64,000 nt of DNA. It comes from Ipomoea triloba. Its lineage: Eukaryota; Streptophyta; Magnoliopsida; Solanales; Convolvulaceae. Below, piece after piece: positions 1 through 64,000 of this stretch; position 1 is the stretch's first letter; the number at the start of each line of letters is the position of its first letter. The notes beneath the pieces were generated by a model that did no database searches, was not told the origin of the DNA, and saw only the letters and a program-made list of their open reading frames with translations. Where the stretch lies: NCBI RefSeq assembly GCF_003576645.1, contig NC_044917.1, positions 14,509,077 to 14,573,076 on the forward strand, written 5' to 3'. The translations under genes were made by a program, and so were the position numbers.

Positions 1-2
1 AA

Positions 3-649
3 TACAGATATCCTCCTTTAGAGCGCTTGAATTTTCATCTGCCAAATGAACAAAACATTTATTTTAATGAGGATGCTCCAATCAATGTGATTGTAGAACG
101 ACATGCAGAAAAACATAGCATGTTTTTGGCTTGGCTTGAGGCAAACAAAAAATACCTTGAGGCAAAGCAACTAACTTATGCAGAGATGCCAACAAAGTTC
201 GTTTGAGAACAAGCAACAAGGGAATTTGATCTAAGACAACGAGGATTCTCAATTGGTTGAGTTTTTTATGTTCCTCCTGGAAGTGGTGAGATGTACTATT
301 TGAGATGTCTTTTGAATGTAATCTGAGGGCTTACGTGAACAATCAATGAGGTGTTGTATGACAATTACCGTGATGCATGTTATGCACTTAGGCTATTGGA
401 AGACGACAAATAATATATTGATGGAATTGTTGAAGCAAGTCAGTGGGCAACTGCAGGAGAGTTAAGAAATTTATTCATAACACAATAATGAATGATGTAA
501 ATTCAAATCAAGGAGGAGTTTTTTTTGTCTACGGTTATGGAGGAACTGGAAAGACATTTGTTTGGAGAACTCTTTCGGCAGCATTGAGATCAAAGGGAAA
601 AATAGTTCTAAATGTCGTGAGATTAATTTTTAAAGCTATGGATTTTTAG
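3..649 (+). pseudogene. Helitron/PIF1-type helicase fragment, broken
   Basis: Reading frame 3 from the window edge to the TGA at 204-206 gives a protein similar to the region before the helicase in plant Helitron replicase-helicases (LERLNFHLPNEQ, then a HAEKHSMFLAWLEANKKYLE-like stretch). Further conserved pieces follow in other frames, with in-frame stops. From 443 a second frame reads NQGGVFFVYGYGGTGKTF; GYGGTGKT at 533-556 is the Walker A (P-loop) motif of PIF1-family helicases. Downstream helicase motifs are missing: the frame closes at 649. The element once encoded a rolling-circle transposition protein with DNA helicase activity; this copy has at least one frameshift and several stops and cannot make it. 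It enters the window from the left, so the Rep domain would lie outside. Confidence 0.8.
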
Positions 650-832
650 CATCTCTGCTTGATTTTGAGTTGGTAGAACTGTATCTATCATTTTCTTACA
701 GTTTGTAATTGAAAAGGAAAATTTTGTGTTGGGAAATAGGTTTTATCTCAAATTGTAGTGGATTTCAATTTAGCAAATGCCGTGAGATTAATTTTTAAAG
801 CTATGGATTTTTAGCATCTTTGCTTGATTTTG
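616..832 (+). repeat. 52-bp direct repeat, 165 bp apart
   Basis: The segment at 616-667 recurs at 781-832 with one mismatch (ATCTCTG versus ATCTTTG). The first copy overlaps the end of the helicase frame, including its stop codon, and the second lies outside any coding similarity. This looks like a local duplication inside the decayed Helitron. Confidence 0.85.
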
Positions 833-2215
833 GCTTTTTGAGGACATAATTGGATTATCATTGTAAGTTTGTTTTGGAGTCTACTTGCCATTCAAGACAC
901 ATACATTAATCTTAATTTTTTTCCCTATAATTCGGACTATCATTGTAGAGCTCAAAATGTGTTGATTGTTAAAGATACCTCCATGAAATGAAGTGCAATA
1001 TTTTTTTTTTGTTTGTACTTGATAACAGGTTTTAAAATTTGTAATTTTAAATATTTTTGTATTAAATTTTTAAAAAAGTTTGATATTTTAATTAATTATC
1101 AATCTTAATTATTAATTCTTATTTTAACTGCAAATGTCTCCATATAAGGTTTTCATATCAAATCAACATAATTAGTATTTGGATTAAAAAAATGTACATT
1201 TCAAGTTAGAGTTTTGGTTGCGTGTGAAAGGCTATGAATTTAGCGAATGGGAGAGATGTATCATTGTTCTTATAACAAAACTTTCACAACATATCATTGA
1301 AAGGAAAATACTTTCTTATAGCAATGTAGGAACTAATGCATTTGTTCCTTGCATGACAATGACACCTTTTGATCTAAGACTACCATTCAAATTTTAAAGG
1401 TGCAATTCATGCTTATGCTGTCATAATAGTACAAATGTAACTTATCATTTTAATGTAACAATAAACTTTAAAATGAACACAATAATAACGTAATTAAACT
1501 TTTAAAAATATTAAATATTGCATTGTATAATTATACTTACATTTTTAGTAAAAGTAAATCTGCTTAGTATCATTACATTAAAACAATACTTATACAATTG
1601 TATTTGTGCATCAAACGGAGAAAATACTAGCCTACTTTAGTATTTCAACCACTAATGTTGTTTACAATGAAATGTTTAGTAATGTGTTATATTTTGTCAT
1701 GTACATAATATACAAGGTTAATTTATTTTTCTCAAAAATTAAAGTATGATTCATGTTTTTTTTTTTTGGTACTTCAAATACCATTAGTATAGTTGTCAGC
1801 TAATAAATAAAAATATTTTTTATCCATTATAACATTACAAACAAATCTTTAATATTTATCTGTGTATTTCACGGGACAATACTAGTATATATATACTCAT
1901 ACACTAACCTAGAGTATCACATGATTAAAAAATATATTTAATATCACACATTAAATACATAGAATACTAGGAGACACATACAAGCCATAAAATCAACAAA
2001 ATCTATTCTAGTATACACATTTTCTAGTTTGCTGAGCTCCTAATATCACTTCGTTAGTTTGTTTAGTTAAAAAAAAAAAATAGTATGATTAGTCCAATTT
2101 ACTCGACAAAAAATTCAACTTTACCTTTCTATGATTTGCGATTTACCTCTGTAATGTCTTTAGTGATAGGTCCTACGCATTTAGGATGAGTCCATTATAT
2201 TTAAGCTGCGATGGA
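833..2215. other. AT-rich region with two Helitron 3'-end-like sites
   Basis: No gene is visible. Two places resemble decayed plant Helitron 3' ends, which finish in CTAG next to a T: around 1600-1630 (a GTGCATCAAACGG arm, then AATACTAG) and around 1861-1886 (CACGGGACAATACTAGT followed by a TA run). Both have the orientation expected for the plus-strand helicase remnant upstream. The hairpins are imperfect, so these are candidates only. Confidence 0.4.
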
Positions 2216-2810
2216 TAATTTATATCGTGGACCAGGGTCCACAGTGCCAATAGTTATGTCGTGGAAGTTACTAAACATATTGGCCTGAAATGTGGAACAC
2301 AAACTCTACATTCACATACACTATATTCTACATTCACAATTTGTAAACTCCACATTCACACATTACAAGATTATATGTTTAGTAACTATATTACCACTGT
2401 TATGCATTCACACATTCAAAACTCTATATTCACAGGTCCTATACTCCATATTCATAACTTGAGAACTCTACATTCACACATTACAGGGTTACAAGTTGCT
2501 AGAACTTCTTAACTCTATTACAGATTCACACATGCATAACTCTACATTCACGATTTCTATACTCCATATTCACAATTTGAAACCTCCACATTCACACATT
2601 TCTGGGCAACTCTACATTCACACAATCACAAGTCTACATTCACGATTTCTATACTCTACATTCACACTTTGAAACTTCTACATTCACACATTTTTGGACA
2701 ACTCTATATTCAGTAATATGTTTACTAATTTTTTTTTTAAAAGACAAAACGACGTAGTTTTGGACCCAGGTCCACCTTGCAAGGTGGACCTGGGTCCACA
2801 GCATAATTTG
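2216..2810. mobile_element. Non-autonomous element with ACATTCACA-repeat core
   Basis: The core is a degenerate array of TCTACATTCACA-like units, many paired with CTCCACATTCAC variants, from about 2300 to 2710. The left end carries CGTGGACCAGGGTCCACAG. The right end carries a palindrome, GGACCCAGGTCC-ACCTTGCAAGGT-GGACCTGGGTCC at 2761-2798, followed by ACAGCATAATTTGC. A close relative with cleaner ends lies at 54162-54740. There is no coding capacity; it must have been moved by another element. The superfamily is not certain because no clear target duplication is visible. Confidence 0.7.
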
Positions 2811-2821
2811 CGCTACATTGC

Positions 2822-3052
2822 ATTGTGGACCTTGGTCCAATATACAGAATGGATAAGTAGCATGTGTATAATGTTATGAATTTATGTATCTTCACCAATA
2901 TAATTATGTACATTATGAATTTCAATTTCATAATGTGTATGTTTATTATGTTAAGTGTTTATGTGTCCCCAAATATATAATTCTGTACCTTATAAAGTCA
3001 AATTCTGTATATTGAACATGGTTCGTAGTGCACGGATCCTGATCCACGATAT
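2822..3052. mobile_element. Small element with GTGGACC-type ends
   Basis: Starts GTGGACCTTGGTCCAATATA and ends in the inverted form ATATTGAACATGG...GGATCCTGATCCAC. The tract ATATACAGAAT at the left is repeated inverted at the right. The interior is AT-rich with TTATGTGT-like units. The termini resemble those of the neighbouring 2216-2810 element, so the two are probably members of one terminal-repeat family lying side by side. Confidence 0.5.
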
Positions 3053-3403
3053 AACGACGGGGACTACATAAATATAAATAATTAACTTTATCAATCTAAA
3101 TATGTGATAAAATATATAAATTTAACCGCTACATTGTTTAATATAAAAGATTAAAAGTACTCTAAAATTCATGAAATGCATTAAAAACGTAATATTCTCT
3201 TCTTCTTTTTTTTTTTTTTTAAACATAACTTTAATTCAACCAAATCCCGCGTCAAATGTAAATCTTAAATATGAATTTCAATCATAAACAATAATATAAC
3301 TTGCGTAAATTTATGTTCGAGATTTGCAATCAATGTGGTTAGAAATAGCATGAAATCAGTGCGAAACTTTCAAAAGAATTTAATTGCTAATCACCGTCAG
3401 ATG

Positions 3404-3475
3404 GCCGTCCTAGCTCAGTGGTAGAGCGCGTGGCTTTTAACCACGTGGTCGTGGGTTCGATCCCCACGGACGGCG
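3404..3475 (+). tRNA. tRNA-Lys (anticodon TTT)
   Basis: A full cloverleaf folds: acceptor arm GCCGTCC (3404-3410) pairs with GGACGGC (3468-3474), discriminator G at 3475; D stem GCTC/GAGC; anticodon stem CGTGG/CCACG with loop CTTTTAA, anticodon TTT at 3436-3438; T stem GTGGG/CCCAC with TTCGATC. This reads AAA/AAG lysine codons. Box A is TAGCTCAGTGG and box B is GGTTCGATCCC, so it should be transcribed by RNA polymerase III. The gene is intronless and of nuclear plant type. The D loop appears one base shorter than the form I would expect (AGCTCAGTTGG). The first run of four or more T downstream is only at about 3540, giving an unusually long trailer. A tRNA-derived retroposon is the alternative, but all stems pair perfectly. 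Confidence 0.9.
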
Positions 3476-3481
3476 TTTGGG

Positions 3482-3502
3482 TATGGGTTCGATCCCCATA
3501 AG
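3482..3502 (+). repeat. Second T-arm/box B copy behind the tRNA
   Basis: Seven bases after the tRNA, TATGGGTTCGATCCCCATA repeats the T arm (GGGTTCGATCCCC) with a new closing stem TATGG/CCATA. It lies inside the likely pol III trailer and could fold as an extra hairpin. It is either a partial tRNA duplication or part of an old tRNA-derived repeat. Confidence 0.6.
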
Positions 3503-4060
3503 TCTTTGGACTGTATAGCCCATTCCCTGAAGGATATAGTTCTTTTTAATATATACTTCGGGCTTATTTCGGCACTGACCCAAAGTAAATAGAAGATATA
3601 TGAAAAAAGTCAACGGCCCAATCCACGAGAGATGAAAATATATACCGGCTCTCCTTTAGTGTTGTTGTTTTTTTTTTTTTTAATATGATTTTAATAAATT
3701 TATTAAAAAATAATTTTTATGAAAATAAATAATAAAAATAATAAATTATTATAATTATTATATTATAAATATAAATAAATAATTTTTCTTTTGTAATATT
3801 TTAGATAAAAACAAATTTATTAATATAAACAATTTTTATTTATATATTTTATGCAAATGTTTATTAAGTATTACATTATGTTTTTTAGTTTGAATTTGAA
3901 ATTGAAGATTTGGATTGGTTTGGTTAAATGATGTTTTGAATTTATATTTAGTAATATAAATGTGGTATTTGTTAAAATAGAAAGATTAAACCTTTAATTT
4001 TAGAATGTTAGAAATTTTATACATGAAGAGATTTGTAGGGAAGGAAAATATTCTCTCTAA
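3503..4060. other. AT-rich spacer, no gene seen
   Basis: Contains T and A runs (about 3669-3682) and TATAA-rich low-complexity sequence up to the start of the LINE. No coding similarity or structured repeat was found. Confidence 0.5.
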
Positions 4061-4197
4061 AGAATAAGTCGATTCCTACTGTTATTATCGTTTATTTTAG
4101 GTAACTTCCCTCCAACCCTAGTCGTTCACGGCGACCGGTGGTGGGGGCAGCGATGTAGCCACCAACGGCATCTGAGGCTCCTCCGGCAGATGTCCGA

Positions 4198-5690
4198 ATG
4201 GTGGACGACGAACCTAACCAACACTCTGTGAAGAATCTTCGGGCTACGAAATGTACCTTTGCCGACACAGTAGCGGCTCAAGCGTCCTTTAATGGTCTAG
4301 AGAATCTGCAAACTGATGGGCATGAGTGGGCATTCGAAGAACCTGAGATTGAATCTAACTCAGAGATGGAGCCGCAGGAGATTTCCGACGGAAGACCAAG
4401 GGTCACGTATCCGAAAGAACTTCAGAGAGAATGGTGTCACGAATGGAGACGTGCGATTATCGTTAAGTATCTAGGTAAATACATCATCTTTAATGTTATG
4501 AACAACCGTCTACCATCCATATGGGGGCTTCAAGGGCGAGTACATCTCATGGATATCGGCTACAATTGCTTTGTTGCTCGCTTTGAGAACAAACAAGACT
4601 ATCTCCACGTTCTTCTCGACGGACCGTGGAAAATTTTTGACAACTACATTGCTACCCAACGTAGTGAACTAGAGTTCAAACCCAAAACGACGAAGATTGC
4701 CAAGATGGCCGTTTGGGTTAGGCTACCGGACTTGTCGGTTGAATATTTCAGAGATGATGCTATAAAACACATCCTAGAAAATGTAGGGAAACCTCTCAAG
4801 TTGGATCATACTACAATGGCAAGAGAGAGGGGAAAATTCGCCCGTGCTGCGGTTGAAATTGATCTTAACAAATCCCTGGTCTCTGAAATATGGGTCAGGA
4901 ACACGGTGCAAATCGTCGAATACGAAGGCCTCCATGTGATATGCTTTGGATGTGGCATTGTAGGACATCGAGAACAATAGTGCCCTCACAACAAAGACGT
5001 AACGCCAGAAAAAACTAGTATGGATTTGAATGGTTCGCCACCTGCTGAGAAGGTTGGGGAACAGTAGTATGAAGTTCCGCCTCCAATCCCAGAACCGATT
5101 GTCGACAAACTGCGATATGGATTATGGATGCTGGTGTCCAGAAAACCCAAAGCAAAAGACAATCGCAAACAATAAAGCCAGCCTAATCATCCGAAACCAG
5201 CACCACGAAAGGGGAACAAACAGTTCGACGTGTTGGCTGATGAAGGTGAGGCAGTTGATACAGTAACAGAACTAAAGCGAAAGGGAAGAAGCACAAAGAG
5301 CCTAGTGAGCACTCCAAAGGTTAGTCACCTTCCCTTCATAAACCCCCTAGAATCACTACAACCCTGTTCCGCCCAAGGCACCCGGGATTACCGCCGGCAA
5401 CCGCCACACTTCCACCCAAAATGGAAGAGGCCGTGGGGGTTCGCAAGTGGCAGTTAGGAACAAAAGTAGAGGTTCTATTCGCGGGGGTACCGCAAGTTGT
5501 GTTCTGACTTCCACGCCTAATGACTGGTTTGGCCGTTTAGAGACATCTGGTTTGTTTCAGTTTGGTGAGTCTCATATTCTTCTTAAGGAGTTTGCCTTTG
5601 AGAACCAACGTACCTTTGACGTTGGTTCGTCTTCGTGTCTTACGCTCGGGGAAGGCGGCCATCAAACTTCCCCCCTTCCCGTTAATTATC
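4198..5690 (+). pseudogene. LINE ORF1 (DUF4283 / zinc-knuckle), broken
   Basis: The first frame (4198-4980) has a DUF4283-type domain at about residues 75-210, typical of the nucleic-acid-binding ORF1 of plant L1-type LINEs (HEWRRAIIVKYLGK, then WGLQGRVHLMDIGYNCFVARF and LDGPWKIFDNYIA). It ends in a CX2CX4HX4C zinc knuckle, CFGCGIVGHREQ-stop-CPH, where a TAG at 4978-4980 falls between the His and the last Cys. The same frame continues with two further stops (TAG 5066-5068; TAA after about 5170). All three stops sit where glutamine is plausible. The likely LINE 5' end is near 4064. The protein would act in the retrotransposition ribonucleoprotein; this copy is dead. Confidence 0.85.
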
Positions 5691-5691
5691 C

Positions 5692-6510
5692 ATGAAGATC
5701 ATTTCGTGGAATTGCAGGGGCATCGCCAATCGCCGGGTTAGGAATCATGTCAAAGATCTCCTGATCACGTCTAAGGCTGATGCTCTTTGCCTTCTTGAGA
5801 TTCATTCGGCTAAGGCTGAGAAAATGGTTGAGTTAGCCGCCAGCTTAGGCAACGACAAGCATTTTCTGGTTGAGTCGCTAGGTTTTGCGGGAGGCCTCCT
5901 CCTCTTCTGGAGGCAGAGTCACATTGATCTAGAGATTGTTAGCCACAACTCCCAAGCCATCCACACCAAGGTGAAGAACCGACTTAATGATCGCTTTTTC
6001 ACTTTTGGTTATGTTCGGCCTAACGTTCTTGCTAAGTGCAGGTTTTGGGATAATTGTAAGACTTTTTCAAGAATAATTCAGGGTCCATGGGTTATTCTTG
6101 GGGACTTTAATGACATCGCAACAAGAGATGAACAATGGGGGAGCTCGGCCGTTAACATACAACACTGTCAAAAATTTGTGGAGGCATCTTCTAGATCCTG
6201 GTGCCTTGGGGTCTAAATTTACCTGGTGCCGGTTTGCGGGGAACAGAATAAGACAGATGAGAAGGCTTGACAGAGTTTTTTGGAACGTTCAAGCTCAGTT
6301 AGCCTTCCTAGAGGCGAAAGTGGCGGTCCTTCTGCGTTTGTATTCGGATCATAACCCCATCCTCTTTATAGAAGAGGCGGACAACCCTCCTGATAGGAGC
6401 CTTCGGCCGGTTCATTTTGAAGCGGCTTGGCTGACTAGGGAGGACTACAAACTCATATGGGAGGAAACAATTGCTAGTAAAAACCGTCCTTCTGTTCTGT
6501 CCTGCGGGAA
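5692..6510 (+). pseudogene. LINE ORF2 endonuclease domain, truncated before RT
   Basis: ATG at 5692 begins MKIISWNCRGIANRRVRNH, the hallmark start of the APE-type endonuclease of plant LINEs. GPWVILGDFNDIA (about 6088-6126) is the second conserved block, and DRVFWN and SDHNPILF are the last. A frameshift near 6190-6210 moves the reading from frame 1 to frame 2 (second part about 6195-6480). HFEAAWLTREDYKLIWEE follows, then similarity stops and no reverse transcriptase is present. LINEs usually lose their 5' end, so loss of the 3' half points to a later deletion or replacement. The hAT fragment begins about 130 bp further on. Confidence 0.85.
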
Positions 6511-6639
6511 CACTCCGAAACATAATAAAAAGACTGAGTTTGCATGTTTGATCACATCAGAGTCTTTTATGCATGGAATGATTATAAATGGGTGACAAAA
6601 CCGCGCATTAATGTCCTATAATCGACCCTGGACTTGACT

Positions 6640-7598
6640 ATTCTTGGCTCTTATCATCATCAAAAAGTTTATAAGTTGCATCCTTAACTATCTTCTCCAA
6701 CTTTCTTCCTCTTTCTTCACCATACATGTCTATCAACAAAATTGAAAGAAATTCCAACTTCTTAGTTGGATCAAGCACAACTACAATGAAAATCAGTTTA
6801 TTCATTTCTTCGGGCTTTCCTCAATACTTCTAAAACTTTTTTATCATTCTGTTAGCCATTAGACTCAATTCAATGTCAGTAGAAGACTGCCACTCACACA
6901 ATATGTTATCAATTGCACTAACTTCTGGTAAATAATTATGTGCAGTGACATACAAGCTGCCAGACACACTAGTTGTCATCTCATAAAAGCACTTTAAGAA
7001 CTTTACCATATTCCTAACATTTTCCCAATCACTTTCAGTTGGAATCCTAGTGGATGCACCTACCAATTCAATTTCAAATTGAGCATCTTGCCTCTCATAT
7101 CTTTCAAATGCTCTTTGATATTTTTCAGCAACATCTAACATTAGGTAGGTGCTATTCCATCTAGCTTGTACATCTAGACAAAGTGATTTATTTGAATCAA
7201 CTTTCTCTCTTTCTGCACAATCTTTAAACTTAGAAAGCCTAGTTGGGGAATTTCTAACAGCAGCTCTAATTGCATTATTTAGATATTTCTTTCAAACCAT
7301 TGTGAACAACTAAATTCAATATATGTGCAGCACACCTCATGTGTAAGTGTTCACCATCTAAAATGCAAGTACCCCAATTCTTTAAAACAGATTTTAATGA
7401 TTTAATCACATTGTCATTAGCACTTGCATTGTCCAATGTGATGCAGAATATTTTATCAACTCGCCATTCAATTAGACACTTTTCAATTGCTTGATTAGTC
7501 AACCAGCCCAAAATTGACTTATCAACTATGTTACCAAACAATGCCATAATGTTCCCCTTAATTCTTAATGTTTCAACTTTTCGTTCATATGTTAACAT
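6640..7598 (-). pseudogene. hAT transposase fragment (RICESLEEPER-like), broken
   Basis: Read from 7598 leftwards the protein shows hAT core blocks in order: IEWRVDKIFCITLDNASAND (the ITLDNASAND block), MRCAAHILNLVV, then after a single-base frameshift near 7276 AAVRNSPTRLSKFKDCA and LDVQARWNSTYLML (classic DVxTRWNSTY), a DUF4413-like region (KFLKCFYEMTTSVSG), and N-KLIFIVVVLDPTKKLEF. Two in-frame stops, TAG and TGA, interrupt KKF-stop-KY-stop-GKPEE near 6829-6820. The N-terminal BED zinc finger and the C-terminal dimerisation domain are missing. The intact family cuts and pastes DNA; this fragment cannot. No terminal inverted repeats are recognisable around it. Confidence 0.85.
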
Positions 7599-7619
7599 GG
7601 GACTGAGTATATTGTTGAG

Positions 7620-8589
7620 AAAAAAATTGTTGCGCCAATATTAATGGCTAGTAGAATGGTACTTGAACTTAAAATGACTCTAAATTATAAGTTTTTTTTT
7701 CCAAGAAACTTCTATCGTTCATATTTAAACATGAAAATACTAATTGATAGCTAAAATTATGCTAAAAGTAAGGGTTTGTGTACTTACTACGTTCAAACCG
7801 ATATAACAAATAGGGGATGCTAATGTACTCCTCATTACTTATGAAATATAAGTTAGGTGTAGTAAGTTTTTAGTACAAAGCATTTGAGAGAAAAGTAATT
7901 AAAGGAGTCAAATAATTTCAATTAGTAATAAACGAGTACAATATGTAGAAATGAGGTGCACAAGAAGGTGTGGATGATCTAGATAATAGAGCCAATAACT
8001 TATTTTATAATAAATCATAATCTTGTGCCACGAACGAGTTGGTTGACATGACACTCTCTAGTTGATGGATGTTGTGTGCTACACAATTTAGCGTGTTAAT
8101 GTTATCAAATAGCTATGGTAACATGGTAGTGTAGGTTAGTTAGTCGGACCCCTACAAGACAAACTGATCGAGTGAGTAAATTTCCTAACTATAGCATATT
8201 GGTCCGACTTTAGTCTTATAAAATGTTAATTCGTTGGGCATTATCTATTAAGCTTATTGTTTGAGTTATTGGACTAGCGAAGTTGCCTTATAGTTCATCA
8301 CTAATATTTACAAAGTAAAAAATTTGAATCCACTATTAAAAGAAAACTAAAAATGTCAAAAAATTTCAATTAGAAATGTGTTTTCTCAAAAAATAACATA
8401 ATAAAATATGTAAATATTTCTATGTGCAAAAAACCAATGGCAAAAAATTTGTGGATGAACCCCGGTAAAAATCAAGGGCAAAAAACTTACAAATAATTCT
8501 ATATGCACTCCTAATTCTTACTTTCATTTTTATTCCATATGACATGGTACACCTTGATTTCTTAATTTAATAGGGGTCATGATGCTTAT
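7620..8589. other. Non-coding region, nothing recognised
   Basis: AT-rich sequence with many stops in all frames and no terminal repeats, tandem repeats or coding similarity that I can identify. It separates the hAT fragment from the next element. Confidence 0.5.
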
Positions 8590-8751
8590 TAGGGTGTAAA
8601 TGAACCGAGCCGCTTGCAAGCGACTTTGTCAAAGTTCGGTCAAAATCGAGCTCGAACTGAATTCGAGCAGCTTGTTTAATAATCGAGCCGAACTCGAGCT
8701 CAAATATTCTAAACTTGTGACTCATCGAGCCACTGGCGCCTGGTGAGCCAC

Positions 8752-8755
<4 letters not shown>

Positions 8756-8789
<34 letters not shown>
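8756..8789. repeat. (TA)n microsatellite
   Basis: Perfect TA dinucleotide run inside the hAT-like element, followed by a T run. Confidence 0.95.
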
Positions 8790-8793
<4 letters not shown>

Positions 8794-9220
8794 TTTTTTT
8801 TTTTGAAATTTAGAAAACTAAAATCTTTTAATACTTAAAAATTAATTTTGAAACCCCAGCCCCCAAAATACCTACCCCTAATTCTCTGCACTCGCCCCTT
8901 CTATCGCTTCCCCCAAGCCCCAGCCGACAGCTACCCCGACGAAGAAGACAGTCGACAACTGCCGAGTTCCGACAGCTACTCCGGTCTCCGCCTCCGCCCT
9001 TGCCGACGACGAAGCTGCTGCCCGGTCTCCGCCTCAGCCCCTGCCAACGACGAAGTTGCTGACTCTGAACTTAGCCTCCCCTGTGAACCAAGGTAGCGCT
9101 TCCTGGATTACTGCAGTGAAATTTATAATGTGTGCTGGTTTGCAATTGATTTATAATTTTGGTTAATGTTTCATGTTATTCACTCCCAACTCGCTTTCTG
9201 TTTCTTGATATTTAAATTTT

Positions 9221-9446
9221 CAATTGCTGTTCATTTTATTTTTACTTTGCCCTCGATTTAATGTGCTTTGGGTGAATATTATTTAAGTAGTCTTTTGAAA
9301 TGCTAATTTCTAATGCATTATCAATGCATTTTTCAATTGCTGTTCATTCTATTTTTACTTTGCCCTCGATTTATTGTGCTTTGGGTGAATATTATTTAAG
9401 TAGTCTTTTGAAATGCTAATGGCTAATGCATTATCAATTGTGTATT
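9221..9446 (+). repeat. 113-bp tandem duplication
   Basis: The unit beginning CAATTGCTGTTCATT at 9221 repeats at 9334 with few mismatches. It is followed to about 9720 by degenerate shorter units built on TGCTAATGGCTTTATTTTGA and AATGCATTATCAA, so the stretch 9221-9720 has grown by repeated slippage inside the element. Confidence 0.85.
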
Positions 9447-9921
9447 TAAGTATATGCTAATGGCTTTATTGTTTAAGTATATGCTAATGGCTTTATTTTG
9501 AAATGCATTATCAACTGTGAAATGCTAATTATATAAGTATATGTTAATGGCTTTATTTTGAAATGCATTATCAAGTGTGTATACAATAGCTTTAGGTTTT
9601 CTTATGATTCATTATCAGAAATTGACAAATTGTTGATGGCTTTATTTTGAAATGCATTATTGCCATTAGCATACAATAGCTAATTAGCTAATTGCTAATG
9701 GCTTTATTTTGAAATGAATTATCACACTTTTTTAGTTTTGAATTTCTTAAATTGTGTAAATGTATTGTCATATAACATACTTGTCTGGCTATTTTTAATT
9801 ACTTTCATTTGTTATCTAAGATTATGCATATTTTTTGCAAATTGAACATATATTTCTTGTTTTGAACTGCTTATCCCGGAAGAAATATCTTGAAATGTAC
9901 ATGGAATCAAGGATCACTGTT

Positions 9922-10040
9922 GTAGTGTTGTTGACTTGTAGTTTGATGTGAAGTTGTGAACTTATTTTGAATGCTTTGAACAGTGTTGTTGACTTGTGTT
10001 TGATGTGAATTTGTGAACTTGTTTTGAGTGCTTTGAACAT
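9922..10040 (+). repeat. About 60-bp tandem duplication
   Basis: TGTTGTTGACTTGT...TGTGAACTTATTTTGAATGCTTTGAACA occurs twice back to back with a handful of differences, close to the right end of the hAT-like element. Confidence 0.8.
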
Positions 10041-10499
10041 TGAAGTTTGGACTTTTGAGTTTTTAAAGTTTTTTTTTTTTTTTTTTAAAATTATTTATGT
10101 ATGGGTACAAGTGCATCAATTTTTATTATTAATGAAAACATGAAGTTAAATAGGACGAACTCGAGCTCGAACCTGAGCATAAAATTTTGAGCAACCTTAC
10201 TTGATCTCGAGCTAGTGCTCAAATTCGAGCCATTTCGAGTCGAACTTTGGCTCGAGCTCGAGTTCAAGTTCGAACAGTCGAGCTAATGAAGAGCTCGAGC
10301 TCGAGCTCAACCTCGGCTTGACTCGTTTACACCCCTAAATTGCTTATCCATTCATTTTTTTCTTCCTCCAATCAAATGTGAACACAAGTGGAAGTAAAAG
10401 TTGGGAGTAGGTCTTTGCCTTTTTTGGAGTCCATGAAGTATTTTTCAAAATTTACCCTGGTAACGTATTTCTACGCCCATCAAAATCCTACTAAGGACT

Positions 10500-10996
10500 A
10501 ACTGTCCTCCTCGCTGTGTCGTTTTTTCTCCCTCAGTTGCTCTTCTTCAGTGTGGCTCATCTTTTGAGGCGCCGCTGTCTTCATCCCAAGCCTCCATTCC
10601 ACCTATCTATCTTCAGGTCTGCTGCTTCACCTTCGCTTCATTTTATACTATTTTATTTTCTTTTTATTTCTCACTTCTCCACTAAATCTTGATATAAACT
10701 GTCTTAGCTGTGGAAGTTGTTCTGTTTTCTTCCCTAAGGTATATAGATCTGCAATTTTTATGATTATATATTACTTTCTATTTCATTTGCAATAAATTAA
10801 GGTTGCGAGTTCCATTTCTTGTGCATTTTACTGACAATTGGTATTACTAGTTAACAATTTTGTAGCATCTTAGTTTTCTCTGTGAGTGGATGTAAATATG
10901 TAATATCCATCACTTTATGAGAATTTCATATCTACTTGGTGTATTTAATTTTGGTTTTGCATTTGTAGTTTTTGCAGTTCTGCTGGTAGGGAAATA
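10500..10996 (+). promoter_or_regulatory. Leader region and probable 5'UTR intron of LeuRS
   Basis: A pyrimidine-rich stretch (about 10500-10616) looks like a non-coding first exon. It ends in CTTCAG/GTCTGC, a possible donor at 10617, and the ATG at 10997 is preceded by the acceptor-like TTTTTGCAG at 10976-10977. The AT-rich interval between them fits a plant leader intron, which commonly supports steady expression in housekeeping genes. Splice sites are inferred by eye only; no clear TATA box is seen. Confidence 0.5.
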
Positions 10997-13900
10997 ATGG
11001 CAGAGGAGAGTGGGAAGAGTTTTGCTAGGAGGGATCGGTTGTTGGAAATAGAGTCGCAGGTTCAAAAGTGGTGGGAAGAGGGGGATGTTTTCAGAGCTGA
11101 GCCCAAAGATTCTCGTCCCTTGCCGGGTGAAAAGTTTTTTGGGAACTTTCCTTTCCCGTATATGAATGGCTATCTTCATCTGGGACATGCATTTTCATTG
11201 TCTAAACTTGAGTTTGCTGCTGCTTATCATAGATTGAGAGGTGAAAACGTGCTTTTGCCCTTTGGGTTTCACTGCACTGGGATGCCTATTAAGGCTTCTG
11301 CTGATAAGCTCTCGAATGAGATTGAGATGTTTGGAAATCCGCCTCAGTTTCCGGTTGCAGAAGAAGAGGAAACTGATGAGCAAGAAGTGAAGGCGGAGGG
11401 TGAGGGTGTAGGGAATCAGACTGCTCCAGGTGGAAAATTTAAAGGGAAGAAGTCAAAGGCTGTTGCAAAGACTGGTGCTGCTAAGTTTCAGTGGGAAATC
11501 ATGAGAAGCTACGGTTTGTCTGATGAGGAGATTGCTAAATTTACTAATCCGTATCACTGGCTGACATTTTTCCCACCGCTTGCTGTGGAGGATTTGAAGG
11601 CTTTTGGGTTGGGTTGTGATTGGCGGCGCTCATTTATTACTACTGATATGAATCCATATTTTGATTCCTTTGTGCGGTGGCAAGTGAGGAAATTAAAATC
11701 CTTGGGAAAGATTGTTAAGGACCTCAGGTTTGCCATATATTCTCCCAAAGATGGGCAGCCGTGTGCTGATCATGATCGGGCTTCAGGGGAAGGAGTTATT
11801 CCCCAGGAGTATACTCTTATCAAGATGGAGGTTGTTGCACCTTTTCCATCAAAGATGAGTGTTTTAGAAGGTAGAAAAGTGTACCTTGCTGCTGCTACAT
11901 TAAGGCCAGAGACAATGTATGGACAAACAAATGCTTGGGTACTGCCAGATGGGAAGTACGGTGCATATGAGATTAATGATACAGATGTTTTTATCTTGAC
12001 TTATAGGGCTGCTCGTAATCTGGCTTACCAGAGGCTGTCACGCAAACCCGAGGAGCCAACTTGTTTGGTTGAATTGACTGGTCAAGATCTTATTGGGTTG
12101 CCCCTGCGCTCTCCTTTAGCTTTTAATGAAGTTATATACACTTTGCCGATGCTATCAGTTCTTACTGAAAAGGGTACTGGTATTGTAACCAGTGTTCCCA
12201 GTGATTCTCCTGATGATTACATGGCCCTTCATGACTTGAAGTCTAAGCCAGCCTTCAGGGCCAAATTTGGTGTCAAGGATGAATGGGTCTTGCCCTTTGA
12301 GATTGTGCCTATCATCAATCACCCAGATTTTGGAGACAAATCAGCCGAGAGAATTTGCATAGAGAAAAAAATTAAAAGCCAGAATGAACGAGATAAGCTT
12401 GATGAGGCTAAGAAAGTAATCTACAAAGGTGGTTTTTATGAGGGAACCATGGTTGTTGGAGAGTTCTCTGGAATGAAGGTCCAAGATGCTAAAAGTTTGA
12501 TCAGAAGCAAGCTTCTGGAGATGAATCAAGCTGTAGTGTACAGTGAGCCTGAGAAGAAGGTCATTTCAAGATCTGGGGATGAGTGTGTCGTGGCTTTGAC
12601 TGATCAGTGGTATATCATCTATGGGGAACCAGAATGGCGGAATGCTGCAGAGGAGTGCTTATCCGGTATGAATCTCTATTCTGATGAGTCCCGTCATGGT
12701 TTTGAGCACACTTTGAGCTGGCTTAACCAGTGGGCTTGCTCACGCAATTTTGGGCTTGGTTCTCGCATTCCTTGGGATGATCAGTTTTTGGTTGAATCCT
12801 TGTCTGATTCCACACTTTATATGGCATATTATACTGTATGCCATCATTTGCAGAAAGGGGATATGTATGGTAGCGACCACTCTTCAGTGAAACCGGAGCA
12901 GTTAACGGATGAAGTTTGGGATTTCTTGTTTTGTGGAGGGCCATATCCTAGTTCTTCTGACATATCTTCTTCTCTCCTTGAGGAGATGAAAAGGGAATTT
13001 GAGTATTGGTATCCATTTGACCTCAGAGTTTCTGGCAAGGATCTTATTCAGAATCATCTTACTTTCTGCATCTACAACCACACTGCCATCTTGCCTAAGC
13101 ACCTTTGGCCACGCGGTTTCAGGTGCAATGGTCATATTATGCTAAACTCTGAGAAGATGTCCAAGTCTACAGGTAATTTCAGGACCCTGAAGCAGGCTAT
13201 TGAAGAGTTCTCAGCAGATGCAACACGATTCTCTCTTGCTGATGCGGGTGACGGAATGGATGATGCAAACTTTGTGTTTGAGACGGCTAATGCTGCTATC
13301 TTACGTCTCACGAAAGAAATCGCATGGATGCAGGAGGTTCTTGCAGCAGAGTCGTCTTTGAGAAGTGGAGTGCCATCCACATATGCTGATCAGGTATTCG
13401 CTAATGAAATGAATATTGCAGTCAAAGCAACAGAGAAGAACTACGGCGAATATATGTTCAGGGAAGCTCTGAAGACAGGTTTCTATGACCTTCAGGCTGC
13501 TAGGGATGAATACAGGCTATCATGTGGGTCCGGGGGCATGAACCGTGATCTATTATGGAAGTTCATGGATGTTCAAACCCGGCTTATTGCTCCAATCTGC
13601 CCTCATTATGCTGAATATGTCTGGAAGGAACTTTTGAAGAAAGATGGGTATTGCATAAAATCTGGGTGGCCAAAAGCCGAGGCACCAAATCTCACCCTCA
13701 AAAAGGCTAACAAATATTTGCAAGATTCAATTGTCTCGATGAGGAAGCTCCTGCAGAAACAGGTTTCTGGATCGAAGAAAGGCAACATAAATGTGAATGC
13801 TCAAAACAAACCCACGGTGGGGTTGATATATGTCAATGAGCAATACGATGGGTGGAAAATGGAGTGTTTGAACATACTCAGGAGGAAATTCGACATGGCC

Positions 13901-14254
13901 TCGCGCACCTTTTCACCCGACAAAGAAATCCTCGCTGAACTACAGCAGAGCTCAATTGCAAAAGAAGGCAATTTCAAGCAAATACAGAAGCTATGTATGC
14001 CATTCCTGAGATTCAAGAAGGATGAAGTTATGGCCGTAGGGGTTCAGGCACTGGATCTAAGACTTCCATTTGGCGAGATTGAGGTCCTCGAGACAAACTC
14101 AGACTTGATCAAAAGACAGCTTGGTCTTGAAAGATTGGAGATTTTGTCTGCTGCAGATCCAACTGCAATTGGAAGAGCCGGTCCTCATGCATCGCTTTTG
14201 AAACAGAATCCTCCATCACCTGGGAATCCAACCGCAATCTTCATCAATGAGTAA
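10997..14254 (+). CDS. LeuRS: Leucyl-tRNA synthetase, cytosolic type
   Basis: A single uninterrupted frame of 1085 codons encodes a class I aminoacyl-tRNA synthetase that joins leucine to tRNA-Leu for cytosolic translation. The ATP-binding HIGH signature is HLGH at residues 61-64 and the KMSKS loop is present exactly at 720-724. The CP1 editing domain that removes mischarged amino acids lies between them: TLRPETMYGQTNAW at 301-314 and GTGIVTSVPSDSPDDY at 393-408 with its conserved Asp. An anticodon-binding region and a eukaryote-specific C-terminal extension follow. A lysine-rich insert (GKFKGKKSKAVAK) sits near residue 145. The length matches the archaeal/eukaryotic cytosolic form (about 1,070-1,100 residues), not the shorter organellar/bacterial form, and no transit peptide is evident. 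The ATG sits in AATAATGGCAG, a good plant start context. The coding region has no intron. Confidence 0.97.
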   Translation: MAEESGKSFARRDRLLEIESQVQKWWEEGDVFRAEPKDSRPLPGEKFFGNFPFPYMNGYLHLGHAFSLSKLEFAAAYHRLRGENVLLPFGFHCTGMPIKASADKLSNEIEMFGNPPQFPVAEEEETDEQEVKAEGEGVGNQTAPGGKFKGKKSKAVAKTGAAKFQWEIMRSYGLSDEEIAKFTNPYHWLTFFPPLAVEDLKAFGLGCDWRRSFITTDMNPYFDSFVRWQVRKLKSLGKIVKDLRFAIYSPKDGQPCADHDRASGEGVIPQEYTLIKMEVVAPFPSKMSVLEGRKVYLAAATLRPETMYGQTNAWVLPDGKYGAYEINDTDVFILTYRAARNLAYQRLSRKPEEPTCLVELTGQDLIGLPLRSPLAFNEVIYTLPMLSVLTEKGTGIVTSVPSDSPDDYMALHDLKSKPAFRAKFGVKDEWVLPFEIVPIINHPDFGDKSAERICIEKKIKSQNERDKLDEAKKVIYKGGFYEGTMVVGEFSGMKVQDAKSLIRSKLLEMNQAVVYSEPEKKVISRSGDECVVALTDQWYIIYGEPEWRNAAEECLSGMNLYSDESRHGFEHTLSWLNQWACSRNFGLGSRIPWDDQFLVESLSDSTLYMAYYTVCHHLQKGDMYGSDHSSVKPEQLTDEVWDFLFCGGPYPSSSDISSSLLEEMKREFEYWYPFDLRVSGKDLIQNHLTFCIYNHTAILPKHLWPRGFRCNGHIMLNSEKMSKSTGNFRTLKQAIEEFSADATRFSLADAGDGMDDANFVFETANAAILRLTKEIAWMQEVLAAESSLRSGVPSTYADQVFANEMNIAVKATEKNYGEYMFREALKTGFYDLQAARDEYRLSCGSGGMNRDLLWKFMDVQTRLIAPICPHYAEYVWKELLKKDGYCIKSGWPKAEAPNLTLKKANKYLQDSIVSMRKLLQKQVSGSKKGNINVNAQNKPTVGLIYVNEQYDGWKMECLNILRRKFDMASRTFSPDKEILAELQQSSIAKEGNFKQIQKLCMPFLRFKKDEVMAVGVQALDLRLPFGEIEVLETNSDLIKRQLGLERLEILSAADPTAIGRAGPHASLLKQNPPSPGNPTAIFINE

Positions 14255-14540
14255 ACTCAAAGACAAACTTTTCTATTGCCATTCACATCTGGTTTAAGTT
14301 GTAATTTTTGTGGTTTCTGGATTTTGCTATACTGATTGTAGTTTCATCATTGGATGTTAATTATATTGTAAGCAGACTAGCAATACTGTTTTAATCCATT
14401 CTGGCATTTTCTCTGAGGCAAAATGTTAGTAGGTTTCTGACCCCCCGAAAGTAGTACTGGTTTTTTAATACAGCTTATCAGTACCATGCATCCTGGTGAT
14501 GGAGTTTAAGTTTAGGGTTAACATTCAAGTCGAATAAAAG
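14255..14540 (+). terminator. 3'UTR and candidate polyadenylation signal of LeuRS
   Basis: T-rich sequence follows the TAA at 14252-14254. A canonical AATAAA occurs at 14533-14538; nearer TTGTAA and TAATTATATTGT stretches (about 14300-14370) could also serve, as plant poly(A) signals are loose. Confidence 0.35.
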
Positions 14541-14927
14541 AATAATGGAATTTTCCTCACCAATCTCACCCTAAATTGCAACCTTACTGACAAAGCTGAC
14601 AAAATGAGTTCAACTCAAAACTCATTTTTAAGCGAGGCTGGTCACGCCGGCATGTTTAATTAAGAGGAGCGATAGAGGAAAGATGAAAGAGGAAATAAGA
14701 GAAAAAAGTGAGATTTTATGCTATTATGAGTTCTTGTACAGTTTTTATGAAAAAAAAAGATATGACAACATTTATGCTCCAAGAAAGAATAATTGTGGAA
14801 AGGACAAAAGCTTACCTTAGGGACCATAGAGAAGTAAATGAAAACGAAGCACAAAGTCTCATTGTCAATCAGCTCCACTGTTAGATGGGAGAAACCCCAT
14901 TCACTCTTGCTCAAACTTAATGTAAAT

Positions 14928-15440
14928 GTTGCTAATGACAAGTATGGAGGTAAGATGGGGTTCTGGCGTTCACCAAAAGAAGCTAGGCCATGACCATTGG
15001 AATATAGGAAGTTTTTTGTTCATGTAGATATCGCATTTTTGTCCACTTGGTAACTCGAGAGTCTGTTTCCAAGCTAGATCACGAAAAACAATTTTACCTA
15101 ATTTTGAGTCCCTTCAACATATAATATGCCATCTTGTAATTGTGAGTCCGTTTCCAAGCTAGATCACGAAAAACAATTTTACCTAATTTTGAGCCCCTTC
15201 AACATATAATATGCCAACTTGTAATTGTTGCTAATGACAAGCATGGAGGTAAGATGGGGTTCTGGCATTCACCAAAAGAAGCTAAGGCCATGACCATTGC
15301 AATATGGGAAGTTTTCTGTTCACGTAGATATCTCGTTTTTGTCCACTTGATAGCTTGAGAGTTTGTTTCCAAGTTAGTTAGATCACGAAAAATAATTTTA
15401 CTTAAGTTCGAGCCCCTTCAACATAATATGACAAACCCTC
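14928..15440 (+). repeat. Complex tandem repeat, 299-bp unit with inner 85-bp duplication
   Basis: GTTGCTAATGACAAG starts units at 14928 and 15227 (period 299). Within the first unit an 85-bp block beginning GAGTCTGTTTCCAAG (15059) is duplicated at 15144. The second unit has one copy of that block and fades out near 15440. No protein is encoded. Origin is unknown; a decayed element is possible. Confidence 0.85.
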
Positions 15441-15599
15441 AGCTGGGGTAAGAATCAAACCTATGACATTTCATTTGAAATATTAATAGTGCACGATGCC
15501 ATCAAACTACAATATACTTGACAATTATTATGAATATGTTAGATTGTAGTCATCAATTTTTTTAATTTTTGTTTTTTAATTTTTTACCCCCTCCTTTCT

Positions 15600-16215
15600 A
15601 CTCGGCATTATTAAAACAATAAAACGTCCTCAAGAAGCCAACCACTGTGGTTGTTCTAACAAAATGGCCCACATCCAGACCATATTAAACTTGTATGATT
15701 CTCCAAAATTGCATCTCAGTTTTCTAACTCTTTTGTTGCTTCCAAGTACTTCACTCTTCCGAGTACGCCACGTCAAGCCAGTTACAGCTAGTGCATTAAA
15801 TGCGTAGACTGATTTGATTAGTATAAATAGGAGGGTCTCCCCTCACTTCTCATCTTCATATGATTGTAACATCAACTACTCACTACTTGTAATCTCCACT
15901 CTGCAACATCAATCTACATCGCGGTCTACACCCCGTGTAACCGTTCAAATTGCAACTTGCACTTTGCACTTGCAACCTGCGCTCCGTAATAGCAACTTGC
16001 TCACCCTGTAATAGCAACCTACTCACCCCGCAATTGCAACCTGCACTACTCTAGCAACCTGCTTGTAACCACTTACCACTCGGAATACCACTCAGCCTCG
16101 GACTGCCCGATCGCCCTATGGTAGATCGATCGGCTGACCTACGAGTGCGCTCCGGCTTATTCACAAACATATGTATTCATAGAGTAATCGTAACCACCGG
16201 TTCTATTTACGCTAT
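15600..16215 (+). mobile_element. LTR-like promoter region (probable solo or partial Ty3 LTR)
   Basis: GTATAAATAGGAGGG at 15821 is a strong TATA box, followed by a C/T-rich leader and a run of short GCAACTTGC/GCAACCTGC units (about 15950-16075). This arrangement is common in plant Ty3/gypsy LTRs (U3-TATA-R), and no host reading frame follows. The outer ends and target duplication are not found, so the boundaries are approximate. Confidence 0.4.
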
Positions 16216-16217
16216 CA

Positions 16218-16835
16218 ATGACATTGCTACATTTAGTCCTATTATTTTAATTTTGCCATATTACATCCATGACTTTCTGTTAAAAATTCCATTATTTTAC
16301 TGCTAGAACTAACAAATAACAAAGAAAAAGTCATTACACATATCGTAATTCATATTTCAAACACATTAGAAATATCATAAATGTCAAAGGATGTAATATC
16401 GTAACTCATAGAAATATGAGTTACAGTAGGTATATAGATTTTTTTTTTCCTTTGTTATATGTCAATTTAAAGATATCTCTATATTTCAATATCATAACTG
16501 ATATTTCTAACGGTAAAATAATGGAATTTTTAATGGAAGATTAATGATGACAATCAAATAAAAGTCATGGATGTAATATGACAAAATTAAAAGAATAGGA
16601 CTAAATGTCGTAATGCCATACTAGTCGAGGACTAAAAGTGAAAGTTGCTCAAAGTCATAGATGTAATATGTCAAAATTAAAAGAATAAGACTAAATGTGG
16701 CAATGTCACAATAGTCGAGGACTAAAAGTAGAAATTATTCAAAGTCATGGATGTAATATAACAAAATTAAAAGAATATGACTAAATATGACAATGTCACA
16801 ATAGTCAAGGGCTAAAAGTGAAATTTGTTCATAAA
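16218..16835. mobile_element. Foldback element with three 90-bp units
   Basis: The right part has three tandem units of exactly 90 bp starting AAAGTCATGG at 16561, 16651 and 16741. The left part (16218-16310) is the reverse complement of one unit (GCTACATTTAGTCC, ATTACATCCATGACTT), so the whole folds back. The GACTAAAAGTG terminal motif resembles Mutator-like MITEs of plants. The left arm lacks the outer 30 or so bases present at the right end (ending near GAAATTTGTTC). No open frame is present. Confidence 0.7.
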
Positions 16836-17489
16836 TTGTGTATCTAAGTCAGAACAATATCAGCATTCAAAACTCGGGTCCACAATCCACAACCTAATGC
16901 TAACCCTTTATAAAAATATTTAAAAATGTATAAGTCTTATAATTGAAAACACCCTTGGCGTATTAATTAGTTGTAATAGATAGCTTAACTTTAATTTATT
17001 AACATGTTACCGTATTATTTAACTAAATTTAATTTTGTTAGAATATAATGCTCCTATTATAGCCACGACGTCTAATCTGTGAATAATTATTGCATTTAAT
17101 TATCAAAGTCAAAACATACTATCAAATCAATATCTTAATTTCTGTTTTTCAAATGAGCTAAATCAGCTAATGATGAGTTCATGTAAAGGTAGCAATATAT
17201 ATATATATTAAAATAAACGTTACATTTTTCCGCTCATTGTAGACAAAAAATTTAGTTTGAAATTTGAAATCAGTCAATATAAGATTACAATACGTAACAA
17301 AATTAAATTATATTTAAGTTAATACCTTAAATTCAGTACATGTATATATATATATAAAGCTTACCAATCAAATAAAGTCATTACTGATTCAACCTTCAAC
17401 CTTAATTACACAGAAAATAGTATCTTAAATTTGTATACATAACTGATTATATGTAAATAAATTTGGTATATAGAATCATTATATATGCT
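16836..17489. other. AT-rich region, no gene seen
   Basis: Low GC with short TA runs near 17200 and 17342. No coding similarity or recognisable element ends. Confidence 0.5.
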
Positions 17490-17655
17490 GTACCGCCCCG
17501 TGACCCTAGTCGGCAAAAGAACCACAAGGAGGTAAACCAGCCTAGGTTACCCATAGCTGACCGGCTCAAACCCAAGGGTTCGAGGATTGAACCTCCAACC
17601 TCTCGGCTATAAGTAAAGCACTCTTACCACTTGGGCTGTCCTTACGGACACACAT
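17490..17655 (-). mobile_element. tRNA-derived SINE candidate
   Basis: On the minus strand a tRNA-like head reads GACAGCCCAAGTGGTAAGAG (box A-like), then 30-odd bases later GAGGTTCAATCCTCG (a perfect box B). A non-tRNA body with TTTACCTCCTTGTGGTTC and GACTAGGGTCACGGGGCGG follows. This head-plus-body organisation is that of plant SINEs. No poly(A)/poly(T) tail or target duplication could be fixed by eye. Confidence 0.55.
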
Positions 17656-18071
17656 ACACTACTTTTTGTTTTTATAGGTCGCCGCCTAGACCGCCTAGGC
17701 GCTAGTCTACCGCCCGACTAGCGCCTAGTGCCTACTGCAACCATGGCTGTTGCAAGAAGCTGTCACCAAACACTCATGTTAGCTATTTAATTAAGTCAAA
17801 CAGTTAATAGTGGCCAAACAAATCAGAATTGACTAATAAGCTAGGTTACCGAACAACACTTTAGTCTATTGTCAGCGATGGTTATTTTATAACCTTTAAT
17901 AGTTGAATTAATATGCACGATTAATCGGGACCAAAACTTGAATTGATATGTACCATTTACTGGGACAGTTTGCCTAACTTTGTACATTAGTGTATAATGA
18001 ACCGAATAAATACATTCAGAAAAGTCTACTGTCAGTAATGGAGACTGAAATTGAAATAATAATAAAAATAA

Positions 18072-18103
<32 letters not shown>

Positions 18104-18199
18104 TAATAATGATATTGTTTGGACTGGGTCCATCATGAACTGGGGTCTATAAGAAAAGGCCAAGATAGTTGCCCAAATAATAAATAAATAATATTATCT
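17656..18199. repeat. Spacer with CGCCTAGGCG cluster and (AAT)n microsatellite
   Basis: At about 17680-17735 a GC-rich block repeats CGCCTAG/CTAGGCG in both orientations. An AAT trinucleotide run lies at about 18055-18112. Otherwise non-coding. Confidence 0.6.
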
Positions 18200-18200
18200 T

Positions 18201-19430
18201 GATAGGTGTCAAAGATACCTATAAAAAAGGGGTCTAATTGGGATTTGAATTGTGATGTTTGATGCTTTTTTTGTGGTTAATTTATGGTGCCATGTGCTTT
18301 AATGTGCTAATTCTTGCATAGCTCTATCGCTTGGTGCACTTCTAGATGGTTTTTGGAGGTTTGAACTTAAGAAGTGGACATATGGTTTCAACTGGGAATA
18401 CTTGAAGGAAGAAGTGCGAAAGGGAGCCTGCCCACGACTGGTCCACACTCGGGGACGAGGCATGGGCTAGAAACAGAGAGTCCCACGTTGCCACCCACGA
18501 CCATGGACAACAACGCATTAATGAAAGAATCCACGACCTGTCCACGTGCGTGGAGCGGGAGTGGACGGATCACTTATGGCAAAGCGCGCGGGAATTTAAA
18601 TCGCAAGATTGGAGGCTGAGAGGAGATGATTTCTTTTATCTTATGTTTTAGTTAGTTGATGTTAGAGAGCTCTAGAGAGAGAAATTAGAGAGAAGGAAGA
18701 TCAATTGTGTACATTCACATTGAAGATTTGATCTTGAATTGAAATTCAATTAGGTAATTCTTGCATTGATTGCTTTTAAATTTCATCTTGCATTTACATT
18801 CTATTGTTTTAATTCTCAAATTAGGAATTGAATTAGGGTTTATGCTCCACATGAATATGTGTGGCTAATTAGGTAGGGATTAGATTGGAATTCCTTTAGT
18901 TCTTGCACTCTAGCACTTAATTGATGAAATTGAATTGAGTTAATGCTTCATGATCATCTTTGTTGTATGCATTGGTTTGCTTGATCTTGGTTAATTGGAG
19001 GCCTAAATGAGCTATGATTGTAGGTTGTAGGCTTAGCAAGAAATTGCAAGTGTGCAATAGCCTTGGTGTGTGCAACTCCCGTCCTAAGTCCGAAAAGACT
19101 AGGTCCGGAGGAGGTAGGTAGAAAAGACGTTTGATAAAATGTCCCAACCGAATGAGGAAGTGGAGTCCAAGTTTGACGCAACTTAGTGAAGTGCCTTAAG
19201 CCTCCTTAGAAATCATGGGTTGTTAACTTGACCAAACCGTGAGACTATTGAGTGCAAGGACCGGGAAACCAATCTAATCCTCTTGTTTTCATTGATCTTC
19301 TTTTGCGTATTGCCTTAGCTTGTTAGTCGTTTCCACGATGAACTTTGCTCTCTTTGGTTACCCATTGTCAATGCATCCGTAGTAATCTTGTCCAAAACTC
19401 TCCAATTTGACGTCCTTTCATGTCATAGTT
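18201..19430 (+). mobile_element. Diverged LTR related to the inner element at 26721-34815
   Basis: Begins TGATAGGTGTCAAAGATACC, resembling the LTR start of the inner element (TGATAAGTGCCAAAAATA, read on its own minus strand), with GGGGTC at the same distance. It then has a GC-rich block with CCACG/CGTGG motifs (18420-18565), a stretch of plain leader-like sequence, and a conserved block at about 19080-19185 (TAAGTCCGAAA, GTTTGATAAAATG, CAACCGAATGAGG, GGAGTCCAAGT) matching in order the block in the inner element's LTR. The right end is not clear and no internal genes follow, so it is a solo or truncated LTR. Confidence 0.6.
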
Positions 19431-19434
19431 ATAG

Positions 19435-19745
19435 CCCAAATAATGGACTAAGGATAATAATGATGTTGCTAGGAGTCGAACCCTAGTGTATAGGTTGAAG
19501 GTTAGAAGTTAGAACCACAAACCACTAAACCAAGATTATTGTAATAGTCCAATGGGTGATGTCTTAAGACGAAATAATGGTGCATATTTATAGTGTAGAG
19601 GCCCCTTTAGATGCTTGACAAATGTACGACTATAGCTTGGCTTCATTCTTGGCGATACGCATATCCCCCACTACCTGTATGCTAGCAATATTCACACAGG
19701 TAATAGAGCATCCTACCTTCAAGTACATGATATCTTGAGTGGCTT
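19435..19745 (-). mobile_element. Ty3/gypsy LTR fragment (minus strand)
   Basis: On the minus strand CTCTACACTATAAATATGC gives a TATA box near 19590. The sequence TGTCTTAAGACGAAATAATGG...GACAAATGTACGACTAT (plus strand 19560-19632) has a close relative at 56150-56225, which also stands next to Ty3 gag sequence. It therefore looks like the LTR at the left edge of the minus-strand Ty3 element described next. Exact ends are not resolved. Confidence 0.5.
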
Positions 19746-19969
19746 GGGTGGTTGGTGATTGTGTTGTTATGCTGTAATGGGTTTAAAACCTGTTGGTTGA
19801 CCTTCATTAATATTTTGCTTCCTTTCACACCCACCTTCAACTTTTTGGGCCACCATTCTTTTTCACCACCCCCTCAACGTTCTGTGATATCTCTCTACTC
19901 CTCCAATAAGTTATTTTCTAACCGTAGAAACTCCTCATTTTCCTGGTCATCATATTGGTGTACCTTTCT

Positions 19970-21663
19970 GGTCGGGTGGAGGATTCTACAAGGACTTTAG
20001 CTTTGAACCCGTAGGTCAAACTAAAGGGCGTCTCTCCAGCAGCTCGATGCAGTGTGGTCTAGTGAGCCTAGATGATGTAATCTAGCTGGTCAACCAAAGC
20101 ACCGCCCTCATCTTCGACCCTTTTCTTTAACCCATCCATCATCGTCCTGTTCGCATTTTTGACCAGTCCGTTAGCTTACGGGTAGGTGACCGAAACCTTG
20201 GTATGTCTAATAGAGTAAGTGGAGCAAATTTACCAAACTGTCAATTATCAAATTGTTGGTCGTTATCTATGACCAAATGCTCAAACCAAAATGACAAACA
20301 ACTTTTTTTTTTCACAAGAACCTTGGACATTGATATTCGGTGATGGTGACTAATGGCACTTCTATCCATTTGGTGAAATAGTCAATAACAACTATGTAGA
20401 ATTTGTGTCGTCCAGGTGCCCAGGGCAGTGAACCTAGAATATATACTCCTCATTTGGAAAATGGGATGGCTGTTGTGATCAGCGTGTAGAACGTGGATGG
20501 TCGGCTTTGTTTACCCTCAAACTTTTGGCATACTCTGCACGGAAGAATCTTTTGGATGCAATCCCGGACCATACTAGGCTAGCAGTATCCTTGTATGAGT
20601 AATTTTTAGGCTAAGGTATTGGCGCCCTGGTGAACGATGGACACTCGGCTATAGGCTTCTTCCATGATTTGGTCAGCCTTCGGGGCAAAAGCCATTTGAG
20701 TACAGGTCTGCAGAAGAACTTCTTGTATAATTGTTCATCTAAGATAGGATAAACAAGGGCCCTTTGCTTGACTTTTGCTGCTCCATCTTGATCAAAGGGG
20801 AGCTCAACATGATTTATATATCTCTTTAGGTTTTCTATCCAGTCGACCAGGGTCCTCACCTTGATGGGGAACACCGCGGTAACCAAGAGGCAATCTTTAT
20901 TTGACAACCATATGACTTTTTTCTTGCAAATTTTTATGAGATGTTCGAGTACTCCTCCTAGAGAGAGTTTGGAGAGTAAGTCTACTTCTAAGTTCTCTAT
21001 GTGGGGCACATGATATATCTCATGAGCTTCTAATTTTCTTAACAGTCTCTCAACCACATCTTTGTACAGTTTCATACTTTTCTTTTCAATTTCGAAGGTC
21101 CCTTTGATCTATTCCACAACTACTCAAGAATTAGTGCGAATGCGTAATCTCCGAGCGCCTAGGGCGGTCGCTAGTCAGATGCTGTCGGTCATTGCTTCTT
21201 ACTCCGCCTAGTTGTTGGAAGCTTTGAACTAGTATTCTGACGTGTAATATACCTTAAATCCTTCTAAGGATGTCAGCATGATTCCCTCCCCCCGCTCCTC
21301 ACAATGTTTTGTGCATGCTGCCCCGTTGGCATTTATCTCACACCAGCTTGACTATTTGGACGAATGTGGCTCTTCATTTAGACTACACGCTGAGCATTCT
21401 AAAATGAAATCTGCTACTGCATGTGCCTTAATTAATGGTTGGGGTTTGCATTCTAGCTCGTATTGTGTTAGGTCTATAGCCCATTTTACCATTCTTCCAG
21501 TAGAGGTCGGACTTCTCCAAATACTAGTGAGCAACTGATTGGTCAAGACTTCTATGCGATGCGCTTGAAAGTAAGGGACCAACACTCGGACGATGACTAC
21601 CAAGGTGTAGACTACTTTATCTACCAAACTTTCGAAATGGGTTGGCGGGGAGGGGCCTACCAA
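19970..21663 (-). pseudogene. Ty3/gypsy pol: RNase H and integrase, decayed (level 0)
   Basis: Read leftwards from 21663: RNase H connection and domain (VRVLVPYFQAHRIEVLTNQ, GRMVKWAIDLTQYELE, AHAVADFI at 21352-21663), a second RNase H-like segment through 21110 with many stops, then 21075-20611 (ERLLRKLEAHEIYHVPHIEN, typical of this lineage's linker), and an integrase core. The integrase shows KFYIVVIDYFTKWIEVP near 20400-20345 and TMMDGLKKRVEDEGGALVDQ near 20150-20080. The order matches plant Ty3/gypsy elements of the Tat-like type. Numerous stops and frameshifts make it inactive. Reverse transcriptase continues to the right (22120-22930), then beyond the CACTA insertion at 37452. Confidence 0.85.
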
Positions 21664-21699
21664 AGCCCGTCATATGGTGGAGGCGGGCTAAAAAGCCCA

Positions 21700-22120
21700 C
21701 CAACATTTAGGTGTAAATGAGGCCGGCTCGCGGGCCTTAGCGGGTCGCCAAATTTGAAATGTTATAAATTTAAATAAAAATTAGTATAAAAAAAGTTAAT
21801 AAGTGTATACTAAAATAATTTGGATTATTCAAACATATATTATTGCATTTGTAATTTGTTAAATAAAATAAAACCAATAAAATAATAAGTTCTAATGAAT
21901 AATCAAATAAATAATTTATTAATCTATTAGCCAATAACAAATAATTTATACAATTTACTAATTACTAATACAAAATATATAATTATATAAAATGGTGTGT
22001 ATATATACACACTAATATTAATAATGTGTACATACTAGGTGAGCTCCCGTAGGCCCGCGTTTTTGGTGCGGCAGGAGGGGGCTAGCCTGACGGGTTAAAC
22101 CCATTTTGTTAGCTCTATCT
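21700..22120. mobile_element. Small GC-ended insertion inside Ty3 pol (hAT-like MITE)
   Basis: Ty3 coding similarity breaks between about 21664 and 22120. The inserted block has GC-rich ends (TTAGGTGTAAATGAGGCCGG and GCGGG motifs at left; CCTGACGGGTTAAACCC...GTTAGCTCTA at right) and an AT-rich middle with ATAATTTAT-like units. Ends of this kind (GGTGNNAAA plus GGCCCG) occur in plant hAT non-autonomous elements. Terminal matches are imperfect. Confidence 0.45.
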
Positions 22121-22930
22121 AGATTTGGTCTCTGTTCTTCTTAATAGCTTGCTGATATAGTAGATAAGATATTGCACTTTGTTTTCATCCATCACTAATA
22201 CAGAGGTTAGTGCTCGGTTTGAGACAACTACATAGAGGTACAAGGTCTCATTAGGGCCGGTTTTTTTTATTTGTATGGCCCTGTGCTAGTAAATAAGTAA
22301 GACCCTATCAAAGTATAAATAAACTGCGAATTGAAAAAAAAATTGCAAAGAGAAAAATGCAAAAAAAAAAAAATAATAATTTTGGGCCAATATAATCACA
22401 AATACATATACTAACTATTAGGCAGGGTTGGACTAGGGGCCCCCAAAATTTTGGGGCCCTATGCTGTTGCACATCTTGCATGCCCTAAAATCCGGCCCTA
22501 AGTCTCACCTTCCTACGGTTTGGACAACAAGAGATGGGGCAACAAGTACCTTTTTAATTCTTCAAAGGATGACTGGCACTCAGTATTCCATTTGAAGCCT
22601 TCTCTGTTCTTGATCAGTTCGAAAAAAGGCAATGGTCGTTCTACAGATTTCGACTAGAATCAACTACTACAGAAATCATATATAACGTAGGCCATTTAAC
22701 GTCGCTAGGGGCCCCAAAAATTTTGGGGCCCTGTGCTGTTGCACATCTTGCATGCCCTAAAATCCGACCCTAGGTCTCACCTTCCCACGGATTGGACAAT
22801 AAGAGATGGGGCAACAAGTACCTTTTTAATTCTTCAAAGGATGACTGGCACTCAGTATTCCATTTGAAGCCTTCTCTGTTCTTGATCAGTTTGAAAAAAG
22901 GCAATGGTCGTTCTGCAGATTTCGACTAGA
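22121..22930 (-). pseudogene. Ty3/gypsy RT thumb / RNase H start, interrupted (level 0)
   Basis: Minus-strand frames give ETLYLYVVVSNRALTSVLV and YISKLLRRTETKSR (22250-22120), and further right RPLPFFELIKNREGFKWNTE and CQSSFEELKRYL (22680-22540, again 22920-22810 in the duplicated copy). These are the RT/RNase H junction of the same element. It is cut by a 249-bp hAT MITE at 22252-22500, carries a 272-bp tandem duplication, and stops at the CACTA left end at 22934. Confidence 0.8.
22252..22500. mobile_element. 249-bp hAT MITE in Ty3 pol
   Basis: Starts TAGGGCCGGTTTT and ends AAAATCCGGCCCTA, good inverted terminal repeats. The flanks GGTCTCAT and AGTCTCAC each differ by one base from GGTCTCAC, and the host coding frame reads smoothly if that 8-bp site is restored. 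TIR and target length fit the hAT superfamily. Non-coding interior. Confidence 0.75.
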
Positions 22931-22976
22931 ATCAACTACTACAGAAATCATATATAACGTCGGCCATTTAACGTCG
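22433..22976 (+). repeat. 272-bp tandem duplication spanning the CACTA left end
   Basis: CTAGGGGCC... at 22433 repeats at 22705. Each copy holds the end of the hAT MITE, a piece of Ty3 RT and the outer 43 bases of the CACTA (ACTACTACAGAAATCATATA...). So the first copy carries an orphan CACTA terminus at about 22662-22704. The duplication is younger than both insertions. Confidence 0.85.
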
Positions 22977-23340
22977 GGTATATGAATAACCAATGTTAAA
23001 GGTTAAATAAATAAATAAAAATTTAAAACAATTTAATGTCGGTTATTTACTAATAACTAACGTTATAACTAACAAATAAAAAAAATACAGACTAATATAT
23101 GACGTCGGTTATATACTTAACTGCTGTTGTATTGCATTTTAGATTGTTTTTTTTTTTAATTTCATATAAGACTTCAGTTAGTAAGACAACCGACATCATA
23201 TTATTTTTATTATTTTTATTTTTTACGTCGATGAAGCGATACGGCGTGGGTTAGGTCTTTAGCCGACGTCGTATCGCTTCGTCAATAACGATTCACTAAC
23301 CTACAACGGTTGTTCTTCTTAAAAACTGACGTCGTAAGGT
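22950..23340. repeat. CACTA left subterminal repeats
   Basis: Repeated units such as AACGTCGG, AATGTCGGTTA, GACGTCGGTTA and CAACCGACATCA in both orientations, including a palindrome-like AAGCGATACGGCGT...CGTATCGCTTCGTC at 23231-23283. Such arrays are transposase-binding sites in CACTA elements. Confidence 0.8.
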
Positions 23341-24173
23341 TTTTATTTAATACCCCGTTTCAGACCATCCCATTTTGAAAGTCATTTCATTGTCGTTCGT
23401 CTTCTTCGCGCATATCCGCCGTTTCAGACCATCTACACTGCCACCAAGTTGCACAACTACCGCCATCCACCGCCGAGTCGCTCAGCCACCGCCATCCACA
23501 CCGCTCACCATTTGCTTCGTCTTCTTCTTCTCGCTGTTTGAACACCACTGCTGTCGCAACCGAGCCACCGCCGCAGCAACAAATCGACCATCGCACCTCC
23601 AACAGCCGCGCTACATCGCCGTCCGACCACCGTCGCACAGAAATCCGGTAAGTTTCTTTGTTTTTTAATTATTATTCTAATTTCTGAATTATTGGAGTTG
23701 AATATATATATATTTGGAATTATTTATTAATGTATTTTGAATTTTAGGAATTATTAGGTGTATATTTTGAATTTTATAAGTTATTGGTTATATATTTTGA
23801 ATTTAGGAAATTATTGTATATATATTGTGTATATATTTTGAATTAATGTTAATATATTTTGAATTATAGAAATTATTGTGTATGTTAGGAATTATTATTA
23901 TAATATTTCGAATTATTGTTAATTTATTTTGAAATTTAGGAATTAATGTTAATATATTTTAAATTTTAGGCATTATTGTTAATTTATTTGAATTTTAGGT
24001 TTTTAGTGTGAGATGTTTTGATTAGTTTTTTACTTTTAACTTGTACATCAAACCTAACTTTACACAACTTGGAAGTGTAATAATCTAAGCATAATCATAT
24101 ATTAGTTTTTTTCTTTGTTTTTTTTTTCTTTTCAATTTTAATATAAGTAAATCGTGGTTAAATTTCATTGTAG
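23341..24173 (+). promoter_or_regulatory. CACTA non-coding first exon and intron
   Basis: A C-rich block (23390-23647, many CCACCGCC units) ends in CCGGTAAGTT, a strong donor at 23648. TTTCATTGTAG at 24173 is a good acceptor. The intron between is AT-rich with repeated ATATATTTTGAATT units (about 23700-24000). It looks like an untranslated first exon and leader intron. The open frame in the exon has no recognisable protein and is likely chance. Confidence 0.5.
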
Positions 24174-24254
24174 GTGATTACTTTGATTCGATGTTTGCTT
24201 ATCGATGTGGACAAATCTTTGGTGAAATAAGATCTTTATTTATTTATTTTCCTA

Positions 24255-24520
24255 CGAAGTTTCGGCTTTCCGTTGTGCATCCGGTGATTGGCCACACCGT
24301 GGTCTATGCTTATTTATGTTTTCAGCTTTCTCTTATGCATCGAGTGATTAGCCACACTGTGGTATATGTTTAAATTAATTTTAGTTATTATATTATGATG
24401 ATTTTAAATTGGCCACACCGTGCTCTATGTTTATTTATGTTTTCGGCTTTCTCTTGTGCATCCGGTGATTAGCCACACCGTGGTCTATGTTTAAATTAAT
24501 TTTAGTTATTATATTATGAT
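24255..24520 (+). repeat. Three direct repeats in CACTA interior
   Basis: Copies of a unit with CGGCTTTC, GTGCATCCGGTGATT and GCCACACCGTGGTCTATG occur at about 24260, 24320 and 24445. The last two share a following stretch TTAAATTAATTTTAGTTATT. GCCACACCGTGG(C/T) is partly self-complementary. Confidence 0.8.
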
Positions 24521-24602
24521 TATTTTAGATATTTGTTGAATCAATGATTGAATGTTAACAAAATTTTAATTAGAGTCAATATTATTTTAGATTGACTTGT
24601 CA

Positions 24603-25474
24603 TGGATAAAAGTTGGATGAATGCTTCTCGGATTAGTAAGGAATATGATGACGGATTTTGTGAATTTTTGGACTTTGCAAAACGTCGTCTTCCAAATAAT
24701 AATGGAAGGTTTTTTTGTCCCTGTAAGAAGTGTTGCAGAATTGTCATATTATGGTGTGATTGAAGAAATATGAGATGTTGATTATGTTCAGTTTAGGGTG
24801 CCGATGTTCCGATGTAACTGGGTAGATAGTAAACATGGTGTGAAAGCTGATGAGTTAGGATTTACACTTGTAGAGCTGAACAGGGAAGGTCACAAAAATG
24901 AGCAATTCATAATGGCATCCCAAGCAAAACAAGTATTTTATGTTACTGATTCTTGTGATAAAAAAAATGGTCAATTGTCCTTCATGGAAAGACAGAAAGT
25001 ATTGGTGATATGAATGAAGATGTTAGTTTAGATCTTGAGGAAATACCACCATTTTCTTCAAGTTTATTGCCAATTGTTTTGGATAATGAGATAGATGAAG
25101 TGCATGCATCACAGGATGATCATCATGAAGGGATATGGAAGCATTGATTATTATTTGTAATGCTTTAACATTTTCTTGTGTTTACACTATCTAAATATTT
25201 ATATTTATATTTATGTATATTATTTTTTTGTCATTTACTAATAATTTCTTTGTTAAACAGACATATGGATTCATCAAATGATCTCACTAATGATAGTACC
25301 ACCCAAGGTACTAATACTACTGCTAATAAGAAGAGGGGTGCCACTCGACTGAAAAAATTAATTTTAGAGCGTGCTAGTGCCGAAAAAAAGAAGGTAGTTG
25401 AACTCCAAATTCTAAAGTTATGTTTCATTGTTGAGACGAAACAAAGTTCCTATCACAATATGATCATGGCATGA
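24603..25474 (+). pseudogene. CACTA transposase-associated and DUF4216 domains, internally deleted
   Basis: MDKSWMNASRISKEYDDGF and CEFLDFAKRRLP, ending PCKKCC (24603-24745), is the N-terminal transposase-associated domain of plant CACTA proteins. It is followed directly by SYYGVIEEI-stop-DVDYVQ (24746-24790) and VPMFRCNWVDSKHGVKADEL to AKQVFYVTDS (24804-24960), the DUF4216 domain that normally lies several hundred codons further on. So the TNP2 catalytic part and DUF4218 are deleted. A basic, serine/threonine-rich segment at 25264-25470 (KKRGATRLKKLILERASAEK) matches the start of the downstream plant-transposase region. Stops and frame changes are present. The product cannot be a working transposase. 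Confidence 0.8.
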
Positions 25475-25594
25475 TGCCCCAGAAGAGAGTAGAGAGCTCA
25501 TTTAGGATGATATCTTGGTATGTAACTTATTTTTTAAATTTAGATATTTAAAAACAAAAAATTAATATAATCTTGTCTTGTAGAGTGTTTATGA

Positions 25595-26720
25595 TATTGT
25601 AGAGTGCTTTACCTCGACACTTTTGACAAGTTAGGACTGGATAGAGATATCCTTAGGCTGGTCATGACCCCTTTGGCTGGGTTCACAGGTGATTCAATCG
25701 AGGCTGAAGGTGCTATAAAGTTGTTGGTCGAGTTAGGCACCTGCCCAAAAACTACCATGGTTGAAATGGAATTTGTAGTCGTCCGTCTGGAGTGTTCTCA
25801 CAACGCGATTTTGGGGAGGCCAGGGCTGGAGAACTTAGGAGCCTTAATCTCACTAAAACATCTGTGCATGAAATTCTGAACACCCATGGGAGTAGGAGCG
25901 GTATGAAGTGATCAGAAGATAGCTCATGACTGTTACCTACAGTCTTGCCGCAAGATAGGAAAAGCGGATCTACGGATCCACACCATTACAAAGAAAGATG
26001 ACATGGCGGAGCGGACCTTGGAACGACCTGAACCAGCGGTCGAGTTAGAAGAGATAGAAATTAATCCGACCTTCCCTGAAAGACGAGCAAGGATCGGTAA
26101 GGGTCTATGCGAAGTTGTCAAAGAGTCGGTGGTACGAGTGTTGAGAAAATATAAGAAAATCTTTGCATGGGGACCTAAAGATATCCCCAGGGTGGACCGG
26201 TCCATAATAACTCACCGGTTGGCGGTTGACCCGACTTACCGACCTGTAGTTCAAATGAAGAGACATCTCTTGACAGATCGACGAGAGTTTTTGAAAAAGG
26301 AAATTAATGCATTACTAGCTGCTGGCCATATTCGGGAAGTAAAATATCCTAAATGGTTGGCCAACGTGGTGTTGGTCCCGAAGCCACCGTTGCCAAGGAT
26401 CGACCAGATGGTGGACGAGACAGCGGGATGTGCTTTACTGAGTTTTATGGACGCCTTCCGAGGTTATCATAAAATCTTCATGCACGCACCCGATGAAGAG
26501 AAAACTACTTTCGTGACCCCGGATGGAGTGTACTGCTATCGAGTGATGCCATTCGCCTTGAAGAATTCTGGTGCGACCTATACTAGAATGGTGTTGCAAC
26601 TATTCAAGGACCTGTTGGGAAAGACTATGGCCGCCTACGTTGATGACATGCTCGTGAAAAGTCAAAAGTAGGAAAGTCATGCGGACGACCTTGCTGCTAG
26701 CTTTCAAGTTATGGAGAAAC
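25595..26720 (+). pseudogene. Ty3/gypsy protease and RT fragment (level 2), first half
   Basis: The frame opens inside the protease-downstream region, YLDTFDKLGLDRDILRLV then MTPLAGFTGDS and HNAILGRPGLENLGA (25604-25879); the catalytic DTG lies upstream and is absent. The RT at 26003-26720 has VDRSIITHRLAVDPTYRPV, GCALLSFMDAFRGYHKIF and the catalytic YVDD at 26636-26647 (AAYVDDMLVKSQ). Coding breaks after HADDLAASFQVMEK at 26720, where the LTR element is inserted, and resumes at 34816. No 5' LTR or gag precedes it, so it is 5' truncated. It lies inside the CACTA. Confidence 0.85.
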
Positions 26721-28091
26721 TGATGTTGTCAGTATGTGGTGAGGTGAATGTGGTAATGAAAGGTGTTAAAACGAAGAGTCAAGACTCCCCGTGTGTCGTG
26801 TCTCTCAAGGATGACAAATTGGAGCGAATTAGTGTTGGCATTTAGGAGGTTAAAAGACAAGAGTTGCAAGGATTACTAAGGAACACTTGAGTCATAGATT
26901 TGGGGGTTGTAAGGGTGTATTTTAACTAAACAAACTGAAAAGAACAAGGAGGTGTGTAACTTAGTTAGTCCAAATGATTGATTATCCAAAGGTAATGTGG
27001 AAATGAGTTTCGGGAATGAACACGGGAGTCACGGTATCAATACCAAGTGACGTCACACTTGGACTCTCAATCCTCATTCGGTTGAGGCATTTTATCGAAC
27101 ACCTTGCCTACCACTCCTCTCGGACCACTTCCTTTCGGACTAAGGGCGGAGATGTGGGTGAGTTGGACTCGTGAGAGGCCGCTATCACGCACACACTCAC
27201 TTTCCTAGAGTCTACTATCTATCCCGGCCGGAAATAGGAGCAAAGCATGAAGAACTTCAACCACACAAGACTAAACCCACTTCATTATTTTCACATTCAT
27301 ATGACAAAATTCAAGCATCAATCATAGGATCTAACATGGGGCACACACACCCCTCAACTAATTTACTCAAGCATTATCAAATCAAAGATTAAACAAAGCA
27401 AAATAACCAAATCAATAGATTAAAGTTGCAATCTTTAAAGAACAAAAGTTTTAGCAACATACCTATATAGGGATCAATGGAGCTACTCCATCTTCCTTTC
27501 ATCCTTCATCTTGCTTCTTTAGTCTATGGAAATTCTATCTATATAATCTACTCTAAAGAAAAGGAAAAGGATTTCCGCCAAAGGGGAGAAAACTCAAAGA
27601 ACTCTATCTAAAGGGAATTGGGACTCTTCTGATAAACCTACAAAGGCCATATATATAGCCTCCGAAATCTCGCCTTAATTATTTCCGCGCTGTGTCGCGT
27701 CCACGCGCGTCTCCACGCGCGTCACCACGCGTGTGAGCGTGCGTGGGAGCATTTCAGTACGCAACCACGCGTGTGGGCGTGCGTGGTGAAATTTGCTTCT
27801 GTTGTCTTCTTCTATGTTGTAGCTCTCGATGATACGGTTCCATAGCCACCTGCCTTGTCTCATTCGGACATTCCTAGCTCTAGTTACGTCCGTTTTACTG
27901 AAGTGTCGCCGGAATGCCTTGCGAAATTTAAGATTTGTGCAAATTATATTGAAACACACATGATTAGTCCCTAGACCTATATGCAATGAAATTACCCTAT
28001 CTTAGTATACTTTGAGGCCTAATGGACATCTAACGTAGCATATTTTTCACCTAAATGACCCCAAAAACACGGCTATTTTTGGCACTTATCA
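26721..28091 (-). repeat. 3' LTR of level-3 element (complete, 1371 bp)
   Basis: On its own strand it starts TGATAAGTGCCAAAAATA and ends CATACTGACAACATCA. It contains a TATA box (CTATATATATGG on the minus strand, plus coordinates about 27648-27662), a cluster of CCACGCGTG-type palindromes at 27695-27785 upstream of it, and a conserved block at about 27045-27150. Confidence 0.9.
27690..27790 (-). promoter_or_regulatory. CCACGCGTG palindrome cluster in LTR
   Basis: Several overlapping self-complementary units, such as CCACGCGCGT, CACCACGCGTGTG and CCACGCGTGTGGGCGTGCGTGG-like repeats, alternate here; the same cluster is at 29045-29135. Similar motifs recur inside the element at 31355-31445 and in the related LTR at 18420-18565. 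They can form hairpins in DNA or RNA. Function is unknown. Confidence 0.7.
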
Positions 28092-28156
28092 AAGTTTCCA
28101 CACTTTAACTTTGCTTGTCCTCAAGCAATTCACAATTAAATGCTAATCATTTAAGN

Positions 28157-29437
28157 AAAGACAAGAGTTGCAAGGATTACTAAGGAACACTTGAGTCATA
28201 GATTTGGGGGTTGTAAGGGTGTATTTTAACTAAACAAACTGAAAAGAACAAGGAGGTGTGTAACTTAGTTAGTCCAAATGATTGATTATCCAAAGGTAAT
28301 GTGGAAATGAGTTTTGGGAATGAACACGGGAGTCACGGTATCAATACCAAGTGACGTCACACTTGGACTCTCAATCCTCATTCGGTTGAGGCATTTTATC
28401 GAACACCTTGCCTACCACTCCTCTCGGACCACTTCCTTTCGGACTAAGGGCGGAGATGTGGGTGAGTTGGACTCGTGAGAGGCCGCTATCACGCACACAC
28501 TCACTTTCCTAGAGTCTACTATCTATCCCGGCCGGAAATAGGAGCAAAGCATGAAGAACTTCAACCACACAAGACGGAAATAGGAGCAAAGCATGAAGAA
28601 CTTCAACCACACAAGACTAAACCCACTTCATTATTTTCACATTCATATGACAAAATTCAAGCATCAATCATAGGATCTAACATGGGGCACACACACCCCT
28701 CAACTAATTTACTCAAGCATTATCAAATCAAAGATTAAACAAAGCAAAATAACCAAATCAATAGATTAAAGTTGCAATCTTTAAAGAACAAAAGTTTTAG
28801 CAACATACCTATATAGGGATCAATGGAGCTACTCCATCTTCCTTTCATCCTTCATCTTGCTTCTTTAGTCTATGGAAATTCTATCTATATAATCTACTCT
28901 AAAGAAAAGGAAAAGGATTTCCGCCAAAGGGGAGAAAACTCAAAGAACTCTATCTAAAGGGAATTGGGACTCTTCTGATAAACCTACAAAGGCCATATAT
29001 ATAGCCTCCGAAATCTCGCCTTAATTATTTCCGCGCTGTGTCGCGTCCACGCGCGTCTCCACGCGCGTCACCACGCGTGTGAGCGTGCGTGGGAGCATTT
29101 CAGTACGCAACCACGCGTGTGGGCGTGCGTGGTGAAATTTGCTTCTGTTGTCTTCTTCTATGTTGTAGCTCTCGATGATACGGTTCCATAGCCACCTGCC
29201 TTGTCTCATTCGGACATTCCTAGCTCTAGTTACGTCCGTTTTACTGAAGTGTCGCCGGAATGCCTTGCGAAATTTAAGATTTGTGCAAATTATATTGAAA
29301 CACACATGATTAGTCCCTAGACCTATATGCAATGAAATTACCCTATCTTAGTATACTTTGAGGCCTAATGGACATCTAACGTAGCATATTTTTCACCTAA
29401 ATGACCCCAAAAACACGGCTATTTTTGGCACTTATCA
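28157..29437 (-). repeat. Duplicate partial LTR copy next to a single N
   Basis: 28157-29501 is almost identical to 26853-28155. Differences seen: one C/T change (CGGGAATG/TGGGAATG) and a 42-bp tandem duplication at about 28535-28617 containing GAAATAGGAGCAAAGCATG. It lacks the first 132 bases of the LTR, and the N at 28156 marks the junction. An assembly artefact is likely; unequal recombination is the alternative. Confidence 0.9.
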
Positions 29438-29718
29438 AAGTTTCCACACTTTAACTTTGCTTGTCCTCAAGCAATTCACAATTAAATGCTAATCATTTAA
29501 GTGCCAAAGGTAGCTGTGTTACTCAATTAATTAACCGGTCTATTAACTCTAGGGTGCAGCCAACGGAGTGGGTGAAATTCTGCACATTATCTACACAGGA
29601 TGGTAACCACATGCCATACACTCTAAGAAAATACAAACGAAGCAAAACCCCTAAGGTCTCATTTGGACAAAGCAACACACACTCCATACAACCAAGCATG
29701 CAATCCAAGTTAGATTCA

Positions 29719-29968
29719 CCTTAGATTTTACAAAGGCCTTTAAGCCGAGCCCCCTAGTGGGAACGATGTGCACACCTCAACCAATACTTTTCAACTAAAT
29801 GCCAAAGCCCAACGCGTAAAATAAGTGAGGGTAGGGACATGGACCTTAGATTTTACAAAGGCCTTTAAGCCGAGCCCCCTAGTGGGAACGATGTGCACAC
29901 CTCAACCAATACTTTTCAACTAAACGCCAAAGCCCAACGCGTAAAATAAGTGAGGGTAGGGACATGGA
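29719..29968 (+). repeat. 125-bp tandem duplication
   Basis: The unit CCTTAGATTTTACAAAGG...GGGTAGGGACATGGA occurs at 29719-29843 and 29844-29968, nearly identical. Confidence 0.9.
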
Positions 29969-30290
29969 CCGCTCATCGCCATGGCTTGGGCGATCTCTCT
30001 TTCTTCTCAACCCCCTCGGATCTCATTCTCGGGCGACCCGACTTCACATGGATCTCCATGCTTTTTCGAAGGTCAGTGCAATGGGGTGGATCACCTCCTC
30101 TCAATTTTCTCATCTCCTAGAATCTCTTTGGGACAACCGACTTCATGTGGATCTCCACGCTTGTTTGAAGACGGTGCAATGGTTGCCCCATATCCTAGCA
30201 AGATGGCTATCCTCGGATCTTATCTCTAGGAGTGACCAAACATTTTTCTTAAGCCTTTTTTTCAAACTTTCACCATTTCAACCCCTCATG

Positions 30291-30430
30291 CCTTTTACTT
30301 GGGAATCGGGATTTACTCACATTTCTCACCAACCTTTTACTTGGGAATCGGGATTTACTCACATTTCTCACCAAAGGCTCACCTTTTAATCGGGATTTAC
30401 TCACATTTCTCACCAAAGGCTCACCTTTTT
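30291..30430 (+). repeat. Three tandem units with AATCGGGATTTACTCACA
   Basis: Units starting CCTTTTA at 30291, 30333 and 30382 share AATCGGGATTTACTCACA and TTTCTCACCAA. Two short runs of CGACTTCA(C/T)(A/G)TGGATCTCCA at about 30039 and 30129 lie just upstream. Confidence 0.85.
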
Positions 30431-31700
30431 CCCCATGCCCTACCAAGATTAGTTCAATTCCGGGCTTCGCTTTCCATTATCTTTCTAAAATTAAGGGGTG
30501 CACACTCCCACTTCGAGATATCATTGACTCAGGTCTAAGCAAAATAAGAGGTGAATATCATACAAGCATACAAGAATTTAAAACTCATTTGGTCTAAGCA
30601 ATTGCTTGGTAAAGAAGGAGTACTTCCCATGGATATTCAAAGAGAAAATTTTTTTATTTTTGGCATATGATTAACATTCTCCCTAGATAATGTGAACAAT
30701 GACACACTCTCCAAAGATCAAACACACCCATAAGACAAGACCAATATATCAATCAAGCAACAAACAATATAAGCATAACGTGTGTCCTTTCCACACTTTA
30801 AAACAAACATCGTCCTCGATGTTGCCATGAAGATCAAATGGAACAAGGGAGCACAGTCATTCAAAATCAATCAAACCCTTTCCACACTTTAGAAGTGTTT
30901 TCGGGGGTGTAGGGTGTCAACAATATAGCATTTTGTGGGTGCGAAATAGTATGTGTTTATCAAGTATGCAAGGAACACGTATAACAATTCAATTTCCACA
31001 CTTTAGAATTGAAAAATGAGGCATGAAAAGGTAAAAGAGATAAGAGGTTTACAACCAAGTAAGCATCCCTTCATTTCCACACTTTAAGCTTCTAACATCT
31101 CTTTTGCCTTCGTTCTCCAAGCTACATGAAACAATGTTAGCACAAGAAGACAACCAATTGACGTGCAATGGCCTGACGGAAGTTCATTTATTCATAATGA
31201 AAACATAAATCCTAAAACAAGGTAAGTAACTAAAACAAAAACAATAAGAAAGATATGTAAATCAAGATAGGAAATGATTCTTGGCACGTCCAAACCTTGG
31301 AGACTCATAAAAATTGGATGAAAATGAACATGATGCTCAACAAGTTGTCAGGACCTGTCCACGTGGACACCACGCGTGTGTGTCCATGTGGATCAGCACT
31401 AGAAAGGTTCCACGCCTGTCACCACGCGTGTGGGCAGGCGTGGACAACAGTGCTGATCACTTTCTTCTTCTCCCGGCTTTTGCCTTCCGCTTTTGATCCG
31501 GTTTAGCTCAATTCGACATGGCTTAGCACCAAAATCACTTGCAATGTTAGCTCAAGCATGCTATTCTAAAAAGAAAATTGCTAATAACGAAGGAAAAGAA
31601 AAAGTAAACAAGAAATAAAGTTCTAACATCTAAGGATAACGTTGGGATTACCTCCCAAGTGCGCCATGGTTTAACGTCTCCTGGCCAGACGTGGTGTGCT

Positions 31701-33605
31701 CTATCCTTCGAAGCACACTGATTTTGGGACCTTACCAAGCGTCCCATGAACCTTTGTTTCAAGGTATGCCCCAAGATGTAGGACATCCTTGAATTCCCAA
31801 CCAAATAAAGGAAGAATAAATTGCATTATTGGAAGAATATTGGCCTCGAACACCCTCCTTAACTCTTCTAGGATGGTGTGCACTTCCTTTATTTCCTTCT
31901 TCTCTCTTTCACCCCAAAAGATCTTTTCATTTGTAGCATAAGGTTGGTACCATATCTCCTCACTCCCATTTTCATTTTCAAATGTAGCCAAGTCTCTCCA
32001 CTCAACTTCATCAACTATGTTGAAAGTGAATATCCCTTCATTTTCTATCATATCTTCCTCACAATCCTTCTTCTCATTTTCCCACTCAACTTTCTCCATT
32101 ATGTCGAAAATGAAAACCTCTCCATATTCCACCATCTCTTCCTCACATTCTCTCATCTCATTTCCCCGTTCAATTACACTCAAAGACTCACCCTCATCCT
32201 CACAAGAGTAAAATGAAGCATCATCCCCCTCACTTATCAATTCATTTTCACCCAAGTCAAAGGATTCATCTTCCAAAAATTTAAAACAATCATATTCATC
32301 ATCAAACAAAAGAGAATCCTTGCAATCATCAATCAATATATCACACGTTTCTATGAAATCATCCTCCCGAAAATTAAAGCAATCATAATCACATGTAATG
32401 GAAATATTAATGTAAAGGGAGTCTTCCTTATGAGGAACACAATTATCATTATCAAACGAATCAACATTTCCACACTTGTTAATAGAATCATCATTAATAA
32501 AGCCTATGGAATCATCCTCCCGAAAATAAAAACGAGCAGTATCACAAGCATATAGATCATTGTTGCATTTCAAAGGGGAGTCATCCACACAAGTGTCAAA
32601 AGTGTTTTCAATAAGAGCACAAGGATTTTCAAGAATATTAATGCAAGAAGGATTAAGAATTTTACCACATGTCGGCTCTTCATCTTCCCACACTATCTCA
32701 ATGTTCTCATCTTCGCTCTCCATCTCTACCTCCTTTTGATTTTCCAATTCGAAAATTGGAACTTCTTCAAGAACCGGGGCATAACAATCTACTATCTCTT
32801 CAACAGTCACCTCTTTTCTATCATTTTGCTCTTTTTCAACCTCTTGTACAATCCTTGGATTGGCTTCCAAAATTAGGATATCATCTACAATGGAATGACT
32901 AAACTGTAATGAGCTTGTCTTCATGAGCTCCTCCATCATAGATAGCATTTTCGTCTCAACTTCTTCCAATGGAAGTCCTTCTTTCCGGAGGGTAGCGAGA
33001 TAATCTTTCAATTCGCTCTTGATTTCGGCTCTTAAATTGGTCGTGTCCTCTTTGGCCATCCTCATGAATGCTTCTATTTTTTCTTTAAGAATCTCAATTT
33101 CGTTCGTGGACGGTGGGATATAATCACAAGGATTGGGTGGGGTAAAATATGGATTAGAAGGTGGTGTTTCAAAGAAATGTGTAGTATTGTTTTCTTTATG
33201 AAATTGTGATGGAGGTGGGTAATGGGTGTTTAGGTGGGAATTGGAGAATAAATTTGACTCGTGAGTATAGCTTGGGTCGATTTGTTTCATCATTTGGACA
33301 AGCTTACTCTCAATATTTTGAAATATATCTTTAGAGCTTAACGAGTCATCTTCTTGATATGGTGGGATTGGGTGTGTATATGGTTGTGGGAGATGGCTAT
33401 GTATATAAGATGGGTAAAAATTTGAAGGTGGTAAGTAGTGGTGTGGAAATGGGTAAGGATTTGGAGGTGGGTAGTGATATGTTGGTGGAGGGTAAACATA
33501 GGTAGAATGGGGGTAATAGGGATATGTTTGCGGTGTAGTATAGTTCAAAGGATTTCCCTCATGGTGTGGGTAACCATGGGGATGCATATAAGCACGCATT
33601 GGCAA
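31701..33605 (-). CDS. Large proline/tyrosine-rich, acidic protein of non-autonomous LTR element
   Basis: A single frame of 634 codons, the only long one in the level-3 element and placed just behind its primer-binding site, where gag normally begins. Residues 1-125 are rich in Pro, Tyr and His (many YPP/HYPPP-like steps). Residues about 165-235 (EIEILKEKIEAFMRMAKED onward) look helical and coiled-coil-like. Residues 250-560 are strongly acidic, with recurrent REDDSI/REDDFI units and a 28-residue repeat (ECEEEMVEYGEVFIFDIMEK; DCEEDMIENEGIFTFNIVDE). The C terminus is hydrophobic (MQFILPLFGWEFKDVLHL). No zinc knuckle, protease, RT or integrase is seen, nor a secretion signal. It may be a diverged gag-like structural protein; I do not recognise it. 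The frame is intact despite the surrounding decay. Confidence 0.75.
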   Translation of the reverse strand: MPMRAYMHPHGYPHHEGNPLNYTTPQTYPYYPHSTYVYPPPTYHYPPPNPYPFPHHYLPPSNFYPSYIHSHLPQPYTHPIPPYQEDDSLSSKDIFQNIESKLVQMMKQIDPSYTHESNLFSNSHLNTHYPPPSQFHKENNTTHFFETPPSNPYFTPPNPCDYIPPSTNEIEILKEKIEAFMRMAKEDTTNLRAEIKSELKDYLATLRKEGLPLEEVETKMLSMMEELMKTSSLQFSHSIVDDILILEANPRIVQEVEKEQNDRKEVTVEEIVDCYAPVLEEVPIFELENQKEVEMESEDENIEIVWEDEEPTCGKILNPSCINILENPCALIENTFDTCVDDSPLKCNNDLYACDTARFYFREDDSIGFINDDSINKCGNVDSFDNDNCVPHKEDSLYINISITCDYDCFNFREDDFIETCDILIDDCKDSLLFDDEYDCFKFLEDESFDLGENELISEGDDASFYSCEDEGESLSVIERGNEMRECEEEMVEYGEVFIFDIMEKVEWENEKKDCEEDMIENEGIFTFNIVDEVEWRDLATFENENGSEEIWYQPYATNEKIFWGEREKKEIKEVHTILEELRRVFEANILPIMQFILPLFGWEFKDVLHLGAYLETKVHGTLGKVPKSVCFEG

Positions 33606-33835
33606 GCGTTCAAATGATTTTCAACAAAAATTTCCTGCACAAAGCTTATAGCCAACAACAAATCTTTGCAACTAGAAGTAGTTGCAAGTGAGCAACAAAA
33701 TATTCAATACAAATAAGCTCAGTTCTTCAATCAAGTAACCAAAAATAAGAAAATAAAACAAATAAAAAGAAAGCAATTCAAGAACTCTTAAAAATCAACT
33801 TAAAAAATGTCAACACAATTCAAAACCGTTTGCCA

Positions 33836-33853
33836 TCCCCGGCAGCGGCGCCA
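33836..33853 (-). other. Primer-binding site (tRNA-Asp type)
   Basis: On the minus strand TGGCGCCGCTGCCGGGGA starts three bases after the 5' LTR end. It is complementary, with one mismatch, to the 3' end of plant tRNA-Asp, a common primer for plant Ty3/gypsy elements. This fixes the element's orientation. Confidence 0.85.
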
Positions 33854-33856
33854 TTT

Positions 33857-34815
33857 TGATGTTGTGAGTATGTGATGAGGTGAATGTGGTAATGAAAGGT
33901 GTTAAAATGAAGAGTCAAGACTCCCCGTGTGTTGTGTCTCTCAAGGATGACAAATTGGAGCGAATTAGTGTTGGCATTTAGGAGGTTAAAAGACAAGAGT
34001 TGCAAGGATTACTAAGGAACACTTGAGTCATAGATTTGGGGGTTGTAAGGGTGTATTTTAACTAAACAAACTGAAAAGAACAAGGAGGTGTGTAACTTAG
34101 TTAGTCCAAATGATTGATTATCCAAAGGTAATGTGGAAATGAGTTTTGGGAATGAACACGGGAGTCACGGTATCAATACCAAGTGACGTCACACTTGGAC
34201 TCTCAATCCTCATTCGGTTGAGGCATTTTATCGAACACCTTGCCTACCACTCCTCTCGGACCACTTCCTTTCGGACTAAGGGCGGAGATGTGGGTGAGTT
34301 GGACTCGTGAGAGGCCGCTATCACGCACACACTCACTTTCCTAGAGTCTACTATCTATCCCGGCCGGAAATAGGAGCAAAGCATGAAGAACTTCAACCAC
34401 ACAAGACAAAACCCACTTCACCATTTTCACATTCATATGACAAAATTCAAGCATCAATCATAGGATCTAACATGGGGCACACACACCCCTCAACTAATTT
34501 ACTCAAGCATTATCAAATCAAAGATTAAACAAAGCAAAATAACCAAATCAATAGATTAAAGTTGCCTAGTCACCTGCCTTGCCTCATTCGGACATTCCTA
34601 GCTCCGGTTACGTCGGTTTTACTGAAGTGTCGCCGGAATGCCCAGCGAAATTTAAGATTTGTGCAAATTATATTGAAACACACATGATTAGTCCTTAGAC
34701 CTATATGCAATGAAATTACCCTATCTTAGTATACTTTTAGGCCTAATGGACATCTAACGTAGCATATTTCACACCTAAATGACCCTAAAAACACGGCTAC
34801 TTTTGGCACTTATCA
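33857..34815 (-). repeat. 5' LTR of level-3 element, 412-bp internal deletion
   Basis: 959 bp, against 1371 bp for the 3' LTR; the difference is one gap equivalent to about 27430-27841. The lost segment holds the TATA box and the CCACGCGTG cluster, so this upstream LTR lacks its core promoter. Scattered base differences from the 3' LTR show some age. Confidence 0.9.
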
Positions 34816-35972
34816 GAAACATAATCTAAGGTTAAAGCTAAGAAGTGTGCCTTCGCGGTGCACGGAGGGAAGTTCTTAGGTTACATAGTAACTCGACGAG
34901 GGATCGAGCCAAACCCTAAAAAGATTAGGGTTGTCCTGGACATGCAGCCGCCTAAAACTATCAAGGAGTTGCAACGTTTAACTGGTCGGTTGGCGGCATT
35001 GAGCCAATTTTTGTCCAAATCAGCCGACCAGTCCCCACCCTTCTTCGACACCTTGAAGACTAGGGACGAGGTAGTAGCCACATCACTTTGGCCGACCTCA
35101 GTCAGAGTTGGAACAGAAACTCGGTCCATCCCAGCAACGGAATCCACGTTGGCAGATGACTCCAGGTATTTGAGTCATACTTCGTGTAACTCGAGAAAGT
35201 AAGGGACTTAGGAGTGAAAACTTTCCTGTATGAAGAAAAACAATGCATTTCCTCGGGCTGTGCTTTGCGTAAATCGGGAAAATGAGGGTCTAGATGATGG
35301 GGGATAGATCAAAGATTAAGGCTCGGTGTTAGAAGCTTGGCACGGATGAAAGAGAAGACATAAGCGGAGAGAAAGAAGGTTTGAAGGGAGGTGTGATGGC
35401 ACGATGGAGGCCGACCGACAATCAGTTGGTCTATCGGAGGGTCTGTGAGAAGGTGACAAGTCAGTTTAAGATCTTAGACTCCGAGTGATTGAACATAGCT
35501 ATTGAAACAGTTAATTACCATGGAGGAAAGTCGAGCTAAAGAAGTAAGAAAGAGATGAGTCGGACCAAACCGACCTAGAAGAGGCCGAGGTAAGAGAGGC
35601 GACACAAGAAGGGCGGTGCACGATAGGCGGTTATGAAAGTTTCCTAAAGAGTTTGGCGGCGGAAGGCGAGAGATATGGAAGGAAGATTGAGATAAGTTAG
35701 GGAAGTGCCTAAAATGTAATAAGGAAAGAGTTCCTAAAGTAGTTTAGAAGTTTCCTAAGGGAGAAATTCCTCCTAACTTGTATAAATAGGGGTTCTAGGC
35801 CTTGAGAAAGGCACAAGCAGTCTAGCCCACTTATAAGCAACTCATTGTACTCAAAAGGCAATTCGTAATCCAAAGAGGGCCGAAAGGTTACTCTAGTTTT
35901 CCGATAGTGTTAGTCGATTTTCCGGTAGTGTTGGCCTGTCGTTCGACCATTCCGTGGGAGATAAAACCAACA
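34816..35972 (+). pseudogene. Ty3/gypsy RT end plus 3' LTR (level 2), second half
   Basis: Coding resumes as KHNLRLKAKKCAFAVHGGKF and GYIVTRRGIEPNPKKI, then TIKELQRLTGRLAALSQFLS, PPFFDTLK (to about 35065), the RT palm end and thumb of the element begun at 25595. RNase H and integrase are missing: similarity ends and LTR-like sequence follows, with TATA box GTATAAATAGGGG at about 35787 and a right end near ...GATAAAACCAACA at 35972. So there is a large internal deletion between RT and the 3' LTR. Confidence 0.75.
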
Positions 35973-35976
35973 GTAA

Positions 35977-36885
35977 TATATATGATTGGGTGTATTTTTT
36001 AATAGGGGTCTTTATAATGACTTTCGTTTGGCATCAAAGACCATGTATGGCTTTTTTAGATCCATATTGGATTCAACCAAAATTGACGACTAGAGAAGAA
36101 TGGATAAAATATATAAATGTCACCATGCAATATGGACAAAAACAATGTTATTTAGCCCATATGTTTTAAAGTAAGTTTTAATTGCTTCAAATGAAATAAC
36201 TTAAATATAATGTACTTCTATTATATATTATATTTACTTACATTTAAGAAATTATTTGTTTGTAGTGAACATTGGATGTTGATGGCAATTTGTCCTCAAT
36301 TATATGACATCTATTGGTTTGATTCCATTGGAGGCGAACCAGGTGATGACATTAAAGATATAGTTGAAATGTAGATAAACTTATAAGTAATTAATAGTTA
36401 TTATACATATAAAGTACGGGGTCATAAAGTATTTATGTATACTTATCTCTTACATTTATACGTGTGTGAAATCAACAAGTATTTTGAATGGAAAGAAACC
36501 AACTTGTGAACCAAAATGGATTAAATGTTTGGTAAGTATTTTATACATTTGTAAAACTATATATACTTTATTATTTTTTTATTAAATAAATTATTAATTG
36601 TATTTTAATTCAAATATAGTGTGCCAAACAAGTTGGAAGTACCGAATGCAGGTATTATGTGATGAAATACATGTATGAAATTCTTTCCAAAGAAGCATAC
36701 GAAGGAATGGATAAGGCAAGTAATTTAATAAAATACATTTTCATTCAAAATTTAAAAATACTTGCTTATTAATTATTTATTAATTTTCAATATTGTAGAT
36801 CGTGGAGAGAGTTGGTAGATTGAGCTACAATCAACAAGAGATTAATGAAGTTAGAAACGTGTGAGCCAAGTACTTCTTTGATGAA
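35977..36885 (+). pseudogene. Ulp1-like (C48) protease domain of the CACTA element
   Basis: Several exon-like pieces are separated by AT-rich introns: WHQRPCMAFLDPYWIQ (36030-36078), EHWMLMAICPQLYDIYWFDS (36269-36330) and VGSTECRYYVMKYMYEIL (36632-36687), then VERVGRLSYNQQEINEV (36802-36855). The HW, DS and TEC positions match the His, Asp and Cys of Ulp1/SENP cysteine proteases, a domain known at the C-terminal side of plant CACTA and some MULE proteins. The usual Gly after the catalytic Cys is Arg here. Whether the pieces can be spliced together is doubtful, since the upstream coding part is interrupted. Confidence 0.7.
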
Positions 36886-37094
36886 TGATTTAATACATTT
36901 TATTAGTACGTGAAGTAATATAATTGATATTGATAATTTTATATTTAAATTGTATTATTAATTAGTATCAATTGTGAGATTTATTACTTTTATTAATTTT
37001 GATATTACAAATATAAATTTTACAGGTTTTGGATGTGATTGTGATAGCTATATATATTTGAGCAGGTTTTGGGTGTAAATTGACAAATAAATGA

Positions 37095-37430
37095 AATATT
37101 TAAAGAAAAATACATACAACATCGGTTATTACGAATAACCTACGTTGTATGTAATATTTTTTTAAAAAAAATAACCTACAACATCGGCTATTTCCAATTA
37201 GCCAACGTTATATGGTATTTTTTTAAAAATAGCCTACAACGTTGGCTAAATGCAAATAGCCGATGTTGTAGAGTTTTATTTAAAAAAAAAAATAACCTAC
37301 AAAAAATAGCCGACGTTGTAAGTTATTTAAAAAAAAAAAACCTTTCGACGTCAGTTATTTTTTAACTGACGTCGTATGTGCACCATACAACGTCTGTCTA
37401 ATCAACGTCGCTTTTTAGCCGATGTTAAAA
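37095..37430. repeat. CACTA right subterminal repeats
   Basis: Alternating units such as CTACAACATCGGCTATT, CCAACGTTATATGG, AATAGCCGATGTTGTAG and ACTGACGTCGTATG, many in inverted pairs, mirror the left subterminal zone. Confidence 0.8.
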
Positions 37431-37451
37431 GCCCTCTGTGTACTAGTGATC

Positions 37452-39325
37452 GACTAAGGGCTACTAAGCGATTAGTTAGCCTTTGCTCTTCTAACAAACT
37501 AATTGGTAGTTGCATGTCTAGAATGACTTTCACTTTCTCGAGATTAGGCTCAATTCCCCTTTGTGTAACCATATACCCAAGGAACTTGCCACCTCGAATA
37601 GGGAATGCACACTTCTAGGAATTAATCTCAAGATGTATTTCTTCATGAGATCAAAGCATGCCCTAAGTCTGAGGAATAGTCGACTGCTTCTCTGCTTTTG
37701 ACTAGGAGGTCGTCCACATAAGCCTCCATACATTTTCTAAGCAAGCTACTAAACACCTTTGTGACCATTTGAGTGAACGTGGCCCCTGTATTTTTCAAAC
37801 TGAATGGCATCACCTTGTAGCAATAAACAATGTCAAGAGTCAAAAAGGCATATTTATCCTCGTTTGTCTCTTCCATGAATAACTGGTGGTACTCTCAAAA
37901 GTCGTCCATGAAACTAAGTAGAGCACAACCTGCGGTCTAATCAACCAATATATCTATTTGAGGTAATAGAAATGGGTCCTTAAGATAAACCTTGTTGAGG
38001 TCGTGCAATCCACACACATTCTCTAGGTTGGTAGCTTGGGTACAAGGACCACATTAGCTAGCTAGGTGGGGTAAACTACTTCTCGGACATGGTCAGTCTC
38101 TAGTAAGGTGGATACCTTTTTCTTTACAAATTCTCGCCGCTCGACAGCCAAGTATCTCTTTCGCTACACGACTAGTTGGGTAGTCGGGTATACTAATAAT
38201 TGGTGAGTAATGATTGACCGGTCAACTCTTGGCATAACTTCTAGCCACCATGCAAACAAAACCTTATACTCCTTGAGAGTTTGTAAGATAGTTTCTTTGA
38301 CCTCTTCGAGTAGCTTTGCTCCTAGCCTGATAATCTTTTCTGGTCGAGAAGACTCCAAGGAAACTTCTTCTAACTTCGCCATATGCTCCCGTCTTCTATC
38401 TTGGCCTACTTGGCGATGGCATGGACCTACAAATCTCGTTACCATATCTGGTGAATGGTTAGGAAATAGCAACACATAGCCAATTACCGATCACTTCTGA
38501 CAATTCCTACTCCTTTGGGTGTTCGGAATTTTAAGAACAAGTTTTTGAGTGAAACAATTGCCCCTAGATCTTCCAAACTTAGTCGCCGAGTATCATGTTG
38601 TGTGTGGAAGTTAGTTTGACAATCACGAACCCTATGTCTAACTTTCTTACCCTAAGGCATTCTCTTATCTCAATAGGCAAAGTGATACTTCCTTATGCTT
38701 CAGCGCTGTCTCCAATGAACCTAGCTAGGGATGTCCTCATCGGCCGGAGTTGCTCCCTAGTCAATCTTAGCTTATTGAGCGTCTCTAGGTACATAACATT
38801 AACGTTGCTTCTTATATCGACAAACACTCGTCGAACAATGATCCCATTAACATCCATGGCTAATAGGATGGTATCACAGTGGGGTACTGGTCCTCTAGGG
38901 AAGTCCTTATCTGTGAAAGTGATCGGATCTTTTCGACTTTTCTTTTGAGCGGTCGCATACTACACAACCTCCACATACAATTACTTGGCCTAACATTTTC
39001 TCTCTCGAGAACTATCTCCACCTTCTGGCCCTCGGTAAATCGTGTTGATGATCGATTTATGCTTTAAGTTTTCCTCTTCCCTTTCTTTCCTGTCAGGCGA
39101 ACATCTGCGAGGTCCCTTAGAATTATCTTGTTGGGGTGGCGATCCTGTTGCAGCACTGTCTGCTAGGAGTCGGGTAGCTGGCGCCATTGATTAGATCCAG
39201 TGGTTGGTTGGCCCCTTTATATGAGACCCTCAATTTCCATTTGCACTGTGGTGCATTCCTCAATCGTATTGCCTTGTCTTCTGTGATATTGACAGTATCT
39301 CTATTTTTCTATCGGCAGTTGCGCA
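37452..39325 (-). pseudogene. Ty3/gypsy gag end, protease and RT, decayed (level 0)
   Basis: Read leftwards: a gag-end segment with YCQYHRRQGNTIEECTTVQM (39310-39220), a charged linker (39187-38990), protease region FVDIRSNVNVMYLETLNKL (catalytic DTG replaced by DIR; 38830-38760), then RT: MPRVDRSIITHQLLVYP (38240-38190), GCALLSFMDDF (about 37925), YCYKVMPFSLKNTGATFTQM (37822-37763), catalytic YVDD at 37720-37709, and GGKFLGYMVTQRGIEPNLEK (37595-37536). It ends at the CACTA right end; the remainder is at 22930-19970. Many stops make it inactive. It is the same element as the left-hand RNase H/integrase part. Confidence 0.85.
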
Positions 39326-39479
39326 CGCGTTGCCACAGATTACATGACTTTAAGGGTGGTGGGGGTGGAAGAGTTGCTATCGCGGTAGAGTCCATCGGGC
39401 GCACCTCATTGATTGGTCGGGACCTAGGCACGGGGACCCCACCGTATCAGAAGTCGACCGGTTTGCCAGATGTGTCTAG

Positions 39480-40330
39480 TCTGTTTTCTCTCTTTGACGG
39501 TTGGTCCCTTGGACATGTGGAAAAGCCTATGATCCCTATGATCCCGAGGGTCACAGTAATTCCTCCTTTCAGGGTAAGTATTATGGAAGAGCCTCTCCAT
39601 GCGAACTTTATATCATCCAACTTATGTTATTAAAATGATTGATATAAAGTCTGCGATTACTATGTTCATTGAATCCTTAAGAGTAGGAGACTTATACAAA
39701 AGCCTTAGGAGGAAAGCCATGGCTAACTATGTGAATATGATAGCTAAGGCTGATCGGTACTCCAAAGTTGAGGAAGTGAACTTGACTAAAGGAATGGAAG
39801 AAGATAGGTTCTCCAAAAGGCATAGAGCAGACAAACTCCCCAAGTCACATAAGAGGTTATTAAAACAACATATGGAAAGACACCCAAAAGAAGATGGAAG
39901 AGCCTTAGGAAGTAGGCAACTAATCCCAAGTGGTCCTCCGAGGTTACCTTGCGTGATGGCTCCAACACTGATACCTTTGACACCCTTGACTGTGGGGATA
40001 AGTGAGGTGCTAGCCTACGCAAAGGAGTGTGACATGTTGTGGTTAATGCCTCCATTCAAAATAGAGTTTCCTGGATTTGATAATTGTAAGTACTATCAAT
40101 TCCATAAGCAAGCTGGTCTTGACACCAACGAGTGACACATTTTAAAATGGAAAATCGAACTCCTAATACAATTGATGGAGCTAAAAAGCTTCATCTGCTT
40201 GGAAAAAGGGCAGAAAGGCATATATGGAAAAGAGGGAGCGTTGGGGACCCTCATTGGGATCTTCTGTAAAGGAAGAGTGGAACTCAAGCCGAAGGTCAAC
40301 TAAAAAGGGGAAACGGGTAGTAATCCGCTA
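39480..40330 (+). pseudogene. Ty3/gypsy gag fragment, opposite orientation
   Basis: Plus-strand frames read PFRVSIMEEPLHANF (gag start block), then FIESLRVGDLYKSLRRKA and IAKADRYSKVEEV (39664-39780), and CKYYQFHKQAGLDTNE-stop (40087-40134) followed by ILKWKIELLIQLMELKSFI. The last is the zinc-knuckle-like KYCxFHxxxGHxTxxC motif with its final part disturbed. It faces away from the minus-strand gag end that stops near 39325, so two different copies or an inversion meet here. Confidence 0.75.
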
Positions 40331-40795
40331 TTGTTAAGATGGAGGGAAGTCATTAGACACCTCAATTAAAAAAAAAGGTGAAGACATAAGGATGAAAGCT
40401 AGGATGTCTCGCGTCCCAAGGAGAAGGATCAAATGGGTACCAACTACATACCCAACACTCGAGTAAAGTGAAGGCATAAAGAGGGAAAGCTAAGACATTT
40501 TGAGTCCCAAGGGAAGATAAAGGTAGCAAGTGTTTGAAATATAATACGAGTTGCTACTTGGTATAGGCTAAAAGGATATTAGCTAACTAGTGCCAGATGA
40601 AAGAAAAGTGAAAAGAAAGAGGAATACCTAGGATTCCCCACGTCCCGATATGACGACAAGCATTTGGGTGACCAGCAAACCTGCAGGTCCCAAGTTAACT
40701 AGGCCAGCCAAATAGCATACAAGGAAAGCGGTAAATGGGCTAGTTGAAGCCGCACATAAGATAGGAGTAAAAAATCCATATTATGCTCACAAGAG

Positions 40796-41063
40796 GTAGA
40801 AAATCCCTATTGGGCCTACATACATAAAATATTTTCCAATGGGCCAGGACACAAGGAAAGAGGTAGAAAATCCCTATTGGGTTTGCATGCAACAAAGATA
40901 ATCTAATGGGCTTCCGTTCAGGGAAGGTGACAGAAAATCCCTATTGGACATGCATGAAGGGAAGGCGAGCCAATGGGTCTACGCGCAGGGAAGGCGGTAG
41001 AAAATTCCTATTGAGCCCTCATGTAGTGAAAGCAACCTAATGGGTCCACAAGTAGGGAATAAG
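40796..41063 (+). repeat. 67-68-bp tandem repeat, four units
   Basis: Units beginning with TAGAAAATCCCTATTGGG or CAGAAAATCCCTATTGGA start at 40796, 40863, 40931 and 40998; each also holds CAATGGG(C/T) in its second half. The region just upstream has longer degenerate AAGG/GGAAAG-rich repeats (40330-40790), probably part of a Ty3 leader or LTR. Confidence 0.85.
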
Positions 41064-41177
41064 GGTATTTTTTAAATTACTTGCAGGTAAAATGATTGAG
41101 ACCAAATTATTCGAAAGAAGGAGAACGTTTTTGCTTGAGGGCCTAAGGTATTGCAAAACAGAGAGGTTAGGCAATCA

Positions 41178-41439
41178 TTATTACATGGACCATGGTCCAT
41201 ACAGTTGTGTGGACCATAAATAAAAAAACACATTTTTAATATACTAAAAGTACATTATTTTTGTACATAAAATACATTATTTGGAAGTACATTATTTAAG
41301 TATTAAATGTACATTATTTTATATATACTATCAAATAATGAACCTTCAGTACAAAAATAATATACTGTTAGTATATTAAAAATGTACCTTATATTCATGG
41401 TCCACATAGCTATGTGGACCATGGTCCACAGAATAATTT
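41178..41439. mobile_element. MITE with TGGACCATGGTCCA ends
   Basis: Left end ATTACATGGACCATGGTCCA and right end TGTGGACCATGGTCCACAGA are inverted repeats, each containing the palindrome TGGACCATGGTCCA. The AT-rich middle folds back (AAAAGTACATTATTT against AAATAATATACTG, and ATATTAAAAATGTAC). A truncated relative lies around 50022-50536. Confidence 0.8.
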
Positions 41440-42296
41440 ACCAAGGTTAGGGTGCTAGATTCCTATAGCTATATAAGGATAAACTGGCCTATGAAGCCCA
41501 ATAGGTGTGAGTTTGGCTCAATAGGAGTGGGTTTGGCCCAAAAATCCCATATAGGGCATCCAATGTAGCATAAAGTATCAATGAAATACAAGGCATATTG
41601 TTAGTAGCAACAATGAAGGTTATGGGAGATAAAACAAGTGATGCCAAGGGCCGTGTGAGTAGTGTGGGGTGTGCCACCGTAGCATTTATGCGCGATGCAA
41701 ACTGTACGAATCCAGGGTAGAACTTGGGGGTTTTGGGGCACATGTAACTGGAGGGAAATGTTATAGTTTGGGAGTGTCCGAAGAGCTGAACTGTGGTTGG
41801 AGCATGTTCGGTTAAGGTTAAGAGCAAAGCTTGAAAATGATTGTGTGCGACATGAAAGTTTCTGATTGAATGAAGGGTTACAAAAGCCATGGTGCAAGAG
41901 AGTGAGATCAGAGGGCACTAAGGGTGCGTTTGGTGGAGCAAGGAGGGTAAAGTACCCAAAGGGAGGGGGGTCAATTTTTCCCTCTACCCAGTCATTGTTA
42001 CAATTGAGAGTGGTAGAGGCTAGGGAATTGAAACCAGATTTGACAGGCCAGCGTTGGTGGCTATCTATTCAGCTTTTGGGTAGGGCGCCAATCTGGCCCT
42101 CGCCCATCAGCTAATGGCCGAATAGCGAGCTTCTGGTGAGTAAAATCAACAATCTAAGACTGTTTGCCGGTTATTAGTTTTACTTATTGGTCTTCAATTT
42201 TAATCACCGAAATCTAATAATCGGTTATTACATATCAATTACTTGTTTTCGGATGTCATGCACCAAAAATGACATGTTAATATGTTTAGGCAAAAA
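41440..42296. other. Spacer upstream of the SSL gene, no gene supported
   Basis: An open minus-strand frame at 41489-41890 has no recognisable domain and is probably chance. Text such as AAGGGTGCGTTTGGTGGAG at about 41918 resembles the ends of small plant transposons, without a clear partner. Confidence 0.4.
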
Positions 42297-42445
42297 CTTG
42301 TGTGAGACCGTCATCCGTGAGACAGGTCGAATCTTTGATTAATGAGGTCAAAGATCTAATCCATTAATAAAAGGTTTGACCCATTAATTAAAGATCCGAT
42401 CTGTCTCACGTATTGAGACCCGTAAGACGGCCTCACACAAATGTT
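42297..42445. mobile_element. Short MITE with GTGTGAGACCGTC ends
   Basis: The left end ACTTGTGTGAGACCGTCATC and the right end GACGGCCTCACACAAATG are inverted repeats; the middle AATCTTTGATTAATGAGGTC pairs with the inverted AATTAAAGATCCGAT. It belongs to the same terminal-repeat family as the elements at 43037-44055, 50083-50500, 50594-50995 and the piece at the window end. Confidence 0.75.
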
Positions 42446-42684
42446 AACCATATGTTTTCGTATAAAGTCGAAGGTCTATTTAATCCTTTTGCCCCTGTAT
42501 TTTATTAATATCAAACTATAATTTTAGAAATTCGATATTAAGTATATCCTTTTGACAATTAAAAGAAAATGAAAATTTTCTTTTCTTCTATTTTGTACAC
42601 GATGTAGGACTGTAGGAGTAGACATAGAATTGCTAGGGTGTTTATTGGGAATACCAAACAATTAATTAAGACTCACCATCTTAT

Positions 42685-42697
42685 CTATATATATAAA
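42685..42697 (+). promoter_or_regulatory. TATA box of the strictosidine-synthase-like gene
   Basis: CTATATATATAAA ends on the A of the first in-frame ATG (42697). Transcription normally starts about 30 bases downstream of a TATA box, so this first ATG would not be in the mRNA and the next in-frame ATG at 42751 is the better start. Confidence 0.6.
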
Positions 42698-42750
42698 TGG
42701 AATCAATTCATTGGATCATCACCATAAGTCTCAACTCATCTACTACCAAT

Positions 42751-45607
42751 ATGAAATCACTAACAATGTTCCGGATTTCCATACTAATGTTCATTTCCTC
42801 TCCATGTGTGATTCATTCTCAGCTAGGAATTGGTCTACCAATCAAGCTCAAACTCCACGCTATTGGCCCTGAAGACGTAGCCTTTAATGGAAAAGGCCAA
42901 GGACCTTATACAGGCGTTGCGGATGGCAGAATTCTCGAATATTATAATGACAAATTTATTGACTTTGCTACCACATCACCTTTCAGGTAACATCTTTATT
43001 AGCACTTGAAAGAAGCAATTTATATAGCTGGTTGATACTTGTGTTAGACCGTCTAACGGATTCTTATCCGTGGTACAGGTCAATGCGAGTCGAGTTAATA
43101 TGCAAATGAGCAAATACCAATTTTGATCCCACGACTATTAGTAAAATGACAATTTTGGTCCACATGTTTAATTTTTACTAATTTTGGTCCTATGATTATT
43201 GTTTTAGTACTAATTTTGGTCCCACGACTACTGTTTTAGTGCCAAAATAGATCGCGTCAGTCACCCATCCGTTTAAAACATGACAAAATCTAAAAATTTT
43301 AAAGGCACTTATGTTCTTTTCAACTCAATATCCCAATTTGACAATGAATAAAGAGAGTTAAGCCTTAAAATCGATCACAATTCACAGTTCTCCTCCTAAA
43401 ATTAAGGTAAAATGAGGAGGAAAACTGCGAATTTTGATCGATCTTAAGACTTAAATCCATTTATTCATGCTCAAATTGGATATTAAGTTGAAAATGATGA
43501 AAACGCCTTTAACAATTTCAGATTTTTGCACGTTTTAAACGGATGAGTGACCGGCATGACGAATTTTGACACTAAAACAATAGTCGTGGATGAAAATTGG
43601 TACTAAAACAATAGTCGTGGGACCGAAATTGGTAGAAATTAAATATGTGGACCAAAATTGTCATTTTACTAATAGTCGTGGGATCAAAATTGGTATTTGC
43701 TCATATGCAAATGTAATACTGATAATAACAAATGTAATACTAAATCAGGAATAAAATATTTGTTACTTGGAAAACATAATACTTTTGAAGACAAATATAA
43801 TAATTTTATATTCTAATGTAAAAGTATTAATTTTTTTTTATCAAAAGTATTATATTTTCTCTTATAAGTAATGTTGCACTTATAAAGGTAAATGTAATAC
43901 TGTTGATAAAAAATATAATATTTTTACATCTTCATATAAGTAATAAATATTTTATTTATGATTTAGTATTATATTTGCTCGTATAAGTATTACATTTCAT
44001 ATTGACCCGACTCATCTCGCAGACAAAGATTCGTGAGACAGTTTTGCACAAATTTTTGTCTATATAGCAAAGCAATAAGTACCATTATCTTCTTTAACAT
44101 ATATATATATGACAAAATGCCATTAGAGGTTAAATTTCGAACCTCATTGAGGACAATTTCGTATGTTAATATAACATTATTATTGTTTTCAAAAAAAATA
44201 TATAACATTATTATTTTCTCAGGACCAAGGAAATATGTGATGGAACCAATGATCCAAATTTACAACTCACCTGTGGAAGACCTTTGGGTCTTGAGTTTCA
44301 TCGTCGTACTGGTGACCTCTATATAGCGGACATTAACTATGGTCTTTTAAGGGTCGGACTTAAGGGTGGGCTTGCAACTCAGCTAGCAGCCGGTGTAAAT
44401 GGAAAAAATTTCAGCTTTACCAACGCTGTAGCCTTAGATGAATCAACCAATACCGCATATTTTATAGATTCGGGGAAAATATTCCGAACCGGGTAAGAGA
44501 TGATAATATAGAGAAAATGGTCAAATAGGTATTGCAGTGAGACATAAAAATACAATTAGATCTCCAAACTTTTGAAAAGTGAAATTAAATTCATTAACAT
44601 ATTACTTTTGTTTATTGAAGCTCCAAAAATTCATTAATGACTTGCAATAGCAGGTCACTGGAGTTCTAATCCGACAGCTTTGATGACACTCCGGCAACCA
44701 CGATAGTCGCCATTTGCCTTTGAAGAAGGCTTGGTCGCCTTCTTCATCCTAGAGAAGGCGACTACTGGTCTTCGATCTTTAGAAGGCCACCGTCAATTGT
44801 TCGGTTGTCACTAGTTACTTGCTTCTTTTTTTTTTCAGTTGTTATCAATGACGGTAGTCAACAGCCACCGATGACGGTCAGCGACAGTTAGTGGCGACCA
44901 ACGATGGCCTGCATACTGATAAATTGGACTTATTTAACTAATTTTAATAAGTTGAAGTATTTAATTATCCTTTTTAAAAGTTTAAATAACTAATTACACT
45001 TTCCTATAGAATTGAAGGGCTTATTTAATCTTTTCCGGATAATATATACTATCTATAATTAACACTTGTGTAATGTGTTGTAATATTCACAAACATTTTA
45101 TGTGCAAAATGCAGAAACTTTACAAAAGTTGCGCAGAGTGGAGACACATCAGGGAGACTGCTAAAGTACGAGATGAACACGGGACAAGTGAAAGTGGTGC
45201 TAAGGCGGCTGTCGGGGCCAACAGGGCTGGCAATCAGCAAAGACAAGACCTTCCTCGTGATCAGTGAGTTTATCGGGAGAAAGATTACCAAGCATATTAT
45301 CAAAGGTCCAAAGGCTGGTTTAACACAGACAATCCTCAAACTTGAAGGGCAACCAGACAACGTGAAGTGGGCGACATCAGGGGGTTTCTGGGTGGCCGTA
45401 AACATCCTTAAACCGCCGCAGCCGGAACAGCTTATTCCTATGACGGAATCCATTGCTGTCAAGTTCGACATAAACGGAAAGATTCTGGACAAGAAGAATG
45501 TTACCTTAGGTTATCCTAATTCGTTTAGTGGGTATTTAGAATACTTTGGTAAAGCTTATACCGGGTCATTAGTGCCGGACTTCCTTGGTGTCTACCGCCT
45601 TAAATAA
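42751..45607 (+). CDS. Strictosidine-synthase-like protein (SSL), three exons
   Basis: Exons 42751-42986, 44223-44492 and 45115-45607 join in frame (donors GTAACA and GTAAGA, acceptors TTCTCAG and AATGCAG) to 332 residues; the earlier ATG at 42697 would give 350. A hydrophobic N terminus (MFRISILMFISSPCVIHS) is a likely secretory signal. Exon 1 carries IGPEDVAFNGKGQGPYTGVA with DGRILEY, exon 2 CGRPLGLEFHRRTGDLYIAD and FTNAVALDESTNTAYFIDS, exon 3 LLKYEMNTGQ, GPTGLAISKD, GQPDNVKWATSGGFWVAV and YTGSLVPDFLGVYRL, all standard blocks of the six-bladed beta-propeller family. True strictosidine synthases condense tryptamine and secologanin; most plant SSLs lack that activity and their substrates are unknown. 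I cannot confirm the catalytic Glu by eye. The neighbourhood offers no pathway partner. Confidence 0.92.
43037..44055. mobile_element. GTGAGACGGTC-family element in intron 1, carrying a nested MITE
   Basis: Left end ACTTGTGTTAGACCGTCTAA with ATCCGTGGTACAGGTC; right end CATCTCGCAGACAAAGATTC and GTGAGACAGTTTTGCACAAAT, the inverted counterpart. The body (43713-43990) has the family's AATGTAATACT, AAAAGTATTA and ATAAGTATTACATTT units. A second element interrupts it at 43108-43702. Confidence 0.75.
43108..43702. mobile_element. Mutator-like MITE in intron 1, 10-bp target duplication
   Basis: Ends GAGCAAATACCAATTTT and AAAATTGGTATTTGCTC are perfect inverted repeats that continue, imperfectly, for most of each half (TTGGTCC, CGACTATT, TTTAAACGGATG). 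ATATGCAAAT occurs on both flanks (43098-43107 and 43703-43712). Target duplications of 9-11 bp and long inverted repeats point to the Mutator superfamily. It sits in the ATATGCAAATG motif of the outer element. Confidence 0.9.
44511..45037. mobile_element. Mutator-like MITE in intron 2, 9-bp target duplication
   Basis: GATAATATA flanks it on both sides (44502-44510; 45038-45046). Left end GAGAAAATGGTCAAATAGG corresponds to inverted right end CGGAAAAGATTAAATAAGC; the similarity continues (AATTAGATCTCCAAACTTTT against AAAAGTTTAAATAACTAATT). The middle is GC-richer, with GACGGT/ACCGTC-type repeats and GAAGGCGAC repeats. Confidence 0.85.
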
Positions 45608-45789
45608 GTGCAATTTCCATGGGGGCATAAAACATATTAATCTATAAAATAATCATGCCCACGCAGCCTTATTAATTAAATATATATTTCATATTATTTG
45701 GACTCTCAAGTGTTACTCCCTTCATTTTTTATTTTTGAGAAAAACCAAATCAATTACCCATTGCTTGAATACAGTGAGGGGTGAAACAA

Positions 45790-47330
45790 TCCAAATGTTA
45801 AGATAAGTGTTTACATGGATAGCCCGAGCTAACGTATGAGCCTGCACATTTTCTGACATAACGGGCAATCCACAGTTGCGTTGACCCTTCTCTTGGTAAG
45901 AGCCTCTTGAGTTGGTAGAACATTACCCACACTACGCCACAAGAAATTTCTTATCTTTAGAGGGATTTTCAGCCTCCATATATAGTTGATTCCATGCCTC
46001 AAAATTACAATTGTCCGGTTCAGTAGCCTCACCAACAAGCAACTTGTATCCACTTTTAACAAAATAGAACCCCTTTAGATCATTTTTCCAATACCACTGG
46101 TCAGCAAACGACGTTGATGTAGGAATTTGATAAACAGGCCTGATATCTCAATCATTTAAATGGCTTTCAACTACTTGGTGATTCTAGCCTCCTGTAGATA
46201 ATATAAATCAATAAAGTCGATCTGCCACCTTTTCAAGACTCTGTACATTTGAAAGATCAGTGGTGGTGTATGGATTTTCAAAGTCCAGGAGCCAAGGTTG
46301 ATTAACTATATTCGTTGTCCTCCTGTCTTCGATGCATATTCTACATCCTTCTTTGAACAATCCTGGGCAGACAGTATGGAACGCCAGCAATAGCTCGGGT
46401 TTGCACCTAAGATGGCTGGAAAGAAATTATTTTTAGGAAAGTACCTGGCATTGTATACTTTGGAAGCTAAACATTTTGTATTATATTGGTGATAAATCTC
46501 TATCCTTACTTTGCTAGAAGTGCCTTGTTAAACATATGAAAATTCGAAACCCATATCTCCCGACTGTTTAGGGCCACACATTTTCCCAGGGTAACCAGTG
46601 GAGTCCTCCTTGCCACCAAAATTTATTGCGAATATTTTCCAAAGTATTACATGTCTTTGGTAAGAGGTATATACTCATCGTATATGTCTGCATTGCCTGT
46701 GCTAGAGTCCTAATAAGAATTTCTTTCCCAACTCTGGACAGTATTTTCTTATTCCATCCACTAACACGTTGTCTGACTTTGACCTCTAAATAAGCAAAGA
46801 TCTCTTTCTTATTACGCCCAATACCAAGTAGCAATCCCAAATATTTACCTAGGCCTTCTATACTAACAACTCCAATGTTGCTGACAACTGAGTTTCGATT
46901 TGCCTCTACTGTGTTACGGCTGAAACAAATGCATGATTTAGCTAAATTTATTGCTTGCCCAGACAGTTCTTCATAAGTAGTCAAACATGTTTAACAGCTC
47001 TCACCTCCTCTTCTCTTGCCTAAAAAACAACAAGCTGTCGTCGGCCAAAAAAAGATGTGAAATATTGTGCCCCCTTGCTACTTTAAGTTCGTGAATGCTC
47101 CCTTCTTATTTGTTCCTGAAGGAGAAACGAGAGGCCCTCCACACATATTATGAATAGATAAGGTGAAAGTGGATCATGTTGTCTAATGCCACGAGAAGGG
47201 GTAATGATGTTGGATAGTTTACCATTTATCAGCACTCTGTAGCGGACCGTAGACACACAATGCATAATTAGTGGAATCCATCTGGGGCCGAAGCCAACAC
47301 GTAGCATCATTGTTTCTAGATAATTCCATT
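45790..47330 (-). pseudogene. LINE reverse transcriptase fragment, broken
   Basis: From 47310 leftwards: LRVGFGPRWIPLIMHCVSTV, VLINGKLSNIITPSRGIRQ then DPLSPYLFIICVEGLS (RT core block), a stretch with stops, then SGQAINLAKSCICFSRN, GKYLGLLLGIGRNKKEIFAY, WNKKILSRVGKEILIRTLAQ, PKTCNTLENIRNKFWWQG (46984-46568) and finally the zinc-binding RVT module RLKIPLKIRNFLWRSVGNVL, PTQEALTKR, CPLCQKMC (45970-45840). Motifs and order are those of plant L1-type LINE ORF2. The catalytic YADD region and the 5' half are missing or damaged, and an RNase H does not follow directly. Confidence 0.85.
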
Positions 47331-47929
47331 ACTCCCTACATTTAATTTACTCCTTGACTCAAAATTTTGATGTTGACATTTTTCTTGAGACTCATAGGAT
47401 AAAGATAACTTATTATTTCTTGCAACATCAAGAAGTAAAAGTGAAGAATTAGAGATTGGGAGTTCATGAGTAAAACAACTTAATTTATTAAAGTATTTTC
47501 TTTTTAACTACTGCCATGGTTGAAAAATTAAAATCTTTCAAATATTAACCTAAAAACATATAGGGTTTGAACGATTTAGAGTTATTTTTCTCAACGATGT
47601 CGTTTTGGGTGAAATAACCCACTTAAAAAATAAAAAAAGAAAGATAATCAGAAAACTAGACGACCTAGACGGTTGGGGCCTAGCGCTTAAGTGCAATTTT
47701 TACAACACTAACTACTACACATGTAGGCCAAGCCATGTGGTCCTCATCGAATTGGAACCCAATTGGACTCCCATTGTACTAAAAAAAATAAAAATAAAAA
47801 ATAAAAAACCATATGGATATACCATTTTACACCAATTAATATTGCCAAACAACTCAACGCCAAAAAAGAACAAAAAGCTCAACACTTTGATTTCTATCAA
47901 TATGCAGTGAAAACTGAGTACTCTTTTTT
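47331..47929. other. Spacer, no gene seen
   Basis: AT-rich, with A-rich stretches near 47625 and 47783. Short open frames on both strands overlap each other and show no known domain. Confidence 0.4.
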
Positions 47930-48250
47930 TGTTTTTGAAAACCAACGGTTAACTTTGATTAAAGCAAAAGACGGGAAATCGAGTCAGGAGGGACCGAGTC
48001 CCAGTACAAAATGCTAGCCTGAAAACAGGCTGCAGAAACAAGAGTATGAGCAATAACATTTGCTGATCATGGAATCAAACTAATAACGCAAGAATTAAAC
48101 GTGGACATTGCAGCCTTGCACGCATCAAGCAGTAGGCCGACGTATGAGAAGGATGCAACCGTAGAGAATAACTGAGACCGAAGCTGCGCATAATCTGTCA
48201 ACAAAGCCACCTCGTCTAGACCCCTACCACGTAGCCAATGAAAACTGAGT
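47930..48250 (-). pseudogene. LINE RNase H / 3' end fragment
   Basis: Minus-strand reading gives GRGLDEVALLTDYAQLRSQL, LLDACKAAMSTFNSCVISLI, stop, SANVIAHTLVSAACF and YWDSVPPDSISRLL, the end of the RNase H-like domain found at the C terminus of plant LINE ORF2. It could be the 3' end of the LINE at 45790-47330 displaced by rearrangement, or an independent copy. Confidence 0.7.
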
Positions 48251-48643
48251 AGTCTAAACAAATTAAAAAGACAAAAGCAAAGACATGCATGCACATTCTT
48301 TTCTACCATTATGCACTGAAAAACACAACTTAGAATATAGGTACACTACATATTGAAAACATATCTATATTAAATCATTTAAACACACTAAAATACAATC
48401 AAAGAGTTGTTTTTTTTTTTTTTTTTTTTTTTTTTCACTATAAGTATCTTACCTTGGATTCATTGTTGTAAAAATCAGCCTAGGCAACCGCCTTGACCCT
48501 AGATACCCCTAGGCCGAAGCGAATTACCCTTAAGCGGCCGGCCACTTAGGCGCTCAACTCCGTCAACTCGACCGAGTTGACAGCGAATTTGGACGAATTC
48601 AGCGAGTTAACTTAGCCGAATGGGCCTTGCTATTTTTTTTAAT

Positions 48644-48676
<33 letters not shown>

Positions 48677-50020
48677 TTAGTGTGGTCTAGTGGCATGAAG
48701 TAGGATTCACACTAGACCTTTGTGCTCTTCATGGAACTAGACCACTAGATGTTTGTGTTGTTGATTGAGAAAGCCTTATTCTCTGTAATGCATAGTTAGG
48801 CTTCAAAGCATTTCGTACCATCGTCCAACGTAGCTTTAATCTCTTAATCAATCTGTTTCTTTATCTTTCACATAGATAGCTTACGAATTTCTTCGTATGG
48901 GTTTTTAAGAAGTCAATCTACCTTAGTGGATTAATATCCCCATTTCACGTTATTGGGTTGTAACGAAGAATGTGAATTTTCACATTTGCCCTCTTTTTAA
49001 ATCAGTCATTGGCCGTCTATCTAACAGACGGCGATTTCAGGAACAAAATCAATACTCAAGGCATCATGGCTGCCGTGGAGGATGGAGAAGGCATGAGTAT
49101 AGGATCAGTAATGACCAAGGGGAGTGTTATAAATATCAGTAATGGCCAAGCCGAGTGTTTTAAATGTGGTTTTATATTTTATGTTTAGTTATTTCACAAG
49201 GGATTTGGATTAGGATTGTACTCTTTTTTGATACTTGAATGAATTTAATTGCATATATAAAGGGAGAGTACAGTGTATTGAATTAGCAAGGACCCTTCTT
49301 GTGATAATATATGTTGTATGATTTGGGATCCAATAATTGTGCTTGACATACTTTTTGGAATTGTGTGAATAACACAAGAATGTCACACGGCTAAGTCATA
49401 CTACTCATAATCTTGATCTACTTTCAGAGAAAAGGATTGGAAGAAACTTACATCAATGTATTTGATGAATCGCACCAATCATATTATGTGAATAGCGTTG
49501 GTACCTTAAATGCATATTTCGTGACCCCGGTTACCCCAGTTAACTCTTTGCATTATCCCCAATCTCTAAGTTTGTATGTGCATCTCATATCCTTCCTTTA
49601 ATTTCCTTTTCTTACTTATTTGATTGTACTACATTGTTTGCTTAATTGTAATTGTAACTAGTTGCTTGTTCAATTTGTATATATACACATCTACTGTGAC
49701 TATTGGTTGGTCCAGCACTTGGTGACTTGATAATAGTTTGTATTTAACAACTTGCTCTGCCCGAAATTCCCTTTGATTCAATTCACTCCTTTGGGACAAT
49801 ATTTCATGTGGGATCCATTCTACACGCTCAGTAAAACACAACTGTCATTGGGTTTCCTACATTTGCAATGGAATATGAAATTTCATGTAGAAATGCAAGC
49901 CTTTGAAAGCTAATGATTGTATTCAGTAAAAAGTTGGTGATAAACCCCTGATGTTGTATGGGAATGTTCTTCTTTGAGTCAAGAGCAACAATCATTATTC
50001 CTTGTATCATAGTGTGCATT
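48251..50020. other. Repeat-rich spacer, no gene seen
   Basis: Holds a T run (48410-48435), a CCTAGGC-containing block (48478-48560), a (TA)n(TG)n microsatellite (48643-48677) and possible LTR sequence: ACCAAGGGGAG at 49114-49124 could be a copia polypurine tract followed by TGTTATAAATATC, with CATATATAAAGGG near 49252 as TATA box. The LTR reading is weak, since no second end or internal domain is found. Confidence 0.4.
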
Positions 50021-50021
50021 T

Positions 50022-50536
50022 GTATGAACCATAAATAAAAAGTATATTTTTAATATACAAAAAGTATATTATTTGTATGGGTCACACTTCTGTGAGACCG
50101 TCTCATGGATCCTTATTCGTGAGACGGGTCGGGTTGGGTCGAAACAACATGCAAATGTCATACTTATATGCTCAAATATAATACTAATCAAGAAAACAAT
50201 TTTTGTTACTTATAAGAGAAAAAGTAATACATTTATCATAATAAGTAATGTTGACAAGTGCCCCTTACTTATATAATACTTTTGAGAAAAAATATAATAT
50301 TTTTAAATCGAAATGTAAAAGTATTGTATTTTCCTTTAAAAGTATTACATTTACCCTTATAAGTAACAAAAAATGTTATCGTGATTAGTATCACATTTGA
50401 GCATATAAGTATGAAATTTATGCATATAAGTATTACATTTGCATCTTGACCCAACCCGACCGACCCGTCTCACGGTGAGACGGTCTCACACAAGTTTTAT
50501 ACGTAAAGTACATTATTTGGAAGTACATATTTTTTA
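50022..50536. mobile_element. TGGACCAT-family MITE split by another MITE
   Basis: GAACCATAAATAAAAAGTAT and TTTTTAATATAC...AGTATATTATTTGTA (50036-50079) match the interior of the 41178-41439 element, and GTAAAGTACATTATTTGGAA (about 50503 on) continues it at the matching place. The interval 50080-50502 is the inserted element described next. The right end is lost in an (AAT)n run. Confidence 0.7.
50080..50502. mobile_element. GTGAGACGGTC-family MITE nested in another MITE
   Basis: Left CACACTTCTGTGAGACCGTC and GTGAGACGGGTCGGGTTGGG; right CGACCCGTCTCACGGTGAGA and CGGTCTCACACAAG. The body has paired AATACTAATCA, TTACTTATAAG and AAAAGTATT units. Its flanks read TTGTA and TACGTAAA, which would fit a TA target, but end points are uncertain by a few bases. 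Confidence 0.75.
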
Positions 50537-50537
50537 T

Positions 50538-50571
<34 letters not shown>
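50537..50571. repeat. (AAT)n microsatellite
   Basis: About eleven TAA/AAT units between two related MITEs. Confidence 0.95.
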
Positions 50572-50593
50572 GTTTGGTACAATTAATTATGGG

Positions 50594-50995
50594 TCACAAT
50601 TGTGTGAAACCTTCGTGAGACGGATCGGGTCTGGTCGGAGCAATATGCAAATGTCATACTTATATGCTCAAATATAATACTAATCAGGAGTATAATTTCT
50701 ATTACTTATAAGAGAAAAAGTATTACATTTTTCGTAATAAGTATGGTTGACAAGTGCCTCTTACTTATAAGAGAAAATATAATATTTTTGAAGAAAAATG
50801 TAATACTTTTAATTTAAATCAAAATGTAAAAGTATTGTATTTTTTCCCTTTAAAGTATTACATTTACCCTTATAAGTAACAAAAATTTTATTCATGATTA
50901 GTATTACATTTGAGCATATAAGTATGATGGTATTACATTTTCATATTGACCCGACTCGACCTATCTCACGATAAGAAAGTCTCACACAAGTTTTT
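50594..50995. mobile_element. GTGAGACGGTC-family MITE, second copy
   Basis: Left TGGGTCACAATTGTGTGAAA, right AGTCTCACACAAGTTTTTGCC. ATTAATTA stands directly outside both ends (about 50586-50593 and 50996-51003), a possible 8-bp duplication in AT-rich sequence. Interior closely follows the 50080-50502 copy. Confidence 0.7.
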
Positions 50996-51289
50996 GCCAT
51001 TAATTATAATTGATATACAAATGATTGGACAAATTATATTGAATATACAACTTTATTAAAGGTTAAATGCAAAGGAATTAAAAATTACAAATTATTGAAA
51101 ACTTTTTGGTAAACAACGTTAGTAGTACGTTGAAGTACAAATTCTATTCAAGTCACTACAAATTAATATTTTGAGACTTTTGGGATTGCTAATCTGAAAT
51201 GCAGCAATGTACACTTGACCATGGACAAAGGTTGGTTTCTTCAGTAGCATTCCAAAATGTGATAGTATGTGCTCTTGATTTTAATTGTC

Positions 51290-51720
51290 TTCTTTAGAAT
51301 TTGAATAGCAGTCTTGAATTAGACGGTGTTATAGTAATGCGAGGAACGAAGGCCTTAGTCCTTGCATTGGTACCAGACATTATATTGACTTCAATAACAT
51401 GTTCAGATAATTTGGTAATAACCAATCTAGTACCATTGCATAATAAACCAAGTGAATGTATGTTTGTCAACAACATTACCGGTGAATCAATCTTTAACGT
51501 TAATGAATGATTAGGTACACCAAAAACTCTTATACCATTAGGAACTCTGGTGTGTGTACATCTGCAAGGATTCCACTACTCGAATTAGCTTTACAAATAA
51601 TGTCACAACTTAGGTACGTCCTGTTGTCAGATTTATGCAATGCACTCATGTATTCATCCCCATTTATAGAGTTAACCACATCAAAGTGTTGTGCTAGCTT
51701 GAGAATTAAAAATTTAAAAT
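51290..51720 (-). pseudogene. Helitron/PIF1 helicase C-terminal fragment
   Basis: Minus-strand frames give NGIRVFGVPNHSLTLKIDSP (51540-51480), then MLLTNIHSLGLLCNGTRLVI and FVPRITITPSNSRL. LLxNI-GLCNGTRL and PRI are the conserved C-terminal blocks of PIF1-like helicases of plant Helitrons. Earlier pieces (YMSALHKSDNRTYLSCDI) are in another frame with stops. Orientation is opposite to the helicase piece at the window start, so it is a separate copy. Confidence 0.75.
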
Positions 51721-52416
51721 GATATTATAAATTTGTACGATAAAAGGAATAGATTAAAACCTTCTTAAAAAGGGATTCTTCTTTGAGTGAATTGAGCATC
51801 CTCAACTAGACATACTTCATTCAAAACATTTTCTAGCATATATAATTAAAGAATTTGAAGTCAAAAATATAACAAATTAAAAAGCTTTCTATCTCATTGA
51901 ATGAACAGATGACCAATGACTTGCCTTTTTTATTGCATCAATGCACTCTTTATCATTGTCTAATAATTTTCGTGCATCTCATGCATTTCTGAACGCCATA
52001 TACTCATCAACTCCACTAAATGACCTAATGTCTTCTTGTAGACCCACGGAATATATTCAAAAGACGTAATATATTTCCCCACTGCTGGTGGTACATAGAA
52101 AATGCGACCATTAAAATGTCATCAATTATTTTTTTTTATTAAACAAAAAAGTATTAATTTGTTTGTTCATTTTAGGCGTCACAAAATCTTATGTAATATA
52201 ATACTAATTTTATTGAGCAGTACTAGTTTGCTTGTTACAATATCTTATTATAATAAAGTATGTGTGAGATATTGTATAAGTTTCTTTAATAATAAATTCC
52301 ATTTCAAATTAAAAGAAATTAATTAATCACTTTCAAAATACAATGGTTTAACATAAATAGCAAATACTGAAAATGTCTAGAGCGAGCTTTTATATATATA
52401 TATATATATATATATA
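51721..52416. other. AT-rich spacer, no gene seen
   Basis: Possible further helicase scraps on the minus strand near 51930-51960 (CIDAIKK) but nothing continuous. A TA run precedes the foldback element. Confidence 0.4.
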
Positions 52417-52658
52417 GGGTCATGTTCAGTTGTGGCCGCGCTCTTACGTGCGGCCGTGCGGTTTACACCACTCAATATTAAGAAATACACAACTCAATGT
52501 TAAGAAATGCACCACTCAATAACATTGAGTGGTGTATTTCATATTAAGAAATTCATTTTCATTGTGGTGCATTTCGTAACATTGAGTGGTGCATTTCTTA
52601 ACATTGAGTGGTGTAAACCGCACGGCCGCACGTAAGGGCACGACCACATTTGAATAGA
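52417..52658. mobile_element. Foldback MITE with long GC-rich arms
   Basis: The left arm (GTTGTGGCCGCGCTCTTACG, TGCGGCCGTGCGGTTTACAC, CACTCAA) is repeated inverted at the right (TTGAGTGGTGTAAACCGCAC, GGCCGCACGTAAGGGCACGA), together about 70 bases each. The interior repeats TTAAGAAATGCACCACTCAA and its inverse several times. Outer bases are TA runs on both sides, so a target duplication cannot be told. Confidence 0.85.
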
Positions 52659-52940
52659 AATATATATATATAATAAGTCTCAATCCAGGTTATACCCCTG
52701 GTTTATGTCCGTTTTTTCCGTTAATTTTTGTTGTACCTTATGCTATAAAAGTTGTACTACATAATTTTTTGGACAGAAATATCACTACCGCTATAACTTC
52801 TATTATCTTTTCACATTATAATTATCATGCAAATGCATACACAATATTTTTTCTAACATTCTTCAATGGTAAGTTTGAATTCATTTATATTTTAATTAAA
52901 TATGACCATAGTTATATTTAATAATTTATCATTTCTATAA

Positions 52941-52993
<53 letters not shown>

Positions 52994-53478
52994 AATTTTT
53001 ACACACACACACACTATTATTTAAAAATATTAATATTATAAATGAGCAGCAACATAATGCATTTGCAGTTGAATTGAGACAAGATTTTTGGATATAAATC
53101 TGTGAAAGTTGTTGAATTGAGATAGTTGAAATCAAGTATTATGTATATCCATATATGAATATGAATTTATAAGTGATATATCTCTAATTAGAAGAAGACT
53201 ATATTTTTTCTCAAAAAAAAAAAGAAAAAAAAAAGCAGACTATATTTAAACAAATTTTATTCATTTTCAAGGACAAAAATATTGTAATACAACGTTGAGT
53301 ACCCTTAAAATTACAGATATATTTATCACAATGAATTTGAATTTCTTGTATTAATTTCAAATACATACACAACAAAAATTTTACTCGAATATCTATGAAA
53401 CTTCGACAATTAAAAAAATGCATTATATCTATTTCAAAATAATTTACTAATTGGGTTTAAATATTGGGCACAAGTCTT
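52659..53478. other. AT-rich spacer with (TA)n and (CA)n runs
   Basis: TA run at 52944-52989 and a short ACACAC run at about 53001-53013. No coding similarity found. Confidence 0.5.
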
Positions 53479-53503
53479 CGCGCAAAGCGCGTAGAAAAAA
53501 CTA

Positions 53504-53505
<2 letters not shown>
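53479..53505 (+). mobile_element. Helitron 3' terminus
   Basis: CGCGC-AAA-GCGCG hairpin at 53479-53491, nine bases, then CTAG at 53501-53504 followed by T. A short GC hairpin just before CTRR with insertion next to T is the diagnostic Helitron 3' end. The 5' end could not be located. Confidence 0.65.

Positions 53506-53553
<48 letters not shown>
53505..53553. repeat. (TA)n microsatellite
   Basis: Near-perfect TA run directly behind the Helitron terminus. Confidence 0.95.
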
Positions 53554-53555
<2 letters not shown>

Positions 53556-53780
53556 AAAGAATAGCTCAATGGATCTTTAATTTGCCAAATATTCATTAGC
53601 ATTTATAACAATTCAATATTGATATTGAAATTTATTAATATAACCATTATAAATTATTTTGAATTATATAAACCATTTTATCATACTCATGTTTCCTATT
53701 TTAAATATACACTCAAAAGCCACTTTCAAAAAAAAAAAAAAATACCCTATAGGCTTGCATGAATCTATATATATGTGTGT

Positions 53781-53997
53781 GGTGTTCCAATTAGAATCTC
53801 TCCTCTCATGAGAGTCTACGAACTTGTACAAAAATCACAAAAACATCTACATAAATGTATACAATCCTATATTCTAATGCACAATGTACACAATCTACTC
53901 TAAAATAATTTTTATACATTTATGTAGATGATTATGTGTATACATATTAGTTAGTTGTTAGCATGTTCTCACGGAAAGAGGGATTCTCATTTGATCA
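53781..53997. mobile_element. Foldback MITE
   Basis: ACATCTACATAAATGTATA (about 53848) is inverted as TATACATTTATGTAGATG (about 53915). The outer parts TCCAATTAGAATCTCTCCTC and GAGGGATTCTCATTTGATC are inverted relatives. Confidence 0.65.
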
Positions 53998-54161
53998 TTA
54001 ATCTATCTAGCCTAAAGGCCCTTCTATGTCTTAAGACCTTAAAACTTAACTGCTGACCCAAAAAATTATATATTTGTGAATAATTTAATCATGGCCCAAA
54101 GCCCTTCTATGTGGTAAGCCTAAAAGCAATAGCCTTGGCCAAAGTTATAAAAGACGGGTTG

Positions 54162-54740
54162 TTATGCCGTGGACCCAGGTCCACCTTGCAAGGTGGACCT
54201 GGGTCTACATTCACATACACTATACTCTACATTCACATACACTATACTTTACATTCATAATTTGTAAACTCCACATTCACACATTATAGGATTATATGTT
54301 TAGTAACTATACCCTACATTCACATACACTCTACTCTACATTCACAATTTGTAAACTCCACATTCACACATTCAAAACTCTATATTCACAGGTCCTATAC
54401 TCCACATTCAGAACTTGAGAACTCCATATTCACACATTATAGGGCTACAAGTTGCTAGAACTTATTAACTCTATTACAGATTCACACATGCATAACTCTA
54501 CATTCACGATTTCTATACTCCATATTCACAATTTGAAACCTCCACATTCACACATTTCTGGGCAACTCTACATTCACACAATCATAAATCTATATTCACG
54601 ATTTCTATACTCTACATTCACACTTTGAAACCTCTACATTCACAAATTTTTGGACAATTATATATTCAACAATATGTTTACTAAAAAAAAAAAAAAAGGA
54701 AGAAGACAAAAAATGACGTAGACCTGGGTCCACAGCATAA
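54162..54740. mobile_element. ACATTCACA-repeat element, second copy
   Basis: Inverted ends TTATGCCGTGGACCCAGGTC and (inverted) TTATGCTGTGGACCCAGGTC differ by one base. The left end continues as the palindrome GGTCCACCTTGCAAGGTGGACC. The core is the same degenerate TCTACATTCACA array as at 2216-2810, in the same order, with long shared stretches (CATGCATAACTCTACATTCA). Confidence 0.85.
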
Positions 54741-55239
54741 TTTGCCATAAAAGACACACCCAACCTTAGTTTATTTCAGACATCCAAATCAAAACTTCCC
54801 TTTTCTCCTTTTACACTCCTTTCTGTTTCAACGCTCTCTCGTCCCTCTTTTAAGGGATTTTTGACCGAAATGTGACATTTTATGGAAGAAGATACAAGAA
54901 TATGACACTTTGTAAAGTTGTATAAAATAGAGAAAAATTCATTTGCAATTTGAGTTTCTTGTCAGAAACGCAAGTCGAAAATTAGTTTCTCAAAAATTCA
55001 AAATGATTTTTGTTTTTGCTAAAATACAACAAAATGCATGTAGGACATGCGTTTCTCGTATAATATGACCACATGGCTAACGGGTGAGAAAATCAGCTAA
55101 AGTTCACCTACCTTCTGTTTCACCATTGTCAGGTAAGTAAAATGTTTTTTTTTTGTTCTTTATACCCCTCATAAAATGGGTGGTAAATCTCACTATCAAT
55201 TCATGAAAAGACTAGATAGGTCCCCCTGTTAAGTTCGTG
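54741..55239. other. Spacer, no gene seen
   Basis: Non-coding; contains T-rich stretches and no recognisable element ends. Confidence 0.4.
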
Positions 55240-55635
55240 ATCGAACTAGCATTGAGTTGATCCTCCTAGGATTACAAAGAAAGCATTACACATAACTGCC
55301 TTCGTGATTCCCATTAGCATCATAGCGGCTTGGTAGGTCAATACATGTTCCTGGGGATCCCCAACTCTGTCGAACAATTAGATGCTAGGGGGCTTGAAAT
55401 TAGCAAGGAAGGGTTTGTTTATAATCCTTGGTGTGAAGGGCTGGTTGATCGCGATTTTCGGAATTACCAGTAAATTACCTTGTTCTTTCCACTGAACGAA
55501 CTCCTCAATTTTAGCATTAATCTTATCGGCCCATCCCTCATGATGGGCTATTCGGGCCTCTATGTGCGCATTGACAACTTGTCGTCTCTTAATGGTCGGG
55601 TTGTACTTAATACCAAATTCATATCTAAACAACAA
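55240..55635 (-). pseudogene. Ty3/gypsy gag fragment
   Basis: Leftwards: INQPFTPRIINKPFLANFKP, stop, then LFDRVGDPQEHVLTYQAAMM and LMGITKAVMCNAFFVIL. The block (I)xxxPxxFKxP...YDGxxDPxEHV is the start of the gag core of plant Ty3/gypsy elements. A stop at 55378-55380 interrupts it and no pol follows. Confidence 0.75.
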
Positions 55636-55899
55636 TATAATAATTCATTAAAAAAAAAAAAGTCAAAACAAGATGTTACAATTGTAAATTGATACTCCAC
55701 ATTAGTTATCACACCCTTAATTCATTTCCTAGCTCTTTCTTCCAATAACCTCCCCATCAGTACGTGCTTCAAGCATGATCCAAATAACTAGCTACTACTA
55801 TAAATAAGGACCAAATTGTCTCTGTCCACTCTCAAATTTGACTGCAAAGTGTTTAGAAAATCAAAAAGGGTTAGTGGTAGCACTTAATGGAAAAATCAT

Positions 55900-56275
55900 G
55901 TAGAAATTATTATATGAAAGTATTTCTGGACTTACAGGAACTAATATACGGCGCCAATAGACGAATCCACCATAAATCGGGTATAAAAGTAATACTAGTC
56001 CAAAATGTCGACCCATAGAATACATAAATAATAAATACTATACTCCTAAGGAATGGAATAATAATATCGTAGCTAGGAATCAAACCGTGGTGTATGCATT
56101 GAAAGTTAAGAACACAAACCACTAAGGTAGCTAATATTTAATGAAAACAATGGATGATATCTTAAGAGGAATTAACGGTGCCTTATATAGTGTAGAAGGC
56201 TAGATGGTTGACAAATGTACGACATTGGCTAGTTTTTAATCTTGGTCACACACGTGTAACCCACTACTTTGCTTC
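55900..56275 (-). mobile_element. Ty3/gypsy LTR fragment, split by the copia element
   Basis: Similar to 19435-19745 (TATCTTAAGAGGAATTAACGG, GTGTAGAAGGC, GACAAATGTACGACATTGGC), with a minus-strand TATA box (CTACACTATATAAGGC). It lies upstream of the minus-strand gag fragment, as expected for its 5' LTR. The copia insertion begins at 56276 and the host sequence goes on at 61234. Confidence 0.6.
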
Positions 56276-56437
56276 TGTAGAAAGGTAGACCAGTACACTC
56301 AACAGTATATTATTCACTGATAATTTACACTGTAAAGAGCTACCTATTTATACAAGAGTAGGGAAATAGGGAATGGACTCTCAGCCACTCAATTCAAATT
56401 TGAATTGAGAAGCTGAGAGTAAATCACTCAACTAACA
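56276..56437 (-). repeat. Copia 3' LTR (162 bp)
   Basis: Starts TGTTAGTTGAGTGATTTAC and ends CTACCTTTCTACA on the minus strand. Differs from the other LTR at about three of 162 positions, so the insertion is fairly recent. Confidence 0.95.
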
Positions 56438-56444
56438 CTCCCCC

Positions 56445-59400
56445 TCAAGCTGGAGCATAAATATCAACCATGCCCAGCTTGTTACATATATATTCAACCC
56501 GACTCTTACCCAGACTCTTGGTAAACACATCAGCTAATTGATCAGCACTTCGAACATGCACTGTCGATATCAACCCTTGTTGCACCTTCTCTCGTATGAA
56601 ATGGCAATCCACCTCAATATGCTTGGTTCGTTCGTGGAAGACAGGATTATTAGTAATGTGTATAGCAGCACGATTATCACACCATAAACTCACTGGTAGC
56701 TGCACCTCTACACCAATTTCCCTCAAAATATTGTGTACCCAAACAATCTCACTCGTGACGTGAGCCATGGCCCTGTACTTAGACTCTGCACTAGACCGGG
56801 CTACGACACTCTGTTTCTTGCTCTTCCATGAGACCAAGTTGCCTCCCACGAACACACAATAACCTGTCATTGATCTTCTGTCACTCGGAGACCCAGCCCA
56901 ATCAGCATCAGAAAACGCCTCAACACGAGTGTGCCCATAACCTGCATACAAGACCCCTTTCCCGGGAGCACCCTTCAAATATTTAACGATCCGGATAGCT
57001 GCCTCCCAATGAGTTTGTGTAGGTTCACTCATAAACTGACTCACCACGCTAACAGGAAACGCAATGTCAGGACGAGTAATAGTGAGATAATTAAGCTTTC
57101 CCACTAACCTCCTATACCTCTCTGGATTGTCAAACGCCTCTCCTTCTCCAGCTACAAGTTTGGCACCAGGATCCATGGCAGTATCACACGGCTTCGCCCC
57201 CAGCATACCAGTGTCATCAAGCAGGTCCAACACATACTTTCTTTGTGAAAGAAAAATGCCTTTCTTGGATCGGGAAACTTCAATACCCAGAAAGTATTTT
57301 AGTATACCCAAATCCTTAGTATGAAACTCGTCCTTGAGAAAGGACTTAAGAGCATCAATTCCTCTAGCATCGCTCCCTGTGATTACTATATCATCCACAT
57401 ATACAATTAACAAAACACAACCATAACTCGTGTGCTTATAAAATACCGTATGATCACAAGCACTCCTCTGCATACCAAACTTGATGACCGCACTACTAAA
57501 CCTTCCAAACCACGCGCGCGGAGATTGCTTCAAACCATATAAGGACTTCTTCAGTTTGCACACCTTCCCTGACTCCCCCTGAGCAACGAACCCAGGTGGT
57601 TGCTCCATATAAACTTCCTCGGACAAATCACCATGTAAAAATGCATTCTTCACATCTAGTTGATACAAAGGCCAATGATTAACGGCAGCTAATGAAATGA
57701 AAATCCGTACAGAAGTCAATTTGGCTACGGGGGAAAACGTCTCTGTATAGTCAACACCATACATTTGTGCATACCCTTTAGAAACTAGCCGTGCTTTCAA
57801 TCTAGCAACAGAACCATCCGGGTTCATTTTGACTACATAAACCCACTTACACCCAATAGCAACTTTACCAGTGGAGAGATCAACAAGATCCCAGGTTCGA
57901 TTCTCCTCAAGAGCGCCCATCTCCTCTTCCATAGCACGCCGCCAACCATCATGAGACAGAGCCTCTCTTAACGACTCGGGAACAACTACAGACTCCAACT
58001 GAGACACAAAGACACGTGAAGAGGGTGACAGATCATTGTAAGACACAAATGAGGAAATAGGATGAACACACCGACGTTTACCTTTTCGAAGAACAACATG
58101 AAGATCTGTTGACGGAGATTGCGGTTAAGTAGAGCTGGCTGGTGGGCGAGACGACACCTTTCGCACAACCTTCTTCGGCCGCCTGTTATATACTTGAGTA
58201 ATGGGGGGCCTAGGTATAGACTCAACCCAGGAGGAAGGAACAGTAACAGTATATGTGAGAAACTCATTATCCTCTATTGACACAGTGACACAATCTGGAT
58301 GATCGAAGACCGCCCCACTATATATGGTATCCTCAAAGAACGTAACATCGGCAGACACTAAATACCTCTTTAGCTCAGGAGAATAACAACCGGCAGACAC
58401 TAAATACCTCTTTAGCTCAGGAGAATAACAACGATATCCTTTTTGAGTAGGAGAATATCCTAAGAATATACAACGATATCCTTTTTGAGTAGGAGAATAT
58501 CCTAAGAATATACTTTTAAGGGCTCTTGGGTCGAGTTTACCGTTCTGGGGGCGAATATCTTGAACAAAACAAGTGCAGCCAAACACTTTAGGAGACAAGT
58601 GAAACAAAGGACTAGAGGGATACACGAGATGGCACGGAACCTGTGCTCGGAGGACACTAGACGGCAGTCGATTAATCAAGAAGGAAGCTGTATGGACAGC
58701 ATCCGACCAAAATATTTTAGGGACTTTCATCTGAAATAACAGGGCTCGAGCGACCTCCAACAGATGGCGATTCTTTCGCTCTGCGACACCATTCTGTTGA
58801 GGCCTACCCACACAAGAGGACTGATGTATCATTCCATTCTGACTCATATAAGTTGAGAAGGGGCTAGAGAAATATTCAAGAGCATTATCACTACGCAAAA
58901 CTTGAACACTTTTATTAAACTGAGTTTTGATCATAACACATAAGTTACAGAAAATAGTAAATAACTCATCTCTAGACTTCATTAAATATAACCAAGTATG
59001 TCTCGAAAAATCATCTACAAAGGTTACGAAGTACCTAAACCCCGATTTCGAAGACACACGACATGGACCCCACACATCCGTGTGAACCAATTGAAATAAC
59101 GACTCCACCCTATTATTGACTCTAGGTAAATAAGTTCCCCGACAGTGTTTGGCAAGTTCGCACGACTCACACTGTAAAACAGATAAAGACTCTAAATGTG
59201 GACACAATTTCTTCAACGTAGGTAGAGACGGATGACCATACCGACAATGTAATTGAAAAGGAGTTGTGTTTCCCAGCAGACTGACAGAAGCAACCCCACG
59301 AGGAACCAGTTGATCCAGCACATACAACCCACCAGTCTCCTTCCCTTTACCAATAATCTCCTTCGTCAACAGATCCTAGAACAAACAATAACCAGGGAAA

Positions 59401-60740
59401 AACAACACACAACAATTTAGAGTTCGAGTGATCTGGCTTATAGAGAGTAAATTGAAAGGGAACTTTGGAAGATACAAAACAGAAGAAAGAGATAAACCCG
59501 GAGTAGCAATTGCATTACCTTTACCCAAGACAGTGGTGGAAGAACCATCTGCCAGGGTAACTGTAGGACCACAATTAAAAGGAAAATATGTGGAAAAGAG
59601 ACTCGGATTACCTGACATATGGTCACTAGCTCCTGAGTCAATGACCCATTTCCGAGATGAAGAAGAAGAAACACAGGCGACAGGATTACCTGTTTGGACG
59701 AACGTAGCCGACTGAGACGACACAGAGTCATGATTAGTTGGAGGCGGCGAGGAAGACACCTTCAGCTGGTTGAACAAAGCTAATTCCTCATCAGTCACCA
59801 CTATTGTATGTCCTTCTGGTTTTATGACAGAATTAGCAAACCTTTGTGGTCGGACCAGTTTCGGGCATTGACTGCGCAGGTGACCGGGATCTCTACAAGC
59901 ATAACAAAATGGTTTAGGACATTGATTACGTAAATGATTCGGGTCTCCGCAGTAATAACATACCCTCGGTCCTCCGCGTCCTCCACCACGTCCTCCTCGA
60001 CCACGCCCCCGGAATCGGCCACCTCGATTATCGCTGCCATTCCCTTGTGACAGCAGTGCTTTCTCCTCAACCATATTATCCTGCGACAAGAAAACGTGTC
60101 TTTCTGACACGTCTCCACTACTAATGTTACCTGATGCATTCTGGACCCTCGCAAAGACTTGATCCAGTGATTATAACTCTTTGTCCCCCAACAACTGCGA
60201 CTGGAGAACATCATACTCCTTACCTAACCCTGAGATCCAACTAAACACAAGCAGTTGGTCATGTTGTTTCTTCATTTGAGCTACGTCATTTGAGATGGGC
60301 ATAGCAGCGCACAAAGCATCACTCGCATTCTTGAACTCATAATAATAGTCTCTAATGTCTCGCCCATTTCGAGAAGGACGATAGACATTTTGAGACAATT
60401 GATACAACCTCCTTAGGTTATATGTCCCACTAAACTATTTATGTACTAGATCCCATACTTCTTTCACAGTTGTACAATGCTTCATTGACAAAATTATTTT
60501 CTTGTCAATACAATTAATGATTCGAGAGAAAATAGCTTTATCATCACTCTTCCACTGACTAACTGTGTCAGGAGATCCAGTTGGACAGACTTCTGTTAAG
60601 TGTCCATCCTTTCCCATGCCACCCAAATTAACTTTAATTAAAAACTCCCATTCACCAAAATTAGACCCATCAGGTGCAAGTACCACATCAATTAACTTAG
60701 ATGGGGTTGACACCACTGTTATAGTCCTCCCTTCAGCCAT
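56445..60740 (-). pseudogene. Copia gag-pol polyprotein with four in-frame stops
   Basis: One frame runs from the ATG at 60740 to 56445, interrupted only at 60435-60437 (TAG), 60171-60173 (TAA), 59376-59378 (TAG) and 58125-58127 (TAA), with no frameshift. Gag ends in an RG-rich stretch and two zinc knuckles, CYYCGDPNHLRNQC and CYACRDPGHLRSQC. Protease has WVIDSGASDHM. Integrase has the catalytic triad in VHTDVWGP, LRSDNALEYF and QQNGVAERKN with DD35E spacing. RT has YVDD in LLIVYVDDIVITG. RNase H has AFSDADWAGSPSDRRS, and the end is CNKLGMVDIYAPA. Each stop fits a glutamine codon changed by one C-to-T step. Two small in-frame tandem duplications lie at 58347-58510. Confidence 0.95.
58347..58512 (-). 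repeat. Two adjacent tandem duplications in copia integrase region
   Basis: GGCAGACACTAAATACCTCT... (about 45 bp) is doubled at 58349-58436 and ACGATATCCTTTTTGAGTAG... (about 42 bp) is doubled at 58430-58512. The protein thereby repeats YSPELKRYLVSA and IFLGYSPTQKGYRC, with the frame kept. Confidence 0.85.
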
Positions 60741-61059
60741 ATGGCCTCAAAACCCTAGCAACCAAAGAACAAAACCGAACAACACAACGCTAGACTCGCA
60801 ACTCTCTCGCTGCCCCCCCTACCTTTGCTAACATAACACACCAAAAAACATACATAGGTCGAACGGGCTCCCTGAGACGAGACCGATGATGCCATTTTTG
60901 GCCGGAGACGACGCCGGAAAAACGCTCACGCGCCGGCGCGTGAACGACGAGGTGGCGGACAGCGGCGGCGCGTGGGGATCCCGATGGCGGCGAAACTTCT
61001 CCGGCGAGGTTGTGACGCTGCTCCGACCAAAGCCCACTAGGTCACTCTCCCTCAACCTC

Positions 61060-61071
61060 GCTCTGATACCA
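61060..61071 (-). other. Copia primer-binding site (initiator tRNA-Met)
   Basis: TGGTATCAGAGC on the minus strand directly follows the 5' LTR; it is the standard match to the 3' end of initiator tRNA-Met. Confidence 0.95.
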
Positions 61072-61233
61072 TGTAGAAAGGTAGACCAGTACACTCAACA
61101 ATATATTATTCACTGATAATTTACACTGTAAAGAGCTACCTATTTATACAAGAGTAGGGAAATAGGGAATGGACTCTCAGCCACTCAATTCAAATTTAAA
61201 TTGAGAAGTTGAGAGTAAATCACTCAACTAACA
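61072..61233 (-). repeat. Copia 5' LTR (162 bp)
   Basis: Partner of 56276-56437. Contains TTGTATAAATAGG (minus strand, TATA box near 61140-61155) identical in both LTRs. Confidence 0.95.
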
Positions 61234-61238
61234 GCTTC

Positions 61239-61640
61239 CAACACACTTTCCATGCATAACTAGAGCTTCCTGCCCATTTAGCACACAAGATAAGTAATAG
61301 CTTGGTGGGTTGGGGTGTGTGTTGCTTTATGGAGGTTGCACGTCCAATACCCCTTGGTAACACATCCTTTAATACTTTGCTCCATGCTTCATTCTTCATC
61401 CTATGCAATAAATGAGAACCTTCACTTGGGCCAAGACTTTCTTAAATTCAAGCAATTAAACTCGTAATCACGAATAAAATGATCGCGACCACTCTCATGG
61501 TGGTTGTTCATATACCTTCGACAATAAATCGATCTTGAAGAAGATGCACTCCAATTTATCAATATTCGAAATGCTTGTTGAATCAAATAGTTTTTAACAT
61601 TCCAATTATCATCATTGAAATGTTCATGATCATTAGGCAT
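61239..61640 (-). pseudogene. Continuation of Ty3 LTR/leader; possible PIF/Harbinger scrap
   Basis: 61239-61400 continues the sequence interrupted by the copia element. Further right a minus-strand frame (61640-61422) contains RRYMNNHHESGRDHFIRDYE, which resembles the (R)RxYIxRxRExxHDRLxxDYF block near the start of PIF/Harbinger-type (ALP1-like) transposases. It ends soon after, without catalytic domain. The assignment is weak. Confidence 0.4.
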
Positions 61641-62199
61641 TTTGAATTGGGAGAGATTGAGAGGAAAGGCAAATTAATAAAAATAAAATATTGAAAGGTT
61701 GTGCAATTTCTAAAAAATGGAAATAGTAAGATTGTAAAAAGAATGTTGAATAAAAATGAAAGGGTATTGTACATTTGATGGCTATATATTTAAGAATACA
61801 TATATATAGTGATCATAAATACAAATAAAAAAAAATACGATAATTTTTTATTTCATGAAATGAAATGAAATTAATTCAGCCAAAACGGCTAGCCGTTGAG
61901 GCTGAAATTAGCTATATGTGTGTGTGTGTGTGAGTGACAAACTTGTGTCTGAGAAAAATATTTGCTCTCCTCCATTTGTGTTCTCTCCCTTTCTCTTCTT
62001 TTTTTCCATCCCTGATGACGGTAATAATGTGTTACCGGATATTATTTGAGTATTATTGAGTATTTGAACATAATATTGAGTATAGTGTTTGAGTGCAATG
62101 CTTAGTATACAATTGAGTTTAGTGTGTGTTTTGTCTAGTAAGAAGTGTCGTGTCTCTACTTTGCGTTGTGAGTCTTTTTATTCCCTTCAGCTCAGTAAT
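61641..62199. other. AT-rich spacer
   Basis: Contains a TGTGTG run (61915-61931) and repeats of GAGTATT/TTGAGTATAG (62040-62130). No gene seen. Confidence 0.5.
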
Positions 62200-62335
62200 G
62201 GAGCATTAATGTCGAGGAGGTGAACGTTGGTCATGAATGCTAAGGAGCTGAACGTTGGGCATCAATGCTGAGGAGCTGAACGTTGGGCATCAATGCTGAG
62301 GAGTTGAACCGTTGAGCATTGATGCTGAGGAGTGA
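62200..62335 (+). repeat. 28-bp tandem repeat, about five units
   Basis: Units of GAACGTTGGGCATCAATGCTGAGGAGCT type start at 62221, 62249, 62277 and 62305, flanked by partial ones. Non-coding. Confidence 0.9.
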
Positions 62336-62479
62336 AGTGTCTTGGGTAGTTTGAACGGCAACTGTCTTGACAATGTTTTGGGTCCTACCAATGGTTCCGG
62401 GTCGGGTACCCAATTACCCTGTCACCTGATCTTTCTCATTGGTTGGAGATGCCCTTACAGGTCCTATCCGAGCACAATA

Positions 62480-62840
62480 TGACAACTGGGTAACTAGAAT
62501 TTTTTTTCTCCTATGGATAGATTATAAGTCTCATCTATAAATAGCAATAATACAAAGATGAATGAAATAGACTATAAAAATATTGTAGCTAATATTATCT
62601 CGATCTTTAATAAACAATTCCTCTGTGTATGATAAAAAAGAAAAAGGAATACATACTCACAATCAATATTATTTATTTATTCATAATTTAATATTCATAA
62701 TAAATTTATTAGGACTCTACGTAGTTAAGTCACACTATGAGTCTATGTTTGAGTCTGACTATGACTCTCGTTACATATATATATAGCTGTAACCTGTACA
62801 ATTACGTTTAGTATTATTGAATACAATTACAATTGCTCTC
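62480..62840 (+). mobile_element. Partial copia 5' LTR
   Basis: The sequence up to CAATTGCTCTCA at about 62840 lies directly before a primer-binding-site match TGGTATCAG (62844-62852). A TA-rich TATATATATATAG near 62776 may be its TATA box. The LTR left end is not fixed. Confidence 0.55.
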
Positions 62841-62895
62841 ATCTGGTATCAGTTGCTTGGGTTTCGCTTGTTCCCATCGCTGAACATGACGGATC

Positions 62896-63584
62896 GTGAA
62901 CTCTTCCGAACGGACCGTTTCAGATATTGCTACCGGTTCTACGGTTTCGCCTGTCGTAACCCCTCTTTCTACTACTCATCATTTTGTGAAAATCAAACTG
63001 AATCATCGCAATTATTTGTTATGGCGAACGCAAGTTCTTCCATTTCTGCGTGGCCATGACCTTATTGGCTTTGTTGATGGATCGAACCCGTGCCCGCCGA
63101 CGTTTCTTCCCGCTGCATCCGAAGGAGCTTCACCACAACCGAATCCGGCTCACGCACTCTGGGTGCGACGGGACCATGCGTTGCTCTCCAGGATCGTCTC
63201 TTCACTCTCTGAGGATGTTATGGCTATTGCAGTTGGCCGACACACGTCGAAAGCTGTGTGGGAGGATGTTATGGCTATTGCAATTGGCCGACACACGTCG
63301 AAAGCTGTGTGGGATGCGATCGAGCAGTCCCTAGCGTCGGCCTCTCATTCGTGACAACTTCATCTTCTCGGACAGCTTCATGGTCTCTGGCAAGGGGACA
63401 TGTCGATGGTTGACTACCTCAGCCGCGCCCGTCTGATTGTGGAAGACCTCTCGCTCGCTGGTCAGGCAGTGTCCCTGGAGGAGTAGAATTTGTATGTGTC
63501 TCGTGGTCTTCGGCCGGAATTCCGAGGTGTCACCACTTTATTGGCTATTCGCGGACGTCCGGTGACTCTACAGGAGAAAAAAAA
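62896..63584 (+). pseudogene. Copia gag fragment
   Basis: Reads HHFVKIKLNHRNYLLWRTQV, LPFLRGHDLIGFVDGSNPC, then LSRIVSSLSEDVMAIAVGRH and TSKAVWDAIEQSLASAS, the usual start of plant copia gag. A TGA after ASHS (63352-63354) interrupts it; beyond, LHLLGQLHGLWQGDMSMVDY, stop, and LYVSRGLRPEFRGVTTLLAI continue the same gag. It breaks off near 63584 before the zinc knuckle, so the rest of the element is gone. A 51-bp in-frame duplication is present. Confidence 0.8.
63211..63312 (+). repeat. 51-bp in-frame tandem duplication in gag
   Basis: GAGGATGTTATGGCTATTGC starts copies at 63211 and 63262; one G/A difference. It doubles EDVMAIA(V/I)GRHTSKAVW in the protein. Confidence 0.9.
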
Positions 63585-63958
63585 TTAAATTTGGTAAATT
63601 TGGTAGAATTGTATATACCAAATTTTAAAAATAATAATTGTATGCAATATTAATTTGATTTTATATACCACAATTAAAAAGAACCATTGTATGCAATATT
63701 TAATTATGTAGTGCTTAAGGTTGAAGGTTGAATGCAAATTATATGTAATGACTTTCCGTGCAAATTAATGTATACAAATTTATTAATGTTATGAGTTATG
63801 TATGCAAATTATATATATGTAATGATTTTATATACCAAATTTATTTACATATAATCAGTTATGAGTTTCGTATACAAATTTAACACACTATTTTCTGTAC
63901 AATTAAGGTTGAAGGTTGAATTGCTAATAACTTTATTTGGTAAGCTTCATATATATAT
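63585..63958. other. AT-rich spacer with GTATGCAA repeats
   Basis: Imperfect units with TATATACCAAATTT and TTGTATGCAATATT recur. No gene or clear element ends. Confidence 0.5.
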
Positions 63959-64000
63959 ATATAGTTCATCTTGACCTGACCCGTCTCACAGATAAAGATC
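63959..64000. mobile_element. Start of another GTGAGACGGTC-family MITE, cut by window end
   Basis: CATCTTGACCTGACCCGTCTCACAGATAAAGATC-like end sequence (in pieces: TTGACCTGACCCGTCTCACA, GATAAAGATC) matches one inner-terminal zone of the family at 50460 and 44020. Confidence 0.5.

Follow-up and report, generated by a model that had tools for sequence, protein, structure and literature searches.

A pol-less, probably Athila-like LTR retrotransposon of Ipomoea triloba with a conserved protein not recognisable as Gag

How plant retrotransposons without pol persist, and why some of them keep a protein, are questions raised by an LTR element of Ipomoea triloba that carries a single long frame. The element lies in a stretch of 64,000 nucleotides of contig NC_044917.1 (hereafter the window, whose own numbering is used throughout). 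In Arabidopsis, some Athila families lack pol and have a gag ORF, with or without env, and the available part of the work on them (Marco and Marin 2008, PMC2410132) reports purifying selection and argues for mobilisation in trans. ORFs under selection in elements without pol are already known; what is new in the present case is a protein that is not Gag-like.

The frame is located on the minus strand (Table 1). The 634 intact codons (31701-33605) reported in the initial annotation of the window are counted from a TTG; from the ATG at 33599, which aligns with the start of a full-length relative (P0031), the frame encodes 632 amino acids. In 300 dinucleotide-shuffled versions of the internal region the longest open run was 220 codons, against 639 from stop to stop in the actual frame, which is far beyond chance and is real. 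It constitutes the sole long frame between the two LTRs of a minus-strand retrotransposon, where it occupies the position of gag. The LTR pair with its matching inverted ends (TGAT at the start and ATCA at the finish in element orientation) and its target-site duplication is as expected of a non-autonomous LTR retrotransposon, and so are the primer binding site and the polypurine tract. The primer site (33853-33833) agrees at 19 of 21 positions with what we take to be the 3' end of plant tRNA-Asp, the runner-up site in the window reaching 16/21. The LTRs, the duplication, the tRNA-Asp type of the primer site and the single frame in gag position, all named in the initial annotation, were thus seen again. 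The 12-mer of the polypurine tract occurs six times without mismatch in the window, the assembly duplicate included, against 0.01 expected, and its further copies at 30788, 30879, 30993 and 31074 fall in the 3' non-coding region, where they may possibly act as extra plus-strand primer sites.

Table 1. Features of the element and of its insertion site in the window
Feature	Position	Strand	Remark
Left part of interrupted Ty3-type RT gene (target)	25907..26720	+	RVT_1 match
Target-site duplication GAAAC, 3' side of element	26716..26720	.	identical 5 bp at 34816-34820
3' LTR, 1371 bp	26721..28091	-	TGAT...ATCA ends; three TATAWA sites
Polypurine-tract region, first contig's version	28092..28155	-	12-mer at 28095-28106
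Scaffold joint, lone N	28156	.	downstream bases repeat upstream ones
3' LTR read again from other contig	28157..29437	-	assembly overlap, no third LTR
Polypurine-tract region adjoining 3' LTR	29438..29501	-	AAAGTGTGGAAA at 29441-29452
3' non-coding region	29502..31700	-	four more 12-mer copies; 125-bp and 42-bp tandem repeats
Strongly structured RNA stretch (predicted)	31340..31475	-	z -4.07, 0/200 shuffles as good
632-aa frame, stop included	31701..33599	-	ATG 33599, stop 31701
Last 32 codons, near-invariant C-terminus FKDV-HL...GTLGKVPKSVCFEG	31704..31799	-	overlaps predicted RNA hairpins
Primer binding site, tRNA-Asp type	33833..33853	-	3 nt inside LTR end
5' LTR, 959 bp	33857..34815	-	without 412 bp that 3' LTR has
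Target-site duplication GAAAC, 5' side of element	34816..34820	.	identical 5 bp at 26716-26720
Right part of interrupted RT gene	34821..35202	+	by eye; without own Pfam match

The absence of pol, likewise stated at the outset, was borne out within the frames scanned, as expected of a non-autonomous LTR retrotransposon. The scan took in the main frame and 20 of the 21 further frames that reach 45 aa in the region 29502-31700 (all but 31640-31792 on the plus strand), and neither pol nor gag families were found in them; one sub-threshold Fer4 match appeared among the further frames (E 0.034). The insertion site is the RT gene of a different Ty3-type element. When the two flanks are rejoined, the left RT frame runs a few residues past the junction and RT-like sequence continues in another frame; the target gene itself is decayed, with a stop and a frame change.

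The 3' side of the element seems to contain a tandem LTR. After the single N at 28156, the 1345 bp of 28157-29501 repeat 26853-28155, and the two readings of the 3' LTR differ at one of 1239 aligned bases and by one extra 42-bp tandem unit. Because of the N at the joint and the near-identity of both readings, a genuine tandem or third LTR was rejected: the overlapping ends of two contigs (about 1345 bp) have been left in the assembly as a duplication. The comparison of the 5' LTR with the 3' LTR reveals a mosaic. The first 250 bp contain 14 differences (5.6%), 412 bp are missing at about base 249 of the 5' LTR, and the following 709 bp contain 8 differences (1.1%), a pattern suggesting that a second LTR type contributed by conversion or recombination. 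The three TATAWA sites present in the 3' LTR all fall inside the stretch missing from the 5' LTR, which itself has none. Owing to the absence of this TATA region, the sequenced copy probably lacks its normal promoter and is probably not an active one. A 110-bp stretch elsewhere in the window (19079-19187), 77% like the LTR of the element and in opposite orientation, is perhaps the remnant of a related LTR.

At the protein level, the composition given in the initial annotation was found to be correct. The head of 158 residues is 43% Pro, Tyr and His, the middle is predicted to be helical, and the acidic part (residues 241-562, 322 residues) contains 96 D and E against 21 K and R, together with 35 F, W or Y; an in-frame internal repeat of 84 bp (28 codons) is present in the frame. 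AlphaFold predicts helices at residues 165-206 and 211-231, with pLDDT, averaged over 10-residue blocks, falling from 91 to 72 by about residue 230. The mean pLDDT is only 50.3 for the whole protein and 45.7 for a separate model of the C-terminal 153 residues, and in view of these low values only the coil is regarded as structure.

The initial annotation had also described the protein as unlike ordinary gag and free of a zinc knuckle, naming a close match to a known autonomous gag as what would speak against it, and no such match appeared in the profile searches. The window protein matched no Pfam or NCBIfam family at its cut-off and no PDB chain below E 0.4, and the best PDB hit of the family profile reached E 0.14. 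None of the 38 aligned family members matched a gag or zinc-finger family at E 0.1 or contained the strict CX2CX4HX4C knuckle. A looser Cys/His spacing occurs in 5/38 members, the window protein not being among them. Weak single-member Pfam matches (13 families, best E 0.0049, at most two of the 38 members each) were set aside because they are inconsistent across members.

These searches bear on another explanation, that of an ordinary but fast-evolving Gag in a TR-GAG-like element or an Athila element without pol. Its capsid core would have diverged beyond what Pfam recognises, and the Pro/Tyr head, the coil and the acidic tail would be the usual Gag spacers. The order of head, coil and acidic part may resemble what follows the capsid in plant Gag proteins. 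The gag of Athila is of about the same size and is placed just inside the 5' LTR (Table 1 of PMC2410132), the same position as the frame, and in one family, according to the part of that paper available, it measures 1896 nt, which equals the frame without its stop. Against such a Gag stand the 38 members without any capsid, gag or zinc-knuckle family, and the AlphaFold model which, at low confidence, predicts two long paired helices and nothing that is confidently a capsid-like bundle. A comparison by hhalign with a fragment of the other Ty3 element of the window, read as gag, returned a probability of 0.1%, a weak control because this fragment has no Pfam match itself. Taken together, we consider an ordinary Gag to be unlikely.

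Relatives of the protein were found in several kinds of record. A first search gave two partial relatives, both gene models of Ipomoea triloba fused to unrelated genes, and a search with a three-row alignment gave 39 proteins at E<=1, which included those two, 26 jgi or lgn records and 11 labelled as enterobacterial (P0006, P0012-P0014, P0021, P0022, P0028, P0034, P0035, P0037 and P0039). The latter are probably plant DNA that contaminates bacterial assemblies. Scans of viral and prokaryote contigs with alignment A3 yielded 32 and 29 pattern matches, respectively, and no relative. A search limited to residues 155-330 gave no match, a result that is not used here since it missed, without explanation, the known relative P0002, which overlaps this region. 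The alignment of the family (A2) consists of 37 relatives plus the window protein, P0001 and P0002 being left out because of their fusion to unrelated genes.

The 21 rows that contain enough sequence were placed in a tree, which separates two deep clades with a support of 1.000; four rows make up the second clade. One of these four, P0031 (499 aa), taken from an open-frame database, is a full-length protein with 46% identity to the window protein, with which it agrees in its start and end positions. The family shares a layout formed by a Pro/Tyr-rich head, a helical coil of about 65 residues, an acidic middle of variable length that stays acidic in the eight rows measured, a mildly hydrophobic stretch and a near-invariant end of 30 residues. 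Conservation is uneven along it: identity to the four clade-2 members compared amounts to 0.56-0.61 in the coil, 0.35-0.42 in the acidic part and 0.19-0.31 in residues 563-600, and it rises to 0.81-0.88 in the last 32 residues. Counted from FKD, the conserved end has exactly 30 residues in 13 of 14 members and 29 in the remaining one; these 14 of the 38 were picked for an FKD within the last 60 residues, so that their number is no evidence in itself. The most hydrophobic 15-residue window upstream of the conserved end has a Kyte-Doolittle value of 0.93 to 2.14 in these 14 members, and in 13 of them it is the strongest of the whole sequence, some of the sequences being short fragments.

Whether the protein is under selection cannot be read from the sequenced copy. 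The insertion, judged by its LTRs, is young, and at 8 changes per 709 bp about 0.4 stops would be expected since it took place (scaled by hand from the simulation described below). This youth alone can explain the intact frame, which is no sign of selection in a single copy, and the older, broken neighbouring elements with which it had been contrasted are uninformative in this respect. The suspicion of selection voiced in the initial annotation stands on other grounds, as the frame has been kept between two deep clades. When two lineages were simulated under neutrality to an amino acid identity of about 0.43-0.52, at least 10 stops accumulated in two 632-codon frames together, and none of 200 runs was free of stops at each of six steps. 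Moreover, one-step replacements are on the whole more conservative than would be expected from the codon table (0.592 vs 0.507, p 0.0024, n=282, 28 relatives). By region, the acidic part is the sole significant one (p 0.0014), with p 0.06 for the coil, 0.55 for residues 563-600 and 0.34 for the C-terminus, where only 8 replacements are available. This test dropped columns with a local identity < 0.6 and left out nine diverged relatives, namely P0018, P0038 and seven taken as clade 2 (four from the 21-row tree and three by similarity). The same layout and an almost unchanged tail in distant relatives indicate that the protein probably matters to these elements.

Part of what the initial annotation had named as contrary to selection, a dN/dS near 1 across copies together with frequent loss of the frame, is nevertheless seen. 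The internal 28-codon repeat, which by eye is doubled only in the alignment row of the window copy, has a dN/dS of 0.90, a value obtained from just 3 synonymous and 16 non-synonymous changes. Four contig sizes (2933, 3848, 3876 and 1087) are each shared by two or three separate protein pieces from the same kind of source, which are read as broken frames, their origin from the same contig being presumed from the shared size; a fifth shared size (998), which joins pieces of unlike origin from two sources, was disregarded. Several pieces of relatives also finish in foreign-looking sequence. The pattern would fit a family that persists through a small number of source copies under selection and leaves many dead ones. 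It has equally to be weighed whether the frame is a passive leftover of a non-autonomous element, intact through youth, with relatives that merely share descent. The 8 differences in 709 bp outside the mosaic part of the LTR, the few stops expected since insertion and the broken-looking frames among the relatives are all in keeping with such a leftover. A frame, start, stop and layout common to a clade about 45% identical, and a conservation that varies along the protein, argue the opposite and render it quite improbable.

The sharpness of the conserved end raises another alternative, in which the end of the frame is a translated cis-acting RNA signal (a packaging, dimerisation or splice region) and the remaining protein is weakly constrained and maybe non-essential. 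Three neighbouring hairpins are predicted at the end of the frame (211 nt, z -2.45; 2/200 shuffles as good), a stronger structured stretch follows just downstream (Table 1), and of the 85 internal-region windows, those with the two most negative z values (-5.3 and -4.6) are found at the frame end or just downstream of it. The edge of conservation is sharp at FKD, and the dN/dS of the internal repeat can be counted on the same side. Other windows are also low, such as 33207-33356 in the head region (z -4.06), and the coil is conserved too. If the RNA end alone mattered, loss of the frame would be expected from the neutral simulation. The near-invariant C-terminus could reflect an RNA signal, a reading ranked below that of a protein motif because several amino acid changes within the motif seem, by hand inspection, to hit predicted paired bases. 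Overall, an RNA signal as the main cause of the conservation is distinctly unlikely. The downstream stretch is predicted to form a very stable double hairpin with CACGCGTGG-like motifs, and similar stretches were noticed by eye in the 3' LTR near 27700. A further motif, located behind the stop, resembles a sequence of other Athila elements; a text search of the literature gave no match to it, and the resemblance is given no weight here.

The composition of the acidic part suggests yet another role, that of a regulator instead of a particle protein, for example an activation or anti-silencing factor, acidic and rich in aromatic residues, that acts on the LTR of the element. In support of such a factor, 96 D/E and 35 F/W/Y are concentrated in 322 residues, and this part is acidic in the seven relatives measured, which represent both clades. 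Acidic disordered spacers are nonetheless common, and no DNA-binding family was detected above the cut-off in the searches with the protein and the family, which makes a regulator very improbable.

On balance, we lean towards a non-autonomous Athila-like LTR element that is moved in trans and carries a selected protein which replaced or outran Gag. The placement as Athila-like would follow from the primer site and from the ORF in gag position, the element itself having no RT. The element retains its cis signals (the LTR ends, the tRNA-Asp-type primer site, the polypurine tract and the target duplication) and encodes one protein in gag position; according to the preferred reading, reverse transcriptase and integrase would be supplied in trans by an autonomous relative. 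The coil may allow the protein to self-associate or to join the Gag particle of the partner, and the near-invariant end may be a docking site for Gag, Pol or the RNA of the element. The protein would in this manner help the RNA of the element into the particle, performing Gag-like work either as a replacement of Gag or as a Gag that has diverged past recognition. A bolder and somewhat unlikely version holds that a pol-less lineage gave up Gag and took on an unrelated acidic protein with a coiled coil, which it has retained in two deep clades or more, the 30-residue end hijacking the Gag, Pol or RNA of the partner, so that these elements would be true satellites with a dedicated helper-recruiting protein. 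A conserved family that is not recognisably Gag and has one extremely conserved end predicts a binding partner, and it would also explain unnamed proteins that are fused into Ipomoea gene models or labelled as bacterial.

LARD elements are regarded as non-coding, and by this definition, which we take to be the accepted one, the long frame sets the window element apart from them. Like LARD elements (named in the available part of PMC2851119), it is a large LTR element without pol. It resembles the pol-less Athila families in its LTRs, its single gag-position ORF (reported there to be under purifying selection), the absence of pol, the presumed mobilisation in trans and the age of the family, but as far as the available text goes their ORF is a gag comparable across autonomous and non-autonomous families, whereas the window element has no recognisable gag (PMC2410132). 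The same holds for TR-GAG, one element of which, the Copia-type ATCOPIA63, has been seen transposing in Arabidopsis ddm1: it is also a non-autonomous LTR element with one intact ORF, but the accessible portion of the source defines it by its Gag domain, and none was detected here (PMC8704663). With Calypso, Diaspora and Athila the window element shares a tRNA-Asp primer site near the LTR end, at 5 bp there and 3 here, in contrast to Diaspora having a gag with a zinc finger as well as pol, and its relatives an env-like ORF in addition, in the part of the report at hand (PMC1142308). Accordingly, the primer site close to the LTR end agrees with the Athila lineage, a recognisable gag is missing, and the single long ORF of TR-GAG is present without the Gag domain; because of the missing gag, and since there is no RT by which to place it, the element is filed neither as TR-GAG nor as a member of Athila. 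Additional ORFs of plant LTR elements also encode conserved proteins of unknown role besides gag-pol, but in the sections available these are mostly found between pol and the 3' LTR of gag-pol elements, unlike the present frame, which stands alone behind the 5' LTR (PMC7264820, PMC11963269). The literature covered, which leaves most subscription journals outside and was available in part, does not name any element of this type, in which the one ORF is not a Gag.

Two other features of the window can be mentioned. A long frame at 10997-14254 with leucyl-tRNA synthetase domains (class I synthetase and RagD-binding domain) is probably a host gene or a retrocopy, and a Copia-type element occupies 56445-60110, with RT, integrase and a zinc knuckle distributed across three frames.
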